This document shows positions 1 to 64,000 of a DNA stretch of 64,000 bases, piece after piece. Both the position numbers and the translations under genes were made by a program. This DNA comes from Planctomycetota bacterium. GTDB lineage: Bacteria > Planctomycetota > Phycisphaerae > Phycisphaerales > SM1A02. How positions within the stretch are numbered: position 1 is the stretch's first letter; every line of letters starts with the position of its first letter. The notes beneath the pieces were generated by a model. That model did no database searches and was not told the origin of the DNA. It worked only from the letters and a program-made list of their open reading frames with translations. Location of the stretch: NCBI GenBank assembly GCA_022574595.1, contig JACZRS010000005.1:62001-126000 (forward strand). The letters run 5' to 3'.

Positions 1-1
1 A

Positions 2-91
2 TATAAACCGGTATTCTGGTTGGAATCAATAGCGTTTATAGCCTTTGGTATTTCCTGGCTGACCAAGGGCGAGGCAATATTGGGGGATTAG
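2..91 (+). CDS. C-terminal end of a membrane protein, cut by window edge
   Basis: Reading from base 2, an open frame of 29 codons ends at a TAG at 89-91. The visible peptide is hydrophobic and aromatic (FWLESIAFIAFGISWL, then TKGEAILGD), which fits a last transmembrane helix followed by a short cytoplasmic tail. The start lies outside the window, so the family cannot be assigned. A short frame at an edge could be open by chance, but its composition is strongly helix-like. Confidence 0.6.
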   Translation, partial: YKPVFWLESIAFIAFGISWLTKGEAILGD

Positions 92-384
92 TCTTGAGGC
101 ATGGAGATTTAAAAGTTAAAACGTCGGAATTGGGAATGAAGAAGGAATCAGGTGTCAGGAGTCGCGGGAAGAGAATAGGTTGCAGGTATCAGGAGTCAGC
201 TAGAAAAAAGATAAGAAGAAACCCACCCCCTGGCCCCCTCCCTTAAAGCGGAGGGGGATAAAAAGAGAAGACCGCGACCGGTGGTCGTGGTTTTATAGTG
301 TAGGAAACCCAACGGATTGCTGATACTAAGAACCCAACGGATTGCTATCCGTTGGCGTCTGGGGGTTTTGACGTCTGGGGGTTT
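92..384. other. Intergenic region made of dispersed repeats
   Basis: No gene is seen here. The stretch holds two kinds of dispersed repeat. At 130-215 'caggagtc' motifs recur, as they do at 11040-11100. At 224-266 a hairpin-forming block (CCCCCTCCC, then GGAGGGGG, then GATAAAAAGAG) closely matches 11207-11254. At 313-385 lies a unit containing the palindrome at 334-355, matched by 1454-1500. Confidence 0.7.
334..355 (-). terminator. Dispersed hairpin, family 1, copy 1
   Basis: A perfect 9-bp stem, CCAACGGAT / ATCCGTTGG, closes a TGCT loop just beyond the stop of the minus-strand gene at 385-1209. A partial copy of its left arm lies at 309-320. Related hairpins with compensating base changes are at 1476-1497 and 18475-18496. 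The position suggests a role at transcript ends, but on the minus strand the T-run is poor. Confidence 0.5.
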
Positions 385-1209
385 TTATTTACACGGCCCC
401 CAGTTGGCGAAGAGGATTAATAGGTCGTTGGTGCCTACTGCTCCGCTTTCGTCGAAGTCGGCTGGGCCTGCTGTACCCCATTGAGCAAAGAGTTCTAATA
501 GATCACCTGTACCGACGGCGCCGCTTCCATCGAGGTCCCAGGGGCAGGGATTTGCTTCGACGAGCGTACCACTGTTGTTGGCATTGTTGGTCCAGGTTGA
601 TGCGCCTTTGGTGAGCAAGTAGTCAGCCTGGTTGTTGGTGCTCAGAGCGGTCGCTGTGCCCGGAAACAGCAGCGCTTGCAAGCTGGCGGATGGGTGTGGT
701 CCCTGGTAGTTAGGGCTGAACTCTCCATCGGCATCGTTGTCAAGTGTCCCGGTTGTATCGCCGGTGTAGGCATTCCCGCCCCAAGAGAGCCGCCAATACA
801 CGATGCCTCCGAAATCCTCGAACGTCAACGAGCCTGCGGCAAGATAACTTGGGGGAATCAGATTCGTCAAGGTGAAGTCCGGCGTGATGGGGTTATCGAG
901 CAGGCTCGTAAAGCTGGGGCTGGTGATGAGTATTCGGTCGCCGGTCATGCAGCCGGGAACGTCGCCGGGGAATTGGATCAAAAGAATGGGGTTATTGCCG
1001 GCAGCATCGCGAACCAAGAGCCTCGAGCTGGTGATGAAACACTCAAAGGCGCCTCGCATTCGTAGCTGAATCGCCTGGGCAGAAGTGTCGCCGTTGACGC
1101 CTCCGATAACTTGCTCGATCTGCATGAGGTGGAAAAAGTTATTAGCAGGTGTCGCCGGCCATGCGATTAAACCACAGGCCACGAGAATTAAGATGTACTT
1201 TCGAATCAT
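385..1209 (-). CDS. Secreted protein with C-terminal dockerin-like repeat module
   Basis: 274 residues. Residues 1-22 form a signal peptide (MIRKYILILVACGLIAWPATPA). The middle, about residues 23-215, has no domain I recognise; it is rich in Thr, Asn and Leu and resembles secreted planctomycete proteins of unknown role. The C-terminus carries two Ca-binding-like loops (DLDGSGAVGTGDLLELFAQWG and DFDESGAVGTNDLLILFANWG) and ends in GPCK, as in dockerin type I modules. The start is supported by GGAGG nine bases upstream of ATG. The same C-terminal module occurs in the genes at 18526-19624 and 19962-20858. Function unknown; likely exported, perhaps surface-attached through the module. Confidence 0.8.
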   Translation of the reverse strand: MIRKYILILVACGLIAWPATPANNFFHLMQIEQVIGGVNGDTSAQAIQLRMRGAFECFITSSRLLVRDAAGNNPILLIQFPGDVPGCMTGDRILITSPSFTSLLDNPITPDFTLTNLIPPSYLAAGSLTFEDFGGIVYWRLSWGGNAYTGDTTGTLDNDADGEFSPNYQGPHPSASLQALLFPGTATALSTNNQADYLLTKGASTWTNNANNSGTLVEANPCPWDLDGSGAVGTGDLLELFAQWGTAGPADFDESGAVGTNDLLILFANWGPCK

Positions 1210-1508
1210 CGTTCAATACCTCCAAGCCGTTTTCGATGCACTGCCCATCAGTTGTTTTAGACCAAGGGGGCGTGTGACAGTGCATTACCGAATGGCTCAA
1301 GTCAACAGACTACCATGTCATAGCTATATTGGCCAGAGTTTTTTGTGAGATAAATCGGCGTTTAACACTAGATATACGCGCCCCTTCGCTCCCGTAAAGG
1401 TAGAGGGGGTAAGAACACGTGCGGCGGTCAAGGCTTTATATTGGAAGAAACCCATGGATTGGTGATGTAAAGAACCCAATGGATTGCTATCCATTGGCGT
1501 CTGGGTTG
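1210..1508. other. Intergenic region with a repeat unit
   Basis: No gene is supported. The leader of the 385-1209 gene occupies the left part. From about 1375 to 1500 lies a second copy of the repeat unit seen at about 235-385: a G-rich run, 'cggcggtcaaggctttata', a half-copy of the hairpin arm and the full hairpin at 1476-1497. Confidence 0.6.
1476..1497 (-). terminator. Dispersed hairpin, family 1, copy 2
   Basis: CCAATGGAT / ATCCATTGG with TGCT loop, directly downstream of the minus-strand dehydrogenase stop at 1509. Relative to copy 1 (334-355) one C-G pair has become T-A, so the stem is kept while the sequence changes. Confidence 0.5.
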
Positions 1509-2534
1509 TTATTTCAATCGCGTGATTACTGCTTGAGCGAACTCTTTGGTGCCCAGGTTTCCGCCTAGATCCTGGGTTTTTTCACCTGCTAGTAGACATG
1601 CGTTGTAGGCGTCGCGTATTCGATATGCTGATGCTTTTGCATCTTGGTCATCACGACTTTCCGCGATGTAATTCAGCATCATTACGCCGCTCATTATTAG
1701 GGCTAAGGGGTTTGCTATGTTTTTTCCTGCGATATCTGGGGCTGAGCCGTGTACTGCTTCGAAGACTGCTATTGTTTCGCCGAAGTTTGCTCCGGGTGTT
1801 ACGCCCAACCCCCCTACTAGGCCTGCGCAGAGATCTGACATTACATCGCCGTATAGGTTTTCACATAAAATAATATCAAACTGGCTAGGGTCTTGGACCA
1901 TTCTCATGCAGCCGGCATCAATGATTTGTTCGCCATAATCAAAGTTCGGATAATCTTCTTCATGCACTTTGCGGGCACAGCGGATAAACATTCCATCACT
2001 AAGCTTCATAATATTGGCTTTGTGGAATGTTGTGATCTTCTTTCTACCTCTAGTAACTGCGTAATTAAACGCAAAGCGCGCGATGCGTTCGCAGGCTTCG
2101 GCTGTTGCTACTTTAAGCGAGGTGACAACCCCTTTAGTGATGACATTCTCGATTCCCGAATAAAGGCCTTCGGTATTTTCACGAATTATCACTACATCAA
2201 CGTCTTCATAACGGGTAGGTACGCCATCTAGAGAACGGATGGGGCGAACGGCGCCATAGAGATTCAGTCGCTTGCGCAGTTCAACATTTATGGATGAGAA
2301 TCCGCCTCCGATTGGAGTTGTGCATGGGCCTTTTAGTGCTATGCCATGTTCGATTATAGAATCGACGGTTGAATCAGGCAGAGTTGAATCTCCATCATCT
2401 TTCAATGCTGCGACACCCGCTTGACGCTCGATCCATTTGATAGGGGCATCGGCTGCTGCGAGGACCTTGGTGACTGCTTGTGCGACCTCCGGGCCAATGC
2501 CATCGCCGGGGATAAGAACTGCGCTATGGGGCAT
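1509..2534 (-). CDS. NAD-dependent isocitrate / isopropylmalate dehydrogenase family enzyme
   Basis: About 341 residues of the beta-decarboxylating dehydrogenase family, which oxidises isocitrate or 3-isopropylmalate to a 2-oxoacid with NAD. The N-terminus has the family signature LIPGDGIGPEV. The substrate region shows RENTEGLYSGIE, the pattern of isocitrate rather than isopropylmalate enzymes, followed by the metal-site segment CENLYGDVMSDLCAGLVGG and the cofactor segment AVHGSAPDIAGKNIANP. I chose the second Met at 2534 because AGAGG lies about ten bases upstream, whereas the Met at 2552 has no good ribosome site. It stands alone, with a hairpin after the stop. Isocitrate dehydrogenase of the short bacterial NAD type is the best call. 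Confidence 0.88.
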   Translation of the reverse strand: MPHSAVLIPGDGIGPEVAQAVTKVLAAADAPIKWIERQAGVAALKDDGDSTLPDSTVDSIIEHGIALKGPCTTPIGGGFSSINVELRKRLNLYGAVRPIRSLDGVPTRYEDVDVVIIRENTEGLYSGIENVITKGVVTSLKVATAEACERIARFAFNYAVTRGRKKITTFHKANIMKLSDGMFIRCARKVHEEDYPNFDYGEQIIDAGCMRMVQDPSQFDIILCENLYGDVMSDLCAGLVGGLGVTPGANFGETIAVFEAVHGSAPDIAGKNIANPLALIMSGVMMLNYIAESRDDQDAKASAYRIRDAYNACLLAGEKTQDLGGNLGTKEFAQAVITRLK

Positions 2535-2694
2535 TTGCTGAAAACCTCTCATTGGGAGTTATATTGGGGTGCAACAATAGCTGTCTGATCGCGATACTCC
2601 AGCCCTGGCAATGAGGTTTTGTGTGATATGAGTACATAGGAAGGGCTTTTTCGTTTTAGTTGACGATTGGTCCGATCGGCCGAAGGATTGTCCC

Positions 2695-3906
2695 ATGTCT
2701 AGCTCCGGGCCGTTACTACTTGATGCTGTGATTTTTGGTGGAGGTGGTGCGGGATTATGGCTCTTGGATGAGTTAATAGCTGGGGGCTATTCGGCTTTGC
2801 TGGTTGAGACGGCTGAGCTTGGAAAAGGTCAAACTATTGCATCGCAAGGCATAATTCACGGTGGGCTTAAATATACGCTTAGTGGTTTTCTTACGCCTTC
2901 GGCGACAGCAATCAGCGAAATGCCTGGGCGTTGGCGGGCTAGTCTTGCAGGTGAGCGGACACCAAATCTTACAAAAACTCGATTACGTTCTGAGTTCTGT
3001 TACCTTTGGCAGACATCTTCTTTGATGTCGAAGTTGGGTATGGTGGGTGCGCGCGCGGGTTTGAGAGTTACGCCGAAAAAACTTGAGATGCACGAGCGGC
3101 CAGAGATTTTGCGCGATTGTCCTGGTGTTGTTGCACGACTTGATGAACAGGTGATTGATACAACAAGTTTTATTACAGACCTGGCAACACAACATAGGTC
3201 GCATATTTTAAAAGTTGGCCAAGCTGATGGTTATGAATTTCAGCTAAGCGAAGCAGGCAGTATCACACATATCAAACTAATAAATAGTGATACGCAAGAA
3301 GAGCTAGAAATTCAGCCTAAGTATGTGATACTTACTGCTGGCTCAGGAAATGCGGAGTTACGGAAACTTGCGGGTTTACAAAGCGAGTTAATGCAGCTTA
3401 GGCCGCTGCACATGGTGATGCTTTGTGGTGATATGCCGCAGCTAAATGGGCACTGTGTAGATGGTACTGCGACGCGCGTGACTATCACTTCGGCTGAGGA
3501 TTCAAATAGTAATACCATTTGGCAGATCGGCGGGCAACTTGCAGAAGATGGAGTGGCGCTTGATGAACAATCCCTAATCAAACATGCTAAAGTGGAATTG
3601 CTGTCTGTTCTGCCAAATCTTGATCTTGCGAATACCAAGTGGGCGAGTTACCGATGTCAGCGTGCCGAAGCAACAGCGGCAGGCAAACGGCCAGAAGATG
3701 TTTGCATAGTTAAAGAGGGTAATGTGATAACTGCCTGGCCTACTAAACTTGCATTAGCACCTAGAATGGCTGAACAAATCGTAGCTATGCTCGACGAACC
3801 AACTCAAGAAATTTGCGATTGTCTTTCTCAAGTAAAGGATTGGCCGAGACCTGTAACCGCCCTGCCACCATGGGAGACTGCCACTCAATGGTATACCGAA
3901 GTTTAG
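2695..3906 (+). CDS. FAD-dependent oxidoreductase (DAO / GlpA-like)
   Basis: 403 residues. The N-terminus has a Rossmann FAD site (VIFGGGGAGLWLLDEL, residues about 11-27, acidic residue after strand 2) and SQGIIHGGLKYTLSG, a pattern shared with glycerol-3-phosphate dehydrogenase and related DAO enzymes. A second cofactor segment, YVILTAGSGNAELR, is in the middle. The electron donor is unknown. AAGGA sits seven bases before ATG. The next gene, an aldo/keto reductase, starts inside its 3' end, so the two are probably translated together and may act in one redox step. Confidence 0.82.
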   Translation: MSSSGPLLLDAVIFGGGGAGLWLLDELIAGGYSALLVETAELGKGQTIASQGIIHGGLKYTLSGFLTPSATAISEMPGRWRASLAGERTPNLTKTRLRSEFCYLWQTSSLMSKLGMVGARAGLRVTPKKLEMHERPEILRDCPGVVARLDEQVIDTTSFITDLATQHRSHILKVGQADGYEFQLSEAGSITHIKLINSDTQEELEIQPKYVILTAGSGNAELRKLAGLQSELMQLRPLHMVMLCGDMPQLNGHCVDGTATRVTITSAEDSNSNTIWQIGGQLAEDGVALDEQSLIKHAKVELLSVLPNLDLANTKWASYRCQRAEATAAGKRPEDVCIVKEGNVITAWPTKLALAPRMAEQIVAMLDEPTQEICDCLSQVKDWPRPVTALPPWETATQWYTEV

Positions 3907-4646
3907 GACATACTGGGTTAAGCGTTAGTCCTATTGGTTTCGGTGCGTTTAAGATAGGCCGAAATGTGGGGACAAAGTATGAGCAGAATTATGATCTGCC
4001 AAGTGATAAAGAAGTTGAACGTTTATTAAACGGTTTACTAGACTTAGGTATTAACTACATAGACACCGCACCCGCGTATGGAACTAGTGAAGTGCGAATT
4101 GGCAAAGCAATCACACATCGACGTGATGATTATGTTTTATCAACAAAGGTTGGCGAAACGTTTGTTGATGGAAAATCAACTTATGATTTTTCTGTCCAAG
4201 CGATTCGAGATAGTGTTCATCGAAGTCTTAAGAATCTACAAACGGACGTGCTTGATGTTGTATTAATTCATAGTAATGGCGAAGATTTAGAAATCCTAAA
4301 CCAAACGGACGCAGTTGCTACGCTTGTTGATCTTCGCAACGATGGGTTAATTAGAGCAATAGGCTTTTCTGGCAAGACCGTAGAGGGCGCACAGGCATCA
4401 TTGGTATGGGTTGATGTCCTCATGGTTCAGTACAACCAGCAAGACCAAACGCATAAACAGCTAATCGCAGATGCTGCTGGCAAAGGAATTGGCGTTGTTA
4501 TTAAAAAAGGCCTGGCATCGGGTGTGATCGAGCCAGCACAAGCGATACCATTCGCACTAAAAACGCAGGGTGTAAATAGCATGGTTGTTGGATCTTTGAA
4601 TCTAAAGCACTTACAGGCAAATTTACAGCTGGCAAATTATCTATAG
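3888..4646 (+). CDS. Aldo/keto reductase family protein
   Basis: About 252 residues from the preferred ATG at 3888, which has GGGAG upstream and starts the family N-terminus MVYRSLGHTGLSVSPIGFG. It shows the (beta/alpha)8 barrel signature: DTAPAYGTSEVRIGKA (Asp and the catalytic Tyr), STKVGE with the catalytic Lys, and LIHSN in place of the usual His. The C-terminus is short compared with classic members. It overlaps the end of the FAD oxidoreductase by 19 bases and is likely cotranscribed. It converges with the LysM gene with a 9-base gap. Substrate cannot be told from sequence. Confidence 0.85.
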   Translation: MVYRSLGHTGLSVSPIGFGAFKIGRNVGTKYEQNYDLPSDKEVERLLNGLLDLGINYIDTAPAYGTSEVRIGKAITHRRDDYVLSTKVGETFVDGKSTYDFSVQAIRDSVHRSLKNLQTDVLDVVLIHSNGEDLEILNQTDAVATLVDLRNDGLIRAIGFSGKTVEGAQASLVWVDVLMVQYNQQDQTHKQLIADAAGKGIGVVIKKGLASGVIEPAQAIPFALKTQGVNSMVVGSLNLKHLQANLQLANYL

Positions 4647-4655
4647 CATTAAAGA

Positions 4656-5513
4656 TCAACTGGACTTTGGCGGAATTCTTAGCCTTGCCCCAAGCTCAAG
4701 TGCGCCTGGATCATTGCCTATTACATCTCGATTGGCTTCGTAAATGATTCGCCATTTTGTTTCATCGCCATAATATTTGCCGGCTATGCTAGATAGAGAA
4801 TCGCCATGCTTGACTCTGTAGGTATTTGGGGTATCGCGCACAATTCTCGCAGGTTTAGGTCGCGGACCTGCACCTTTAGGTGGTAGTTGTAATATCTGCC
4901 CAAGCTTTAGGCGATCCGGATCAACATAGGGATTAGCCTGGGCAATCAAGTTCCATTTGCTTCCCTCGCCGAACCACGCTTTAGCGATCGTCCACATCGA
5001 GTCGTCTTTCTTAACGGAATAGGGAGTTGTCCTAGGCTTACCGAATGAAGTGGATCGAGGTTTTTCAGCAACCTTTCTCCTAAGAGGATCAACAGCTTTC
5101 GGTTCAGCTTTAACGGGAGCCGAATTCTGTCCCGAATCTTTTGCAAGATTATCCTGAACTTTAGATCCCCCTGACCCCTTGTTCCTGCGCATACGATTTA
5201 CGCTAAGCGGAGTTATATTCGCTTCCTCAAGAGATTGGCTTGAACCCAGAGTTCGCTGCACAGATTCACTAAGAATCCCACGCCGCTGACTTGTAGAACC
5301 GCGCAGGGATGGCCTGTTTGTCTGGCGAGTTTTAGTAGGTAGCTGGGCGGTAGCTTTATCTATAGCTGCAACTTGTTTGAGATTTTCTGATGCCTGGTTC
5401 TTGGATGCCGATTCAAGATCATTCTTAACAGGTGAGCCTACGCCGTAATAAAAAGCCAACACAGCGGCAAACAACACACCAACAACGAGTGAAACTTTTG
5501 TACCAACTGACAT
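4656..5513 (-). CDS. Membrane-anchored protein with two LysM domains
   Basis: 285 residues. An N-terminal membrane helix (about residues 7-26, VSLVVGVLFAAVLAFYYGVG) is followed by a long basic, Ser/Lys-rich linker. Two LysM domains lie at about 166-214 (YSVKKDDSMWTIAKAWFGEG) and 232-282 (YRVKHGDSLSSIAGKYYGDE), each ending in LQLPP or LRIPP. LysM binds N-acetylglucosamine polymers such as peptidoglycan. The product is therefore probably held at the inner membrane and reaches toward the cell wall. It follows secDF on the same strand by 78 bases. No catalytic domain is present. Confidence 0.85.
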   Translation of the reverse strand: MSVGTKVSLVVGVLFAAVLAFYYGVGSPVKNDLESASKNQASENLKQVAAIDKATAQLPTKTRQTNRPSLRGSTSQRRGILSESVQRTLGSSQSLEEANITPLSVNRMRRNKGSGGSKVQDNLAKDSGQNSAPVKAEPKAVDPLRRKVAEKPRSTSFGKPRTTPYSVKKDDSMWTIAKAWFGEGSKWNLIAQANPYVDPDRLKLGQILQLPPKGAGPRPKPARIVRDTPNTYRVKHGDSLSSIAGKYYGDETKWRIIYEANRDVIGNDPGALELGARLRIPPKSS

Positions 5514-5591
5514 CTCGAGGCCTCCATGACTCGAATATTTGCGCGAGCTACTGATCCAAGCAGCACCATCCTTGACCGCGCGTCCAAAAAG

Positions 5592-8500
5592 CTAGCTCAC
5601 CACACTTTGACTTTCTTCGGATGACAAGGAGTCACTATCATCTGATTTAAATACCAAAGGTGCAGCTATTGCAACAGAACTGTAAGTACCAACAAACAGT
5701 CCTACAAGTAGACAGAATGTAAACGGTCGAATTCCGCTTCCTCCGGCTCCGTACATAATCCCCACCGCAAGCAGGGTGGTAACTGATGTAAGCACAGTTC
5801 TACTAATGGTTTGATTGATAGATTTGTTCACGATAGCTGCTGTTGGTATCGGCAACTTGCCTCGGTTTTCACGAATACGGTCCAGGATCACGATGGTGTC
5901 ATTGAGCGAGTACCCAATGATAGTAAGCAATGCTGCTACGACCCCGAGGTCTATTCGGAATTCTTCAATAAGTAGCATTGAACCTAAAGCCGTGCCGCCA
6001 ATCCAAGCCGTGGCTGCCAGCAGCCCTAAAGCTAGGGATACATCGTGGACTAATGCTACTAAAGCCGCCAGCGAATATCGTAGCGAGCCAAACCGAAACC
6101 AAATGTAAACAAGGATGCCTAATAGGCTTAGCCCCACCGCAACAATTGCTTTGTCCTTTAGAGACTCAGCTATTGCTGGTGAAAAGGTTGTGGTTTGCTC
6201 AAGGCTGGTCTGCCTCTGCAATGCCTGAGAGATTATTTCCCACTCAGTTTTGGCTAATTCACGATTCCAAATATCGAAATCTACTCTGTCATATCTTAGT
6301 GAAGCGCTATACACCAGGACAGCAACAGATGAATAACCCTCGCTGGGATCATCTGGATTTACCAAATCAAGGCCGAAGGTCTTTGACTTACGACCCAGGA
6401 GCCGAGCAAAATCCTCTTGCTGACGCATCCTATCAATGCGCTTGTCAATTTCTTCAGGGGAAACTGCTGGTTCGATATTATCTATTACTACTGCAACGCC
6501 GCCAATAAAATCAGTAACACGAGCTGAAAAGCGTGGCATTCCAATGTTGTCACCCAATGCTGAATGCTCGACTGGGTGTGTATAAGGCCTGTGGTCCGTA
6601 GATCCAGCTCCGTCAAAGTCTAGTGGAGGTGTTACATCCAGTTCGCTGCCAAATTCAGTAACGACTGCTGCGATAATTACATCACTGATAGTTTTTTCTT
6701 CGGGCAAGCCTTTAGCGTTAGGCACCTTAACTTGAAAACCCGAGGCGTACACCACGCCATCACGATTTTCCGTTTCGCCTACGGTAAGGACGCTAGCGAT
6801 GGCAAACTCACGAATGATCATGTCAACTGTTTGCTCGTTTAGGTCTGAACCACTTGCTGCTAAAGCATTGCGGAAACGTGAATTCGCCTGCGGATCAAAT
6901 TCAGCTGAGTTCTTGTTATATTTCTCCGCCAGGTGATGTATGCGCTGCTCTACTCCTTCAATACCTGTATGGGGGAGCATTAATCGTGTTACATCGCTTG
7001 CGCCTTCTATCTTATCAGGCTGTCCATCACCATCAGCATCAATTGGTACAGTAAGCATTGTTGCCGCAACACCACCACGGAACTCGGTGTCAAACATCTC
7101 AATACCGCGAATCGATACTAGTGATATTGATCCAATTACCGCAAGTATGCTGAATGTCCAGAACACTTTGCGCATTCCCATCCAACCGATGTTCGGTGCT
7201 AACATTCGGTGAATCGCGGGAAAAACTGTGGGCAACATGTTCAGCCGCTTGAATCCAAATATGTCGGTATAGAGTTCGTAAATAACTCTGGTTACAAATA
7301 GTGCGGTAATAAGAGTTGCAACAATTCCGATTCCCAAGGTCAGAGCAAACCCCTTTACCTCAGTGGTTGCGAAATAGTAAAGCACAACGCAGATAATCAG
7401 GTTGGTGACGTTGGCGTCGAGAATAGTGCTAAGAGCTTTTTGATAACCAAGTCGAATGGCAATACGAAGATCTACTTCGCCGGCAAATATCTCTTCTCGT
7501 ATTCGCTCATAGATAAGCACGTTAGCATCAACAGCCATACCAATGGTTAGAACAATTCCCGCGAGGCCCGGCAAAGTAAACGTGCCATCAATCAGCGACA
7601 TAGTTCCAAATATGATTAGGCCGTTGGTCATAAGAGCTATGCCTGCAACTACTCCCGCAAAGAAATAATAAAACAGCATGAACAACATGACGGCGATGAT
7701 GGCAATAATAAATGCTGATTTTCCGCGCTTAAGATTGTCTTCACCGATGGATGGCCCCATGGTATTTATAGCAATTGGGTCAGATCCCAAGGTGACTTCA
7801 AGAGAACCTGCTGCAAGCACGCGCGTCAGGTAATTCAGTTCTTGTTCCGAGAAGTTGCCAGAGATACTAACGGTGGTTCCAAGCGCTTCACGAATAATAG
7901 GAGCTGAATAAACTTGACCATCCAGCAAAATTGCCATGGGTTTGCCGACGTTGTTTGTTGTCAACTTTCGCATCAAGTTTCCGCCGACCGCATCTAACCT
8001 AAACGATACTGCTGGTCGACCGAAGCTATCTATGGCTGCGCCTGTATCAACAACGCTCCACTTTTGGGATTCGCTATGAACGATGCTTTGAGCATCTGTG
8101 TAGTAAACCAGAAGGAAGTATTCGCCACCATACTCTGCGCCTTGTAGGTTTTGATTTGAGAAATAGCCAATGGGATCAGCTTGCAATGCCGCCAATTCTC
8201 CAGGCTTTTTGTACCACTGCTTTAAATCGTTAATTGGATACCACTTGGCGACAAGAGAATCAGTATTCTCCGGCCCTCGTTCTGCCAATAGATCGCGCAT
8301 TATGTCTGGATTCACATCAGATGGCCTAGGCCGCGCTTGCACAGCGATATGAAACTCCAGCACACCCGCTCCGCGCAACAGTCGCATTAGATCTTCAGCG
8401 TCATCGAAACCTTTGCGCTTACTCGCGAACTCATCGTAAGCTGTAACGACATTGTTCAGCAGTGGTACAAGATGTGGGAATTCGCCTCGGATATTCAGCA

Positions 8501-9233
8501 ATTCAATATCACGTGGACTATCTATCCACATCAATTCTCCGGTATCAGGATCTTCTAGTTGATCGCCCTCAATATCTACCGCTCTTTGATTGTCCTTAGA
8601 CAATCTTAGCGCTCGGGCGATGCGCGATTCTTCTAGATTAAGCTGCAACGCATCTGCAAAAAGTTTGTCATATTCAGCACCGGTATCTGCAACTGCTTGT
8701 TGCAACGGGAACAAAGCTTCTTCCGAAACACCGGAAGTCTCAGCTTTTGTCAGTGCATCTCTTGCATTTACTTCTAAATTGTAAGCATCTTGTAAATTCT
8801 GGATTATGCCAAGTTTTTCGTTTTCACCACCGAATTGCTTAACTGCCAAATTTGCTATTAAGGCGTTTACCAGATCGCTTCTGCGAATCTGCGCCTTTTC
8901 TAAAAGAGTGTTAAGGGCTTTGCGGTACTCAGCCTTTAATTCCCGTATTTTTTGGTTAGGAAGAGGCATGACTACCTCAATGCGATCTTGTCCCAAAGGC
9001 TGCATCGAGATATCCATAATACCATCTGGGTTAATACGATCTTGCAATACCGTGATAACCTGCATGAGCATTCGCTGTGGATCAGCAACATTTTCCGGGA
9101 TGTGAACTGGATAAATCAGACTCACACCACCTCGAAGATCCTTGCCCAGGCGTATTTCCTTGAGCATGATCGACCAAGTGCACATAGCCAGCACAAATAG
9201 GATGAGAGCGATTTTCCAACCGACTTTCCGCAT
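5592..9233 (-). CDS. secDF: Protein translocase SecD-SecF fusion
   Basis: 1213 residues. SecDF uses the proton gradient to help SecYEG export proteins. The N-terminal half has the SecD start (KEIRLGKDLRGGVSLIYPV), the SecD periplasmic P1 region enlarged by about 200 helical residues, and six membrane helices with GMAVDANVLIYERIREE. The SecF half starts near residue 680 and carries DTEFRGGVAATM, a periplasmic region and GYSLNDTIVILDRIRENR. A fused SecDF of this size with an insertion in SecD is known in planctomycetes. yajC lies 37 bases upstream and tgt beyond it, the usual tgt-yajC-secD order. Confidence 0.95.
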   Translation of the reverse strand: MRKVGWKIALILFVLAMCTWSIMLKEIRLGKDLRGGVSLIYPVHIPENVADPQRMLMQVITVLQDRINPDGIMDISMQPLGQDRIEVVMPLPNQKIRELKAEYRKALNTLLEKAQIRRSDLVNALIANLAVKQFGGENEKLGIIQNLQDAYNLEVNARDALTKAETSGVSEEALFPLQQAVADTGAEYDKLFADALQLNLEESRIARALRLSKDNQRAVDIEGDQLEDPDTGELMWIDSPRDIELLNIRGEFPHLVPLLNNVVTAYDEFASKRKGFDDAEDLMRLLRGAGVLEFHIAVQARPRPSDVNPDIMRDLLAERGPENTDSLVAKWYPINDLKQWYKKPGELAALQADPIGYFSNQNLQGAEYGGEYFLLVYYTDAQSIVHSESQKWSVVDTGAAIDSFGRPAVSFRLDAVGGNLMRKLTTNNVGKPMAILLDGQVYSAPIIREALGTTVSISGNFSEQELNYLTRVLAAGSLEVTLGSDPIAINTMGPSIGEDNLKRGKSAFIIAIIAVMLFMLFYYFFAGVVAGIALMTNGLIIFGTMSLIDGTFTLPGLAGIVLTIGMAVDANVLIYERIREEIFAGEVDLRIAIRLGYQKALSTILDANVTNLIICVVLYYFATTEVKGFALTLGIGIVATLITALFVTRVIYELYTDIFGFKRLNMLPTVFPAIHRMLAPNIGWMGMRKVFWTFSILAVIGSISLVSIRGIEMFDTEFRGGVAATMLTVPIDADGDGQPDKIEGASDVTRLMLPHTGIEGVEQRIHHLAEKYNKNSAEFDPQANSRFRNALAASGSDLNEQTVDMIIREFAIASVLTVGETENRDGVVYASGFQVKVPNAKGLPEEKTISDVIIAAVVTEFGSELDVTPPLDFDGAGSTDHRPYTHPVEHSALGDNIGMPRFSARVTDFIGGVAVVIDNIEPAVSPEEIDKRIDRMRQQEDFARLLGRKSKTFGLDLVNPDDPSEGYSSVAVLVYSASLRYDRVDFDIWNRELAKTEWEIISQALQRQTSLEQTTTFSPAIAESLKDKAIVAVGLSLLGILVYIWFRFGSLRYSLAALVALVHDVSLALGLLAATAWIGGTALGSMLLIEEFRIDLGVVAALLTIIGYSLNDTIVILDRIRENRGKLPIPTAAIVNKSINQTISRTVLTSVTTLLAVGIMYGAGGSGIRPFTFCLLVGLFVGTYSSVAIAAPLVFKSDDSDSLSSEESQSVVS

Positions 9234-9270
9234 GGGTTTGCGTTCCGATTCTCTTAAAAGTTACCAGCGT

Positions 9271-9753
9271 CTATTTCTGAGGCGTTAATTCCTGAGATGG
9301 AGCCTTACCCACGGTTTCGCTGCTGGTAATAACTTGTTGAATTGCCGATCGTGCGAAGGTAATTCTTGTGTTCGCAGCTTCATCGACCTTTAATATAATA
9401 GTGTCGGATTTTATTTCGACGACCGAACCAATAACTCCCCCAACTGTCTGCACTTTGTCATGTTTAGAAATTGAACTGATTAAAGCCGCACGCTTCTTGC
9501 GTTCGCGACGACTCCCCATCATTGAAAAAATGATCATGACCACGAACATGACGAGAATGATGGGCAGGAAACCATCAAATATAGATGGGTTTGTATTAGT
9601 ATTACCAGTGCTACCAGTGCCACTCGACGAAACTGTACCACCACCTGCCGATGATGATTCGCCAATTATTGGTGGCAGTGATTCCCCGCCACTTGCTGGT
9701 TGGGCAGTTTCCGATTGAGCTAAGACGAGATTGTGTAATTCAATATCAAACAT
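9271..9753 (-). CDS. yajC: Preprotein translocase subunit YajC
   Basis: 160 residues. After a Ser/Gly-rich N-terminal extension it has the single membrane helix (FLPIILVMFVVMIIFSMMG) followed at once by RRERKKRAALISSISKHDKV and the beta-rich cytoplasmic domain with QTVGGVIGSVVEIKSDTI, all typical of YajC. YajC associates with SecDF in the membrane. The extension of about 60 residues before the helix is longer than in enterobacterial YajC and may lie in the periplasm. Sits between tgt and secDF. Confidence 0.93.
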   Translation of the reverse strand: MFDIELHNLVLAQSETAQPASGGESLPPIIGESSSAGGGTVSSSGTGSTGNTNTNPSIFDGFLPIILVMFVVMIIFSMMGSRRERKKRAALISSISKHDKVQTVGGVIGSVVEIKSDTIILKVDEAANTRITFARSAIQQVITSSETVGKAPSQELTPQK

Positions 9754-9778
9754 AATTTGGATCGCTAATAAAAAAACC

Positions 9779-10993
9779 TTAGGTAAGTGTGTCTGTCGAA
9801 ACCGGCCTAGCTTCTGTCGCCTCTAAAACCGGCCAGTCGCGCTCAAGGCTGGGCCAGGAATCTTCCCGGATTGCCTTGCGTATGTCCAGTAAGAGGCTCT
9901 GGAAGTGGTGGATATTATGTATGCTGACGAGGATAGGCCCCAACATTTCCTTAGAAGCAAATAAGTGCCTCAAATATGCCCGAGAAAACCCTCCGCAGCA
10001 GCATAGGCAGCTACATCCCTTTTCTATAACTGTCGGATCCGCTTTGTATTGGGAATTTCGAAGGTGAAGTCTCTCGGATTTGCAAAAAGCCAGGGCATTT
10101 CTGCCGTTTCGGGTGGGCAGGACGCAATCGAACATATCTACACCAGCCTGGACAGCCGCAATTATGTCCTTCTCGTAGCCTACCCCCATCAAATAGCGTG
10201 GTTTGGCCCAAGGCATCAAAGGGGCAGTATGCTCAACGATTTTTCGTATTAATTCTGGCCCTTCGCCCACTGCCACCCCACCCACGGCGTATCCAGGCAG
10301 ATCAATATTGCAAACTGCCTCGACCGCTTTCTCCCTTAGACTAAAATCGGTTCCACCCTGAATTATGCCAAATAGAGATTGATCTTCAACCCTCTTATGA
10401 GCATCTTTACAACGAGCTAACCACTTTATAGTGCGATCATGTGCTACTTGCAGTCGCTTGGCGTAATCGGCAGGGTTTACCACAGGCCGAGTCTTGATAT
10501 TGCCAGATTCATCATCCTGCCCATCTATATCAACCGCAGGCGGGCAATCATCAAACGCCATGATAATGTCAGGGCCGAGTAAATTCTGGACTTCAATTGC
10601 TCGCTCAGGGCCAAGATGGACAGTTGAACCATCTACAATTGAGCGAAAAGTTACTCCTTCATCATCCACAGAATTGATATCAGCCATGGAAAACGCTTGA
10701 TACCCGCCCGAATCTGTAAGGATCGGCCCATCCCATCCCATGAACTTATGTAGCCCACCAAGCTCAGCTACAAGTTCAGGGCCGGGGCGCAGCATCAAGT
10801 GATACGCGTTGGCCAAAATAATTTGTGAGCGCGTCGATTTAATCTGCTCTGGCGTAAGCCCCCTGATCGATCCACGCGTACCGACCGGCATAAAAGCAGG
10901 TGTGTCAAACGACCCATGGATAGTCGAGATCATGCCCGCACGAGCATTTGTGCGTGAGCATTTTGCCAGGATTTCAAACTTAAGTGCGGACAT
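9779..10993 (-). CDS. tgt: Queuine tRNA-ribosyltransferase
   Basis: 404 residues. TGT exchanges guanine 34 of GUN-anticodon tRNAs for the queuosine precursor preQ1. Visible marks: TDSGGYQAFS with the active-site Asp, GGVAVGEGPELIRKIVEHT, PRYLMGVGYEKDIIAAVQAGVDMFDCVLPTRNGRNA with the nucleophilic Asp, and the zinc site CSCLCCCGGFSRAYLRHLF with the distal His in SIHNIHHF. Starts at ATG in MSALKFEILAKC. First gene of the tgt-yajC-secDF block. A QueG/reductive-dehalogenase-like gene lies at 53180-54253 in the same window. Confidence 0.95.
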   Translation of the reverse strand: MSALKFEILAKCSRTNARAGMISTIHGSFDTPAFMPVGTRGSIRGLTPEQIKSTRSQIILANAYHLMLRPGPELVAELGGLHKFMGWDGPILTDSGGYQAFSMADINSVDDEGVTFRSIVDGSTVHLGPERAIEVQNLLGPDIIMAFDDCPPAVDIDGQDDESGNIKTRPVVNPADYAKRLQVAHDRTIKWLARCKDAHKRVEDQSLFGIIQGGTDFSLREKAVEAVCNIDLPGYAVGGVAVGEGPELIRKIVEHTAPLMPWAKPRYLMGVGYEKDIIAAVQAGVDMFDCVLPTRNGRNALAFCKSERLHLRNSQYKADPTVIEKGCSCLCCCGGFSRAYLRHLFASKEMLGPILVSIHNIHHFQSLLLDIRKAIREDSWPSLERDWPVLEATEARPVSTDTLT

Positions 10994-11029
10994 AAGAGAT
11001 TGACTCGTTTAGCCGGCGGGCTTGACTCG

Positions 11030-11254
11030 CCGAGTTATGCAAGAAGGGGTCAGGAGTCAGGTTGCTCGGAATCCGCCTATGGCGGGAGTCGGGAGTCAGA
11101 GCAGAAAAAAGAAAACGTCAAAAAGTCGAAACCTCGAAATATTTAGCCGCGGGGCTTGCCCCGCGATCTTTGTTGGAAAAAGAAAGGGAAGAAAAAGAGA
11201 AGAAAAGACCCTCACCCTAGCCCTCTCCCAAGGGGAGAGGGGATAAGAAAAAGA
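11030..11254. repeat. Intergenic dispersed repeats
   Basis: Between tgt and the rhomboid gene. 'gggtcaggagtcagg' and 'cgggagtcgggagtcagag' motifs at 11045-11102 recall 150-200. At 11207-11254 a C/G-rich palindrome (CCCTCTCCC / GGGAGAGGG) followed by GATAAGAAAAAGAG matches 224-266 closely. Such palindromes are common interspersed elements in intergenic DNA of many bacteria. It lies just downstream of the rhomboid stop. Confidence 0.6.
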
Positions 11255-11256
11255 GT

Positions 11257-12375
11257 TTACTCATTCTGCGAAGCTTGGCCGAGAATTTTCTTTTCCTTTT
11301 CTGTGAGGCTATGTAATCCTTTAGCGCTTATCTTATCCAGAATGCGATCAATTTCCTTATGGCTTTTATTTCTTCCGCCCGGCCTTAATCCTCGGACTTT
11401 TTTGCGATAGTGATGCGAGGTTGGATCGATGCGCCCCAGGAAATCAAAGAAGCCATGCAAGTGCTGAGTGTGGCGGATGAAGTAGAATCCTGCAAAGGCA
11501 CCGCCAAGATGCCCCGCCTCACCGCCGGCATTATTACCATTGGTTATGACTGTAAATAATGCGATGACAACAAGCGCATAAGCAAGCGTCTTTAAGCGCA
11601 TAGGCAAGATGAAGAACAATAGTACAGTCACATTGGGCGCCAAATAGGCACCTGCCATTAGTATTCCAAACACTCCGGCCGATGCACCAATTAATGGTGT
11701 TGAAGTTTCGTTGAACAATAAGCCGGGGACTTGTACATCTGAACTCGATAGAGTTGAAGCAAGCACGCCACCAAGGTTTAGAAGGCAGTACATTAGCGCA
11801 CCGAAAATTCCGCACAGAAGATAAAACGCAAGGTAGCGCTTAGATCCAAGATATCGTTCAATCATTGATCCAAAGAAATACAGTCCAATCATGTTAAACA
11901 ATAAATGAGAAAAACTACCGTGTAGGAATTGGAAACCAATCAATCGCCAAAACTCTATGTGCAAAAACCCTCGCTTTGTTGAAAAATGCCCTAAGCTTTG
12001 TAGCAGAGGCATTGCTTGAAAGTGTTGTTTCGCTACTTCAAGATTTCCTTGAGGTGATTCGATATAGACAACGTGGTATCCCAATACAATGTTGCCTCTT
12101 CTATCAGATAGGATTTCGTTGCGTTGTCCATCCACCTTCAAAAGTGATTGATCTAATAAGTCCCAATCTTCCTGCGAAATTGTCGGTTCAACATACATTG
12201 CCACATCGCGCAAAGGTAAAACAGGATCAATCACAAACACTACAACACATATTGCAATTATCCAGGTGTTAACCGACCACATGCTCATTGCAGATAACGG
12301 CCCGCCTCCGGAGCCTCCGTACCCTCCCCTTTGTGTTGGCCTGTTTCGAATATAGTCGCGTTCAGATACACCCAT
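11257..12375 (-). CDS. Rhomboid family intramembrane serine protease
   Basis: 372 residues. Rhomboids cut membrane helices within the bilayer. The core has about six helices: the active Ser in LIGASAGVFGILM (GASAG in place of the common GxSG) and the catalytic His in GEAGHLGGAFAGFYF. An unusual segment of about 90 residues separates the first helix from the core, and a Gly-rich cytoplasmic N-terminus precedes it. Residues 342-372 (IDRILDKISAKGLHSLTEKEKKILGQA) match the end of the neighbouring site-2 protease. That gene lies 78 bases upstream on the same strand. Confidence 0.9.
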   Translation of the reverse strand: MGVSERDYIRNRPTQRGGYGGSGGGPLSAMSMWSVNTWIIAICVVVFVIDPVLPLRDVAMYVEPTISQEDWDLLDQSLLKVDGQRNEILSDRRGNIVLGYHVVYIESPQGNLEVAKQHFQAMPLLQSLGHFSTKRGFLHIEFWRLIGFQFLHGSFSHLLFNMIGLYFFGSMIERYLGSKRYLAFYLLCGIFGALMYCLLNLGGVLASTLSSSDVQVPGLLFNETSTPLIGASAGVFGILMAGAYLAPNVTVLLFFILPMRLKTLAYALVVIALFTVITNGNNAGGEAGHLGGAFAGFYFIRHTQHLHGFFDFLGRIDPTSHHYRKKVRGLRPGGRNKSHKEIDRILDKISAKGLHSLTEKEKKILGQASQNE

Positions 12376-12453
12376 TGCTAAGCCTTATTCGGAAGGTCAC
12401 CTCTTAGTTCGCAATAATTTATCCATGGTTGAGGCATGAACCATCTAGTAGCA

Positions 12454-13560
12454 TCATTTACCTTGTTTTTTTCGTTGGGTAGCTCGCTCAAGGAGTTTTT
12501 TCTCAGCACTGCTCAGGCTTTCCATTCCTGACTGTGCGATCTTTTGGAGAATCTCATCGACCTTACGCAATTCCTCTTTTACTTTCTCAGCCTCACGCTC
12601 TTGGCGACGTTCAACCCTTGTTGGCTTGGCAGGTTTAGCAGGAGGCTCATCATCTTTGGCGAAAACACTTGCTGAATAATCCTTACCTTCATAACCCATG
12701 AACTCCTCGGTAAATTTCAACTGCTTGCCTGTGGTATAGCAGACGAATCCGCCAAAGACTGCTATGAAAATAAGTATCGGACGACCAGCTATCAGTCCAA
12801 ACATTCCCAGAAGAATCGCGCCTACAAAACCAACGCGAACCGAAAAGCGCATGGATTTTGCGTAACCATATTTAGGCCAAAGTAGCGCTTGAACAATTCG
12901 CCCACCATCCATGGGAAACAGTGGCAACATATTAAAAAGCAGTAAAATAAAGCTGATGGAGTTGATCCAATAAAGCGTAATATGCGCCCACGATCTGGCT
13001 ACTTCCGGGTGATAAAGACCCGCTCCGAAATTAAGCGGGTTAGGAATCGCAACCCCCCACCAGATGCCTGTCAACAAACCCAGTATTGGTGCTACTAACG
13101 CACATATAAGAACATTTACGCCAGGACCCCCAAGTACCGTAACAAGATGAGCGCGCCAATGATCAGGTGGTTGACAATATGCCAGACCACCTAACGGCCA
13201 CATTAGTATTTCATTAGCCCTGCCACCAACTTTGCGACATGCAAAGCAATGGCCAAACTCATGCATCAACACAACTACAAATAACACAGCCATGGCAATT
13301 GAAATATTGCCAAGCCCATGACCGAGTGAATTGTCCTTACCGCCCGCACCAAATGCTGAAATGGCTAGTTGAACAATTACAAAAAGAATAAAAGCTATGT
13401 GTATACGAACTGCGATCCCAGCAAATGTCCCAAGCGTGACCGACCAGGTCATCGGATTATCCATGCTGAAACGCATACCTTGCCAGTCGCCCCCAAGTCG
13501 GCCGAAGCCTTCCATGGGATTCTTATCCGCACCGTTGTAGTTGGAATCCTTCCAGCTCAT
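12454..13560 (-). CDS. Site-2 protease family zinc metalloprotease (M50)
   Basis: 368 residues, multi-helix membrane protein. The zinc motif HEFGHCFA (HExxH) lies in the third helix, and the third ligand region is NMLPLFPMDGGRIVQAL (DG motif). This is the compact S2P type without a PDZ domain. The soluble C-terminus is Lys/Glu-rich and finishes with VDEILQKIAQSGMESLSSAE, closely similar to the rhomboid tail. S2P enzymes release regulators such as anti-sigma factors from the membrane. The NUDIX gene overlaps its start by 4 bases (ATGA), so they are cotranscribed. Confidence 0.9.
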   Translation of the reverse strand: MSWKDSNYNGADKNPMEGFGRLGGDWQGMRFSMDNPMTWSVTLGTFAGIAVRIHIAFILFVIVQLAISAFGAGGKDNSLGHGLGNISIAMAVLFVVVLMHEFGHCFACRKVGGRANEILMWPLGGLAYCQPPDHWRAHLVTVLGGPGVNVLICALVAPILGLLTGIWWGVAIPNPLNFGAGLYHPEVARSWAHITLYWINSISFILLLFNMLPLFPMDGGRIVQALLWPKYGYAKSMRFSVRVGFVGAILLGMFGLIAGRPILIFIAVFGGFVCYTTGKQLKFTEEFMGYEGKDYSASVFAKDDEPPAKPAKPTRVERRQEREAEKVKEELRKVDEILQKIAQSGMESLSSAEKKLLERATQRKKQGK

Positions 13561-14129
13561 TCTGGTTTAGCCTTGTCACGCCTTAGCACCATTAGTAGGC
13601 CAGCTATGGTCTTGCAATCGCAAATAGTTCCATCATCGATCATTGCTAAAGTTTTCGCCCAGGATAGCTCATGAGCTTCGATTTTCTCGTGAGGTTCTAA
13701 TCGTTGGCCCACAAATTCCAGGTCATCAGCTACAAACACATGAATCAATTCGTCACAGAACCCTGGTGAGGTAAAGAACTTACCGGTAGTTTCGATTCTG
13801 CCGGCACGATAGCCCGTTTCTTCTTCAAGCTCACGCTTAGCGGTAATAATCGGCTCCTCGCCTGGTTCGCGCGTCCCAGCAGGTAGCTCCCAAAGAGCTT
13901 CATCTACTGCAATACGATGGTTTTTCACCATTACTACGCGATCTGAGCCTAACCTTGGAACAATTACCACCGCACCAGGATGACGGACTACTTCTCGCTG
14001 GATAACCCGGCCTTGATCATCGGCCCAGCTAAGTATCTCTACACCTAAAAGCTTACCTTGATGAACTGATTGCACTCGTAAAGATCCATCCATAGCTAGC
14101 ATGATACAGCCTAACAATGTGCGTACCAA
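13557..14129 (-). CDS. NUDIX hydrolase, ADP-ribose pyrophosphatase type
   Basis: 190 residues. The NUDIX box runs from the Gly of GTREPGE through RELEEETGY and has all metal-binding Glu residues. Before it lies ELPAGT, and after it FFTSPGFCDELIHVFVA, a pattern of ADP-sugar pyrophosphatases (NudF-like) that split ADP-ribose to AMP and ribose phosphate. The start is uncertain: Met at 14129, 14102 or 14093 are all possible, with no clear ribosome site, and the last gives a typical length. First gene of a NUDIX / S2P / rhomboid run. Confidence 0.87.
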   Translation of the reverse strand: MVRTLLGCIMLAMDGSLRVQSVHQGKLLGVEILSWADDQGRVIQREVVRHPGAVVIVPRLGSDRVVMVKNHRIAVDEALWELPAGTREPGEEPIITAKRELEEETGYRAGRIETTGKFFTSPGFCDELIHVFVADDLEFVGQRLEPHEKIEAHELSWAKTLAMIDDGTICDCKTIAGLLMVLRRDKAKPE

Positions 14130-14286
14130 TCCAGATTAGGCTTTGAGAGATTGGGCGCAAGAAAAGTGCTGATTGCTGTGAATACGAATTACGACGGGGT
14201 AGGCAATATGTATGCTACAACTTCGCTGGATTTGGTGGGAACTCAGACTTTGGCATAAAGCTGGGGAGAAGGCAAGGGGGGAGGGA

Positions 14287-15318
14287 TTAGCGTGATGTTT
14301 TTTTCTTTTTCTTGGATTGCTGTTTACGCTTTTTTTTTGGTTTTGGCTCGTCTGCTGGTTGAACGACTGGCACTACAGGTGTGCCGCTAATCGGAATTGC
14401 CTGCATCTTTATGAACGCCTTGCCAAGATGGTTCTCGATTATTTTGACTGCCTGTGTGCCAGTAAGCGTGTGCGTAGAGGCGTGAAAGATAGAGAGGAAG
14501 AGGTCTTGTTCTTTTTGATCATCTTCTAAATGGTCGATGACTAAGCCTTTGCTAGCCAAGGTGTCGCGCGAAAGATGGCGGTTATGGCTTTTAAAGTTTG
14601 CATGATTGCTGAGCCAAGTTGAAACATCCTTAGCCCTCTTGGCTCCGCCACGCATACCTGCAAACATATATGACTTCAGCCAATCTTCAACCAGATCGCT
14701 TGAAAGATCCAAAGCGTTCTGGCATTGAATTAGTAAATCTGGTCCATATTGAGGTAGGATAGGCATCCAGCCGCCCAACTTAGTCGGATCGGCACATTCA
14801 CGCTTTGCGAGTTCAAACTGATCTAGTATCGCTTGGCATGGAACCATGCGAGCGCCCAAAGGCGAGGGTAAGTTAAACTGTGTATCAATCGGACCAAGAA
14901 ACGAGTGTTTGCCCATCACGATTCTATCAGCTGCGCAAGCGATCATTGTCGCAGCAGACATTGCAAGTTGCGGCACGATGACACGGATATCCGTGAACTT
15001 CGACCTCAAATAAGCGACTATGCTTTCAGCTGCTGTAGGAGACCCCCCAGGGCTATGGAGGATGAGGTCAAGTTTCTCTCCTTTAAGTCCGTGTACGACT
15101 TCCATAAACCCTTGGAGGTCCTCATCCACGATAGTAATCAGACCAGGTGGGACATCGCCTCCTGGCTGCGTGAACTTTGTTGCGTAAAGGATGATGTTAC
15201 GGCCTGTGTGTTTGTGGGCTGCAACTAAATACTTCCGTCGAATAGCATCAAAGCTCGGGGGTTTTCCGGCCTTGATATATTCATTCAGCTCGGCAAGAAT
15301 ACCACTCCAAGTAGCCAT
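14287..15318 (-). CDS. Serine dehydrogenase proteinase-like (ClpP/crotonase fold)
   Basis: 343 residues of the SDH-type peptidase family related to SppA and ClpP. The central fold shows DLILHSPGGSPTAAESIVAYL (oxyanion Gly-Gly), then AMSAATMIACAADRIVMG with the likely nucleophilic Ser, then SFLGPIDTQFNLP. No signal peptide or membrane helix is visible, so it is probably cytoplasmic or membrane-peripheral. The last 20 residues are almost all Lys/Arg/Gln (KPKKKRKQQSKKKKKTSR), which could bind nucleic acid or acidic lipid. The small gene at 15339-15557 lies 20 bases upstream. Confidence 0.8.
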   Translation of the reverse strand: MATWSGILAELNEYIKAGKPPSFDAIRRKYLVAAHKHTGRNIILYATKFTQPGGDVPPGLITIVDEDLQGFMEVVHGLKGEKLDLILHSPGGSPTAAESIVAYLRSKFTDIRVIVPQLAMSAATMIACAADRIVMGKHSFLGPIDTQFNLPSPLGARMVPCQAILDQFELAKRECADPTKLGGWMPILPQYGPDLLIQCQNALDLSSDLVEDWLKSYMFAGMRGGAKRAKDVSTWLSNHANFKSHNRHLSRDTLASKGLVIDHLEDDQKEQDLFLSIFHASTHTLTGTQAVKIIENHLGKAFIKMQAIPISGTPVVPVVQPADEPKPKKKRKQQSKKKKKTSR

Positions 15319-15338
15319 CCTTGCAGTCTACCAGATAA

Positions 15339-15557
15339 TCAGATCGCTGCCGAAGTGACATCTGAAAGCGTGACGGACATTTTTGGCGTCAATGCCTGCT
15401 GGTAAAGAGCTGCTGCAGCAGTGTAGCGAAGCGATGCCTGATATACCTCTGAAAGCTCACGTACGCCGGGCTGCTTGAGGGCATCTTTCAAGAGTTTTGT
15501 GGCTTGCTGCTGATTCAAGGCTGCATCTTTAGGATTGGAATTTGAGACTTTAATCAT
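15339..15557 (-). CDS. Small hypothetical protein, 72 aa
   Basis: Probably soluble and helical: MIKVSNSNPKDAALNQQQAT, then an Ala/Leu-rich middle (YQASLRYTAAAALYQQALTP). I do not recognise the family. GGAG lies about eight bases before the ATG, which supports translation. The gap to the protease gene downstream is only 20 bases, so they may form one operon. It could be a small partner or regulator of that protease, but nothing in the sequence proves it. Confidence 0.5.
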   Translation of the reverse strand: MIKVSNSNPKDAALNQQQATKLLKDALKQPGVRELSEVYQASLRYTAAAALYQQALTPKMSVTLSDVTSAAI

Positions 15558-15711
15558 AAGCGTTTCTCCACTGGCTCTATACTACATTCGGAGCCACCAT
15601 GAGCAAGCTTAATTAAAAGTAGTTCTTAAACCATTTGGGGGGCAACTATAACTAGGGCTATTATAGGCATTATTTCAATAATAAGGGTATTAATGCCCAA
15701 AATCCCCCCTT

Positions 15712-15861
15712 ATGCACACCGAACCCGATATCTGCGCCAACCAAACCCTCGAAGCAATCGACCTAGAGAATTTCGAGCAATTCACTATGCAAGCAGACAA
15801 TCTGATAGATGCGGTTATGGAGTTGGCGAAGCTACTAGGGGTGGATTGGGCGGATATGTAG
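15712..15861 (+). CDS. Possible small protein, 49 aa
   Basis: An acidic open frame, MHTEPDICANQTLEAIDLEN through MELAKLLGVDWADM. The amino-acid make-up is more protein-like than the longer overlapping frame at 15693-15980. There is no clear ribosome site, so the call is weak. A similar string, ICELANQFGVDW, is found without a start codon at 16433-16498, which hints at a duplicated small gene of which one copy decayed. Confidence 0.3.
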   Translation: MHTEPDICANQTLEAIDLENFEQFTMQADNLIDAVMELAKLLGVDWADM

Positions 15862-15918
15862 TTGGCTATGTCTGGTCGGCAGATACAATTAGGATAGTGT
15901 CAATGAAGGAGATCGACC

Positions 15919-16443
15919 ATGCAATACAGTGTTACAGGAGAGAACCGCGAGACAGGGCGCAGCTTGGACATAACGGTTGAGGCGACTAATGAAACAGACG
16001 CTGCTCAACAAGTTATTGAACTTGGGCTTGTTGTTTCAAAGATCACTCCACTGCCGGACGAACAAATCAATACACTTTCGGAAGCAATTGCGGGAATATC
16101 GGATTTGAATCGAAGACCTCCTTTGATACCTGGAACACAACCACCTCGATATTTCTGGCTTACGATTCTTGGCCAGCTCTACTTTGTTTCTGGTGGCGCA
16201 CTTTTTGTGTTGTTTGTAATTGGCGCATTAGTATATCTGTTTGTTGCAATTTTCAGCACTGGCGAAACTGATAGCTGGATTACTACCGTTGACCTTCCTT
16301 CGGCTGCAATATGGGGCTTAGGGGGATTAGCCGTTGGCCAATTACTCTTAGGATTCCGCGACATGGCACGCAATAGCTGGCATCTGCCTGAACTAGCTCG
16401 TCTGACTAGGGCTTCCTACATTGAGCAGCCACGCAATTTGTGA
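15919..16443 (+). CDS. Hypothetical membrane protein, 174 aa
   Basis: Start supported by AAGGAG seven bases before ATG. The first 50 residues form a small beta-alpha domain (MQYSVTGENRETGRSLDITV, then EATNETDAAQQVIELGLVV) that resembles N-terminal segments of other planctomycete membrane proteins. Two membrane helices follow: about residues 77-112 (ISGGALFVLFVIGALVYLFV region) and 130-150 (AAIWGLGGLAVGQLLLGF). No catalytic motif is seen. It precedes the mlaF-mlaD pair by about 170 bases on the same strand, but two helices are too few for a replacement MlaE permease. Confidence 0.7.
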   Translation: MQYSVTGENRETGRSLDITVEATNETDAAQQVIELGLVVSKITPLPDEQINTLSEAIAGISDLNRRPPLIPGTQPPRYFWLTILGQLYFVSGGALFVLFVIGALVYLFVAIFSTGETDSWITTVDLPSAAIWGLGGLAVGQLLLGFRDMARNSWHLPELARLTRASYIEQPRNL

Positions 16444-16613
16444 ACTGGCAAACCAGTTCGGCGTTGATTGGGTGTTAATAGCATTGTGGGAATGGCAGTA
16501 GAGGAAAAGTTGCGTGGGGTTATTTATCCCCACACTTTAGCACCAAATCGACCCTCATAGCCTCCAGTATGCACTTTGTTAGATCCATGGTTAAGATCAT
16601 AGGGGCAGTTGCT

Positions 16614-17399
16614 ATGAATATGGATAACAACCATCAAGATACCGCTCAACCGATCGCTCGGATCGTTGGCCTATACAAGGCCTTTGACCAGCAGGATGTG
16701 CTGCATGGTATCAATATAGAATTCGCCAAAGGTGAATGTACTGTCGTACTAGGTCCTAGTGGATGTGGTAAATCTGTAATGCTTAAGCATTTATTGGGAT
16801 TACTCATACCCGACAGAGGCGAAGTGTGGTTTGAGGACAAACGAGTTGATATGCTGGCCGAATCAGAGCTTGCCCCAATTCGCAGACAGTTCGGATTCCT
16901 TTTTCAAAATGGGGCGCTGTTTGATTCCATGAATGTGCGCGAGAACATAGCCTTTCCACTGCGTGAGCATACCGATCTCTCAGCTGACCAAAGACTATTT
17001 AGAGTTAAAGAGGTTCTTGACATGGTTGGCATGATCGAGTCAATTTCAAAAATGCCGGCTGAATTATCAGGCGGACAACAAAAACGTATTGCCTTGGCAC
17101 GGGCTATTGTTTTACAGCCCAAGGTTGTGCTTTATGATGAGCCAACTACAGGATTAGATCCAATACGGGCTGATTCGATTAATGATCTGATTATCAAGTT
17201 GCAGCGGGAGCTATCTATTACAAGTATTGTTGTCACGCATGATCTAGCTAGTGCGTTTAAGATCGCCGACTCGATGATAATGCTTTATGATGGTCATGTT
17301 CAAATGCGCGGCACACCACAGGAATTCCGCCAATCATCTAACCAAGCGGTGCAACGGTTCTTAAACGCTCACGGTACTGGAGATTTCGCTACTTGGTAA
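16614..17399 (+). CDS. mlaF: ABC transporter ATPase, MlaF type
   Basis: About 261 residues from the ATG at 16614 (GGGG eight bases upstream). The Met at 16569 gives a longer, unsupported N-terminus. Walker A is GPSGCGKSVMLKH, the Q-loop lies in FGFLFQNGALFDSMNVREN, the signature is LSGGQQKRIALARA and Walker B is VVLYDEPTTGLDP. FQNGALFDS and TGLDPIRAD are marks of MlaF, the ATPase that drives phospholipid transport between outer and inner membrane. An MCE-domain gene follows by 30 bases, but the permease MlaE is absent here. Confidence 0.9.
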   Translation: MNMDNNHQDTAQPIARIVGLYKAFDQQDVLHGINIEFAKGECTVVLGPSGCGKSVMLKHLLGLLIPDRGEVWFEDKRVDMLAESELAPIRRQFGFLFQNGALFDSMNVRENIAFPLREHTDLSADQRLFRVKEVLDMVGMIESISKMPAELSGGQQKRIALARAIVLQPKVVLYDEPTTGLDPIRADSINDLIIKLQRELSITSIVVTHDLASAFKIADSMIMLYDGHVQMRGTPQEFRQSSNQAVQRFLNAHGTGDFATW

Positions 17400-17429
17400 T
17401 ATTGTAGTTAATAGCTTTGGATATATTGC

Positions 17430-18446
17430 ATGAACGAACGCTCACACAACTTTCTCATCGGAATCACTTCGATCATTGCCTTGCTGGGTATTGTAGTGTT
17501 GCTAATGCTCTTTGGTGAATTGGATAGCTTCTTCAATCCACGCTATCAAGTCACTATCAACACATACCACGCATCAGGTCTGCGCCAAGGAAGTGCAATA
17601 GAGCTAAACGGCGTTCCTATTGGAAACATTAATACAATAGTTACCAAGCGTGATTCTCATTACGCCGTACAAATCATCGCGCACATAGATACCGATCAGC
17701 GTATTCCTGTTGATGTTCAACCATTTGCAGATTCATCACTATTAGGAGGTAGCGCAACTCTTGTTCTTGAGGCTGCTCCTATTACACCCAATAGCGATGG
17801 AAAGTACTTGCCTACAGATGGTTCAGCAATGATTAATGGTGAAATTCGCAGTCGCCTTATCGAGCAGATCACGACTGAACTCGGCGAGCGCATGGCTCCA
17901 TTATTGGATTCGTTATCCCAGTTTGGTGAACTAGGCAAGAACCTAAACCAACTGCTGGCTGCGCCTGATCCTGATATCCCAGAAGATCAGCAACCACTGA
18001 ATCTGAGATCGGCAATGGTAACGCTAAATACTGTTCTAACTGATGTCCATGAAGCGCTGGATTTGGCAAAAGCCTGGCTTGGAGATGATCAATTGCGCCT
18101 TAACGCTGCCCAAGCTGTAAACAACGCTAATACGCTGATTGTCAAGGCTACTGCAACCATTGATCAATACTCCTCATTGGCGACATCTTTGGAAACTGAT
18201 GCAAACGCTTTAACGAAAAAACTTTTGCCAATGGCCGACACATTGGCTTTGACACTGGAAGAAGTAAAACGAGTGGCTATCCTAGCCCGTGAGGGTAAAG
18301 GATCAGTAGCACTAATGTTAAATAACCCTGACCTATATATGTCACTTACCGATGCAGCTTCGCGTCTGGATAAAGCCCTGACCGAGCTTCACCTGCTGAT
18401 TCAAAAAATCCGTGATGAAGGTGTTCCACTAAAGATCGGCGGCTGA
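17430..18446 (+). CDS. mlaD: MCE-domain lipid-binding protein, MlaD type
   Basis: 338 residues. An N-terminal membrane anchor (FLIGITSIIALLGIVVLLMLF) leads to one MCE domain at about residues 38-120, with VTINTYHASGLRQGSAIELN and GVPIGNI, a shape typical of MlaD. The rest is helical (long Leu/Ala-rich coils), as in MCE proteins that form hexameric tubes across the periplasm. It follows mlaF in the same direction. MlaD lifts lipids for an ABC complex MlaE2F2. A hairpin with a T-run comes 28 bases after the stop. Confidence 0.88.
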   Translation: MNERSHNFLIGITSIIALLGIVVLLMLFGELDSFFNPRYQVTINTYHASGLRQGSAIELNGVPIGNINTIVTKRDSHYAVQIIAHIDTDQRIPVDVQPFADSSLLGGSATLVLEAAPITPNSDGKYLPTDGSAMINGEIRSRLIEQITTELGERMAPLLDSLSQFGELGKNLNQLLAAPDPDIPEDQQPLNLRSAMVTLNTVLTDVHEALDLAKAWLGDDQLRLNAAQAVNNANTLIVKATATIDQYSSLATSLETDANALTKKLLPMADTLALTLEEVKRVAILAREGKGSVALMLNNPDLYMSLTDAASRLDKALTELHLLIQKIRDEGVPLKIGG

Positions 18447-18474
18447 GTTGTGTTTAACTAGCCTACCCTCGACG

Positions 18475-18501
18475 CCATGGGATAGCAATCCCATGGGTTT
18501 T
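18475..18501 (+). terminator. Rho-independent-like terminator; dispersed hairpin, family 1, copy 3
   Basis: CCATGGGAT / ATCCCATGG with AGCA loop, followed by GTTTTT on the plus strand, directly after mlaD. Read on the other strand it has the same ATTGCTATCC core as copies 1 and 2, with a third pair of matched bases in the stem. Confidence 0.65.
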
Positions 18502-18525
18502 TACTATAAACAACTTTTGCCAATA

Positions 18526-19624
18526 TCAAGGACACGGCCCCCAGTTGGCAAAGAGGATGAGAAGATCGGCTGTATTGACGGCTCCACTTCCATCGAAGTC
18601 GGCTGGGCCTGCTGTACCCCATTGCGCGAACAGTTCAAGCAAGTCACTTGTGCCGACGGATCCGGAGCCGTCGAGATCCCACGGGCACTTTCCGGGGGCC
18701 GGCAGCATCAAAGAGGTAGGCCGAACCGGATAAGTCGCCGTTGTCGTCGTCACCGTAAGCCCCGACGATGGCGACTTCTTTGCCGGGGGGGCCGCTGATC
18801 CCGACGGAGTAGCCGAAAATGCCGCCCGCCGCGCCGTCGTCGGCCAAGAGCCTGGCGATCTGGGCCGGATTGTTCGGGTCGCTTATGTCGAACAGGTAGA
18901 CGGAGCCGGATCTTTCGCCATTTTCGTCGTTGCCCCATGCCCCGACGATGGCGGTTGGGCCGCTGATCGCGACGGAGAACCCGAACCGATCGTCCGCCGC
19001 GCCGTCGTTGGGAAGGAGCTTGGCGATCTGGCGGCCCGTGGTTGTGTCAAACAGGTAGGCGGAGCCGGAGTCGTGGCCGTTGTCGCGGTCGAACCAGGCC
19101 CCGACGATGGCGGTGGTGCCGCTGATCGCAACGGAGATGCCGAAGCCGTCGCTCTTCGCGCCGTCGTTGGCCAGGAGCTTGGCGATCTGGGTGGGGTTCG
19201 CGGGGTCAGAGACGTCGAAGAGGTAAGCGGAGCCAGAGTTGTCGCCGTTATCGTCGTCCGCCCGGGCCCCGACGATCGCGATTTCCTTTCCGGTGGCGCC
19301 ACTGATCGCGACGGAGACGCCGAACTCGTCTTGCTCCGCGCTGTCATCGGGGAGGAGCTTGGCGATCTGGAGGCCCGTGGTGGTGTCGAAGAGGTAAGTC
19401 GAGCCGGATCTTTCGCCATTTTCGTCGTTGCCCCATGCCCCGACGATGACGGTGGGGCCGCTGATCGCTACGGAGTGGCCGAATTTATCAAACGCCGCGC
19501 CGTTATCCGGCAGGAGCTTGGCAACTTGATCGCCGAGGTCGGCGTAGGCCGGTGTTTTCCCGCCAATGAAGCATAAACTAATGGCAGTAACCGCTGGAAT
19601 TGTAAAGCTCGACTTGAACGACAT
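18526..19624 (-). pseudogene. Secreted FG-GAP repeat protein with dockerin-like end, frameshifted
   Basis: The frame opening at 19624 (GGAG eight bases before ATG) encodes a signal peptide (ends GGKTPAYA) and about seven FG-GAP/integrin-alpha-like repeats of the pattern FGxSVAISGPTAIVGAWG..DNGxxSGSAYLFD. It ends in the wrong frame at 18644. The dockerin-like end (CPWDLDGSGSVGTSDLLELF through ANWGPCP) is in the next frame, 18526-18753. Removing one G from the run of five at 18694-18698 joins them as AAGPGKCPWDLDG. Thus either a one-base insertion mutation, a sequencing slip, or slippage. Intact, it would be a secreted beta-propeller of about 365 residues. Clearly richer in GC than the mla genes beside it. 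Confidence 0.75.
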
Positions 19625-19961
19625 GGCTGAATCTCCTTACAGGTAGAGGTCGCACAGTGGTAGCACCTGCCGTAGGTTCTTGGTCGCCCCCGGGAGACAG
19701 GTGTCACCCTAGCAACCGACACTATACTAACGTGCCAGACAGGTATCTGGAAGGTTCCTCAGCAAATGCGGTGATTTGAGAGTCTTATTGCTGTTCGTTC
19801 TACCCACAGCATCCCTCTTATGCACGAAAATGTCCAGCCTAGCTCGCATTTTCTGACACCAAGCCAATTAAACGACTCAAAGGCCGTCTAAGCAATGCAA
19901 ATCGCTAAAGGGGTAGCTAGGTGGGGTGTTTTCGTGGTAACGCATCAAAGCAATTAGATCA
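19625..19961. other. Intergenic region, no gene seen
   Basis: Leader and promoter region of the FG-GAP gene on the right-hand side of its start, and the region beyond the stop of the 19962-20858 gene. I find no open frame with a start and ribosome site, and no strong hairpin. Confidence 0.5.
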
Positions 19962-20858
19962 TCACGGACACGGCCCCCAGTTGGCGAATAGGATTAGAAG
20001 GTCACTTGTGTTAACGAATCCATCCTTATTAAAATCAGCAGGGTGACCGGGATTAGGACCCCAATTGCCAAACAAAATAAGCAGATCAGTTGTACTTATT
20101 GTGTCATTTCCGTCGAGATCCCAGATACATTCGATGATGGCGGGGATGATCGAGAGATTGTTGTTACTGATGTCTTCGTAATCAGTGCCGCTGTTGTCCA
20201 TGCGCACCCGCACTCGTACTTGGTTTGAAATGTCGTCAGGGATCTCCCAGTCATAGGTATGGACGCTACCAACAGTACCACTGCCTGGCGGTAGGTCCGT
20301 GGCTATGGGAATCCATGGACCTTTAGCTCCCGTCGTGGAATACCAAAGATCCCAATTCTGTAGGTCGTGTGCAACTACAATATGCCACTGGATGGTGTAA
20401 ATGGATCCGACCTCGAGCACTTCTCCGCCGTCTGGTAAATCGACGACTGCGTGGGTACTGGCGGAGATGATCGAGAGATTGTTATTACTGATGTCTTCGT
20501 AATCAGTGCCGCTGTTGTCCATGCGCACCCGCACTCGTACTTGGTTTGAAATGGCGTTAGGGATAACCCAGTTATAGGTGTGGACGCTACCCACAGCACC
20601 ACTGCCTGGCGGAAGGTTCATGGCTATCGGAATCCATGGACCTGTCGCTCCCGTAGTGGAGTACCATAGATCCCAGTTCTGTAGGTTGTGTGCAATGGCA
20701 ATATGCCATTGGACGGTGTAGGTGGATCCGACAACGAGATCTTCTCCGCCGTTTGGCAAGTCGAGGATTACGTGGGCACAGGCGGGTTTAGCTATCGCCA
20801 AGGACGCCACGGCTGCAAATAACACGACACTGACATTCAGCCATTGATGAAATCGCAT
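19962..20858 (-). CDS. Secreted protein, two Kre9/Knh1-like repeats and dockerin-like end
   Basis: 298 residues. Signal peptide to about residue 28 (ending in AIAKPACA). Two near-identical repeats of about 105 residues follow: HVILDLPNGGEDLVVGSTYT, then VQWHIAIAHNLQNWDLWYST, and again AVVDLPDGGEVLEVGSIYTI. The PNGGE..VG..Y.I.W pattern is that of Ser/Thr-rich Kre9/Knh1-type beta-sandwich domains, thought to act in cell-surface adhesion. The C-terminus is the dockerin-like pair (CIWDLDGNDTISTTDLLILF and FNKDGFVNTSDLLILFANWG). AAGGAG six bases before ATG. The repeats are also similar at DNA level (20110-20370 and 20440-20740), which suggests recent duplication. Confidence 0.82.
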   Translation of the reverse strand: MRFHQWLNVSVVLFAAVASLAIAKPACAHVILDLPNGGEDLVVGSTYTVQWHIAIAHNLQNWDLWYSTTGATGPWIPIAMNLPPGSGAVGSVHTYNWVIPNAISNQVRVRVRMDNSGTDYEDISNNNLSIISASTHAVVDLPDGGEVLEVGSIYTIQWHIVVAHDLQNWDLWYSTTGAKGPWIPIATDLPPGSGTVGSVHTYDWEIPDDISNQVRVRVRMDNSGTDYEDISNNNLSIIPAIIECIWDLDGNDTISTTDLLILFGNWGPNPGHPADFNKDGFVNTSDLLILFANWGPCP

Positions 20859-21260
20859 TTCGTTCTCCTTTTCGGTTCGTCAAACAAGCGAATTGCACAA
20901 TTGGGACCGCGGTCTCCTGCGGAACATGCCTGAATACGGCCTTGGGATTATACCTCTCGGCATATCGCAATGATAGAGGGTACCTGGTGAAGCGATATGA
21001 CCGGGTAGGGAGCACGGCAGGGGCCATGAACTTAAGCTCGGCATCGGTGATCGCTAATGCTCTGAGATTCAGGGCGATCAGGATTTGATCATTCTGGGAA
21101 TCACATAGATACAGGATCCGAACTCCGGTTTACAGGAATCGCCGAACATGGCCTCGGGCTTAGATTCCACCTCTACACGGCTCGATATGCATGCAAGAAA
21201 AAAATATGATCCCCAAGGAACATTGAATCATGGTTTAATGTTGTTATTTGGAGTAAAGCT
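20859..21260. other. Intergenic region at left edge of the metal cluster
   Basis: Holds the divergent leaders of the secreted repeat gene (minus) and the MerR-type gene (plus). No gene is supported. At 21110-21123 (TACAGGATCCGAAC) and 21128-21141 (GTTTACAGGAATCG) are two degenerate matches to the 3' half of the tRNA at 32603-32676 in the same orientation. Confidence 0.55.
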
Positions 21261-21689
21261 ATGTCCAACCGCTACACAATCGGCCAGTTGGCCCGCGAAG
21301 CAAGTGTTCCCACCTCTACGGTTCGTTACTACGAGCGGCGTGGTCTGCTTCGCCCCGACAGCCGGAGTAAGGGCAACTACCGCGTTTACAGCGAGGCCGC
21401 ACTTGAAAAGCTTTTATTCGTGCGTTCGGCACAGGCTGCTGGTTTCACGCTCGGGGATATCGATGCACTATTGGAGTTCCGAGAAAGTGACGCTGCTCCG
21501 TGCAAGGAAGTTCAGGACCTGATTGCTGTGCGCCTCAACTTAGTGGTTGAGCAGATCAAACACCTCAAGGATGTTGATCGCATGCTCCGCGATTGGATGA
21601 AGATCTGTCATGAAGCAGAACAATCAGGCTGCTGTGGTGTAATCGAGGGTCTGCAGGCGCCCAGAGAAAAAAAATGTAAAGAAGTTTGA
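21261..21689 (+). CDS. MerR-family metal-responsive transcription regulator
   Basis: 142 residues. Helix-turn-helix at the N-terminus (YTIGQLAREASVPTSTVRYY, then ERRGLLRP), long dimer helix, then a metal site. Cys residues fall in APCKEV (about 85), KICHEAE (about 117) and SGCCGVIEGL (about 127), the same spacing as the three Hg-binding Cys of MerR, and similar to PbrR. The protein probably senses Hg, Pb or another soft metal. GGAG seven bases before ATG. Just downstream lies a 20-bp-spaced promoter with an inverted repeat that this type of regulator twists on metal binding. First gene of the resistance cluster. Confidence 0.9.
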   Translation: MSNRYTIGQLAREASVPTSTVRYYERRGLLRPDSRSKGNYRVYSEAALEKLLFVRSAQAAGFTLGDIDALLEFRESDAAPCKEVQDLIAVRLNLVVEQIKHLKDVDRMLRDWMKICHEAEQSGCCGVIEGLQAPREKKCKEV

Positions 21690-21697
21690 GAATACTC

Positions 21698-21729
21698 TTG
21701 ACCTTGCACTTAGGTTCAAGGGCGATAAT
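21698..21729 (+). promoter_or_regulatory. MerR-type promoter and operator
   Basis: TTGACC at 21698-21703 and GATAAT at 21724-21729 are 20 bp apart, longer than the usual 17. Between them the inverted repeat CCTTG (21702-21706) / CAAGG (21717-21721) is centred in the spacer. This overlong spacer with dyad is the hallmark of MerR-family control. It would drive the gene at 21780 and those after it. Confidence 0.8.
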
Positions 21730-21779
21730 GCTCTTGAACTTATGTAAACGACCTTGTCACCACATTCAAAGGATAACCC

Positions 21780-22148
21780 ATGCAGAAATTCATGACTCCC
21801 ATTGCTCTAATCGCCGCAGTTGCCATCGCCGCAACCGCCTACTCAGTTTCATCCTCGTCTTCCACTGATCGCGCCGACTGTCCGGGCAAGATTCTCTGCC
21901 CGATCACCGGTGATCCAGTATGCAAAGATCGATGCCCGCTCGGGTCGGATGACGAATTTGCGAACGCCGATACACCATTTGCTAGCTGCGGCGTACTGGC
22001 GGAAACTGACACTAACCGCGCGGATTGCCCTGGCAAGATCGTCTGTCCTTTGACCGGTGAACTCGTGTGCAATAACCGCTGCCCGCTTAGCAAGGAGAAA
22101 ATCGAAGAGCGAACAGTGCTGCCAAGCTGCTGCCAGACATCGAGCTGA
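21780..22148 (+). CDS. Small exported protein with duplicated Cys motif, possible metal binder
   Basis: 122 residues. Residues 1-23 resemble a signal peptide (FMTPIALIAAVAIAATAYSV). Two repeats follow: ADCPGKILCPITGDPVCKDR and ADCPGKIVCPLTGELVCNNR, each with Cys in the spacing C-x4-C-x6-C-x3-C, then CPL. The last residues, LPSCCQTSS, add a Cys pair. I do not know this family. The CPxTG core recalls YHS-type metal domains, but the rest of that fold is missing. As the first gene behind the MerR-type promoter it may bind the inducing metal in the periplasm. Translation may start at 21780 or at the Met of FMTPI. Confidence 0.75.
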   Translation: MQKFMTPIALIAAVAIAATAYSVSSSSSTDRADCPGKILCPITGDPVCKDRCPLGSDDEFANADTPFASCGVLAETDTNRADCPGKIVCPLTGELVCNNRCPLSKEKIEERTVLPSCCQTSS

Positions 22149-22173
22149 TTCAGGTTTCACAGTAGTATATTAC

Positions 22174-22536
22174 ATGAAGCAACATTCCTTTATTGTGCCG
22201 ACGGCTTTAGCGACTCTTCTAGTCGCTGGTTGTCAGAGTTCACCACAAGCTACAGATAGCGCGCAGATCTACAGTTCGCCGACTGATGATGCCACAGCGT
22301 TTCCGGCGCACCGCACCGCGACCCTCTGGGTCAAAGGGCTTGCGTGTCCGTATTGTGTTCACAACATCGATCGTCAGCTTGCAGAGATGACAGGTGTCGA
22401 GCGTGTCCATGTCGATCTTCCAACAGGCGAGGTTCGCGTGGCGCTCGTTGCAAAACACCCTGCGACTCGAGAACAACTTGTCAATGCGATCGATGATAGT
22501 GGCTTCACACTTGATCGTATCGAGATGCCACAATGA
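22174..22536 (+). CDS. Lipoprotein with heavy-metal-associated (HMA) domain
   Basis: 120 residues from the ATG at 22174. A lipobox (LLVAGC, Cys at about 20) predicts a membrane-bound periplasmic lipoprotein. Residues 48-118 form an HMA fold: LWVKGLACPYCVHNIDRQLA with the CxxC metal pair, then GVERVHVDLPTGEVRVAL. MerP and CopZ-type domains carry Hg or Cu in this way. Here the carrier is anchored by lipid, not free. Its stop overlaps the next start by 4 bases (ATGA). The longer upstream frame from 22057 is in the same frame but lacks the lipobox position at a suitable distance. Confidence 0.85.
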   Translation: MKQHSFIVPTALATLLVAGCQSSPQATDSAQIYSSPTDDATAFPAHRTATLWVKGLACPYCVHNIDRQLAEMTGVERVHVDLPTGEVRVALVAKHPATREQLVNAIDDSGFTLDRIEMPQ

Positions 22537-23360
22537 CGCGGCTCGGACGAATGATTCTGCTTTCCGTGTTTGTGCTGGCTGGAGTTGGTGTGAGCGCCCA
22601 TGCTCAAGCACCCATCAATTCCAATGTCGCCCTCCAACCGTCCAAGGGTGGTTTGATTTACCGTCAGCAGTTCCGGTATACCGAGGCGGGACAGAGCAGC
22701 TCCAAGGGTGAACTGGATATTGAACAGGCGACAGCAATCACGACACTTGTCTACGGCGTCTCGGATGAGCTGACGCTCATTTTCGATACTCCATTCGTCC
22801 TTTCTCGCAGGATTGAGAACAAGACGACAGGTAGTGACGACACAGATTCTGGATTCGCCGATATGCGTATTCTGTCCAAAGTCCGTCTGTACCGAGACGA
22901 CTTTGGCACAACCGACACTACGCGCTTCGACTTGATTGGCGGATTCGAGCTTCCAACCGGTAGAGATGAGTTCAGTTCAGACTCCATCGATCCAATCCTT
23001 GGCGGCGTCTTCACACACATCGAAGGCCGTCATGCGTTTCACGCGGATGCTATCTGGAACTTCAACACCGGCGGAGGAGACCCCGGTGAGGATCTGCTCA
23101 AGTATGACCTGGCATACAGCTATCGTCTCTCACCCGAGACCTTCGCTTCAACAAATCCCGCAGCGCTCTTCGGCTCCTTGGAACTAAACGGGTTATACGA
23201 AACCAACAGTGATAACGAACTCTTCATATCGCCCGGCCTTCAGTATGTTACGACACGCTGGATCATCGAAGCCACGGTTCAGCTTCCTATCTTGCAGGAT
23301 CTGAATCATCGGGCGGAGCGCGACTTCATAGTCGGAATCGGTTTCCGCGTTCAGTTCTGA
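22533..23360 (+). CDS. Outer-membrane beta-barrel protein, possible transporter
   Basis: 275 residues. Signal peptide (ends VGVSAHAQA). The rest alternates polar and hydrophobic residues: LTLIFDTPFVLSRR, DFGTTDTTRFDLIGGFELPT, GRDEFSSDSIDPILGG, and ends in aromatic VGIGFRVQF, as outer-membrane barrels do. Resembles the group annotated as 'transporter / MetA-pathway of phenol degradation' that is often found in metal and solvent operons. Translation is coupled to the HMA lipoprotein by ATGA overlap. Function within the metal cluster is inferred from position only. Confidence 0.75.
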   Translation: MTRLGRMILLSVFVLAGVGVSAHAQAPINSNVALQPSKGGLIYRQQFRYTEAGQSSSKGELDIEQATAITTLVYGVSDELTLIFDTPFVLSRRIENKTTGSDDTDSGFADMRILSKVRLYRDDFGTTDTTRFDLIGGFELPTGRDEFSSDSIDPILGGVFTHIEGRHAFHADAIWNFNTGGGDPGEDLLKYDLAYSYRLSPETFASTNPAALFGSLELNGLYETNSDNELFISPGLQYVTTRWIIEATVQLPILQDLNHRAERDFIVGIGFRVQF

Positions 23361-23737
23361 GGTGAACGGAATACATTGCATCAGAATTCTTTACTTCGTA
23401 GGCGAACCGAATCACCCTCCGGTCGTTGAGGTGGCGTGGATACTCGTCGCAGAGCGTGGCCAAGCGGCAGCCACAGGAATTAAGAAGGTGAACCTGTTGC
23501 GGTCAGAAACATGACATGATAGTCGGATTAGTCATTTCCACTGGGCTCTGAGGCGGGCGGATCCGTACTTTGAGGTTGCATGACAATCCCTTGCCACGAG
23601 CTATCCTATAGGTCATGCAGTCTTATCACAGGCTCGGGAAGGCCTTTAATGCCGATTTTTGCTAAAGTAGTTTCGGTACAGGGCCGAGGGGAATATACTA
23701 CGTGAAGTTCTGGTTGAACAGACGGGTATGAAGCATA
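23361..23737 (+). promoter_or_regulatory. Intergenic region with an 8-bp inverted repeat
   Basis: No gene is supported in these 377 bases. TGCATGAC at 23577-23584 and GTCATGCA at 23612-23619 form a perfect inverted repeat with 27 bases between. It may be a hairpin or operator for a second promoter that drives the His/Cys-rich gene and the RND pump. A MerR-type promoter like that at 21698 is not evident. Confidence 0.4.
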
Positions 23738-24202
23738 ATGATGAGACAGCACGAAACAATCCAATGGGTCTTGGCAGGATACTTGGCACTCATGATGCCG
23801 TTGTGCTGCTGTTACGCTTCCGTTGCGACCGAGTGCAGCACACCAGTAAATGATTCGACCGTACTCTCGCAGGCGCATCATGAGCACGATCATGGCGAGC
23901 ACACTTCCAAACATAATGGCGGACACGATAAACAAGCTCCTGCCGATAATCACCAAGAATCAAACCCATCCTGTCCCGGGCACGATGACGGTTCCTGTGA
24001 CTGCGAGTGTGACAATTCGGGTCTCGGGTCTTTCACCATACAGAAGACTGTATCAATCGATGTATCACTCGGATTTTCGCTGGTTGTACCTCCTTGGCTG
24101 ACAATAGCACTCAGTGAGCAAGTACGTCCAAAAGAGCCTGCGACGAATCCTCCACTCCCGCTAACATCTCTTGTGCGCATGCACTGCGCGCTGATCGTCT
24201 AG
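23738..24202 (+). CDS. His/Cys-rich exported protein, probable metal binder
   Basis: 154 residues. After an N-terminal helix (WVLAGYLALMMPLCCCYASV) there is a His-rich run (HHEHDHGEHTSKHNGGHDKQ) and a Cys/Asp run (SCPGHDDGSCDCECDNSG). A hydrophobic stretch, about residues 108-125 (SLGFSLVVPPWLTIALSE), follows. It resembles in layout the small His-rich membrane proteins found with Cus/Czc systems. It may buffer metal ions next to the pump. The next gene, the RND adaptor, starts 136 bases downstream. I do not recognise a named family. Confidence 0.7.
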   Translation: MMRQHETIQWVLAGYLALMMPLCCCYASVATECSTPVNDSTVLSQAHHEHDHGEHTSKHNGGHDKQAPADNHQESNPSCPGHDDGSCDCECDNSGLGSFTIQKTVSIDVSLGFSLVVPPWLTIALSEQVRPKEPATNPPLPLTSLVRMHCALIV

Positions 24203-24337
24203 ACAACTGCATAGATTCCCGTACGGCTCCGCCGTGATCGTGGTTATGCGCGATGTCTATGCAAATAGATCCGTCCAGCGCCATGCAAAGTTATCAAATC
24301 GGTCGCTCGGAATTTCCTTGAAGAATTGGAGGTTCAA

Positions 24338-25774
24338 ATGAATCGTTCACAAGTTCTGTTATCAATCTCTCTGGCGGTTGTGGTACTCATAGTTCTCACT
24401 CTGCCAATATTAGCACACGAAGGTCACGGAAAGGGCGAAGTTGCGCCTTATGATCTTGACACACCGCGCAAAGTCTCTCCAGAAACCGCGGCGCATATCG
24501 GGCTTCAGACCGCCGAAGTCGACTTTGGCAGTGTCGAAGAGGTCCTCAGGTTGGTAGGCGTAGTTAAGCCACTTCCCAACTCAATTGCAGCAATCTCGCC
24601 AAGGATTGCTGGAACCGTCTTGAAGATAGTTGTGCAGGTCGGCGACACAGTTCAGCGGGGCGATTTGATTGCGGAAATAGACTCGCCTGAGTTGGCACAA
24701 TTCATCTTTGAGGCACGGAAATTGGACACAGAGTACTTCGAGCTTCTAGGCGAGGTCTCCGGAGCTGCGTCAAAAGTCGAAGCGCTATTGGTTCAGGTAG
24801 AAGCCTCGGCGCAACACGCATCGATTGTGAAGGCCGAATACGAACGGTTGCAGACCAATGAAGGAGCGATCGCGGTCAATGTTCTCAGTGAAAAGCAGGC
24901 ATCGGCGGTCCAGGCAATCAGTGAAGCCAAACTTCGCGAGATAGAGCTGTCGTTGGCAGAACAGCAATTGGAATCGATGAACAAACAAGCTGAATCAATG
25001 CAGGATTCGAGGGATGCTCTGGGGGAGGTCATTGCACTGATTCGCGATGGAGCAGTTGAGACACGCATTGTGGCAACTGGTGATGTGAACTTGATTATGG
25101 GGGGAAACAGCGACGAACGAACGAGGCACATAGGTCTTATGCGGTTGTACGCTCCGATCAGCGGTATTGTTACCACGCGAAATGTCAATACCGGCGAAGG
25201 AGTGGAATCCGGTCAAGCACTCGTCGAGATAGCGGACTACTCGCGTGTACAGATTGAAGGCGAACTGCCAGAATCTCTCGTCGAGCGAGCGATGTCAGGG
25301 ACAAACAACAAGGTCCGCCTTCGTCGCGTTTCCGATAGAAATGGCGACGTGATCGCCACTGGTCACGTGCGCTTCATCAGCCCCGTGATTGATCCTATCA
25401 AGCGAACCACGCATATTTTTGTCGAGGCTGACAATCCGCAGGGGCTACTTCGAGACGGGATGTATGTTGATCTGTCAATCGTGCTTCGTGAGGAAACCTC
25501 TGCGGTCGTCGTGCCGGTGTCATCTGTGGTCATTGACGGCCCAATGCACTTCGTATTTGTCAAGGACGGTGATTTCTACAAGAAGCAGGATATCAACCCC
25601 GGATACCGAGATGACCGCTTTGTCGAGGTGCTTGAGGGTGTGCTCCCCGGTGACATCGTAGTCACGCGTGGCGCCTACAGCCTCACGCAACTGCGACCCA
25701 AGGTCGAGACCCTGGCCGAAACAGCCGCTGACGAAAACGACTCCGCTGCTAGCGAAACAGATAACGCAGGCTGA
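24338..25774 (+). CDS. RND efflux periplasmic adaptor (CzcB/CusB type)
   Basis: 478 residues from the ATG at 24338, which has GGAGG five bases upstream; the frame's earlier TTG would fall on that site. An N-terminal signal helix is followed by AHEGHGKGE, a His-rich start common in CzcB-like adaptors. The barrel-sandwich halves are AAISPRIAGTVLKIVVQVGD (before a long helical hairpin, about residues 120-235) and LYAPISGIVTTRNVNTGEGV. Membrane-proximal domains follow (MYVDLSIVLREETSAVVVPV). It links the inner pump to the TolC-like channel. The pump gene follows by 26 bases. Confidence 0.9.
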   Translation: MNRSQVLLSISLAVVVLIVLTLPILAHEGHGKGEVAPYDLDTPRKVSPETAAHIGLQTAEVDFGSVEEVLRLVGVVKPLPNSIAAISPRIAGTVLKIVVQVGDTVQRGDLIAEIDSPELAQFIFEARKLDTEYFELLGEVSGAASKVEALLVQVEASAQHASIVKAEYERLQTNEGAIAVNVLSEKQASAVQAISEAKLREIELSLAEQQLESMNKQAESMQDSRDALGEVIALIRDGAVETRIVATGDVNLIMGGNSDERTRHIGLMRLYAPISGIVTTRNVNTGEGVESGQALVEIADYSRVQIEGELPESLVERAMSGTNNKVRLRRVSDRNGDVIATGHVRFISPVIDPIKRTTHIFVEADNPQGLLRDGMYVDLSIVLREETSAVVVPVSSVVIDGPMHFVFVKDGDFYKKQDINPGYRDDRFVEVLEGVLPGDIVVTRGAYSLTQLRPKVETLAETAADENDSAASETDNAG

Positions 25775-25800
25775 TCGCAACACTTACGAAAGGTCTATCC

Positions 25801-28800
25801 GTGCTCAAGGCAATTGTCCGAATCTCACTCACTAACCGCGTGCTAGTCATACTAGCTACGCTGGCGATTTGTGTGTACGGCGTGGTGACCGCTCTTCGGC
25901 TCCCCGTTGATGTTCTGCCTGACCTCAACCGACCGACTGTTACAATTCTGATCGAAGCGCCGGGACTCGCACCGGAAGAGGTCGAAGTCCAGGTAACTTA
26001 TCCAATTGAGACGGTGATGAACGGTGCAGCAGGCGTCGAGCGAGTCAGGAGCGTCTCGGGGATTGGGTTGTCGGTCGTTTTTGTTGAGTTCGACTGGGAT
26101 ACGGATATCCGCTTCAACCGCCAAGTCGTTCAGGAGCGCATCAATCAGGCTGCCGAGCGTTTGCCCGAGGGGGTCACGCCATTCATGGCGCCCATTAGTT
26201 CGATAATGGGGGAGATCATGCTGGTGGGGGTGACGGGCGATGGCGTATCGCCAATGGATTTGCGGACTCTCGCTGACTGGACCATCCGACCGGCTCTGCT
26301 CGCGGTGCCGGGCATCGCTCAGGTAACGGTAATGGGGGGCGAACTGAAGCAGTTTCAAGTTCGGGCTAACCCCCAGAAGCTGCGCATCTACAACCTGACG
26401 CTGAAGGAACTTGAAGCAGCTGTACAGGAAAGCAACGAGAACTCCGGCGGCGGTTTTATCACCGATGAGAATCGAGAACTCGTCGTTCGCAATCTCGGAA
26501 GGGTTCGATCGGTTGCGGACATCGAGAACGCTTTGGTAGTTGCGCGAACGAGCGAAGGTGCTACAGTACCTGTTCGCGTTAAGGATGTGGCCCGAGTTAT
26601 CGAGGCCGGCTCTCCCATCAAGCGCGGTGACGGATCGATGAACGGCAAACCTGCTGTCATCATGGCGATCTCCAAGCAGCCTCACGCCGACACACGCAAA
26701 CTGACCACATTGATTGACGAGACGCTGGACAAACTGCGCCCAGGCCTCCCCGCAGGAACCATTGTCAACGCAGATCTGTTTCGTCAAGCGCACTTCATCG
26801 AAAACGCCAACGAAAATGTCGTTGAGGCGCTGCGTGATGGCGCTATTCTCGTGGTGATCATTCTTGCCTTGTTTCTCATGAATTTCCGTACAACTATTAT
26901 CACACTCACGGCTATACCGCTGTCTCTGCTGACGACGTTCATCGTGTTCGAGATGATGGGCGAATCGATCAACACCATGACGTTGGGAGGGATCGCTGTC
27001 GCCATCGGCGAGCTTGTCGATGATGCTATCGTCGGTGTGGAAAATGTATTTCGCCGTCTGCGCGAGAATCGTAGCGCGACCAATCCCAAGCCTCCCCTGC
27101 GCGTTGTCTTTGAGGCCACATCTGAAGTGCGAGGTCCAATCGTGATCGGCACGACGATTGTTTTGCTCGTCTTCCTTCCATTATTCGCATTGCCCGGGCT
27201 TTCCGGACGGTTGTTTCAACCGCTTGCCATTGCGTACATCGTTTCAATCCTGGCGTCGATGGTTGTATCGCTCACAGTAACTCCGGTGCTAGCGCTGTAC
27301 CTGCTTCCCAATGTAAAACGCATGGCGCACACTGATGACAGCTTCGTGTTGCGATGGTGTAAACAACTTGCTCTGAAATGCTATCAAGTGTCGATACCTC
27401 GGCCGTGGACAGTAATTAGTATCTGCGCTGTATTGGTTCTTTTAAGCGGGATTCGTGTAGCGTTTATGGGAACACAGTTCTTGCCTAGTTTTAACGAAGG
27501 TACAGCAACCGTCACGCTCATTGCCCAACCCGGGATATCACTTGTCGAGTCCAATCGGCTGGGTGTACGAGCAGAGGAATTACTGCTGGGGATTCCCGAG
27601 GTTAAGAGTACCGGTCGCCGAACTGGCAGGGCTGAACAGGATGAACATGCGGAGGGGGTCCACTACAGCGAGATCGATGTTGATTTTTGGACCGAGGACG
27701 AAGCCGATGAGCCGGATGAACATGTTACATATGATGGCCGGCGTGCGCCATCTGAGCTGCGGCCGCGAGAAACCGTGCTGGCTGAGTTTCGCGATAAACT
27801 CACCGACCTTCCAGGCATATCCCTGAACATTGGTCAACCGATCAGTCACAGGATCGACCATCTCGAATCGGGGGTTCGGGCTCAGATCGTCCTCAAGATC
27901 TTTGGCCCGGAATTGCGAGAGCTGCGCCGCCTTGCTGATGAACTTCGGGCGGCCATGGACGGTTTGCCCGGCATTGTCGATCTCCAGATCGAAAAGCAAG
28001 TTTTGATTCCACAACTTCGGATCCGTGTCGATCCTAATGAAGCGGCCCGATACGGATTCCGTGTCGGCGATTTGATTGAAACCCTTGAAACTGCGATGAA
28101 TGGAACCATCGTCTCCCAGGTACTTGATGGAATCAAGCAGTACGATTTGGTCGTCATGCTCGACGATCCCTGGCGCAGCGATCTCAGCGCGCTTCGTGAT
28201 CTTCGGCTAATCTCTCCAACAGGAGCCGTGGTTCTTCTGTCCGATACCGCAACGATTACCGAGATCCCGGGTCCGAACCAGATCGCGCGCGAAAATGTCC
28301 AACGAAGGATCGTTGTCTCCTGCAACGTTCAAGGACGCGATCTCGGCAGCACCGTCAAAGATATCAAGAAATCGATCGAGATGGACGTTGAGATCCCACA
28401 GGGATATTTCATTCGTCTCGAAGGGCAATTCGAATCGCAGCAGAAGGCGACGCGGGTGATCTTCATCCTGGGTAGCCTCTCACTACTGCTGATGCTTGGC
28501 ATCCTTTATAGTTACTTCAAGAACTTGGTGATGGCGCTGCAAGTGATGCTGAACATTCCAGCTGCGTTCATCGGCAGTGTCGCGGCGTTGTGGATTACCG
28601 ATCAACCGTTCAGCGTGGCAAGCCTTGTAGGGTTCATCAGCCTCTGTGGCATCGCCAGCAGAAACGGCGTGCTCATGATCAGCCACTACATCCACCTTAT
28701 GGCCGTAGAGGGAATGCCCTTTGGCAAGGAAATGGTGATTCGCGGAAGCCAGGAGCGCGTCGCGCCGGTTCTAATGACAGCTCTCACCACCGGCCTGGGT

Positions 28801-29214
28801 TTGATACCGCTCGCTCTGGCTGCCGGACAACCGGGAAAAGAATTGCTTTACCCGGTTGCAGTAGTGGTGATTGGTGGCCTGCTCACAAGCACGGTCCTCG
28901 ATTTCTTCGTCAGACCGGCTGCGTTTTTGAAATTCTCCGAAAATGCCTCACGCCGAATGTTAGAGCGCCTGAAAAGTGGTAGTGAAAGCCTTGCGGATCA
29001 AATGGATATCACTACAAGCGATACGCCAAAGGTCCCCAGCTCGACCAGTAAGCCCAAGAAGGACGAAGAAAAACCAACTACCGACGAGGTTAAATCTGAC
29101 TCGGCCAAAGCTACTCCAACAGCCCAAAAACAGTCCGATGCAAACGGCGATAACATGCCGGATAAACAATCACCTACCGAACCCAAAACTCCTCCACGAA
29201 AGGATACCCAATGA
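25801..29214 (+). CDS. Heavy-metal RND efflux pump (CzcA/CusA family)
   Basis: 1137 residues from GTG, with GAAAGG seven bases before. A proton-driven trimeric pump in the inner membrane. Start and N-terminal helix are typical (SLTNRVLVILATLAICVYGV), as are the porter segments (LPDLNRPTVTILIEAPGLAP). TM4 carries GELVDDAIVGVEN, about residues 403-416, with the proton-relay Asp pair in the DDA form rather than the DFG-type of zinc CzcA. The metal is therefore not fixed by this motif. A charged Pro/Lys/Asp tail of about 70 residues follows the last helix and is unusual. The next gene overlaps by 4 bases. Confidence 0.92.
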   Translation: MLKAIVRISLTNRVLVILATLAICVYGVVTALRLPVDVLPDLNRPTVTILIEAPGLAPEEVEVQVTYPIETVMNGAAGVERVRSVSGIGLSVVFVEFDWDTDIRFNRQVVQERINQAAERLPEGVTPFMAPISSIMGEIMLVGVTGDGVSPMDLRTLADWTIRPALLAVPGIAQVTVMGGELKQFQVRANPQKLRIYNLTLKELEAAVQESNENSGGGFITDENRELVVRNLGRVRSVADIENALVVARTSEGATVPVRVKDVARVIEAGSPIKRGDGSMNGKPAVIMAISKQPHADTRKLTTLIDETLDKLRPGLPAGTIVNADLFRQAHFIENANENVVEALRDGAILVVIILALFLMNFRTTIITLTAIPLSLLTTFIVFEMMGESINTMTLGGIAVAIGELVDDAIVGVENVFRRLRENRSATNPKPPLRVVFEATSEVRGPIVIGTTIVLLVFLPLFALPGLSGRLFQPLAIAYIVSILASMVVSLTVTPVLALYLLPNVKRMAHTDDSFVLRWCKQLALKCYQVSIPRPWTVISICAVLVLLSGIRVAFMGTQFLPSFNEGTATVTLIAQPGISLVESNRLGVRAEELLLGIPEVKSTGRRTGRAEQDEHAEGVHYSEIDVDFWTEDEADEPDEHVTYDGRRAPSELRPRETVLAEFRDKLTDLPGISLNIGQPISHRIDHLESGVRAQIVLKIFGPELRELRRLADELRAAMDGLPGIVDLQIEKQVLIPQLRIRVDPNEAARYGFRVGDLIETLETAMNGTIVSQVLDGIKQYDLVVMLDDPWRSDLSALRDLRLISPTGAVVLLSDTATITEIPGPNQIARENVQRRIVVSCNVQGRDLGSTVKDIKKSIEMDVEIPQGYFIRLEGQFESQQKATRVIFILGSLSLLLMLGILYSYFKNLVMALQVMLNIPAAFIGSVAALWITDQPFSVASLVGFISLCGIASRNGVLMISHYIHLMAVEGMPFGKEMVIRGSQERVAPVLMTALTTGLGLIPLALAAGQPGKELLYPVAVVVIGGLLTSTVLDFFVRPAAFLKFSENASRRMLERLKSGSESLADQMDITTSDTPKVPSSTSKPKKDEEKPTTDEVKSDSAKATPTAQKQSDANGDNMPDKQSPTEPKTPPRKDTQ

Positions 29215-29885
29215 TGATTTCACGACGATACCTTATGACATTACAGGCGATTATGGGGGTACTCGTCCTGACCTTTGGCTTGCTTTTAGTTCAGAGTTGC
29301 TCCGAGGCGGAGCACGCTGATGATGACCACGCTGACAACGGCGATGTGAGCCACGACGATGACGCCAATCATGATGATGATGGCGAGGCCGACGATCACG
29401 ATTCCGATGCACACGATGATGATGACGATGCCCATCATGATGACGACGACGATGACGGCGACGCCCATCACGATGACGAAGATGACCATGCCGAAGGTGG
29501 ACACGGAGAGCCGGTAGACTTCTCCGTTCCGGAAACTTATGGCCATGCCATTGAGGCAATCCACGCACAACTTGAGAAGATCGAGAAGCTCATCGCCACA
29601 GGGGGACTCAACCGCGTCCATGCAGAAGCTGCCGTCATCCGAGATATCGCCAATGGGATAGGTCGGCTTGCCTTGAAAGAAGGCTCCGGTGTTCCGCGCG
29701 ATGCCGTGCGCGAGATCAATCTCACTGCCAAAGATCTTGCAGCCAAGTTCGGCCCGATAGATGAAGCCGGTGATTCGGGAGATTCGGCCGGAACTCAGAA
29801 AGTATATGACGAGATGGTCGCGCTGTTTGAAACACTCGAGAAACACGCGCCGGATCATGATGACGATGACCATTATGATCATTGA
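29211..29885 (+). CDS. His/Asp-rich lipoprotein, probable metal buffer
   Basis: 224 residues. The lipobox LLVQSC predicts a lipoprotein. Residues about 35-102 are nearly all Asp and His (for example HHDDDDDDGDAHHDDEDDHA), and the last residues repeat the pattern (HDDDDHYDH). Between them is a helical domain, about residues 108-212, with YGHAIEAIHAQLEKIEKLIA and AVREINLTAKDLAAKFGPID, which resembles small helical bundles in other periplasmic metal-handling proteins. The His/Asp run could hold many divalent ions beside the RND pump. It is translationally coupled to the pump gene (ATGATG). Low-complexity sequence limits homology claims. Confidence 0.8.
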   Translation: MMISRRYLMTLQAIMGVLVLTFGLLLVQSCSEAEHADDDHADNGDVSHDDDANHDDDGEADDHDSDAHDDDDDAHHDDDDDDGDAHHDDEDDHAEGGHGEPVDFSVPETYGHAIEAIHAQLEKIEKLIATGGLNRVHAEAAVIRDIANGIGRLALKEGSGVPRDAVREINLTAKDLAAKFGPIDEAGDSGDSAGTQKVYDEMVALFETLEKHAPDHDDDDHYDH

Positions 29886-29945
29886 TGAATTGTTGTAGTG
29901 ATCGCCTTGGCACGTCGCGGGGCGATCCTCTTTCGGGAGCCGATG

Positions 29946-31394
29946 ATGAAGATAATACCATACCGAAATGTGCTGATGTGGCCGCTGGGATTTGCCGCGC
30001 TATTAGCAATAGGCTGCGTATCACTTGATCCCTCTGCCGATTTTGATGAAGCAATGGGTCTGGTTGAGCAACGAAGTGGTTGGCGACCAGACTGGAATGC
30101 GCCATGGTCCAGTTCAATAGAAGCATGGGATGGAGAAGCGCCCCTAAGCGTAGATCAAGCAGTCACCATCGCCTTGACTAATAACCGTCCAATCCGTATG
30201 GCCGTTGAGGGAATTGCCTCGGCCCGCGCAGACCTCGTACAGTCAGGCCTGCTACCGAATCCAGTACTCAGCGCCACGTTTGGTCCGGCTCTCAACGGGG
30301 ATGGCGGCGCCACTTCCATCTCTATAAGCCTTATTCAGCAACTGACCGATTTATGGCTTCGCCCGGCAAGAAAGGATGCAGCCGCCAGCGCGCTGCGGGA
30401 ACAGATTTTGGGGGTGAGCGACAAGGCACTGCGTCTTGTTGCAGATGTGCGCCAAGCACACACGGGCCTCATCTACGCTCAACGTGCATTAGCATTGACG
30501 CAATCTCATCGTGAATTGGTGGAACGTTCCATCGAAATCACTGAGCAGCGCATTGCTGCGGGTGTAGCCTCTCAACTCGATGTAAATCGACTGCACCAAC
30601 TCCTGCTTTCTCTTGAAACAGAACTTACTCTGCAAGAACTTGATCTCGACAAGCAAAAACGTGAGCTACTCGAAACGCTCGGTTTGGCCGAGTCGGCTGC
30701 GAATTGGAAGGCTCAGGACGAGAACGAATCTATAGAAGCTTGGTCGTATGAATTGCTAGAGTCTGATGTGATGAATCTAGCAGCTCTCCAAAGGCTCGAC
30801 GTCGCCGCAGCTCGCAAAGCATACGAAAGCAAACGCCACGAACTTAAAGTTGCAAATCTTGGCTCCATTCCTGAGGTTAAAGCAGGAGCTGCTTTCGAGC
30901 GTGATGAAGATCGGCGTGAGGAACTAGGCCCTGAATTCGATATCGAGATTCCCATCTTCGATAACAATAAAGCCAATGTCGCCAAGGTTATGTCCCAGCT
31001 AAGGCAGGCCGAGATCGAAGCCGACTTAGTTCTCCAACGAGCGGTTACACAAACTCGCACAGCCTGGCTTGACGCTCGAGCTAATCTACAACTGGTAACT
31101 TTCTTTCGTGAGCGTGTTATCGCACTGGCTCAGGAAAACCTTACGCTGGCCCAACAGGCTTTCAATGCCGGGCAAGTAGATATGACCGTTGTGCTTGAAA
31201 CCCAGCGCCAGTTGATTCAGGCAGAATCAGAACTTAACCAATTGGAACTTACCGCGACAAGTAGTATGATCGATCTTGAGTATGCCGTTGGCGGGACGCT
31301 TACTCCTGTGTCGGGAACGACTGACGACCAAACTTCACAGGTCCCTTCGCGTCCTACATCAAATCAAACCTCTAATCAAGGAGCGTCATCATGA
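29946..31394 (+). CDS. TolC-family outer-membrane efflux lipoprotein
   Basis: About 482 residues from the ATG at 29946, with GGGAG six bases upstream. Lipobox LLAIGC at about residue 24 indicates lipid attachment, as in CusC and OprM. Two homologous halves follow: IALTNNRPIRMAVEGIASAR to GLLPNPVLSATFGP and the second half FDIEIPIFDNNKANVAKVMS, then LAQENLTLAQQAFNAGQVDM. This is the outer channel for the adaptor and pump encoded before it, completing the tripartite efflux system. Stop overlaps the next gene by 4 bases. Confidence 0.9.
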   Translation: MKIIPYRNVLMWPLGFAALLAIGCVSLDPSADFDEAMGLVEQRSGWRPDWNAPWSSSIEAWDGEAPLSVDQAVTIALTNNRPIRMAVEGIASARADLVQSGLLPNPVLSATFGPALNGDGGATSISISLIQQLTDLWLRPARKDAAASALREQILGVSDKALRLVADVRQAHTGLIYAQRALALTQSHRELVERSIEITEQRIAAGVASQLDVNRLHQLLLSLETELTLQELDLDKQKRELLETLGLAESAANWKAQDENESIEAWSYELLESDVMNLAALQRLDVAAARKAYESKRHELKVANLGSIPEVKAGAAFERDEDRREELGPEFDIEIPIFDNNKANVAKVMSQLRQAEIEADLVLQRAVTQTRTAWLDARANLQLVTFFRERVIALAQENLTLAQQAFNAGQVDMTVVLETQRQLIQAESELNQLELTATSSMIDLEYAVGGTLTPVSGTTDDQTSQVPSRPTSNQTSNQGASS

Positions 31395-31870
31395 CCCGGA
31401 GTTTTCGTGTACTTGGATTTGTTGTTCTCACAATTGTCAGCCTGGCGTTGATCGCCCAATCTCGCCCCTCAGATTCATCGAAAGCAGATGGCTTATCGCT
31501 TGCTCGCGCCTATATGAAAGGAATGGAAACTGGCCAACTCGATGATCTGAACAAACTGTTCCTTCCAGATGGAAAAAGTAATATTCTAGAGAACGCCTCG
31601 AATGAGGGAAGTTGGGAGCACTATCGTGACCATCATCTCAAACCCGAGATGGAGGCCACCTCCAATTTTCGGGTTAGTGTTACCGAAGAAACCGAGACTA
31701 GATTTGGCTCAACGATATTAGTTCGCCAAGTTGGAACATTCTCGATGGAGGTCAAAGAAGAGTTGCGTAAGTATCGAATGGCTGTGACTTACTTGATCGT
31801 CGATCACTCTGGCAAGCCAAAGATCGCGCACATTCATTGGTCATCTCGTCCGGAACGGAAGAAACCCTAA
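31391..31870 (+). CDS. Exported NTF2/SnoaL-like protein of unknown role
   Basis: 159 residues. N-terminal signal sequence (VLGFVVLTIVSLALIAQS). The rest fits an NTF2-like fold: ARAYMKGMETGQLDDLNKLF (helix), LENASNEGSWEHYRDHHLKP, then beta strands ILVRQVGTFSMEV and MAVTYLIVDHSGKPKIAHIH. Small proteins of this kind are found at the end of copper and other metal operons. Function is not known. It is coupled to the TolC-like gene by ATGA overlap and is the last gene of the cluster. The kinase remnant on the other strand overlaps its final 30 bases. Confidence 0.75.
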   Translation: MTRSFRVLGFVVLTIVSLALIAQSRPSDSSKADGLSLARAYMKGMETGQLDDLNKLFLPDGKSNILENASNEGSWEHYRDHHLKPEMEATSNFRVSVTEETETRFGSTILVRQVGTFSMEVKEELRKYRMAVTYLIVDHSGKPKIAHIHWSSRPERKKP

Positions 31871-32525
31871 GTCATGTCGGAGCGGCAAATCATGCGTTCC
31901 TTGGCCGCACGACTCTTCATGTCGTAAAGAGACGAGACGATCACCACCGGGTATATGGCGCTCTGGTACAGTCAAAAATGCACCGCCAATCCTCTCTCCT
32001 ACCTTGCTTATACGAGTATCTTCAGCTTCGTTGAATGACAATCCGTAATCTACTATTATGACATCTGGCGCTTCCAACGACCTTACGATGATGTTGTCGG
32101 GCTTGATATCGCGGTGCTGTATACTCTGCGAGATTCCAATCCGTACAGTTTGGCACAGCTCTTGTGTAATGGCGACGGCCGACTCAAGCGGGACGACCGC
32201 CGCTATCATTGACAATCTTTGCAAGACCCTCCCCATCGATGTACTCCATAACAAAATACATCTCAGCGCACGGATCATCAAAATTCTCTGTGTTCCCATC
32301 TAACACTCTGGGAACTTTTGCACCGGCATCATGAAGAACTTTGAGGTTTGTTACTTCCTGCGCGATACGACGTCGCGCTTGACGGCTCTCTTGGTTCTTG
32401 AGATATTTGACCACGGCATGTGAGCCGTCATTCTTCTCGAGCACGAGGATTGTGTGTCCTTGTCCTCCGCCTGGCAGATTCTTGACGAACTCCCATCTAT
32501 CGTCCCAAGCATGTCGTTCGGTCAT
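31841..32525 (-). pseudogene. Ser/Thr protein kinase remnant
   Basis: The frame from 32525 gives a kinase N-lobe: NLPGGGQGHTILVLEK (Gly loop), HAVVKYLKNQ (Lys) and MYFVMEYIDGEGLAKIVNDS, then runs to a stop near 32184. The C-lobe continues in the next frame: PLESAVAITQELCQ, HRDIKPDNIIV (catalytic loop), VDYGLSFNEAEDTR (DYG for DFG), VGERIGGAFLTVPE. A one-base shift lies at about 32190-32205. Homology is lost after HIPGGDR near 31930, so the rest of the C-lobe is gone. Broken by a frameshift and truncation, and overlapping the end of the metal cluster, it marks a junction of old rearrangement. Confidence 0.75.
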
Positions 32526-32602
32526 CAGTTGGTCCAGATATATGCAGTAGATAATACAAGACTAGTGCAAGTAATTCCAGGTCATACTCACGCAGACACT
32601 AA

Positions 32603-32676
32603 TGGGCGTTACAGGACTCGAACCTGTGACCCCCGCCACGTAACGGCGGTGCTCTAGCCAACTGAGCTAAACGCCC
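32603..32676 (-). tRNA. tRNA-Val (anticodon TAC)
   Basis: All arms can be folded on the minus strand: acceptor GGGCGTT / AACGCCC (7 bp), D-stem GCTC / GAGC, anticodon stem CCGCC / GGCGG, T-stem ACAGG / CCTGT with loop TTCGAGT, discriminator A. The loop is GTTACGT, giving anticodon TAC (Val). G at 32 and G at 37 are uncommon for tRNA-Val, so identity is less sure than the tRNA call. No CCA is encoded. Its 3' end faces the metal cluster. Confidence 0.93.
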
Positions 32677-32831
32677 AAACCAAGCGCAATCAACATACTC
32701 AAACCGTGGATTACGCTTGTGATGGACAGCATCATCGTAGATGCCAAAGCTCAGCCGTCAAACTCACCTGCAAGTCATTATGATGGTTGCTTAGAAAACT
32801 ATCATTCCTTATAGAGAGGATTTGCACGGGT

Positions 32832-34358
32832 ATGGCTGAGAAAATTGCATTATTTTGGCCGGGCGATTATCGAGACAAGCCTAACCAATTGGCATTAGCG
32901 AGTGTTACACAGGCGACGGTGCAGTTGGAGACAGCTTTAACCAAGCTGGGGCGTGGGAGTTATCGCGTTGGGGGGTTTCTTACGAAGCCGCACCAGGCGA
33001 TTGAGAAGCTTGGGCCGATTGATGATCCGATGATCGGCGTGTGTGTGCATTGGTTTTATGGCCCGCACACAACCGATGGCGTGGTGGGGAAGGACAATCC
33101 GCTATTACTTGCGAGTAATTTTTCCGGCACTTGGCCGGGATTGGTTGGTTTGCTTAATACCGGAGCGTGTCTGGCGAGTGTTGATCGAGTTTTTTCGCGC
33201 ATCTGGACAAGTGCTAAGAATTGGTCGGAAGATGATGAATTTATGCAGCGGCTGGAGCAGTGGTGTAATAGTGGGAAGATTACATATCGTGTTGATGAAA
33301 TTACAACAGAAGTAGCTGTCAATGATGATGCAAATACAATTGCAAAGCGAGTTGCGAATCAGATTAAGAAGCGGCGAGTGCTAGCGTTGATGCTAGGCGA
33401 CACTTCGATGGGGATGATTAATGGGTATTTTGGGCCACGCTTACTTAATCCGATTGGTTTTACCGAGCATAAGGTTGATCAAGCATGGATAATTGATCGT
33501 GGCAAGGGAATTGATCGCAAGCGAATTGATGAAGCGTTTGAGTTTGTCAAGCAAGCGGGTGTGAAGTTTCATTGGGGTGAGATGGATAAGGGGGATGCGG
33601 AGGATTTTGATGAGAATGCCACGTGCGAACAGCTTCGTGATTACTTAGTTGTGCTTGATTTGATTGCTGAGTTTAAGGCTGATTGTCTGGGTTGGCAGTA
33701 TCAGCTTGGATTATTGTCGCTTAGACCACCATCAGATTTTGCGGAGGGGCTATTTAATTCGACGTGTCGGCCGGAATCGAACGGAGATACGATTGCCACA
33801 GCGACCGAGGCTGATCAGGGTAATTTGGTGCCGATGGAGATGATGAAACGTCTGCTTAAGGAAAAGGGTTTGCATCAAGCGGTGATGTTTCATGATGTCA
33901 GGTGGGGGGGTGAACATGATGGGCGTTTTGTCTGGGTTCTGCTTAATTCCGGTTCGTGTGGTGCTTATGCATTTAATCATGATGCGCATACGCTTGAAGG
34001 TGTACATTCTTATCGTCAGCCGGCCGGTTACTTTCCAGTTGCGGGCGGAACTTTTGCAGGTGAGAGTTTGCCGGGCGAGATAACTTGGTCGCGCTGCTAT
34101 ATAAGTGGGGGTGAGCTTTGGATGGATATTGGCAAAGGTGAGGTTATTGAGTTGCCGAAGCAAAAGCGTGATGCGTGGTGGGAGGGTACAACAAGGCAGT
34201 GGCCGTTTATGGCTGCGGATCTTGGGGTATCGCAGGAAACGATTATGGCTCATTACATGTCGAATCACATTGCAGTTGCCTATGGGGATATATTTGATGA
34301 GATGATTGCGTTAAGTCGTGCGTTGGGGATTAAAGTGCGGATAATGAGAGGAGGATGA
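32832..34358 (+). CDS. L-fucose/L-arabinose isomerase-family enzyme
   Basis: 508 residues from the ATG at 32832; the earlier TTG at 32787 is unlikely. It resembles the fucose/arabinose isomerase fold: [20 protein letters not shown] at the N-terminus, [37 protein letters not shown], and [20 protein letters not shown], with acidic residues expected to bind Mn. Such enzymes turn an aldose into a ketose (L-fucose, D-arabinose, L-arabinose). The ribulokinase-like gene follows with a 4-base overlap, so the product may be D-ribulose or a related ketose. Substrate inferred. Confidence 0.78.
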
Positions 34359-36010
34359 TGAGCACTTTTATTGGAATTGATGTAGGGACGGGCAGTGTTC
34401 GAGCTGGAGTTTTTGATGAGCAGGGTACACTTTTAGGATGTTCTACGAAGGCGATTCAGACTTGGAAGCCGCAAACGGATTTTGTTGAGCAATCATCAGA
34501 TGATATTTGGCGTGCTTGCTGCGATGTAGTAAATAGTGCCGTTAAAGAAGCGGGAATTAAGGGGGATCAAATTAAAGGAATTGGGTTTGATGCTACTTGT
34601 TCGCTAGTTGCGCTGGATGATCACGGTGAGCCTGTTACTGTAAGCCCAACAGGTAGTGATGAGCAGAATGTCATTGTTTGGATGGATCATCGGGCTATTG
34701 CGCAAGCTGAGAGGATAAATGCGACCAATCATGATGTGCTGAAGTATGTCGGAGGGGTGATTTCGCCGGAAATGCAGTCACCCAAGCTGCTTTGGCTTAA
34801 GGAGAATTTGCCAGGCTCGTGGCAAAGAACCGCGAAGTTCTTTGACCTGCCTGATTTTCTTACGTTCAAAGCAACGGGGTGCGAGACGCGCTCACTTTGC
34901 ACAACTGTTTGTAAATGGACATATCTAGGTCATGAAAAGGATGGTGATTCGTTTGGTCGTTGGGATGATTCGTTTTGGCGAGAGATTGGTTTAGGTCAAT
35001 TGGCTGATGAAGATTATACCCGCATAGGAAAACAAATTCGCCCTATGGGTGAAGCGATTGGTAAGGGACTATCTCAACAGGCAGCGCAAGAAATGGGGCT
35101 TGAAGCTGGCACACCTGTTGGGGTTTCGATAATCGATGCCCATGCGGGAGGAATTGGGGTAATTGGGGCTGCGATAAATGGAAATGCGCCTTCAGCAAAA
35201 GATATGGAAACACGTTTAGCGCTAATAGGGGGAACATCAAGTTGTCACATGACTGTTGCCAAAGATGCTCGATTTATTCCAGGGGTTTGGGGGCCGTACT
35301 TTTCTGCAATGATTCCTGGCTTGTGGCTTAATGAAGCAGGGCAGTCGGCAACGGGATCGCTGGTTGATCATGTAATTAATTCTCATGCGCGTTCAATTGA
35401 ACTTAAAGAAGAAGCAAGCAGCACTAATCGCACGGTTTATGAATTACTTAACCAGCGGCTAGAGGTTTTAGCAATTTCCGTAGATTATCCTGCAATGCTC
35501 ACACGCGATTTGCACGTTCTGCCATATTTTCATGGCAACCGTTCGCCTCGATCAGATCATACATTGCGCGGCATGATCAGCGGTTTATCACTGGGAGATA
35601 CAGTCGATGATTTAGCACTTATTTATCTAGCGACAATTCAGGCAATAGCTCACGGGACGCGTCACATTATTTCTACACTTAACCATCATGGGTATAAGAT
35701 CAATACCATCTTCGCTTGTGGCGGGGGGACTAAGAATCCTGTTTTCTTACGCGAACATGCGGATATAACTGGTTGCGATGTTGTGTTGGCGGAGCAAACT
35801 GAAGCTGTATTATTGGGGTCAGCAATGCTAGGTGCGGTTGCGGCTGGTGAGTATTCAACTGTACTTGAAGCAATGAGCGCAATGAGTAGTAGAGGTAAGA
35901 CTATTTCACCATCAAAAGGGAAAATTGCAGCATATCATGCTGCAAAGTATCGCGTATTTATGAAAATGTATGAGGATCAAATAGCTTATCGTGGATTGAT
36001 GGGCGATTGA
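34355..36010 (+). CDS. FGGY-family carbohydrate kinase (ribulokinase-like)
   Basis: 551 residues. FGGY kinases phosphorylate sugars such as xylulose or ribulose. Here the phosphate loop is [19 protein letters not shown], the substrate site includes [17 protein letters not shown], and the second domain has [12 protein letters not shown] and [20 protein letters not shown]. This closely resembles the D-ribulokinase/YpCarbK branch. Start at ATG 34355, or 34358, after GAGGAGG. Overlaps the isomerase stop by 4 bases; together they may feed D-arabinose or a related sugar to ribulose-5-phosphate. Its 3' end overlaps the convergent UDP-glucose dehydrogenase gene by 25 bases. Confidence 0.88.
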
Positions 36011-37368
36011 GTTTTTGATCGGTTAAACCTGTTGGCATCTTCACCTACGGGATCCTGGCCTACTGAGTAGTATGTAAAACCCTGGTTGAGCATGGATTCT
36101 CGTCGGTAGATGTTTCGGCCATCAAATATAATGGGTTTTTTAAGTAGAGAGTGCATGCGCGTAAAATCGGGCTGTCGAAACTCACTCCACTCCGTAGAAA
36201 TCACCAGAGCATCACAGCCATCTAACACTTGGTACATATCGCTAACTGCTATTACATTTGGCAATACCCTGGCAAGATTTTCAAGAGCTGCTGGGTCAAA
36301 TGCTCTTACTGAAGCGCCTGCTGCGATAGCTTCTTTCATAAGTGTAATTGAAGGCGCTTCTCTTATATCATCGGTTTCTGGTTTGAATGCTACACCCCAG
36401 AATGCCAAGTTTTTGCCTTTGAGATTTCCGCTGAAATGTTCTGAGATTTTTCGCCAGAAGTGTTGTCGTTGATCTTGATTGACTTCGTGGACTGCAGCGG
36501 CAACTTTGCATTCATAGCCGACGGATTTTCCCATACCCATGACGCCCAAGATATCTTTAGGGAAGCAGGATCCGCCGAAGCCCAGGCCTGGGTGAAGGAA
36601 TTGGTTGCCGATTCGCTTGTCCGCAGTCATACCTTCGCGCACAGATCGAATATCTGCACCGTAATACTCACAAAGATTAGCGATCTCGTTAATGAAGCTG
36701 ATTTTGCAAGCAAGCATTGCGTTTGATGCGTATTTGATCATCTCCGATGAGGGGATATCTGTGATTATGATAGGATTGCCTTGACGCACAAACGGATCGT
36801 AAAGATCGCGCAATGTTTGGGCGGTTGCTTCATCTTCAACGCCACAAATAACTCTATCGGGGCGAAGGAAATCGTTTACTGCTGCACCTTCTTTGAGAAA
36901 CTCAGGACTGTTAGCTATAGCAAATGGGTGGTTGGTTTTGGAGCGGATTAGATCGCCCAAACGAAGAGTAGTACCCACAGGGACGGTTGATTTTACAACG
37001 ATAAGTTTGGGCTGCGAGTCAGCTGGACATTGATCTATTGCACTTGCAATATCCTTAGCAGCGCTCATCACGGCCGATAGATCTATTGAGCCATCAATCT
37101 CGGAAGCTGGCGTACCTACGCATATGAGGATTATTTGTGCGTTGATATAAGCTTTATTCTTGTCGGTAGTGAAATCAAGGCGATCGGCAGCTACATTTCT
37201 AGCAATTAACTCTTTGAGTCCTGGTTCGTAGATAGGACAATCGCCGCGCTTTAGTGTTGCGATTTTTTTCTCATCAAGGTCCAGGCAGGTAACGTGGTTT
37301 CCAGTGCTGGCAAAGCCTGCGCCGCTGACCAATCCAACGTATCCGGCACCAACCATCGTGAGTTTCAT
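35986..37368 (-). CDS. ugd: UDP-glucose 6-dehydrogenase
   Basis: 460 residues. Oxidises UDP-glucose twice with NAD to UDP-glucuronate, a precursor for surface polysaccharides. N-terminal NAD site [15 protein letters not shown], then [21 protein letters not shown] and [20 protein letters not shown]. The catalytic Cys lies in [13 protein letters not shown]. The third domain has [19 protein letters not shown]. Stands apart from other sugar-nucleotide genes and converges on the kinase gene. Confidence 0.95.
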
Positions 37369-37499
37369 GTTCTGTGGTCCTTAGAAAGTCTCAGAAACTG
37401 TTAAGCCGATATATATACGTTTAATACTTAAGTTGCGGCTCATCAATAATAGTAACAGGCCAGAGATATTATCTTATGGTGGGAAATGATTGCTTGGCG

Positions 37500-38087
37500 T
37501 TATTGAAGCTGCATTTGCAGATCAGAAAGGTCGGAAAAACCGGCTGCCCCCTCCATTTGCAAGAGTCCTCGTTTAACTGCGATTTCAGGGCCATCGGCAT
37601 CATTGCTGCCAGAAAACCCATGTAAATCTCCACTTGCGGCTACTACGCGATGGCAGGGAATGATGATTGGCAGAGGATTACGCTTCATTGCTTGACCAGC
37701 AGCACGTGCAGCGGAAGCTGTGCCACCGGCCATGATTGATAGTTGAGCATAGCTACAGGTATGGCCTCGCTGGATTTTGCGACAGGCTTCCCAGCAGCGC
37801 TGTACAAAACGTGGGCCTTGAGGCGTGGGTATATCTATAAAATTAACGATTTCGCCTGAAAAATATCGTTGAAGCCTGGCAGCTAATTCCGGACGTATGC
37901 AATAATCGTGAACTGCGTTACTTGGCAGAATATCATCATTACTCAGATCTAGCCAAGTAGTTGTGAAGCAACCATCTGCATCCTGAACAATAGCAAATGG
38001 GCCTGTGAAAGTGTCGATTACTCGGTAGCGCATTCTCTTTTTAGGCAGCACGGTAATATGATCTCCTATTGCTACATCATAACACAT
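37500..38087 (-). CDS. ogt: Methylated-DNA-protein cysteine methyltransferase-family protein
   Basis: 195 residues. Removes alkyl groups from O6 of guanine to its own Cys. Active site IIIPCHRVVAASGDLHGFSG, DNA-binding helix segment CSYAQLSIMAGGTASAARAAG with the Arg finger, and C-terminal KRGLLQMEG are all typical. The N-terminal 75 residues vary from the Ada/Ogt domain. The stop of the 38101-38742 gene is 14 bases away, and both are minus strand. Confidence 0.9.
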   Translation of the reverse strand: MCYDVAIGDHITVLPKKRMRYRVIDTFTGPFAIVQDADGCFTTTWLDLSNDDILPSNAVHDYCIRPELAARLQRYFSGEIVNFIDIPTPQGPRFVQRCWEACRKIQRGHTCSYAQLSIMAGGTASAARAAGQAMKRNPLPIIIPCHRVVAASGDLHGFSGSNDADGPEIAVKRGLLQMEGAAGFSDLSDLQMQLQ

Positions 38088-38100
38088 TTATCTGCCTTGT

Positions 38101-38742
38101 TTATTCTTCGGGTACACCGATATTGGCAGCAAATGTTGCTGGGGCTCGTGTTTTTGATGTGCCTTCCTTTCTTTGCAGCCAGATTCCATGAATAATGTAC
38201 AAGATCGCGGCTAGTCCGAGAGTGCTTCCGCCACCAATTATATAGGTCCATGTAGACTTGTTCAGTGCCTGGGCTTTGGAGTTTGGGCTTTTGGCAAATA
38301 CAACTTCATCCTGCTCAGGATTATCTGCGATGCTGTTGGCCATGGCATCGTTACAAATAAATCTATAACTACCCTGCTGCGACAAAGATAATTTAAATAG
38401 TGCTGCTCCCTGTTTATCCTTATAGCTGAAATCGTTTCTATCTGTCGGGGTAGAAACATAAATCTCGCTGTTGTTTATGTCGTTGATTGTAAGCATCACA
38501 TATTCTGTAGGGACTGCATCCGGTGATTCGTAGTAAACCAGCGTGTCTGTTTCTTTTAGATCAACTACATGCCATACACCAAGGGGAAATCGTTTGCCGC
38601 TTTGCGCCCAATTTTGCAATGCTGCTCGACCTTGTAATATTGTCAGCGGGATACCGACAATTACAACGATTAGCGCTAGAATATTGAAAATCGTGATGTT
38701 TTTAAGCTGTGCTATGCGCTGCTCCTTTCTGTGAAACAACAT
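38101..38742 (-). CDS. Hypothetical membrane protein, two helices
   Basis: 213 residues. Helix 1 at about 17-37 (IFNILALIVVIVGIPLTILQ) and helix 2 at about 165-185 (WTYIIGGGSTLGLAAILYII) flank a mostly beta external region with LGVWHVVDLKETDTLVYYES and LFKLSLSQQGSYRFICNDAM, which resembles a GOLD-like beta-sandwich. No named family recognised. It lies between the methyltransferase gene (14 bases) and the secreted nuclease-like gene, same strand. Confidence 0.65.
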   Translation of the reverse strand: MLFHRKEQRIAQLKNITIFNILALIVVIVGIPLTILQGRAALQNWAQSGKRFPLGVWHVVDLKETDTLVYYESPDAVPTEYVMLTINDINNSEIYVSTPTDRNDFSYKDKQGAALFKLSLSQQGSYRFICNDAMANSIADNPEQDEVVFAKSPNSKAQALNKSTWTYIIGGGSTLGLAAILYIIHGIWLQRKEGTSKTRAPATFAANIGVPEE

Positions 38743-38786
38743 AGACTATTGTACAGGAATTGAAGCACTTGCAAACCTTTTAACCG

Positions 38787-40298
38787 CTATTGTGCCAATC
38801 GAATGTCGGCAACAAGCGGCAGATGATCCGAGGCTAAAGATGTATCAGTCGCCTTTAAGCTATGGTGATTCAACCATTTCGGCGCTAAATCGTGGGTATC
38901 AAGAACAAAGCTTCGGGCTATTTGCAGCTTGTCAATCGAATATAGCAGAAAATCCAATCGGCCTGGGACATACGATTCCTTTGAATCAGACCATGTGGCA
39001 TTTGATAGCTCATCTATCTGCTGCCCATCAACTGGTGACAGGGTTAAACCCGTTATATCGAGATGTTTGGTAAGTAGATCCAAGGGGCGGCGTGAGCCAA
39101 CCAGATTAAAATCGCCTGCAACAATCAAACCATCAAATTGTTCATATTGCAAGGCTTTGGCTAACTGATAGCGGATTGTTTCAGCTTCAAGAATGCGCTT
39201 AAAATCCTGGCGACCGCCTAAACGGCCACAGCATCTAAGATGAACCGATACGCATAAGAGTCGTTTGCCTGATATTTCGATGATTGCGCCAATTACGCGC
39301 AAGGAATGGCCAGGCCAATCAGGATATTCCACGAGAGTAAAGTGTTCCTGGATTTGTAAAGGATTTGTGCTAGCTATAGCACATCGCAGGTTGCCTCCGC
39401 CTAAACCGAATACCACATTCCACGATTGTGAGTCTCTAAGTCTTAGGTTTTCATTTAAAAAATCCTGTAACTGCGACGAAGAATTGTCAGCCGCAAGTTC
39501 TTGAAAGAGTATTACATCAGGTGAAAGAGCATTTAGGCAGCGCACAAATGGATCCGGAGTGTTAAATATCGAACCATCTTTTATGTTCCAATTTACTACA
39601 CGGATAGCTCCATCTGTTTTATTAAGGGGGTCTTGATCCTGAACAATGCTTGATTGTGTTAATGGCGATAGCTCATGAAATATGATTGCGGTTTCATCAT
39701 GAAGGTTGTCTTGTGCATTTTCATACACAATCTTAAAGCGAAGATGTTTGTGTGAAAATAATGGTGTTAGGCTAGGCGATTGTAAATTGCGACTTATACG
39801 AAGCTCAAATAGATTGCTCGCATAAGTAGGCCCAAACGTAAAACCAATCTTGTAAGCAGTTATATCTGCAAAGTTTTGTGAAAAAGATACAACATCAACG
39901 CCGCCAATTGATTTATTTGGCTGGTTGGGATCATGCGGACTCAAAATAATATCAATATCAGCACCTTGTAAACCCATAAATAATTGCCCTGAATCTTCCC
40001 TGGCATCAATGTCAAAAATGAGGTGTAGAGATCCATCGAGTTTTTGGATATTTACATCCCGGCCTAACTCGACCAGCAGGTGAATGAACTGCCCGTTATC
40101 CGTGATTGATATTCTGCCAAGATCAATTTCCGCGTTTGGAGAATCCACAGGATCAAGCACAGCGTGCGGGATGTCTTTCCAGTCATCAAAGCTGCCATCG
40201 ATTACAATATAGGCTGCTTGAGCATTAGCCTGGGCAATTCTTCCAATCAGCAAGAACCCCAGGCAACATATAAGCGAAATTAAAGGGTAGAATCTCAC
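38787..40298 (-). CDS. Secreted endonuclease/exonuclease/phosphatase-fold protein
   Basis: 503 residues. Signal peptide (ICCLGFLLIGRIAQANA), then an N-terminal beta domain, about residues 28-215, that begins YIVIDGSFDDWKDIPHAVLD, like carbohydrate-binding or CBM9-type modules. The EEP catalytic domain starts at about 235 (IRVVNWNIKDGSIFNTPDPF) and has ILFQELAADNS with the metal Glu, VAGDFNLVGSRRPLDLL with the active-site Asp/Asn, and ASDHLPLVADI at the end. Substrate could be nucleic acid, phospholipid or sugar phosphate. Divergent from the zinc-ribbon gene at 40309. Confidence 0.82.
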   Translation of the reverse strand: MRFYPLISLICCLGFLLIGRIAQANAQAAYIVIDGSFDDWKDIPHAVLDPVDSPNAEIDLGRISITDNGQFIHLLVELGRDVNIQKLDGSLHLIFDIDAREDSGQLFMGLQGADIDIILSPHDPNQPNKSIGGVDVVSFSQNFADITAYKIGFTFGPTYASNLFELRISRNLQSPSLTPLFSHKHLRFKIVYENAQDNLHDETAIIFHELSPLTQSSIVQDQDPLNKTDGAIRVVNWNIKDGSIFNTPDPFVRCLNALSPDVILFQELAADNSSSQLQDFLNENLRLRDSQSWNVVFGLGGGNLRCAIASTNPLQIQEHFTLVEYPDWPGHSLRVIGAIIEISGKRLLCVSVHLRCCGRLGGRQDFKRILEAETIRYQLAKALQYEQFDGLIVAGDFNLVGSRRPLDLLTKHLDITGLTLSPVDGQQIDELSNATWSDSKESYVPGRLDFLLYSIDKLQIARSFVLDTHDLAPKWLNHHSLKATDTSLASDHLPLVADIRLAQ

Positions 40299-40308
40299 AA
40301 CCTAAAAC

Positions 40309-41499
40309 ATGATACGGCAAGCGGGCATGACAGCAATAGGGACAAAGCAATCAATTTCGACAATAACCAATAAAGCAAAATGCCCGCGCTGTGGGTATGA
40401 CCTGCGCGGTACGATCGAAACATGGACCAAACAGTGCTCTCTTACAGGTAAGTGTACTGAGTGTGGGCTTGATTTTGAGTGGGCGGAGCTGATTAGTAAT
40501 AAAGTGCGCAAGCCGAAGTGGTGTGTGGAATATGCACAGAATTCGCGGGGTGTACTTTGGTGCTGTTTTAAGACTCTGGCGATGACAGCTTGGCCTTGGG
40601 GATTCTGGAAATCGCTGAAGATGTCGCACAAACCGAACTGGCGGCGAATTGCCATCTATTTGGGTTTATATCTGGCAATGATTTATGCAGTGTTTGCAAT
40701 AGGGCATGGTAGTGTCGCATTGCATGAATGGTTTGTTTACAGGAATGGGATACTTCTTCAGCATTATGTGCCATTTGATGCACGCCGCGGACCAAAACAA
40801 GTCGGTAATTATGCCGCCAATTCGTCGGCAGTTTGGACAACTGCTCAGGCAATCCTTCTTCCATGGTCGAAAACCCCACCAGGAAAGATGCCGCTTTCAA
40901 GTAAGCCAGCAACTGGGAATGAGGTTAATAGTGTAATTTATGTAGAATACTTATCTGATGGAACTCTGCCACCGCTTCCTGCTTCTCTTGATCATCGCAC
41001 GCCTATTGAACTATTTAAAATATATACTATTTTGCAATCTTGGAAGCAAGGATTCTCCTACAGGCTGGGATTACCTATACCCAACCCAATGCTGATAATG
41101 AACGTATTTCCCATCATTGTCGGCACATTGTGCATTGCTTTTTTCGCTTTGTTACCGCAAACCAGACGCAAGTCCAAGGTGCGTTGGGAACACCTTTTAA
41201 GAGTTGGCGCATACAGTGTACCGCTGTTGGTCCTTCCCACGATCTACTCAATCGTCAGCAAAGTAATTCGCTTTTTCATAGGTTGGCGCGTAAATGAATT
41301 TGTAGAGCTTTGGGCAAACTTGGTGTTTATTTTCATTCCCGTTGCGTTAGTAGTGTGGTGGTGGATGGCCGCAAAGAGATACCTGCACATGCCGCATGCG
41401 TTCGGCGTTGCAGCAGCGGCAGTAAGCTGTGCGTATTTAATGACACAAATGTGCGGATATTTCCTGGTTGTTGCTAAACTTCAAGTTGCTTTACAATAA
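40309..41499 (+). CDS. Membrane protein with N-terminal zinc ribbon, copy 1
   Basis: 396 residues; the Met at 40327 is an alternative start. The N-terminus has KCPRCGYDLRG and GKCTECGL, two Cys pairs that make a zinc ribbon. About six membrane helices follow (YLGLYLAMIYAVFAIGHG, LIMNVFPIIVGTLCIAFFAL, YSVPLLVLPTIYSIVSKVIR and others). The whole protein is close to its neighbour at 41532-42788, so the two arose by tandem duplication. A shorter protein of the same ribbon type is at 47187. The ribbon form CPxCGYDLRG is common in planctomycetes; function unknown. Confidence 0.75.
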   Translation: MIRQAGMTAIGTKQSISTITNKAKCPRCGYDLRGTIETWTKQCSLTGKCTECGLDFEWAELISNKVRKPKWCVEYAQNSRGVLWCCFKTLAMTAWPWGFWKSLKMSHKPNWRRIAIYLGLYLAMIYAVFAIGHGSVALHEWFVYRNGILLQHYVPFDARRGPKQVGNYAANSSAVWTTAQAILLPWSKTPPGKMPLSSKPATGNEVNSVIYVEYLSDGTLPPLPASLDHRTPIELFKIYTILQSWKQGFSYRLGLPIPNPMLIMNVFPIIVGTLCIAFFALLPQTRRKSKVRWEHLLRVGAYSVPLLVLPTIYSIVSKVIRFFIGWRVNEFVELWANLVFIFIPVALVVWWWMAAKRYLHMPHAFGVAAAAVSCAYLMTQMCGYFLVVAKLQVALQ

Positions 41500-41531
41500 A
41501 GTTAAGGAAAGTTTGCTATAAGACTGTTTCA

Positions 41532-42788
41532 ATGACTGAGCAAATTAATCCAATTACACTTACCGCAAAATGCCCACGTTGTGGGTATGACTTGCGCGGA
41601 GCAATCGATACATGGCGAGAACAATGCCCGTTACTAGGAATATGTACAGAATGCGGTTTGGAGGTCAAATGGGCTGAGGTTCTTCACCCTGAAAAATTTG
41701 AGCCACAGTGGTGTATTGAGTTTGCGCCGTCTGGTAAACGCATTCTAATTTCATGCGGCAAAACATTTATTAGATCGTTCTGGCCATTTCGTTTTTGGTC
41801 AATGCTGAAAATGTCACTTGACATTCGTTGGAAACGGTTAGCTCTATATATGGCAGTGTTAGTGCTTCCAATTTTAATAGGTTACGTTTGTGTGCAGTCT
41901 GCCACAGCAATTCGCGTTCGATCGTATTTGCAGGAACAATTCGATCTAGCACAAGTTTCAATTCAAAGACAGATTGCATCTTTTGGCGCAGTTGGACAAA
42001 GGATCAAACAGACCTACAAGGATAATTATCAGCAGCGATTAACTATGCTTCAAAGTTTGCAGGATCAAACGAATCCTGATGAAGATACGCTGTCCTTAAT
42101 TGAAGAAACTAAGTTGTGGATTGAAGCAGTAGATGAACAAGGTTTAGATGCCTGGGCGCAACAAAAAGTACAAGTACAAGCGCAGAGATTACAACAATCC
42201 AATGCTACGATGTCTATTGATCAATCATATATCGCTGCAATTGCAGAAGCGGTTTTCATGCCATGGAGTAATACATCATTTGGCAGCATAAGTGCGGGTG
42301 CGGTGACTCAACCTTATCCACCACCACTAAAACTCAGGCTATATCTACAAAACGATTATGGAGATATTCCTAAAACGCTGGTATTTACACTTTTGGGCTT
42401 TTGGACTTGCCTGTTATTTCCACTTACTTTTATATTTCTGCCAATTTCTCGTAAGCGCGCCAAAGTACGTTGGGGTCATGTGCTGCGCGTTACTTGTTAT
42501 AGCGTTTTTATCCCCTCCACGGTTATATGTATTGCACTACTTTCAGCCAGTCTTGGTTTTCTACTTAGCGGTATCTCCGATTTATGTTTAGGTATGGCGC
42601 ATTTTTCTGAACGCTATTTTATGTTGCCAATGCTCATCATCTGGTGGGCGGTAGCGATCAAACGGTATATGTTTATTGCACATGGTTGGATGACTGCGAT
42701 ATTGCTTACTGCTATATTGGCTTTGGGCTATATAAGTTTGTTTTGGCTGCTATTTCCATCTGTTCTTCTCAAAATGTTTGTAGATTAG
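41532..42788 (+). CDS. Membrane protein with N-terminal zinc ribbon, copy 2
   Basis: 418 residues, 32 bases after copy 1. The first 100 residues match it almost segment by segment: AKCPRCGYDLRGAIDTWREQ, CTECGLEVKWAEV, FWPFRFWSMLKMS. A coiled region about residues 135-225 (LQEQFDLAQVSIQRQIASFG, rich in Gln) between helices 1 and 2 is longer than in copy 1. Helices at the C-terminus keep AKVRWGHVLRVTCYS, matching SKVRWEHLLRVGAYS of copy 1. Probably an integral membrane sensor or channel; no function proven. Confidence 0.75.
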   Translation: MTEQINPITLTAKCPRCGYDLRGAIDTWREQCPLLGICTECGLEVKWAEVLHPEKFEPQWCIEFAPSGKRILISCGKTFIRSFWPFRFWSMLKMSLDIRWKRLALYMAVLVLPILIGYVCVQSATAIRVRSYLQEQFDLAQVSIQRQIASFGAVGQRIKQTYKDNYQQRLTMLQSLQDQTNPDEDTLSLIEETKLWIEAVDEQGLDAWAQQKVQVQAQRLQQSNATMSIDQSYIAAIAEAVFMPWSNTSFGSISAGAVTQPYPPPLKLRLYLQNDYGDIPKTLVFTLLGFWTCLLFPLTFIFLPISRKRAKVRWGHVLRVTCYSVFIPSTVICIALLSASLGFLLSGISDLCLGMAHFSERYFMLPMLIIWWAVAIKRYMFIAHGWMTAILLTAILALGYISLFWLLFPSVLLKMFVD

Positions 42789-42836
42789 AATAAGCCTAGA
42801 CTGGGCGATTTGCTCTGGGCCAGTTACACTGTCAGC

Positions 42837-44159
42837 ATGACCACGCAAACCTCAATAAATACCGGCTCCGCCAACCTGGATGTACTATCTGAAGGCTTGA
42901 TTGAACTGCTTAGGAGGAACGATCCAGAGGTCGCTTCGATTCTCGCTGATGAAGCGGATCGTCAGGCTAGCACCATCGAATTAATCGCATCGGAAAATCA
43001 TGTCAGCCCGGCTGTGATGCATGCTATGGGTTCGTGGATGACCAACAAGTATGCGGAGGGGTACCCCGGCAAACGCTACTATTCCGGTTGCATTAATTAT
43101 GATCGTGCTGAGCAGCTTGCGATTGATCGGGCTACGGAACTCTTTGACTGCAAGTACGCAAATGTTCAAACGCACTCCGGCGCTAATGCCAACCTTGCGG
43201 TGTACTTCGCTCTACTAGATCCCGGTGACACCATAATGAGCGTTGTGCTTTCTGATGGTGGGCATTTAACCCACGGCTCGCCGGTGTCGATCTCAGGCAA
43301 ATGGCTTAAGCCCATACATTACCCACTCATTTACGATGAATCGCGTGATGATTATGGCTACATTGATTACGATGCCGTCGAGAAACTTGCAATCGAACAT
43401 GAGCCGAAGATTCTTCTATGTGGATATTCCGCTTATTCGCGTGTAATAAACTTTGCACGATTCCGCGAAATTGCAGATATGGTTGGAGCGACTCTTGTTG
43501 CGGATATTGCGCATATTGCGGGTCTTTGTGCCGCCGGCGCCCATCCATCTCCGTTCCCCTATAGTCATATTGTTACAACTACAACTCACAAGACTTTGCG
43601 CGGCCCACGTGGTGGTTTGATTCTTACAAACGATGAAGAACTCGCCAAAGCTATAAATAAAGCAGTATTCCCCGGCACGCAAGGTGGGCCGTTGATGCAT
43701 ATAATTACCGCAAAGGCGGTTGCGTTTGCTGAAGCGCTCAAGCCGGAGTTTAAGACTTACGCAGCGCAAATTGTCGCAAACGCCAAGGCGCTGGCTGATA
43801 CTTTGATGAACTGTGGTCATCATCTGCTATCCAATGGTACGGATAATCATCTGATGTTGATGGATCTGCGCAAATTTGATACTGAGTTGACAGGAAAACA
43901 AGCAGCGATCTGGCTGGATGATGCGGGCATTATTGTTAATAAGAATACGGTTGCCAATGATGAGCGCTCGCCGTTTCAAACCAGTGGTATTAGGCTTGGT
44001 TCGCCGGCTGTAACCACGCGTGGCTTTAAGGAAAATGAGATGCGCCAAGTTGGCGCGTTTATCGATCGTGTACTTCGATCCAAAGGTGATGAAGCTGTAA
44101 TTAGTGCGGTGCACGCAGAAGTGCGGGAGATATGCGCGCAATTTCCATTGCCACATTGA
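42837..44159 (+). CDS. glyA: Serine hydroxymethyltransferase
   Basis: 440 residues from the ATG at 42837 ([20 protein letters not shown]); the Met at 42810 is not conserved-looking. Converts serine and tetrahydrofolate to glycine and methylene-THF, a main source of one-carbon units. Marks: [35 protein letters not shown], the PLP Lys in [15 protein letters not shown], and [16 protein letters not shown]. Full length, no gaps. A dispersed hairpin sits right after the stop. Confidence 0.96.
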
Positions 44160-44170
44160 ATCCACATTTC

Positions 44171-44194
44171 GCCCCGGGTGTATTCACCCGGGGC
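44171..44194 (+). repeat. Dispersed hairpin, family 2, copy 1
   Basis: GCCCCGGGTG / CACCCGGGGC with TATT loop lies exactly between the convergent ends of glyA and trmL. Outside the stem both this and copy 3 read TTTC or GTTC on the left and TAAATG on the right. It may act as a two-way transcription stop. Confidence 0.65.
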
Positions 44195-44676
44195 TAAATG
44201 TTTAATTGGCGCAATCCTTCATATACCGCGGCGCAAACTGCGGTTGCTAGGTTCAAACTTCTCGCTGCGGGATCATCGATCATTGGCAGGGTAATGCGAT
44301 GATCTTCGCCAAAGGTTGATATCACCCAATCGCGTACTTCATCAGGTACGCCCTTTGTTTCTTTTCCAAAAAGCAAGTAATCACCAATCTTAAAGTTAGC
44401 TTTCCAATGTGGTCGGTTGGTTTTGGTGGTATATAGCCACAAACGCTCAGGCTGCTCCGCTTTGAGGAATGCCTGCCAGGATTCGTGCTCTCTACAATCG
44501 ACCAGATGCCAATAGTCCAGTCCCGCCCTGCGGACGGCTTTTATCGACATATCAAACCCAATAGGGTGGATGATATGAAGCCTACAGCCAGTAGCGGCGG
44601 CAGTTCGGCCTATGTTTCCCGTATTGTTGGGAATTTCCGGACTCAGCAAAACGATCTGGAGTCGAGGTTCGGGCAT
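44194..44676 (-). CDS. trmL: tRNA (cytidine/uridine-34-2'-O)-methyltransferase
   Basis: About 160 residues from the Met at 44676 (MPEPRLQIVLLSPEIPNNTG). SPOUT-fold enzyme that methylates the wobble ribose of tRNA-Leu. The signature EIPNNTGNIGRTAAATGC is followed by LHIIHPIGFDM, then LLFGKETKGVPDEVRD and RITLPMIDDPAARSLNLATA, the trefoil-knot S-adenosylmethionine site. The upstream frame to 44733 lacks homology. Convergent with glyA. Confidence 0.93.
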   Translation of the reverse strand: MPEPRLQIVLLSPEIPNNTGNIGRTAAATGCRLHIIHPIGFDMSIKAVRRAGLDYWHLVDCREHESWQAFLKAEQPERLWLYTTKTNRPHWKANFKIGDYLLFGKETKGVPDEVRDWVISTFGEDHRITLPMIDDPAARSLNLATAVCAAVYEGLRQLNI

Positions 44677-44829
44677 ATATAGCAGTGTAGCTTGGCTAGG
44701 CTGAGAGGTTCTTCTATGTATAGGGGGCTGCAAAAGGCCATCTTCTAGGCTATGATGCGTGGCTAAATCTTGCCAATCTGCTGAATATTGATATCACGAG
44801 CCAAACGCTCGCAATCAGGAGTTTCGTTA

Positions 44830-46887
44830 ATGGCCAACTACACGACCAATGACATACGCAACCTAGCCATTGTTGGCGCTACTGGAACTGGAAAGACCAC
44901 TCTGGTTGAGGCCATGTTGTTCAAAGCTGGCGTGATTGGCCGAGCCGGGCGCATTGAAGATGGCAACACCGTATGCGATTACGATGATCTTGAAAAGGAA
45001 TTTAAACAAAGTCTCGACAGCACACTGGTTAACCTCACCCATGCTGAGAAACACATCAATATAATTGATACACCGGGCGCTCCGGATTTTCTCGGTAAAG
45101 CCATTGGCGCATTACCCGCAGTCGAAACCGCAATGGTTGTTATCGACACTACCTCAGGTATTGACACTGTTACCCGGCGTATCATGAAGATCGCTCAAGA
45201 GCGCAATCTTCCGCGCATGATTGTTGTAAATAAAATAGATCAGGGTGAAGATCTCTCAGCTTTCCTCGAAACCATACAAGAGAGCTTTGGAACCGAGTGT
45301 CGGCCAGTTAACCTGCCAGTTGATGGCGGCAAGTCGGTAATTGATTGCTTTGAAAATACTTCGGGCACTAGTGATCTTGGTGATATCGAGGATCATCACA
45401 CTGCGATTGTCGAACAAGTTGTAGAAGTCGATGAAGATTTAATGGAGCAATATCTGGAAAAGGGTGAAGTGAGTGTAGACCAGCTTCACGATCCATTTGA
45501 ACGATCACTTCGTGAGGGACATTTGATCCCAATCTGCTTTGTATCAGCGCGTGAAGATGTCGGCATTAGTGAATTATTAGATCTAATTGCAAAGCTGTGT
45601 CCAAGTCCGTGTGAAGGAACTAAAGCAACTTTTACATATAACAATGACAGCGACCCTCAGGATCATGTTGTAGAAGCAGACCAAACCAAACCAACGATTG
45701 CTCACGTGTTTAAGGTGTCATCCGATCCGTTTGTTGGCAAGCTGTGCGTTTTTAGGGTTCATCAAGGGACAATTGGTTCATCGGTCAACCCCCTGATTGA
45801 TGAGGCCAAGCGACCAACCAGAATAGCCCACGTGTTTAAGCTGATGGGCAAGAATCACGAAGAAGTAAGTGAGATTATTGCAGGCGATATTGGCGCGGTA
45901 GCAAAGATTGATGAAATCCGCACAGATTCCGTTCTGCATGATGGGTCTATTGGAGCTGATCTCAAATTTACAACCTACGCTATGCCCAAGCCAATGTATG
46001 GACTTGCGCTTGAAGGTAAGAGCAAGGGCGCTGAAACGAAAATGGGAGAAGCTCTTGGTAAGCTGGTTGCCGAAGATCGGACTATCCAGCTGGAAAGAGT
46101 GCAAGCAACGGGCGAAACGGTTTTGCGCGGTCTGGGCGAACAACATCTTCGCATCAAACTGCTACTACTTAAGGATCGATATGGCGTTGAAGTAGATACA
46201 CATACGCCTACGGTACCGTACAAAGAGACTATTACGGCAAAGGCAGAGGGGCATCATCGACACAAAAAGCAATCGGGTGGTGCGGGCCAGTTTGGTGAGG
46301 TCTATCTGCGCGTAGAACCGATTTCTGTGGAAAATAATGGGCAAGCAGAGGGATTGGAGTTCGTGGATGAGACATTTGGCGGTTCGATTCCCAAACAGTT
46401 TTTACCTGCTATTGAAAAGGGTATTAAAAAGGTTTTAGCCGGTGGAGCAATTGCGGGATATCCACTGGGCGGAGTAAAAGTCTCTGTTTACGATGGTAAA
46501 CACCACCCGGTCGACTCAAAGGAAGTCGCATTTATGACAGCCGGTCGCAAAGCATTTATTGATGCGGTTCAAAAGGCAAAGCCAGTATTGCTTGAACCGT
46601 ACGTTTCACTAGAAATTACTGTGCCAGCAGGCATGATCGGCGATATATCATCGGATATCTCTGGCAGGCGCGGCAGGATTCAGGGCACTGATATGCTTCC
46701 AGGTAATATAGCTATTATCAAAGCAGAAGCGCCATTAGCGGAACTAATGACTTATGCAAGTCAACTCAAATCTATAAGCGCGGGCGCCGGTTCTTACACC
46801 ATGGAATACAGCCACGATGAGCCAGCGCCCCCCAACGTCCAGGCTGATATTGTGGCTAAATACAAGCCACACTCGGATGATGATTGA
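44830..46887 (+). CDS. Elongation factor G-like GTPase
   Basis: About 685 residues from the ATG at 44830, with AGGAG eight bases before. G1 is GATGTGKTTLVEAML, G3 IIDTPGAPDFLGKA (DTPG), G4 NKIDQ. The rest follows domains II-V of EF-G (HHRHKKQSGGAGQFGEVYLR, FVDETFGGSIPKQFLPAIEK, ISGRRGRIQGTDML). It belongs to the second group of bacterial EF-G paralogues. Such copies may act in ribosome recycling or have lost translocase function. No other ribosomal-protein gene is beside it. Two family-2 hairpins follow the stop. Confidence 0.88.
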   Translation: MANYTTNDIRNLAIVGATGTGKTTLVEAMLFKAGVIGRAGRIEDGNTVCDYDDLEKEFKQSLDSTLVNLTHAEKHINIIDTPGAPDFLGKAIGALPAVETAMVVIDTTSGIDTVTRRIMKIAQERNLPRMIVVNKIDQGEDLSAFLETIQESFGTECRPVNLPVDGGKSVIDCFENTSGTSDLGDIEDHHTAIVEQVVEVDEDLMEQYLEKGEVSVDQLHDPFERSLREGHLIPICFVSAREDVGISELLDLIAKLCPSPCEGTKATFTYNNDSDPQDHVVEADQTKPTIAHVFKVSSDPFVGKLCVFRVHQGTIGSSVNPLIDEAKRPTRIAHVFKLMGKNHEEVSEIIAGDIGAVAKIDEIRTDSVLHDGSIGADLKFTTYAMPKPMYGLALEGKSKGAETKMGEALGKLVAEDRTIQLERVQATGETVLRGLGEQHLRIKLLLLKDRYGVEVDTHTPTVPYKETITAKAEGHHRHKKQSGGAGQFGEVYLRVEPISVENNGQAEGLEFVDETFGGSIPKQFLPAIEKGIKKVLAGGAIAGYPLGGVKVSVYDGKHHPVDSKEVAFMTAGRKAFIDAVQKAKPVLLEPYVSLEITVPAGMIGDISSDISGRRGRIQGTDMLPGNIAIIKAEAPLAELMTYASQLKSISAGAGSYTMEYSHDEPAPPNVQADIVAKYKPHSDDD

Positions 46888-46921
46888 TTAGAAACAATAG
46901 TTCTTCGAAATTTCCCATTTA

Positions 46922-47070
46922 GCCCTGGGTGAATACACCCAGGGCGAAAAACTCTGGCAAACCACATCGCGTCCGCCTCTGGAAGATCCATCGCCAACCA
47001 ACATCTTCCTGCTTTGCCAATGATGATTGGAAATCACACGTCGTTCGCCCTCGGTGTATTCACCGGGGGC
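46922..47070. repeat. Pair of dispersed hairpins, family 2, copies 2 and 3, inverted
   Basis: Copy 2, 46922-46945: GCCCTGGGTG / CACCCAGGGC with AATA loop. Copy 3, 47047-47070: GCCCTCGGTG / CACCGGGGGC with TATT loop. They face opposite ways, 101 bases apart, like the paired units of mosaic interspersed elements. The stem of copy 2 has changed a C-G to T-A relative to 44171-44194; copy 3 keeps pairing by T-G. No gene lies between 46888 and 47186. Confidence 0.7.
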
Positions 47071-47186
47071 TAAATGTAGGGCCAAACATAGCTCTTAACC
47101 AAATTGTGCATAGAACAAACGAGCAAACAGCACCATTGGCCCGATGTATCAAGAGAATTTTCTTCTTGTGCGGTTGAGGACGATGT

Positions 47187-47849
47187 ATGATTTTGTCTAT
47201 GCTCATCATATTCATAGCAGCGGTGTGTATAACAGGGCTGTTAGGATTAGGAATGCTGCTCATCTGGTCAGGCCTTCGTGGAAAGACTATTGATAGGCAT
47301 CCACTTTGCGGCAATTGTATGTATGACATGGTGGGACATACAACAAGACCTAACCGCTGCCCTGAGTGTGGAGTAACTTTAGCGCGAGTCGGTGGCATAC
47401 AAATTGGCCATCACAGACTGCAAATACCAAAGATAATGCATGGCTCATTATTGACGGTTATCAATTTGAGCATTGTTGGATTCTGTTGTTTAACCGCAGA
47501 TAAACCAGCAACGGCAAACAGTGTTGCAACTACCTCAACTAATGGCATATTGCCAATATCTCTTGCAGTTCCCACATTAAGTAAGACATTGATAGAAGTA
47601 CAAACTGTTAGCAGTTCATTTACAATAAATTCTGTTCCTTCTACAATTGCACTAAATGGGGATGCGATTTATTCGAGCGGCTTTACAATAGTTAGCCATC
47701 AAGATATTTCTGCAAACTCTTTAACTTTAAATCAGCTCTTGCTCTTGGATAAGCAAGACAATATATTGGGTTTGCCAGCACAACCTGCTTCTGGTGTGAT
47801 TGAATCGCATATTTACAAAGGTGTGATAGGAAGGCGCATAGGCCAATAA
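47187..47849 (+). CDS. Membrane protein with zinc ribbon, 220 aa
   Basis: N-terminal helix (ILSMLIIFIAAVCITGLLGL) then a ribbon, CGNCMYDMVGHTTRPNRCPE, with CxxC at 53-56 and CPEC near 71-74. A second helix lies at about 91-108 (LLTVINLSIVGFCCL), and an extended outer part, about 110-220, is Ser/Thr-rich with no known domain. The ribbon is like those in the 40309 and 41532 genes. Convergent with lepB. Role unknown. Confidence 0.65.
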   Translation: MILSMLIIFIAAVCITGLLGLGMLLIWSGLRGKTIDRHPLCGNCMYDMVGHTTRPNRCPECGVTLARVGGIQIGHHRLQIPKIMHGSLLTVINLSIVGFCCLTADKPATANSVATTSTNGILPISLAVPTLSKTLIEVQTVSSSFTINSVPSTIALNGDAIYSSGFTIVSHQDISANSLTLNQLLLLDKQDNILGLPAQPASGVIESHIYKGVIGRRIGQ

Positions 47850-47874
47850 GATCTTTACAGGGGAAATATAGTAC

Positions 47875-48603
47875 TTACGGCAAAGCGCGAAAGAATCTTT
47901 CCCAGCGCGGGAGATAGTAGTTGTCGTAATCAAGCGAAAACGCCAAGCCTATTACTTCTCCCATTATAAGATCGCGATCGACAAAACCCCAAAAGCGTGA
48001 ATCGCCACTGTTGTCTCGATTGTCGCCCATTACAAAATACATGTTATCTGGGATCTTACCTTGCGTAGAATATGAGCGTCTGGATCGTCTTTTAGGTTGC
48101 AGCATCAGAGGATGTGATTCATCATCGAATGTTTCTATCAGGAAATTGTGAGGTGGGGGGTCGCTTAAATCAACAATTTCATCATTAGGTAAATTCGTTG
48201 GTTGATATGAAGCAACAGATCCATTTATATAAAGTTTATTGTTGCGCAGTTCAATGCTATCACCCGGCGTTCCAATAACACGTTTTACCATTCGTTCGCC
48301 ATTGTCCGGATGAAAGAAGACAATAATGGCGCCGCGCTGTGGTGTACTCCATCGCGCAATACGCTGTTTAGTGAATGGGATCTTAAGATCGTAGGCAAGT
48401 TTATTTACGAAAATCCGATCGCCGACTAGAATGTTCGGCTCCATCGATTGTGTGGGTACATCATTCCAATCCGCAACAGCTGAGCGAAATGTGCTAACCA
48501 CGAAAATAATAATGACTAAGGGCTTAACCCAACCTTTCCAAAATCGCATTAGCAGCGACGGCTTTTTCTCGTCAGTCTTTCCCTCAGTCTTTTCTTCTGC
48601 CAT
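47875..48603 (-). CDS. lepB: Signal peptidase I
   Basis: 242 residues. Cuts signal peptides from exported proteins. One membrane anchor (WVKPLVIIIFVVSTFRSAVA), then the catalytic Ser in VPTQSMEPNILVGDRIFVNK, the Lys in ERMVKRVIGTPGDSIEL, and the last box YFVMGDNRDNSGDSRFWGFV. A Lys/Glu-rich N-terminus of about 20 residues precedes the anchor. A segment of about 45 residues between the Lys box and last box (LPNDEIVDLSDPPPH and following) is common in planctomycete enzymes. Ends near the convergent 47187 gene. Confidence 0.93.
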   Translation of the reverse strand: MAEEKTEGKTDEKKPSLLMRFWKGWVKPLVIIIFVVSTFRSAVADWNDVPTQSMEPNILVGDRIFVNKLAYDLKIPFTKQRIARWSTPQRGAIIVFFHPDNGERMVKRVIGTPGDSIELRNNKLYINGSVASYQPTNLPNDEIVDLSDPPPHNFLIETFDDESHPLMLQPKRRSRRSYSTQGKIPDNMYFVMGDNRDNSGDSRFWGFVDRDLIMGEVIGLAFSLDYDNYYLPRWERFFRALP

Positions 48604-48700
48604 TCGCTAGTCTCCAGCCACTTTATGATTCACATGTGGATATACGCAGCTTCAAGATAGCTGGTTCAACCTGAGAATCCGTATCGGTCACATATATCCT

Positions 48701-50065
48701 TTATCGAGTAATTACGCGCTCATTTTCAGCATCCCATAGCATTACCCGGTCCTGACGGTAGGATTCCACAGCCATTTTTATGGCAACCATGGTTGAGCAG
48801 CCCAGATCGACGTTGCAATGTAGCTCGGCCTCGCCTCTGATCGCATCCAGGAAATTGCCCATGTGATCGCGCCGAGACTCGGTTTTGATCTCAAACGATG
48901 CTGTGCCGGGCTTTGGTTCTGGTCCTTGCTTGCCTTTATCATTCGTAACCATTTTATGTTCGACATAATCCGTATTTGCTTCACGGAACTTTTTCCACCA
49001 TGCTCTTTGCTCTTTAATCTTTACTTTCTCATGACCTTCAAATTCCATGGTGCCGTGTCGGCCACGGATTATGTATGGGATGCCAACGTCGTTTGTCATC
49101 ACACTAACTAATACGACCGTATGCTCAGATGGATAGTCAACCATCATCATGAATGTGTCTGGAATGTCGCGCGCGTCTTTTTCAAGGTATTTTCCACCTG
49201 ATGCTACAACTCGCCTTGGGTATTCGCCGTTTGGCCCGCTTATAGCAAGTAATAATGGGGCAAGTCGGTGGTAGAGTAAATCCGTAGCTACCCCGCCGTT
49301 ATATGCAAAGTACTTACGGAATCTAAAGAAGTGATCCTTATTCCAAGGGATGTTTTCTGCAAGTCCCCATTTGTGACCTAACCAGCGATCCCACCAGACA
49401 TAACCATCTGCATCATGTGCATTGTTTGGTCCAGCGTCGGGCGCGATTGGCCAATTAAATTGCCCGCCTTGAGAATTGCGACAGTAACTTCCCTGGCTCC
49501 AAGTGACTTGGCCAATTGCTCCTCTATTGATGGCACTTTGAGCTTTCCACATGCGATCTTCACTGGTTCCTTGTGGACCAACTTGGAGTTTCTTTCCATA
49601 GCGCTTAACCGCGTCGCGGCAATCGAGCGCTTGCTGGATTGTTAATGAAAGTGGCTTTTCGCAGTACACATCCTTGCCCGCTTCCATTGCTTCGATAGCA
49701 ATCTTTGTATGCCAATGATCAGGCGTTGCTATTATTACTGCATCAATATCGCGATCATCTAGTATTTTGCGATATTCCATTGTGCCGCTTGATTCGCTGC
49801 CTCCAATATATCCTATTGCCTCGTTCAGTTTTCTGCGATATACATCACAAACGCGAGTTACATTCAGATTTTCTTTATCCTTGCGACCAACCAAATCCCT
49901 TGTGTGCCATCCTCCCTGACCTCCCGTACCAATCACAGCCATATTAAGCCGATCGTTAGCACCCAATACTCTTGCCCAGCTACTAGCCGGGCTAGCCATC
50001 ACGACAGACGCAGCAGCTGTTGTTTGTAAGAACCTTCGCCTCGACACAGTATTTGACTTGGCCAT
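48701..50065 (-). CDS. Tat-exported Gfo/Idh/MocA-family oxidoreductase
   Basis: About 454 residues from the Met at 50065, which has GGAGG seven bases upstream. A twin-arginine signal (SRRRFLQTTAAASVVMAS) shows export in folded form with cofactor. The NAD(P) Rossmann fold starts at about 43 (NMAVIGTGGQGGWHTRDLVG), and EKPLSLTIQQALDCRDAVKR is the family's substrate-site segment. The C-terminal domain has GPNNAHDADGYVWWDRWLGH, typical of planctomycete members. Such enzymes change sugars or inositols; substrate unknown. Divergent from the DUF885 gene. Confidence 0.9.
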   Translation of the reverse strand: MAKSNTVSRRRFLQTTAAASVVMASPASSWARVLGANDRLNMAVIGTGGQGGWHTRDLVGRKDKENLNVTRVCDVYRRKLNEAIGYIGGSESSGTMEYRKILDDRDIDAVIIATPDHWHTKIAIEAMEAGKDVYCEKPLSLTIQQALDCRDAVKRYGKKLQVGPQGTSEDRMWKAQSAINRGAIGQVTWSQGSYCRNSQGGQFNWPIAPDAGPNNAHDADGYVWWDRWLGHKWGLAENIPWNKDHFFRFRKYFAYNGGVATDLLYHRLAPLLLAISGPNGEYPRRVVASGGKYLEKDARDIPDTFMMMVDYPSEHTVVLVSVMTNDVGIPYIIRGRHGTMEFEGHEKVKIKEQRAWWKKFREANTDYVEHKMVTNDKGKQGPEPKPGTASFEIKTESRRDHMGNFLDAIRGEAELHCNVDLGCSTMVAIKMAVESYRQDRVMLWDAENERVITR

Positions 50066-50176
50066 CAGCAAACCTCCATGATCTATAATCCTTGATTAAG
50101 CACCTCCACGACAAGCGTATGGTGACCACTTTTATCTAAAGATGCAACAGTTAGCTCATGTATGGTACTCTAATGC

Positions 50177-51970
50177 ATGCGCACGAATAGATACACATAC
50201 TCATTACTACTACTCGTATGGGCCATTTCTGCAAATGCACTAGGCGATCAAAGTAGCGAATCCAGCCTGCTGCACAGCTTATTTGAAGATCATTACAATT
50301 GGCAAATGCAGCAGTATCCATCCATGGCTATGGCCAAGGGCGATTACTCCAATGCTGATCGAATAGTAGATACAAGCTTAAAAGCGGTCGGATTTCGACA
50401 CAAGCAGACTATTAAGTTTTTGGATCGACTTCACTTAATCAAAAGAAACGAACTTGGTTCAACTGATCGAGTTAGTTATGACTTATTTGATTTGCAATTG
50501 TCACGCGCAATTGATGGGCATCGTTTTCATGAACATTTGATGCCGATTGGCAGCCTCCAGGGTATTCACCAGGATATCCCCCAATCTGCGGATCGAATTC
50601 GTTTTGCCAACATTGATGATTACCGCAACTATGTAAGGCGTCTAGAGAAGCAGCCTCAAGCAATAGACGACACGATTCGTTTCATGCGGCTTGGTATTAG
50701 CGAAAAGCGCACGCCACCAAAGATCACGTTAGCTGGTGTGCCTGCTCAAGTTGAGGCAATAGTCGAAGGCAGCGCTTTAGATGAGTTGGCAAAGCCTTTT
50801 GACAATTTTCCTAAGCATATACCAGCTGCGGATCGTGAATCTGTTCGCACATCATTCGACAGAGCCTTGCCACCATTGCGCGCTGCACTTCGCCGTTACC
50901 TTAATTATATCACCGATGATTATCTTCCAAATTGTAGAGACTCAATTGCAGCAACTGATTTGCCTGATGGCATAGATTATTACAATCATAAATTGCGCAC
51001 ATATACAACCACTGATTTGACCGCCGTTGAGATTCACAATATAGGCTTAAGTGAAGTGGCACGAATCCGATCAGAAATGATGACTGTAATTCGCCGTAGT
51101 GATTTTTCTGACCTTGATCCAAGCACAAAGTCGCTTACCGATGATGAACTATTTGCAGCATTTGTAGAATATCTTCGCAATGATCCGCGCTTTTATCACA
51201 CATCAGAAGAAGCGTTGTTAGCGGGTTATCGAGATATTTGCAAACGCGTGGATGGCTCTTTGCCTAAGCTGTTTCGAACTTTACCTCGTCTGCCCTATGG
51301 GGTTTCCGAGATGCCGAAGTTCATCGCACCAACGCAAACAACTGCGTACTACCAGCAAGGTGATATTCGTAACGCCCAGGCGGGTTTCTTTGTAGCTAAT
51401 ACTTATGCGTTGGATCAAAGGCCGAAGTACGAAATGATTCCACTAGCTTTACATGAAGCGGCTCCCGGCCACCACCTACAGATCGCTTTAGCACAAGAAA
51501 TACAAGGCTTACCGGAGTTTCGCAAGAACGCATACTTCATCGCCTTCGGAGAAGGTTGGGCGCTTTATTCTGAGAGATTAGGCATCGAAATGGGGATGTA
51601 TGAAGACCCTTACGATGATTTCGGCAGGTTGTTATATGAGATGTGGCGCGCTTGTAGATTGGTCGTCGATCCCGGGATGCACGCACTGGGTTGGTCACGC
51701 GATCGGGCAATTCAGTTCATGCTAAGTAATACCGCTCTTAGTCAATTGAATATCGAAAATGAAATTGATAGATACATAGGTTGGCCAGGTCAGGCGTGTG
51801 CTTACAAAATTGGCGAACTGAAAATTAGGGAATTGCGCGCTAAATCAGAAAAAGCACTCGGTAAACACTTTGACCTTCGCGAGTTTCATGATGTTATTCT
51901 TGGAGCAGGGTCGCTGCCACTAACTATACTTGAAGCTCGAATTAACCAATGGATTGATTCACAAAAGTAG
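50177..51970 (+). CDS. DUF885-family protein, probable exported metallopeptidase-like
   Basis: 597 residues. Signal peptide (YSLLLLVWAISANALG). Mostly helical. The family's core shows PLALHEAAPGHHLQIALAQE, a HExxxxHH pattern that fits a metal site, and FGEGWALYSERLGIEMGMYE with a further Glu. C-terminal IGWPGQACAYKIGELKIREL. DUF885 proteins are related to M2/M3-like peptidases, and some are thought to act on small peptides. Two Met codons, 50173 in another frame and 50177, are near; 50177 is in frame. Eleven bases before the next gene. Confidence 0.85.
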   Translation: MRTNRYTYSLLLLVWAISANALGDQSSESSLLHSLFEDHYNWQMQQYPSMAMAKGDYSNADRIVDTSLKAVGFRHKQTIKFLDRLHLIKRNELGSTDRVSYDLFDLQLSRAIDGHRFHEHLMPIGSLQGIHQDIPQSADRIRFANIDDYRNYVRRLEKQPQAIDDTIRFMRLGISEKRTPPKITLAGVPAQVEAIVEGSALDELAKPFDNFPKHIPAADRESVRTSFDRALPPLRAALRRYLNYITDDYLPNCRDSIAATDLPDGIDYYNHKLRTYTTTDLTAVEIHNIGLSEVARIRSEMMTVIRRSDFSDLDPSTKSLTDDELFAAFVEYLRNDPRFYHTSEEALLAGYRDICKRVDGSLPKLFRTLPRLPYGVSEMPKFIAPTQTTAYYQQGDIRNAQAGFFVANTYALDQRPKYEMIPLALHEAAPGHHLQIALAQEIQGLPEFRKNAYFIAFGEGWALYSERLGIEMGMYEDPYDDFGRLLYEMWRACRLVVDPGMHALGWSRDRAIQFMLSNTALSQLNIENEIDRYIGWPGQACAYKIGELKIRELRAKSEKALGKHFDLREFHDVILGAGSLPLTILEARINQWIDSQK

Positions 51971-51980
51971 ATGATTGTAA

Positions 51981-53153
51981 TTGATGGAGAGCAAGATGCT
52001 TCTTAATGTTTCACTTAAACTTCTACTTTCGATTGCACTTCTTGAAGTTTCAGCTATTGCGCAGGAGACTAAGTCAACAGATAGTCAAGCGGCAATAGCG
52101 CGCGGTGTTGAAATCATATTGTCTATGCAGGAAGGTGAGGGAAAGGATCAGTGGCCGTACGAAGGTGTTTACCGAGTCCGAGGCGCTATTCCTATTGGTT
52201 ATCAAGTTGGCGGAACGGCTATTGCGGGTAATGCACTATTGCTTGCGCCTGATTATGGGGATGACCCCGATCGTCAAGCAGCGATTAAAAGAGGCGCAAC
52301 ATTTATTGTAAACAGCATCGATCATAAACTTATGGCTCATCATTTTGAGGCGAGATATGATGTACGCGGCTGGGGTTACGCTTACGGCTTAAACCACCTC
52401 CTTCTACTAAAGAAACTCAAATTAGTTCCCAAAGGCCTTAACGATCAGGTTGAAGCTGCGATCCGCTTTTTTATTGATGGTATTGAAACTACATCGATCC
52501 CTGAGCGGGGTGGGTGGAATTATGCTCGTCGTGCTGGATTTGATAAGCCCGGCGCACCATCTCCATTTATGACCGGTTCAACTTTGCAAGCTCTGTTTGA
52601 AGCGGTTTCTCAAGGTTATCGTGTAAATGATAAAGTTATTACTGATGGGCTAGATTCACTAGAAGCGGCAAGAACGCCTATAGGATCTTTTGTGTATTCA
52701 GGCGATCAAGGCAATCGCAGTCGAGCAGCGGTTCCGGGCGCTACCGGGCGCATGGCTATTGCAGAATCTACTTTGTACCTTGCCGGTCGATCATCGATAG
52801 ATCGTGTGCGCAGTTCAGTCGATGCATTTATTGTGCATTGGAAATGGCTCGATGCTCGCAGGGCTAAAAAGGACACGCATAAACCGCCATACGGCATAGC
52901 CCCGTATTATTTTTATTACGCCCACTACTACGCTGCACAGGCTGTTGAATTACTACCCGAAAACGAACGCCAGGAGTATCGCAATCACATTAAGGAATTG
53001 TTGTTTTCAGTCCAACTCGATGACGGCTCATGGAATGACCGCGTATTTCCCAGAACCGCAAACTACAGCACAGCCATGGCAATCCAGGCTCTAATGATGG
53101 CAGATGCACCGAAACCCGCACGATTGCAGGGTAATAGTAGTGACACTCCATAG
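51981..53153 (+). CDS. Exported alpha/alpha-toroid protein (squalene-cyclase/prenyltransferase-like)
   Basis: 390 residues. Signal peptide (LKLLLSIALLEVSAIAQ). The rest has repeats of the terpenoid-cyclase/prenyltransferase toroid: AIARGVEIILSMQEGEGKDQ, GGTAIAGNALLLAP, RGWGYAYGLNHLLLLKKL, GGWNYARRAG and DDGSWNDRVFPRTANYSTAM. No DxDD or DCTAE cyclase acid motif is visible, so a cyclase function is not supported. Exported toroids of this type are common in planctomycetes. Follows DUF885 by 10 bases, so likely one operon. Confidence 0.75.
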   Translation: MMESKMLLNVSLKLLLSIALLEVSAIAQETKSTDSQAAIARGVEIILSMQEGEGKDQWPYEGVYRVRGAIPIGYQVGGTAIAGNALLLAPDYGDDPDRQAAIKRGATFIVNSIDHKLMAHHFEARYDVRGWGYAYGLNHLLLLKKLKLVPKGLNDQVEAAIRFFIDGIETTSIPERGGWNYARRAGFDKPGAPSPFMTGSTLQALFEAVSQGYRVNDKVITDGLDSLEAARTPIGSFVYSGDQGNRSRAAVPGATGRMAIAESTLYLAGRSSIDRVRSSVDAFIVHWKWLDARRAKKDTHKPPYGIAPYYFYYAHYYAAQAVELLPENERQEYRNHIKELLFSVQLDDGSWNDRVFPRTANYSTAMAIQALMMADAPKPARLQGNSSDTP

Positions 53154-53179
53154 TTTTCTTTCTCGACTAGTTTTACATA

Positions 53180-54253
53180 TTAATCAGGAGTTGATTTTTG
53201 TGCGGCTTTTTGGGTAGCGATATATTGCTCCATGGCTTTAAGATCTTCCGCCTGCTTAATTTTGTTTGCTTCTTTTACCCAGTCAAGTGAAAGAACTTGA
53301 TCGGTGAATTTAATTGAACGTTCTTCATCCGGTTTGTTATAGGGGCAAACTGCGATGCAAATGCCGCAGCCATCAGTTTCTGCAAAGTAAGGCAAGCACT
53401 TAGTTGTATCTACGATAAATCTTTCGCTGCCGCGCCGAGTTGTACGCTCAGCTGGTATTGCATCTACGGGGCATGCAACTAAACACTTTGTACACCAAGT
53501 GCAGAATTCATCAACTCCATTATCTTTAATAGCTTCATTAGGGATAGGTGCATCAGTTGTAATCATCGCAAGTCTGATGCGTGGCCCAAATTCGCGTGAA
53601 ATCATAGAGCCATGCCTGCCCAGCTCACCAAAGCCGGCTGCGATTGCGTGGGGAATAAACAGGGCTTCGCAGTTCATGTCACTGTTGCCACGGGGATGGT
53701 GAACTTGAGCGAAGTAACCTTGCGCGCGAAGCCAAGTCCCTAACGCTAATGTCAAACTCCCTAATTCCATATAGTTTCGTGTTACTTCTTCACCGGCTTT
53801 GGGCTTTGGTGCTGCATTGGTTTCTTCAAATCGCATGGGTAAGCCGAGTATTATTGCGCGGGGGTATTGAAGCTCCCCGTTGGTATAGACATGATCTGCT
53901 AGCACATCTGTGAAGCCAACTTTAACCAGGCGATCTTGCAGGTGTTCTTTGGAGTATGCTTTAACAAATTCGCCAACTTTGCGCTTAGTATCTTCGCTAG
54001 ACCAATTGGGATTGCCCGAAGTTGGATCATGCGGATCATTTAAGTGAGGATATTGCTCTTTATAAATAACTCTGCGGTATTTGTTATTTGCTTTACTAGC
54101 TGATTTCTGCATGAAATCAGTTTGAGTGGTTAGAAACGGCAGAACTTCACTTTGCGGTAAACGATAGACCGATTCTTCGCGCGCGCCTTGGGGTGAATGG
54201 GACCATGTCTTTTCTTGTGGGATCATCGAGTTGGTTTTTGAATTAGTGCTCAT
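53180..54253 (-). CDS. QueG / reductive-dehalogenase-like 4Fe-4S protein
   Basis: 357 residues. The C-terminal half has two Fe-S clusters: CTWCTKCLVACP (CxxCxxCxxxCP) and CLPYFAETDGCGICIAVCP. Before them GELGRHGSMISREFGPRIRL and AMITTDAPI match a block shared by epoxyqueuosine reductase and reductive dehalogenases, both cobamide-dependent. No Tat signal is visible, unlike respiratory dehalogenases. It may be an epoxyqueuosine reductase paralogue, or a dehalogenase-like enzyme of unknown substrate. Its start overlaps the stop of the upstream gene at 54243 by 11 bases. Confidence 0.75.
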   Translation of the reverse strand: MSTNSKTNSMIPQEKTWSHSPQGAREESVYRLPQSEVLPFLTTQTDFMQKSASKANNKYRRVIYKEQYPHLNDPHDPTSGNPNWSSEDTKRKVGEFVKAYSKEHLQDRLVKVGFTDVLADHVYTNGELQYPRAIILGLPMRFEETNAAPKPKAGEEVTRNYMELGSLTLALGTWLRAQGYFAQVHHPRGNSDMNCEALFIPHAIAAGFGELGRHGSMISREFGPRIRLAMITTDAPIPNEAIKDNGVDEFCTWCTKCLVACPVDAIPAERTTRRGSERFIVDTTKCLPYFAETDGCGICIAVCPYNKPDEERSIKFTDQVLSLDWVKEANKIKQAEDLKAMEQYIATQKAAQKSTPD

Positions 54254-55238
54254 TACTAATGTGTTTTTTATTTATTGCGGAGAATGTGATTGTAGCTTTA
54301 ACGGGAAAATGATCGGATGGATACCTGCCTTCATCATTATCATGAATAATCTCAGCACTCAGCACTTTTATTTCATTTGATACAAACACATAATCAATTT
54401 TAGCCTTGGAGCTTTCGCCACGAAAACTATTGAAGGTGCCTACGGCTGTTGCCTCTTTGTGCAATACACGAAACGAATCACGCAGCTTTGGCGATGGTGG
54501 GGGAGTTTCGGATTCTTCGAACGCCTTTTCGATCTCACCTTTTATAAAGCGAATAGTGCTGGTGTCCTCAGCTGCATTAAAATCGCCGGTGAGGATGATT
54601 GGGTCATTTTGGTAAACACGTGCAGCAATTCGCTGAGCTATAAGTTCCGCACTTCGCTGCTGTGATGGACGTGAACGATGATCTAAATGTGTGTTGTAGA
54701 AATAAAACGACTTGTCTGTCTCGCGATCGCGCATTCTCGCCCATGTGCAAATTCGCGTAATACCATTTCCCCACGATTTAGATCCTGGAACCTTTGGCGT
54801 ATCTGAAAGCCAAAACTGACCTTGCTCAAGAATTTCAAGACGCTGTATTCTATAAAAAATCGGAGAAAATTCTCCCCGCAAAAGTCCATCAAATCTGCCA
54901 GCACCAAGCGATTTATATTCCGGTAGCACTGAAAGAAGTTCACGGCGCTGGCCCTCGAGAACCTCCTGCATCCCCACAACGTCCGGCTGATGGTCTCGCA
55001 AAATATTAAAAACCATTTTACGCCGATGTGACCATGCGTTTTCACCATCCTTTGCTGTGCCGTAACGAATGTTGAAAGTCATCACACGAATAGTTTCAGC
55101 CGAAGCATTCGCATCCGAAGAGCCAGGTTGCGTGGTCGACTGCTGCGAAGGGTCTTGTGCAGCTTCTAGCCAACTTGAAAGGCAAAACGCTAATAAGATA
55201 GCCAGAATATAGGTTGCATGTTGCTTGGCGATATTCAT
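54243..55238 (-). CDS. Exported endonuclease/exonuclease/phosphatase-family protein
   Basis: About 331 residues from the Met at 55238. Signal peptide (ATYILAILLAFCLSSWLEAA). EEP fold: VMTFNIRYGTAKDGENAWSH, VVGMQEVLEGQRRELLSVLP (metal Glu), FYNTHLDHRSRPSQQRSAEL, ILTGDFNAAEDTSTIRFIKG (Asp/Asn), YPSDHFPVKATI (Asp/His). All catalytic residues are present. Substrate not known. A TATAAT at 55248-55253 on the minus strand is only seven bases before the first ATG, so the message may be almost leaderless. The palindromic element at 55273-55321 lies in its upstream region. Confidence 0.85.
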   Translation of the reverse strand: MNIAKQHATYILAILLAFCLSSWLEAAQDPSQQSTTQPGSSDANASAETIRVMTFNIRYGTAKDGENAWSHRRKMVFNILRDHQPDVVGMQEVLEGQRRELLSVLPEYKSLGAGRFDGLLRGEFSPIFYRIQRLEILEQGQFWLSDTPKVPGSKSWGNGITRICTWARMRDRETDKSFYFYNTHLDHRSRPSQQRSAELIAQRIAARVYQNDPIILTGDFNAAEDTSTIRFIKGEIEKAFEESETPPPSPKLRDSFRVLHKEATAVGTFNSFRGESSKAKIDYVFVSNEIKVLSAEIIHDNDEGRYPSDHFPVKATITFSAINKKHISNEH

Positions 55239-55247
55239 CATGTAAAC

Positions 55248-55253
55248 ATTATA
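55248..55253 (-). promoter_or_regulatory. Possible -10 box of the EEP gene
   Basis: TATAAT with TGG before it (extended -10). It sits within seven bases of the ATG pair at 55241 and 55238. Transcription would then begin at or next to the start codon. A -35 box is not evident at the expected place, which overlaps the palindromic element. Confidence 0.4.
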
Positions 55254-55272
55254 CCACGATAAATAGCGGATC

Positions 55273-55321
55273 AATAAAGGAGAATAGAGTCAAAAACAAC
55301 GACTCCCGTCCCCTTTAATTT
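55273..55321. repeat. Palindromic element, copy 1 (degraded left arm)
   Basis: The right half, CGACTCCCGTCCCCTTTAAT and TT after AAAACAA, is identical to 57342-57370. The left half (AATAAAGGAGAATAGAGTC) is a decayed version of the arm at 57320-57341. The two copies bound a 2.1-kb segment. Sequences of this kind are, from memory, linked to REP-associated tyrosine transposases; none is encoded here. Confidence 0.7.
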
Positions 55322-55617
55322 CGACAATAAACAACTAGCTTGTGGTAGCGCACAACGATAAGCCCGCATAACCGGACTATTGATATCAGAAAGGAACTGC
55401 TTAAGAGGAGAAAGGGACTCCTTATAAGCAGGAAAGAGGTGCTAAGAAGGAGCAAAGACATGCCGGACGCGTAAAAGCAAGGCCCCGGAGCGTTTGGGCA
55501 GTCCCGCGAATCGGCCAAGCAGTTGCCAGCCCGAAGAAAAGCCTTCCCCCAAGCAACCAAGGAGTCCCCCAAAGCGAGGAAAGGCCTGCTCGGAGCGAAA
55601 AAGGCCTCTTGCGACAT
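55315..55617 (-). CDS. Doubtful ORF over a 21-bp tandem repeat, 100 aa
   Basis: The frame is open across the whole repeat array and encodes heptapeptides on the pattern F-L-x-x-x-x-S/C: FFAPSRP, FLALGDS, LVAWGKA, FLRAGNC, LADSRDC, PNAPGPC, FYASGMS, LLLLSTS, FLLIRSP, FLLLSSS. The opposite strand also reads as heptads starting with Lys, broken by one stop. A true protein is possible, but a 21-bp repeat makes any frame periodic. No ribosome site is clear. The stop lies inside the palindromic element. Confidence 0.3.
   Translation of the reverse strand: MSQEAFFAPSRPFLALGDSLVAWGKAFLRAGNCLADSRDCPNAPGPCFYASGMSLLLLSTSFLLIRSPFLLLSSSFLISIVRLCGLIVVRYHKLVVYCRN
55390..55605. repeat. Degenerate 21-bp tandem repeat, about 10-11 units
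   Basis: On the plus strand each unit begins with AAAG or AAGS and has a CC near position 10-11 and AGCG or similar near 15-18. Starts fall every 21 bases with no net slip. Copies differ at many sites, so the array is old or has diverged under constraint. It lies between the palindromic element and the kinase gene's 3' end. Confidence 0.75.
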
Positions 55618-55663
55618 GAAATCATCGTCTGGTATACATAATCGCGGTGGAATTTGCTGCTAT

Positions 55664-57049
55664 CTACACAGCGTTCTTGCCCGGCTTTTTGTGTTTCCTG
55701 CGCTGCACGCTACGCGACTTCGCCGCATCGGGTGACTTAGATTCCTCACGCATGCGTGCGATCGCTTCAACCGTTTCCAGGCATTCTTTAGCGGACCTAG
55801 GCCGCGAATCTCGATCAACTTCTATGCACTTATTTGTAAATGTATGAAGCGACTGGATCCATTCTGGTTCAGCACGATTGGCGGGCAATCTCTCGTTGTC
55901 CTTGCTCAACATTTGTGCGACAATTGCTCCTTCCGGTCCGATCCGATCATACATGGGCCTTCCTAGCAGAGAGTGGAAGAGGACTGAACCTGCACCATAA
56001 ACATCTACACGGGCATCGAGTTGTTCGCCCTTAAGTTGCTCCAACGGGGCCGAGTGCTTACTGCCCATGAATGCGCTTGCGGCTGTTACCTGCGACTGCG
56101 CAGCAATGGAGACGATACCGAGATCAACGAGCTTGATTTGCAGATCGTTCACATCGGACTTGGGCATGATGATGTTGGCTGCCTTGATATCACGATGGAT
56201 CGCGTCAAGGGAATGCAATTCGGTCATTGCGCGGAATATCTGTGTAGCAATGGCCAACACCATCGATGGGTCCAGCGTGCCATGCGACTCGATGAAATCT
56301 TTAAGAGTCGGACCAGGCACGTATTCCATAACCATGAACGTGTGAAACGGTCGGTTCGGAGATAGGACCAGATCGTACACCTTGGCTAGATTGTCGTGTA
56401 CAAGCTGAGACGCGATTCCAAATTCACGCTCGACACGCAGCGTCTCGTAGCCACGGTTTCCGACGCTATAGACTTTCACTGCAACAATGGCGTCTTGCTC
56501 CAAGTCAACTCCCAAGATCGGCTCTAGCAATCTCGCCTTCCAGACTTCGGCGGAGAATCCACTCCCGAGACGATCGATGAGCTCGTACTTGTCGAGGCGC
56601 TTGTTTCGGACAAGTTTCGGAACCACATCCCGAGTTCGGGTGACAACAGGGGCCGGACTGGGAGCCGGTGGGCCGGACTCGCTCCTGGTTGTCCTGGGAG
56701 GGCCGACAGTAGTCGGAGTCAGTTCATCAAAACGGTCGTCTTCGAGCATTTCACGCACAGCCCGGAGGGCGCCCAGATACTGGCTTTTCGCAAGATCGAA
56801 CTTGTCCTGCCCGTTGCCAAGCAAAGGCACTCCTTGCGCCTCTTCCAGCATGGCCATAGGTGCAGAATTGGTACCCACCAATGCTTTGACCACCTGCCGT
56901 ACCCGGCGTGTCCAGCCTACCCATTCTGGACTTAGTCCTTGCGGATAGCCATGTTCGCTCATTGATGATGCAAAATTAATGTAGGAGAATCTCTCTCCCT
57001 CTGAGATGAGCAAGTCGAGCTTTTTCTTTGGGGTAGCCATGTCTGACAT
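55664..57049 (-). CDS. Ser/Thr protein kinase with distinct N-terminal domain
   Basis: About 461 residues from the Met at 57049; Met 57040 and an upstream Met at 57115 are alternatives. The kinase domain, about residues 155-425, has LGSGFSAEVWKA (Gly loop), IVAVKVYSVG (Lys), IHRDIKAANIIM (catalytic loop), VDLGIVSIAA (DLG in place of DFG), and HSAPLEQLKGEQLDARVDVY. The first 110 residues (LDLLISEGERFSYINFA, GLSPEWVGWTRRVRQVVKAL, FDLAKSQYLGALRAVREMLE) resemble a helical domain seen at the front of TIR and other effector proteins in defence systems; this is from memory. Basic C-terminus. GC-richer than flanks. Confidence 0.85.
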   Translation of the reverse strand: MSDMATPKKKLDLLISEGERFSYINFASSMSEHGYPQGLSPEWVGWTRRVRQVVKALVGTNSAPMAMLEEAQGVPLLGNGQDKFDLAKSQYLGALRAVREMLEDDRFDELTPTTVGPPRTTRSESGPPAPSPAPVVTRTRDVVPKLVRNKRLDKYELIDRLGSGFSAEVWKARLLEPILGVDLEQDAIVAVKVYSVGNRGYETLRVEREFGIASQLVHDNLAKVYDLVLSPNRPFHTFMVMEYVPGPTLKDFIESHGTLDPSMVLAIATQIFRAMTELHSLDAIHRDIKAANIIMPKSDVNDLQIKLVDLGIVSIAAQSQVTAASAFMGSKHSAPLEQLKGEQLDARVDVYGAGSVLFHSLLGRPMYDRIGPEGAIVAQMLSKDNERLPANRAEPEWIQSLHTFTNKCIEVDRDSRPRSAKECLETVEAIARMREESKSPDAAKSRSVQRRKHKKPGKNAV

Positions 57050-57149
57050 GCTATCGGTGGATTCCGATCGATGCAACCGCGAGACCGTTGTGTGCGGAGT
57101 TCTATGTTCAATCATTCACCGCCTCAGCCATCCGGCCGATAGTCCCTGC

Positions 57150-57308
57150 ATGCGAGCCTTGTCCATCCGCCAACCCTATGCCGAGCTGATCTCGCCACGG
57201 CGAGTCGCCTGCGGAGACCTGCGGGGGATCAAGAAGATCGAGTACCGGTCGCGGCCGACGAAGATCATCGGTGAGCGGTTCTATATATATGCATCGAGGA
57301 AGTGGTAA
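57150..57308 (+). pseudogene. Truncated ASCH-domain gene
   Basis: Open from ATG 57150 to TAA 57308, 52 residues: MRALSIRQPYAELI, then GIKKIEYRSRPTKIIG and ERFYIYASRKW. This is the start of an ASCH domain (RNA-binding, PUA-like), with an extra segment (SPRRVACGDLR) in place of a tight turn. The rest of the domain is missing, and the palindromic element starts 11 bases after the stop. The truncation most likely came with the element. Between the kinase start and the element. Confidence 0.65.
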
Positions 57309-57319
57309 ATGGCCACAGG

Positions 57320-57370
57320 AAATTAAAGGGGACGGGAGTCGAAAACAACGACTCCCGTCCCCTTTAATTT
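57320..57370. repeat. Palindromic element, copy 2 (perfect)
   Basis: 22-bp arms at 57320-57341 and 57349-57370 are exact reverse complements, with a 7-base loop AAAACAA. The outer end AATTTA supplies part of the stop codon of the gene at 57369. This copy has kept both arms, unlike copy 1. Confidence 0.9.
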
Positions 57371-58016
57371 AGAAACCCTGTAAGACAAAGGGATTTGTTG
57401 TTCTTTCGTGGCCGATTGTTGTTGATGGGCCATGGCCGGGATGAATTGTCATATCATCGGGTAAGGACATTAACACTTCACTAATCGTTTGCCTCAAATT
57501 GTCTGCGTTAGATGTAGGAAAGTCGAATCGTCCGATACTTCCGGCAAACAAGGTGTCGCCGACTATGGCTTGTTTGGATTTGTCGTGTACGAATAAAATG
57601 CCTCCCGGACTATGCCCCGGTGCATGGACTACTCGCCAGGTTGATTCGCCTAACGTTAGTGTGTCGTCATGTTTTAATAGGTTATCCGGCTCAGATACGC
57701 GAAGATCCATCCCCATGTGCGCAGCTAGGTTCAGCATAGGATCGCTACAAAACCCAGCTTCCGCTTCGTGGATATACATGGGCATTGAGCCGAATCTGCT
57801 GAGAGCTAAATCTACGCCTGCGATGTGGTCTGAATGAGCATGTGTAAGTAGCAATGCAGAGGGCTTTAGTCCATTTGACTGGATATAATCGAGCATGGAT
57901 TCGGGCTCAAAACCGCAGTCCACGATCCAACATTCATCGTTTCCTTCAGTTGTAACGATGAAGCAGTTGGTTTGGAATTCCCCGAGCACGAATGTTGTTA
58001 TTTGTGGTTTTGTCAC
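57369..58016 (-). CDS. Metallo-beta-lactamase-fold hydrolase (glyoxalase II-like)
   Basis: 215 residues. The zinc motif is THAHSDHIAGVD (HxHxDH), with further ligands in VVHAPGHSPGGILFVHD and GDTLFAGSIGRFD, and HPGHGPSTTIGHERTTNPF at the end. This length and pattern fits the short glyoxalase II-like group, which split thioesters such as S-lactoylglutathione; many are of unknown substrate. Its stop codon is formed where the palindromic element begins, so the native 3' end may have been changed. Confidence 0.9.
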   Translation of the reverse strand: MTKPQITTFVLGEFQTNCFIVTTEGNDECWIVDCGFEPESMLDYIQSNGLKPSALLLTHAHSDHIAGVDLALSRFGSMPMYIHEAEAGFCSDPMLNLAAHMGMDLRVSEPDNLLKHDDTLTLGESTWRVVHAPGHSPGGILFVHDKSKQAIVGDTLFAGSIGRFDFPTSNADNLRQTISEVLMSLPDDMTIHPGHGPSTTIGHERTTNPFVLQGF

Positions 58017-58122
58017 TGTTGGTCCTCTGCCGGATCTATGATGGATAAAGAAAAACGTCTCGCCTTAGGATAGGCCGATAGATAAAATAGCTTTTACCAA
58101 ACCTGGAGTAGGGAATCCAACC

Positions 58123-58491
58123 ATGTTAAAACGACGGGCAGATGAGATGCCTGGCATACCCATGCAGATGGAGGGAGCCGAAGGTATTCAGATGCGGATG
58201 ATGGTGGGTAGAGCTGATGGTGCTCCTACTTTTGCCATGAGGCATTTTACGGTCGAGCCGGGCGGCCATTCTCCCCGTCACAGCCACGATTATGAGCATG
58301 AAGTTTATATCGTGGGTGGATATGCTCGATTGGAAAATGATGGTGAATTTACGGATCTTAAAGGCGGGGACGTCGTATTTATTAAGCCGAACGTTCTTCA
58401 CCAGTTTGTAAATAACGGTGATGAGCCTTTTCAATTCTTGTGCTTTGTTCCAGTAACCTTCGATTGTGGAAAGCCCACCCCCGGAAGCTAG
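58123..58491 (+). CDS. Small cupin-domain protein
   Basis: 122 residues, one cupin barrel. Motif 1 is GGHSPRHSHDYEHEVYIVGG, with two His, a Glu and a metal site; motif 2 is GDVVFIKPNVLHQFVN with the last His. This could bind a metal and catalyse a small redox or isomerase step, or only sense a ligand. The C-terminal TPGS and stop are encoded by the first unit of a 14-bp tandem repeat. Divergent from the hydrolase at 57369. Confidence 0.85.
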   Translation: MLKRRADEMPGIPMQMEGAEGIQMRMMVGRADGAPTFAMRHFTVEPGGHSPRHSHDYEHEVYIVGGYARLENDGEFTDLKGGDVVFIKPNVLHQFVNNGDEPFQFLCFVPVTFDCGKPTPGS

Positions 58492-58518
58492 CCCCCGGAA
58501 GTTAACCCCCGGAAGTTA
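58477..58518. repeat. Three tandem copies of a 14-bp unit
   Basis: Unit ACCCCCGGAAGCTA at 58477-58490, then GCCCCCGGAAGTTA and ACCCCCGGAAGTTA. The first includes the TAG stop of the cupin gene. Repeats of this length at a stop codon suggest slippage or local duplication. Confidence 0.85.
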
Positions 58519-58549
58519 GACCGATTGTGTACTCAAGAAAACCAACATA

Positions 58550-59494
58550 ATGAGTAAGTTCTGGTTTATAGCAACTTATTGCTTGCTCGCTTTCTGCGGA
58601 GCAGCAGCAATTTCGGCTGGCATAATGCTCGATGATGCTTCGGTACTTACTGCTGCAGGTGTGCTGGGGCTGCTCGTAATAGGAAGCTCTCTGCCAATTG
58701 CTATTAATCTGAACTTTTATAAGCAACCTCATACTGCTACAACACCCTCAGCATCTCGTACCGATGATCTACTTGGGCGTATATTGGATAACTCCATGCT
58801 TTCAGATAACGCTAAACGAGTGTTATTTAGAGAGCGTGAATTAGAGTTGTTAAGAAGATCAATCGAAGAAGATATTAACAGAGGCGATTACGACGCTGCA
58901 ATTACCTTATGTGAAGATATGGCCAACCAATTTGGTTACCGCGAAGAAGCAGAAGCGTTTCGCTCTCGAATAGATAAAATTAGAGATGAGCAATATGAAG
59001 CTCATGTTGATACTGCACTTGAGCGTTTAGATGTGTTACTTGGCGAGCGTAACTGGTCGGCTGCGCATCACGAAGCTGCAAGAATCCGTCGGCTATATCC
59101 TGATTCACATATTATTGAAGACCTTGATGGGCGTATAATGCACGCACGAGAGGAACATCGCAGCGAATTAGAAGCTCGTTTCCTACAGCTTGCTCAACGT
59201 GATGATGTTGAAGAGGCAATGAAGACTCTAAAGGAGCTGGATCGGTATTTAACACGCGAGGAAGCCCAGCGCCTTGCGGAAGTTGCCCAAGGGGTACTTG
59301 TCAAGCATCGTGATAACTTGGGAGCGCAATTTAAAATTGCGGTCAACGAACATCGATGGGCCGAAGCATCTTTGCTGGGTAAGACAATTATCGATGAATT
59401 TCCCAATACGCAAATGGCTGCTGAAGTTGGCTCAATGATTGATATGTTGCGCACTAGAGCGACGCAGGCTGCATTGACATCTGAAGTCAAGTGA
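58550..59494 (+). CDS. Hypothetical membrane-anchored helical-repeat protein
   Basis: 314 residues. Two N-terminal helices, about residues 4-25 and 32-54 (VLTAAGVLGLLVIGSSLPIA), then a long helical region with Glu/Arg-rich heptads and TPR-like segments: YDAAITLCEDMANQFGYREE, WSAAHHEAARIRRLYPDSHI, WAEASLLGKTIIDEFPNTQM. TPR-like repeats mediate protein contacts. The protein is probably held in the inner membrane with its helical part in the cytoplasm. No named family recognised. About 32 bases after the 14-bp repeats. Confidence 0.75.
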   Translation: MSKFWFIATYCLLAFCGAAAISAGIMLDDASVLTAAGVLGLLVIGSSLPIAINLNFYKQPHTATTPSASRTDDLLGRILDNSMLSDNAKRVLFRERELELLRRSIEEDINRGDYDAAITLCEDMANQFGYREEAEAFRSRIDKIRDEQYEAHVDTALERLDVLLGERNWSAAHHEAARIRRLYPDSHIIEDLDGRIMHAREEHRSELEARFLQLAQRDDVEEAMKTLKELDRYLTREEAQRLAEVAQGVLVKHRDNLGAQFKIAVNEHRWAEASLLGKTIIDEFPNTQMAAEVGSMIDMLRTRATQAALTSEVK

Positions 59495-59699
59495 GATCGG
59501 TATTGCGCAGCAACTACAAATACTGGCTTAATCTACCTATCTTCTCACTTAAAAAACAATTCTGATGATTTCTTGTCAGACTTCTGAGTTTTGTACGGAA
59601 TAACAATACAGTACGAAAAGTTTACTATTTATCATCTGCGCTTTGCAGATTGGCATATTGAAAAGTTATATCGGTGTCATCGCACTCCTTTACTTAGAC

Positions 59700-59885
59700 C
59701 TGCCTCTGGATCCTTCATAACCCCTATTGGGGCTATTTGGAGTACCCAGGTGTTGATGACACCTTAAGGCAGCTTCGCTCAGAAGGCTGCTAATTGGTTG
59801 GTAGCTGGCGCAAGGCCCCCAGCAGCCAGCTTACTTACCAACTAGCAAATCCCCCGTTTTTCCCGCAAGGACGGGGATTTGCATG
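59700..59885 (+). ncRNA. Candidate structured RNA with five stem-loops
   Basis: No open frame is supported between 59495 and 60212. Here stems follow one another: CCCC/GGGG (59721-59732), AGGTGT/ACACCT (59748-59764), GCAGCTT/AAGGCTGC (59769-59790), GTTGGTAGCTGGC with GCCAGC and TACCAAC (59797-59842), and GCAAATCCCC/GGGGATTTGC (59845-59882). That much pairing is unusual for spacer DNA. I do not match it to tmRNA, RNase P, SRP or 6S RNA. Direction is assumed from the terminator at 60208 on the plus strand, and is not proven. Confidence 0.45.
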
Positions 59886-60088
59886 CGCACAAGAAATATA
59901 AGAATTAAATAGACCTGGAATCAAAACCTAATTAGTCGGACTATGTAGCCCATGGCAATCAGCCTTGGCGATACCAACAATGCACATTAAGCTGATAAAG
60001 TTGCCTGAATTGCATACATATCTCGCGTGCGTACGGGTTAACTCAGTGGAGTACGCGGACAATGCTAATCTGCCAGCTTATTAAAAGC

Positions 60089-60116
60089 TTGACATCCATC
60101 TATCAATTATTACTCT
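60089..60116 (+). promoter_or_regulatory. Candidate sigma-70-like promoter
   Basis: TTGACA (60089-60094) and TACTCT (60111-60116) with 16 bases between. It points toward the terminator at 60208-60236 with no open frame in between, as expected for a small RNA gene. Confidence 0.45.
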
Positions 60117-60122
60117 AGTTGT

Positions 60123-60240
60123 GTTGCTATTAACATGATGGCTTTCCTTTAGGTAATGTGGTAGGCGTTACACAGTAAGGCAAAGCAATACATCGCAGAG
60201 CAACGTTGCCCGCTATAGAAATATAGCGGGCTGCTTTTTA
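60123..60240 (+). ncRNA. Candidate small RNA of about 115 nt
   Basis: Bounded by the promoter at 60089-60116 and a strong terminator: GCCCGCTATA / TATAGCGGGC (60208-60231), GAAA loop, then TGCTTTTTA. No coding frame with a start and ribosome site is found in it. Existence depends on those two signals. The convergent gene at 60213 ends within the hairpin, so the terminator could also serve that gene in reverse. Confidence 0.4.
60208..60237 (+). terminator. Rho-independent terminator
   Basis: Perfect 10-bp stem GCCCGCTATA / TATAGCGGGC with a GAAA tetraloop, then a run of five T on the plus strand. On the minus strand the AAAAAGCA start of the hairpin is part of the coding end of the gene at 60213-60548. 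Confidence 0.85.
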
Positions 60241-60548
60241 TCAACTTGGCCTAGCCCGTTAGAGTGAAAGATATTGATACGGCCGATGGGAGTCGATGGC
60301 CAGACTCCAATGAAGTTTGTACCGGCCGGGGGCAGTGTCGATTCTTCATAGTCTTCGATCCCCTTAAGAACCTTCCCCTGTTTTTGGATAAATGCCTCGA
60401 ACTCATCCTGGTTATTGAAAAACATCATTCCGCCCAGATCAAATGGAAATTGTAACATACCTAATGCGGTACTATAGGAATTGCCAGCCAGTTTTCCGAG
60501 AACACGACATTGCCGCAAGGAAATGATCTGAATCCATTGGATACGCAT
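60213..60548 (-). CDS. Hypothetical protein, 111 aa
   Basis: MRIQWIQIISLRQCRVLGKL at the start, then FPFDLGGMMFFNNQDEFEAF and PPAGTNFIGVWPSTPIGRIN. No signal peptide, no membrane helix and no family I can name. The balanced composition supports a true protein. Its end (KKQPAIFL) is encoded by the loop and stem of the terminator at 60208-60231, which suggests a frame that has read into the terminator. Start codon not backed by a clear ribosome site. Confidence 0.5.
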   Translation of the reverse strand: MRIQWIQIISLRQCRVLGKLAGNSYSTALGMLQFPFDLGGMMFFNNQDEFEAFIQKQGKVLKGIEDYEESTLPPAGTNFIGVWPSTPIGRINIFHSNGLGQVDKKQPAIFL

Positions 60549-60622
60549 TTCATCTAGCGAACTAGACTATCTTCAGCTCTGCTGGTACATTCATAACAAC
60601 TCTTATTGTGGAGGTGGGCAAG

Positions 60623-61234
60623 ATGTCCCGTGCTATTGTCAAATCATTTATTGGTATTGTCGCTTGTTGTCTGTGCATCACGGGATGCGGCGAAGAGGAG
60701 TTGACCTCGATTGCCATCACATTTAATGCGGATGGTTCTGGAACTGTTCGTCTGGCGGGATTGCGTGTTCCAGCGCGGCCCGCAGTGTTCGAGCAACACG
60801 TCCAAGGTGTTGGGTTCGACGATCGTGGACGTGTGCAGTTCGATGCTTCGATAGGCACTTTTTCAAACATCGAATCGCTGAATATCGGTGGCATCACATT
60901 TTCGCATACGGCCAAGGACGGAAGCGAGTTGCTCGTGGTCACTGTCCCGAAAGAGGGTGCTGCTTGGGCAAAGATGCTGGCGCCATCCGAACGTGATCGT
61001 ACTGCCGCCGCTGCTGCATTTGCAGCCGATGGCAAGATGAAACGAGTCGGCGACAAGATCAAGATCAGCATCACTGTACCCAGAGATGTTGTGGCAGCAA
61101 ATACAGGACCTTACACTCGTGGCGTGTCTTCTAAAATTAAACAGAACCAAGCGATCTTGCTGCTCCAAACCGAGGTTGCCGAGCTTGTCGGATCACCTCT
61201 GAAATGGCACATCTCTTGGTCTGATTTGGATTAG
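60623..61234 (+). CDS. Lipoprotein, LppM-like
   Basis: 203 residues from the ATG at 60623 (GGAGG eight bases upstream). Lipobox CITGC, Cys at about residue 23. The mature part has LTSIAITFNADGSGTVRLAG, then a beta-rich fold with FDDRGRVQFDASIGTFSNIE and a late helix. The opening resembles DUF3153/LppM-type membrane lipoproteins, but no C-terminal membrane helix is present. Function unknown. Convergent with 61231, with stop codons overlapping by 4 bases. Confidence 0.7.
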   Translation: MSRAIVKSFIGIVACCLCITGCGEEELTSIAITFNADGSGTVRLAGLRVPARPAVFEQHVQGVGFDDRGRVQFDASIGTFSNIESLNIGGITFSHTAKDGSELLVVTVPKEGAAWAKMLAPSERDRTAAAAAFAADGKMKRVGDKIKISITVPRDVVAANTGPYTRGVSSKIKQNQAILLLQTEVAELVGSPLKWHISWSDLD

Positions 61235-61545
61235 CTGGCGGACGTGCCTGTCGGATCCTCAATCCACAGTTCATAGCAAGGGCGGCACATTAGAAGGATC
61301 AGCCGGCGATACACCTGGTCCATTAGCTCCTGCTCTGAAAGATCACTCATTTGCTCAATAAGTTCATTGATTTCTGTTGACAAATGTTTACTAGGTTTAT
61401 TGCTATCCAGATTCGGCGGTGATGGGTCTGCGAATGCTTCGATCTTAACCACATAGAAACTACCTTCACCACAAGTAAGCACACTTGAGCAGCTATGACA
61501 AATTAGGCCGAAAGCTTCAATATGAGGATCATCTGCCATGGCCAT
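61231..61545 (-). CDS. Small zinc-ribbon-like protein, 104 aa
   Basis: Two Cys pairs, CHSC at about residues 16-19 and CRPC at about 86-89, could bind one Zn. Between them is an acidic helix (STEINELIEQMSDLSEQELM). No family recognised. Similar small Cys-pair proteins occur widely in planctomycetes. The gene ends against the lipoprotein gene on the other strand. Confidence 0.55.
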   Translation of the reverse strand: MAMADDPHIEAFGLICHSCSSVLTCGEGSFYVVKIEAFADPSPPNLDSNKPSKHLSTEINELIEQMSDLSEQELMDQVYRRLILLMCRPCYELWIEDPTGTSAS

Positions 61546-61729
61546 ATCCTAAGCAAAATATGCTGTTGCGCGTCTAATTACAAAACTTATCGCGATTGCG
61601 GCCGATTAACATATAACTGATTGGGATGCAGCTTGTAAGATGGCCTATGAGGTGTGAAATAGGCTGAATCAACCAATTTTACGTTTCTTACGAATACGCA
61701 TGACAAGAGACTGGGCCTAGCGCATCTTA

Positions 61730-62371
61730 TTGCACAGCACAGGATTTACTTTGAGGTTTACGCAGGATAATACATCCCGAGACCTGACGGTAGCGGCCGC
61801 CATGACTGGCGACCGCAAGGCTATGGAATCGCTGTGGCAGGAGCATCGGCGCTGGATCGCTGCGGTTCTGCTGGTACATAAGACTCAAGAAGACCATTTG
61901 GATGATTTACTTCAGGATGTTGCGATGACACTAGTCAGCAAAATCGACACACTTAGAGAGACCGGCAATATCCGGGCCTGGCTGCGAACCGTTGCGGTCA
62001 ACGCAGCCCGTGCATCTGCCAGGCGAGGCAGGTCCAGGCCACGCCCAAGCTCATTAGAATATGAAGCTGAAGCGGATTCAATTGAAGCTAATATGGGTGG
62101 ACAAATCGACGAAGAAGCGACGAGACTAATGGGCCTTTCCAAGCAATTACCCGAAACATACCGCGAACCATTAATGCTGCGAGCAATCCATGGCATGCGT
62201 GGCAAACACATAGCACAGATTCTGGGCTTAACCGAAGCAACCGTTGAAACGCGTATTGCCCGTGCCAGGAAAATGTTAAGAAAGCTTGCAGAGAATCCAA
62301 TTATGTCTGAGCCAAGCCCAAGCGTTGTTGCTTTGATTTCTGGTGGAAAATTACAACGAGGACGACCATGA
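61730..62371 (+). CDS. ECF RNA polymerase sigma factor
   Basis: 213 residues (TTG at 61730; Met 25 at 61802 would be too short to keep the first helix). Region 2: SLWQEHRRWIAAVLLVHKTQ, DDLLQDVAMTLVSKIDTL, GNIRAWLRTVAVNAARASAR. Region 4: LPETYREPLMLRAIHGMRGK, AQILGLTEATVETRIARARK (HTH). Region 3 is absent, as in the ECF group. Probably held inactive by the next gene's product, whose start overlaps the sigma stop by 4 bases. Confidence 0.92.
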   Translation: MHSTGFTLRFTQDNTSRDLTVAAAMTGDRKAMESLWQEHRRWIAAVLLVHKTQEDHLDDLLQDVAMTLVSKIDTLRETGNIRAWLRTVAVNAARASARRGRSRPRPSSLEYEAEADSIEANMGGQIDEEATRLMGLSKQLPETYREPLMLRAIHGMRGKHIAQILGLTEATVETRIARARKMLRKLAENPIMSEPSPSVVALISGGKLQRGRP

Positions 62372-63006
62372 GTAATTCACAATTAGAAAATCTCGTTTCA
62401 CATGTTGTTGATGGCGATGCTTCAAGTGATCAATGGAATGAGCTTAATGAATTAGCGGAGAATAATCCGCTGGTATGGCGCGAACTTGCTAATACATTGC
62501 GCGATCACCAATCATTTTCACGAGGGGTAAACGCAACTGTTGCAGCGGCAGATAACATCCCTTTACCGGAAAATATAGTTGAACCTTCTTTTGATCTCGC
62601 GCCTGAGGATCCTGTACTTAGACCTCGCCGGGTAGGACATTGGGGCGGATGGGCAGTAGCAGCAATGATTGCATTGGCCTGGGTTGGTGGAATTAACTTG
62701 ACAGGAACAACTGGAAATGGCTTAAACACAGGCCTCAATCTTTCTGCTGCGGAATACCTTGATAAGTACAAAGAGCAGGGTAAAAAAGAAGGATTGGTTT
62801 ACGATGAATTGCCTGAAAAGATTTTTCTTGATAGTAAGGAAGCTGAATCGGGCAAAGGCTTCGACATTCTTTACGTTCGCTTAATTGTTGAAAAAACAGT
62901 TGTCCCAAATCTATATCATTTGGGTTCCGAGGATGAAAATGGGAGTCCAGTATTAGTTCGTGTAACAGATCTGGCAAATAGAGCAATTCGTAACAACAAT
63001 CAATAA
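62368..63006 (+). CDS. Probable membrane anti-sigma factor
   Basis: 212 residues. N-terminal helical domain of about 70 residues (LENLVSHVVDGDASSDQWNE, LNELAENNPLVWRELANTLR) would bind the sigma factor. One membrane helix, about 91-110 (HWGGWAVAAMIALAWVGGIN), and an outer domain of about 90 residues (VRLIVEKTVVPNLYHLGSED) follow. There is no HxxxCxxC zinc site, so it is not of the ZAS type. Translational coupling to the ECF gene supports the assignment. Confidence 0.78.
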   Translation: MSNSQLENLVSHVVDGDASSDQWNELNELAENNPLVWRELANTLRDHQSFSRGVNATVAAADNIPLPENIVEPSFDLAPEDPVLRPRRVGHWGGWAVAAMIALAWVGGINLTGTTGNGLNTGLNLSAAEYLDKYKEQGKKEGLVYDELPEKIFLDSKEAESGKGFDILYVRLIVEKTVVPNLYHLGSEDENGSPVLVRVTDLANRAIRNNNQ

Positions 63007-63080
63007 CGCATGTTTGTAAGTGATTATATTATTTGCAAATCGATTTAAGAGTTTTACAACCCGCTTCAAGGATTAGCATC

Positions 63081-64000
63081 ATGCACAATAATTTAAGATT
63101 TATATTAACAAGTACTGCAATATGCACTGCGATGTTTAGTTCAACTGTAATGGCTTGTCTTGATGATGAACAAGAACGCCGCGTGATTCGCAGCTTTGTT
63201 TTTTCTCCCGATGGAGAGAACCATACATTTTCCACAAGCAAGACCATTGAGATTCGTGATGTTAATGGAATATTGACCGTCGTAATAGACGGGAAAGAAA
63301 TCCCCACTGATCAAATCAAGAAAGAAGGCGGCAAGATTAAAATTCTTGATGAAGATGGCAATGAACTTCCCATGTTTGGTATTAGCATCGGTGGTGGCAA
63401 AGCAGGCAAAGGGATGTTGTTCAACCTAAGAAATCAAATGGGTGAAGGTAACGATGCTCATACGATGATGCAGTGGTTTGGCGGTGACTTTACACCACCT
63501 AAGGTGATGCTAGGTGTGCAGCTATCCCAAACCAGCAAAGCTCTGGAGTATCACCTGGGTCTTGATGCTGGAACTACAACGATGCTTACCCAGGTATTTG
63601 AAGACCTGGGAGCTGCAGAAGCGGGGCTCCAAAAGTATGACATTATTGTTTCTATCAACGGCCAAACGCCTGCGGATCCAGCGAGTGTTCGCGCGCTACT
63701 AGCTGACAAAGAGCCTGGCGATGAGATAACACTAAGCGTAATTCACCAAGGCAAGAAACGAAAGGCTAATGTCCAGCTAAAGGAATATGACCGGGGGCGC
63801 TTTCGTACTCTTCAATTCCAAGGATTTGGCGAAAATTTGCATTTCGGTTCGCAGCCGTTCTTTGATATCAAAATAGATTTGGAGAGGGATCCTGAGAAAT
63901 TACGTGGGATCCTTATCGATCCACTTCATGGTAATGTTTTTCGCCCATGGTTTGGTGAGAAAGACTTCAACTTCGAATTTAGCGATATATTACTGGAAAA
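63081..64000 (+). CDS. PDZ-domain exported protein, cut at window end
   Basis: The frame stays open from the ATG at 63081 (AAGG nine bases before) to the end of the window, 306 codons. Signal sequence about residues 1-25 (FILTSTAICTAMFSSTVMA). One PDZ domain at about 140-225: MLGVQLSQTSKALEYHLGLD, AEAGLQKYDIIVSINGQ, then PGDEITLSVIHQGKK. PDZ domains bind protein ends in the periplasm. It follows the sigma/anti-sigma pair by 74 bases on the same strand and may take part in the same envelope response, perhaps by sensing misfolded protein. No protease triad is seen in the visible part. Confidence 0.85.
   Translation, partial: MHNNLRFILTSTAICTAMFSSTVMACLDDEQERRVIRSFVFSPDGENHTFSTSKTIEIRDVNGILTVVIDGKEIPTDQIKKEGGKIKILDEDGNELPMFGISIGGGKAGKGMLFNLRNQMGEGNDAHTMMQWFGGDFTPPKVMLGVQLSQTSKALEYHLGLDAGTTTMLTQVFEDLGAAEAGLQKYDIIVSINGQTPADPASVRALLADKEPGDEITLSVIHQGKKRKANVQLKEYDRGRFRTLQFQGFGENLHFGSQPFFDIKIDLERDPEKLRGILIDPLHGNVFRPWFGEKDFNFEFSDILLE

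Follow-up and report, generated by a model that had tools for sequence, protein, structure and literature searches.

The window analysed here is the whole stretch of 64,000 nucleotides, in which an open reading frame on the forward strand (21780–22148) encodes a 122-residue protein with a duplicated four-cysteine motif, for which the name CysP was coined in the present analysis; all other features of the window described below lie on the same strand. The two units, repeat 1 at 21870–21941 (residues 31–54, RADCPGKILCPITGDPVCKDRCPL) and repeat 2 at 22017–22088 (residues 80–103, RADCPGKIVCPLTGELVCNNRCPL), are identical at 18 of 24 residues and share the consensus RADCPGKI-x-CPxTG-x3-C-x3-CPL. Together with C70 in the linker and a cysteine pair near the end of the protein (C117–C118, 22128–22133) they make up the 11 cysteines of CysP. 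The frame, both copies of the motif and the terminal pair had been pointed out in an earlier note on this DNA and are real, the spacing proposed there (C-x4-C-x6-C-x3-C) being one short in each of the first two gaps, so that the actual arrangement within each unit is C-x5-C-x7-C-x3-C. Comparison of unit 1 with unit 2 revealed changes at 12 of 17.5 synonymous and at 7 of 54.5 non-synonymous sites (dS 1.84, dN 0.14), which indicates that the duplication is old and has been held by selection. The N-terminus is hydrophobic, and the protein is probably exported by a Sec-type route, some of its relatives being lipoprotein-like. CysP is present as a single copy in its own genome (search at E ≤ 0.001). 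The statement of the earlier note that no named family covers this protein holds: neither Pfam nor NCBIfam, including the HMA, mer and metallothionein profiles, gives a match at E ≤ 1, and a sequence search of PDB returns nothing at E ≤ 10, the profile of the whole family yielding one match with E 2.1 to the signal stretch. Two AlphaFold2 runs produced poor models (mean pLDDT 61.7 and 63.5, pTM 0.25 and 0.29), in which each unit is drawn as a short hairpin plus a helical turn (pLDDT about 70–80); a Foldseek comparison of the first model with PDB gave a best E of 2.7, with none at E ≤ 0.001 and no Z ≥ 2 among its 23 chains.

CysP is preceded by a gene for a MerR-type regulator of 142 residues (21261–21689, Pfam MerR_1), which possesses the MerR helix-turn-helix (PF13411, 1.7e-19) and the C-terminal domain PF09278 (1.4e-12). 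Its best NCBIfam scores are those with sensors of Hg, Zn and Cd/Pb, and it stays below the equivalog cut-offs for Hg, Zn, Cd/Pb and Cu, reaching 108.1 bits against the 150.85 required by TIGR02051, the equivalog of Hg-type MerR. In the alignment its sensor cysteines C81, C116 and C125 are separated by 35 and 9 positions, and we take them to be the counterparts of C82, C117 and C126 of MerR on the grounds of this spacing, not of an alignment with a reference MerR. The 35/9 spacing is known for the Hg sensor MerR as well as for PbrR-like sensors and therefore does not name the metal. Behind merR, at 21698–21729, lies the MerR-type promoter/operator that the earlier note had placed ahead of CysP: TTGACC (21698–21703) and GATAAT (21724–21729) are separated by a 20-nt spacer harbouring the dyad CCTTG-N10-CAAGG, and CysP is indeed the first gene after it. 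The operator TTGACCTTGCACTTAGGTTCAAGG (21698–21721) is the sole match in the 4.09-Mb genome with up to 2 mismatches allowed, and shuffled windows are expected to contain its pattern, at 3 mismatches or fewer, 0.01 times. The form of this element, considered together with the regulator, suggests that the promoter would be metal-dependent. Since the same 4.09-Mb genome contains two MerR_1 matches, the adjacency of merR and CysP is not a matter of chance.

Downstream of CysP, a gene at 22174–22536 encodes an HMA-domain protein (Pfam HMA, 2e-10) with a CPYC motif, lipoprotein-like by eye, and a gene with 67% identity occupies the same place in another CysP locus, L105. It is followed by a 275-residue protein (22533–23360), outer-membrane-type by eye and lacking a Pfam or NCBIfam family at E ≤ 1, whose relatives are found beside CysP; one relative (36% identity, 1e-48) resides in locus L117 together with merR, MerT and MerA, which links the gene to mercury once. 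The order merR, CysP, HMA gene and 275-residue gene is shared by the window and L105, where a MerT fusion comes next. At the corresponding place of the window a remnant was detected (23380–23469), matching the N-terminus of a DF/thioredoxin-like–MerT–HMA fusion from locus L035 (tblastn 9e-7, 67% over 30 residues): about 30 residues are left, the cysteine of GCPNHPP is replaced, the segment has no Pfam match of its own, and no further part was found before the next gene, a weakly recognizable CzcI-like His-rich protein (23738–24202; NF045614, 3.3e-5, 24.5 bits against a cut-off of 100). The cluster continues with a CzcB-type adaptor (24326–25774; RND_mfp TIGR01730 over cut-off, HlyD_D23 6e-29) and a CzcA-type heavy-metal RND pump (25801–29214; TIGR00914, 804 bits, over cut-off).

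Database scans enlarged the family to 52 genes, distinct as judged by the DNA around the motif and with the window's included, 29 of which contain two units; this count passes over any gene with a motif beginning less than 150 bases into its locus, and the stricter motif pattern behind it missed the protein of G198 (CPLSG; L008, L057, L092) and the decaying copy of G306 (L028, L065). Family members have one or two units, mostly with the terminal CC, and nearly all are planctomycete. As scored by script, a strongly hydrophobic stretch precedes the motif in 47 of the 52 genes and a lipobox-like site is present in 5. Scanning of genome contigs with CysP gave 22 loci, 20 titled as planctomycete, one as Acidobacteria and one as Vicinamibacteraceae. 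The CysP protein as a query hit 20 of the 392 genomes searched in the phylum (E ≤ 0.01); eight of them (loci L013–L020) were devoid of the motif and were dropped, leaving 12 of 392. Alignment A1 as a query matched 26 of 397 genomes of the class at E ≤ 0.001, hereafter the carriers, which span seven families (f1, f2, f3, f5, f102, f111 and f113). In the phylum of the acidobacterial locus, one of 199 genomes matched, namely that locus's own, and neither viral contigs nor plasmids yielded relatives at the sensitivities used. The CysP of the locus titled Vicinamibacteraceae (L035) is the same as that encoded at L073 in G710; since G710 is assigned to the order of the window, the Vicinamibacteraceae title may be wrong.

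The 32 cleaned proteins less L051, a near-identical sequence, make up the 31 rows of alignment A1, in which L028, L045, L046 and the protein of G198 were not included. Invariant in it, in window numbering, are D82, C83, P84, G85, C89, T92, G93, C97, C101, P102, C117 and C118, so that every row retains the motif cysteines of unit 2 as well as the CC tail. The median dN/dS among family units is 0.16, calculated over 2171 usable pairs of 81 units after removal of pairs that were saturated, had dS of 0.2 or less or came from the same locus. The copy at L028 is decaying, its unit 2 having lost the first cysteine and its CC tail being gone. Locus L100 carries two merR–CysP cassettes in tandem, with CysP motifs at 6838 and 8837 and a MerT motif between them.

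A MerR-family frame was found within 1 kb of 49 of the 52 CysP genes; of the remaining three, L045 and L111 sit right at the start of a contig and L061 lies 778 bases away from a contig start. merR and CysP form a unit that is conserved and, to date, nearly restricted to a single phylum, and the regulatory linkage of CysP to merR is strong. Among 48 distinct regulators scored as adjacent by script, a set that does not contain those of G198, L056 and L065, three sensor cysteines are present in 43 and the exact 35/9 spacing in 23. The last gap is shorter in 20 of them, a feature of CadR-like sensors, and the first sensor cysteine is absent in five. Inspection of printed lists by eye revealed TTGAC, dyad and −10 element directly upstream of CysP in 25 of the 52 genes, the frequency of the dyad in shuffled sequence being ≤ 0.05 for 19 of these 25. 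Of 24 further genes inspected, the three at contig starts being excluded, eight have such an element upstream of merR with CysP directly behind merR; an operator of this form was not seen in the other 16, one of which (L063) has a perfect palindrome of other sequence. In L035, L036 and L043 a terminase-like gene of 770–785 residues (by eye) lies near the cassette, perhaps as a sign of mobility.

Co-occurrence with mer genes was compared across the genomes of the class. MerT (PF02411, E ≤ 1e-5) was detected in 17 of 26 carriers versus 19 of 371 non-carriers (odds ratio 35, Fisher 6e-14, relatedness uncorrected), and in 14 of the 17 MerT-bearing carriers it is located on the contig of CysP within about 5.2 kb; MerT was not found in the other nine carriers. 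A recurrent neighbour of CysP is MerT fused to HMA and, N-terminally, to a zf_CopZ or DF-type domain, as observed in the four fusions scanned. The window's own genome has one MerT match, on another contig (G000:C1:96740, contig 1); it belongs to a 402-residue frame of a CopZ-type–MerT fusion (L113, 6810–8343), which is separate from the MerR cassette and follows a gene that is CsoR-like by eye. MerA exceeding the TIGR02053 cut-off occurs in none of the 26 carriers, in 14 of 19 MerT genomes without CysP and in none of 20 others, these 20, devoid of both CysP and MerT, being members of the window's family and not a random draw, with relatedness again uncorrected and several genomes in the MerT and MerA comparison incomplete. 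The Fisher values are too small, because family f111 supplies 13 of the 26 carriers and family f103 supplies 11 of the 14 MerA genomes; in families f2 and f3, CysP is found in some genomes and MerA in others. In the window's own genome the best MerA match scores 312.7 bits against the cut-off of 454.45. In G507, G393, G727 and G198, MerA-like flavoprotein reductases of 381–407 bits are encoded at distances of about 3.3 to 10.5 kb from the CysP gene; a MerA role was rejected for them, as they score below the cut-off and the three that were read (L122–L124) are without the terminal SCC of MerA frames. In sum, the merR–CysP unit frequently accompanies MerT, and no such link to MerA is seen among the 26 carriers tested.

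The simplest reading of CysP would be metal binding outside the inner membrane, and on the sequence evidence we consider it rather probable that CysP is an extracytoplasmic protein binding a soft metal, most likely Hg(II), and, as the first product, the dedicated effector of a MerA-less mer-like cassette. The three cysteines of the regulator would bind a divalent thiophilic metal, Hg(II) being the likeliest, and the metal-bound regulator would distort the promoter with the 20-nt spacer, so that CysP would be switched on first. Once exported, the protein would capture metal outside the inner membrane by means of its C-x5-C-x7-C-x3-C units and the CC tail, acting as a metal sink or, alternatively, as a buffer from which metal passes to the MerT/HMA fusion or the RND pump of the cassette. 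It might replace the reduction step, an assumption made because the tested carriers are without MerA. More tentatively, and with somewhat less than even confidence, one may envisage a MerA-free mercury defence in Planctomycetota, in which a MerR-switched exported Cys4-repeat protein would capture Hg(II) outside the inner membrane and be coupled to MerT/HMA fusions bearing an Fe-S-type CopZ or DF domain, so that mercury would be trapped and passed on, not vaporised.

As to the metal, mercury would come first and Cd, Zn or Pb next; the latter are kept as candidates because of the shorter cysteine spacing in 20 of the 48 regulators, the absence of the first sensor cysteine in five of them and the CzcA-type RND genes, which are present in 10 of the 50 CysP neighbourhoods, that of the window among them. 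The RND genes and the shorter spacing lend some weight to an alternative in which CysP serves in the periplasm as a chaperone or buffer of Zn, Cd, Pb or Co and feeds a CzcBA pump, mercury being uninvolved: CzcB and CzcA follow downstream in the window itself, and the shorter spacing is that of CadR-like sensors. MerT is, however, the commoner neighbour, being found by a short motif within 5.5 kb of 25 of the 52 CysP genes (many contigs are cut, and one case, L046, is on the opposite strand) and by profile on the same contig in 14 of the 26 carriers, and several loci (e.g., L104, L106 and L107) hold little besides merR and CysP, which makes this alternative unlikely, if still the best placed of the rivals. 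Such bare loci, like the nine carriers in which MerT was not found, also count against the preferred mer-like reading.

We regard as improbable the proposal that CysP is a disulfide-stabilised exported protein with structural cysteines, which protects the cell otherwise or acts in thiol-redox balance. Export would bring it to an oxidising compartment, many members have 6 or 10 cysteines, even numbers that fit disulfides, and thioredoxin-like genes (by eye) are present in 5 of 50 neighbourhoods. A profile match to a disulfide-rich family, raised in the earlier note as a counter-argument to metal binding, is found in weak form: PF25415 (EGF of BRNP) matches 10 of 31 family members at E ≤ 1, with a best value of 1.8e-4, while the window protein itself is unmatched. 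Among 17 distinct members scanned singly, however, the nine that matched did so over 13–15 residues and scored no more than 21.7 bits, the cut-off being 27, and we took the EGF-like kinship for a chance match of a Cys-rich stretch; the regulator, moreover, is of the metal-sensing type. A Trm112-like match in 4 of 31 members (best E 0.13) was likewise judged to be due to chance. The idea that CysP, in the manner of MerP, donates metal solely for MerT to take up, without acting as a sink, agrees with the MerT fusions adjacent to CysP and is equally improbable, given that the four scanned fusions have an HMA domain of their own, that carriers are without an over-cut-off MerA to receive the metal and that MerT was missing from the nine carriers mentioned above.

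The preferred interpretation, an extracytoplasmic metal-binding CysP, sets the protein beside several described systems. The cassette resembles the canonical mer operon (MerR, MerT, MerP and MerA) in its MerR-type regulator and operator, in the presence of MerT in many relatives and in its HMA proteins; it differs from it by the absence of an over-cut-off MerA in the 26 carriers, by the fusion of the scanned MerT proteins to a zf_CopZ or DF domain and HMA and by a first product that matches no mer profile. With MerP and HMA proteins CysP would share the properties of an exported soft-metal binder encoded in a MerR operon, but it has neither an HMA profile match (E ≤ 1) nor the GMTCxxC motif. 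Bacterial metallothioneins of the SmtA type are small, Cys-rich, presumably metal-induced metal sinks, to which CysP is similar in size, in cysteine content and in its presumed role as a metal-induced sink; unlike them it gives no metallothionein profile match, is probably exported and consists of a repeat in which D, P, G and T are conserved.

Among described proteins the nearest parallel is Zrd of Pseudomonas aeruginosa, reported as a small protein with two predicted Cys4 zinc ribbons, induced by Cd and Zn via CadR and of unproven function (PMC12301328). Two Cys4 units and a MerR-family regulator are common to both proteins. The zinc ribbons of Zrd follow, however, the pattern CXXC-N10-CXXC, which CysP fails, having C-x5-C-x7-C-x3-C, and the authors of the report on Zrd propose an intracellular sink, its gene being located away from cadR (PMC12301328), whereas CysP is probably exported, is encoded beside its regulator and possesses the CC tail. 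No description of the CysP family was found in the literature searched, with most subscription journals outside that search, so an earlier description is possible. Table 1 of a 2020 survey of 84,032 bacterial genomes gives one planctomycete genome with a MerA homologue (PMC8261052). CysP establishes a family without a name, in a phylum whose dealings with mercury have received little study. The occurrence of MerT without MerA is a puzzle in itself, since a cell that imports Hg(II) but does not reduce it should be harmed, and a conserved, probably exported thiol protein as the first product of the cassette offers a testable answer to it. Also in favour of the preferred reading, two of the eight MerA loci looked at (L114–L121) encode another small Cys-rich protein, between MerR and MerA or before MerA (L114, 4261–4575; L120, 139–543); these proteins end in GCCQ or PPCCR and look unrelated.
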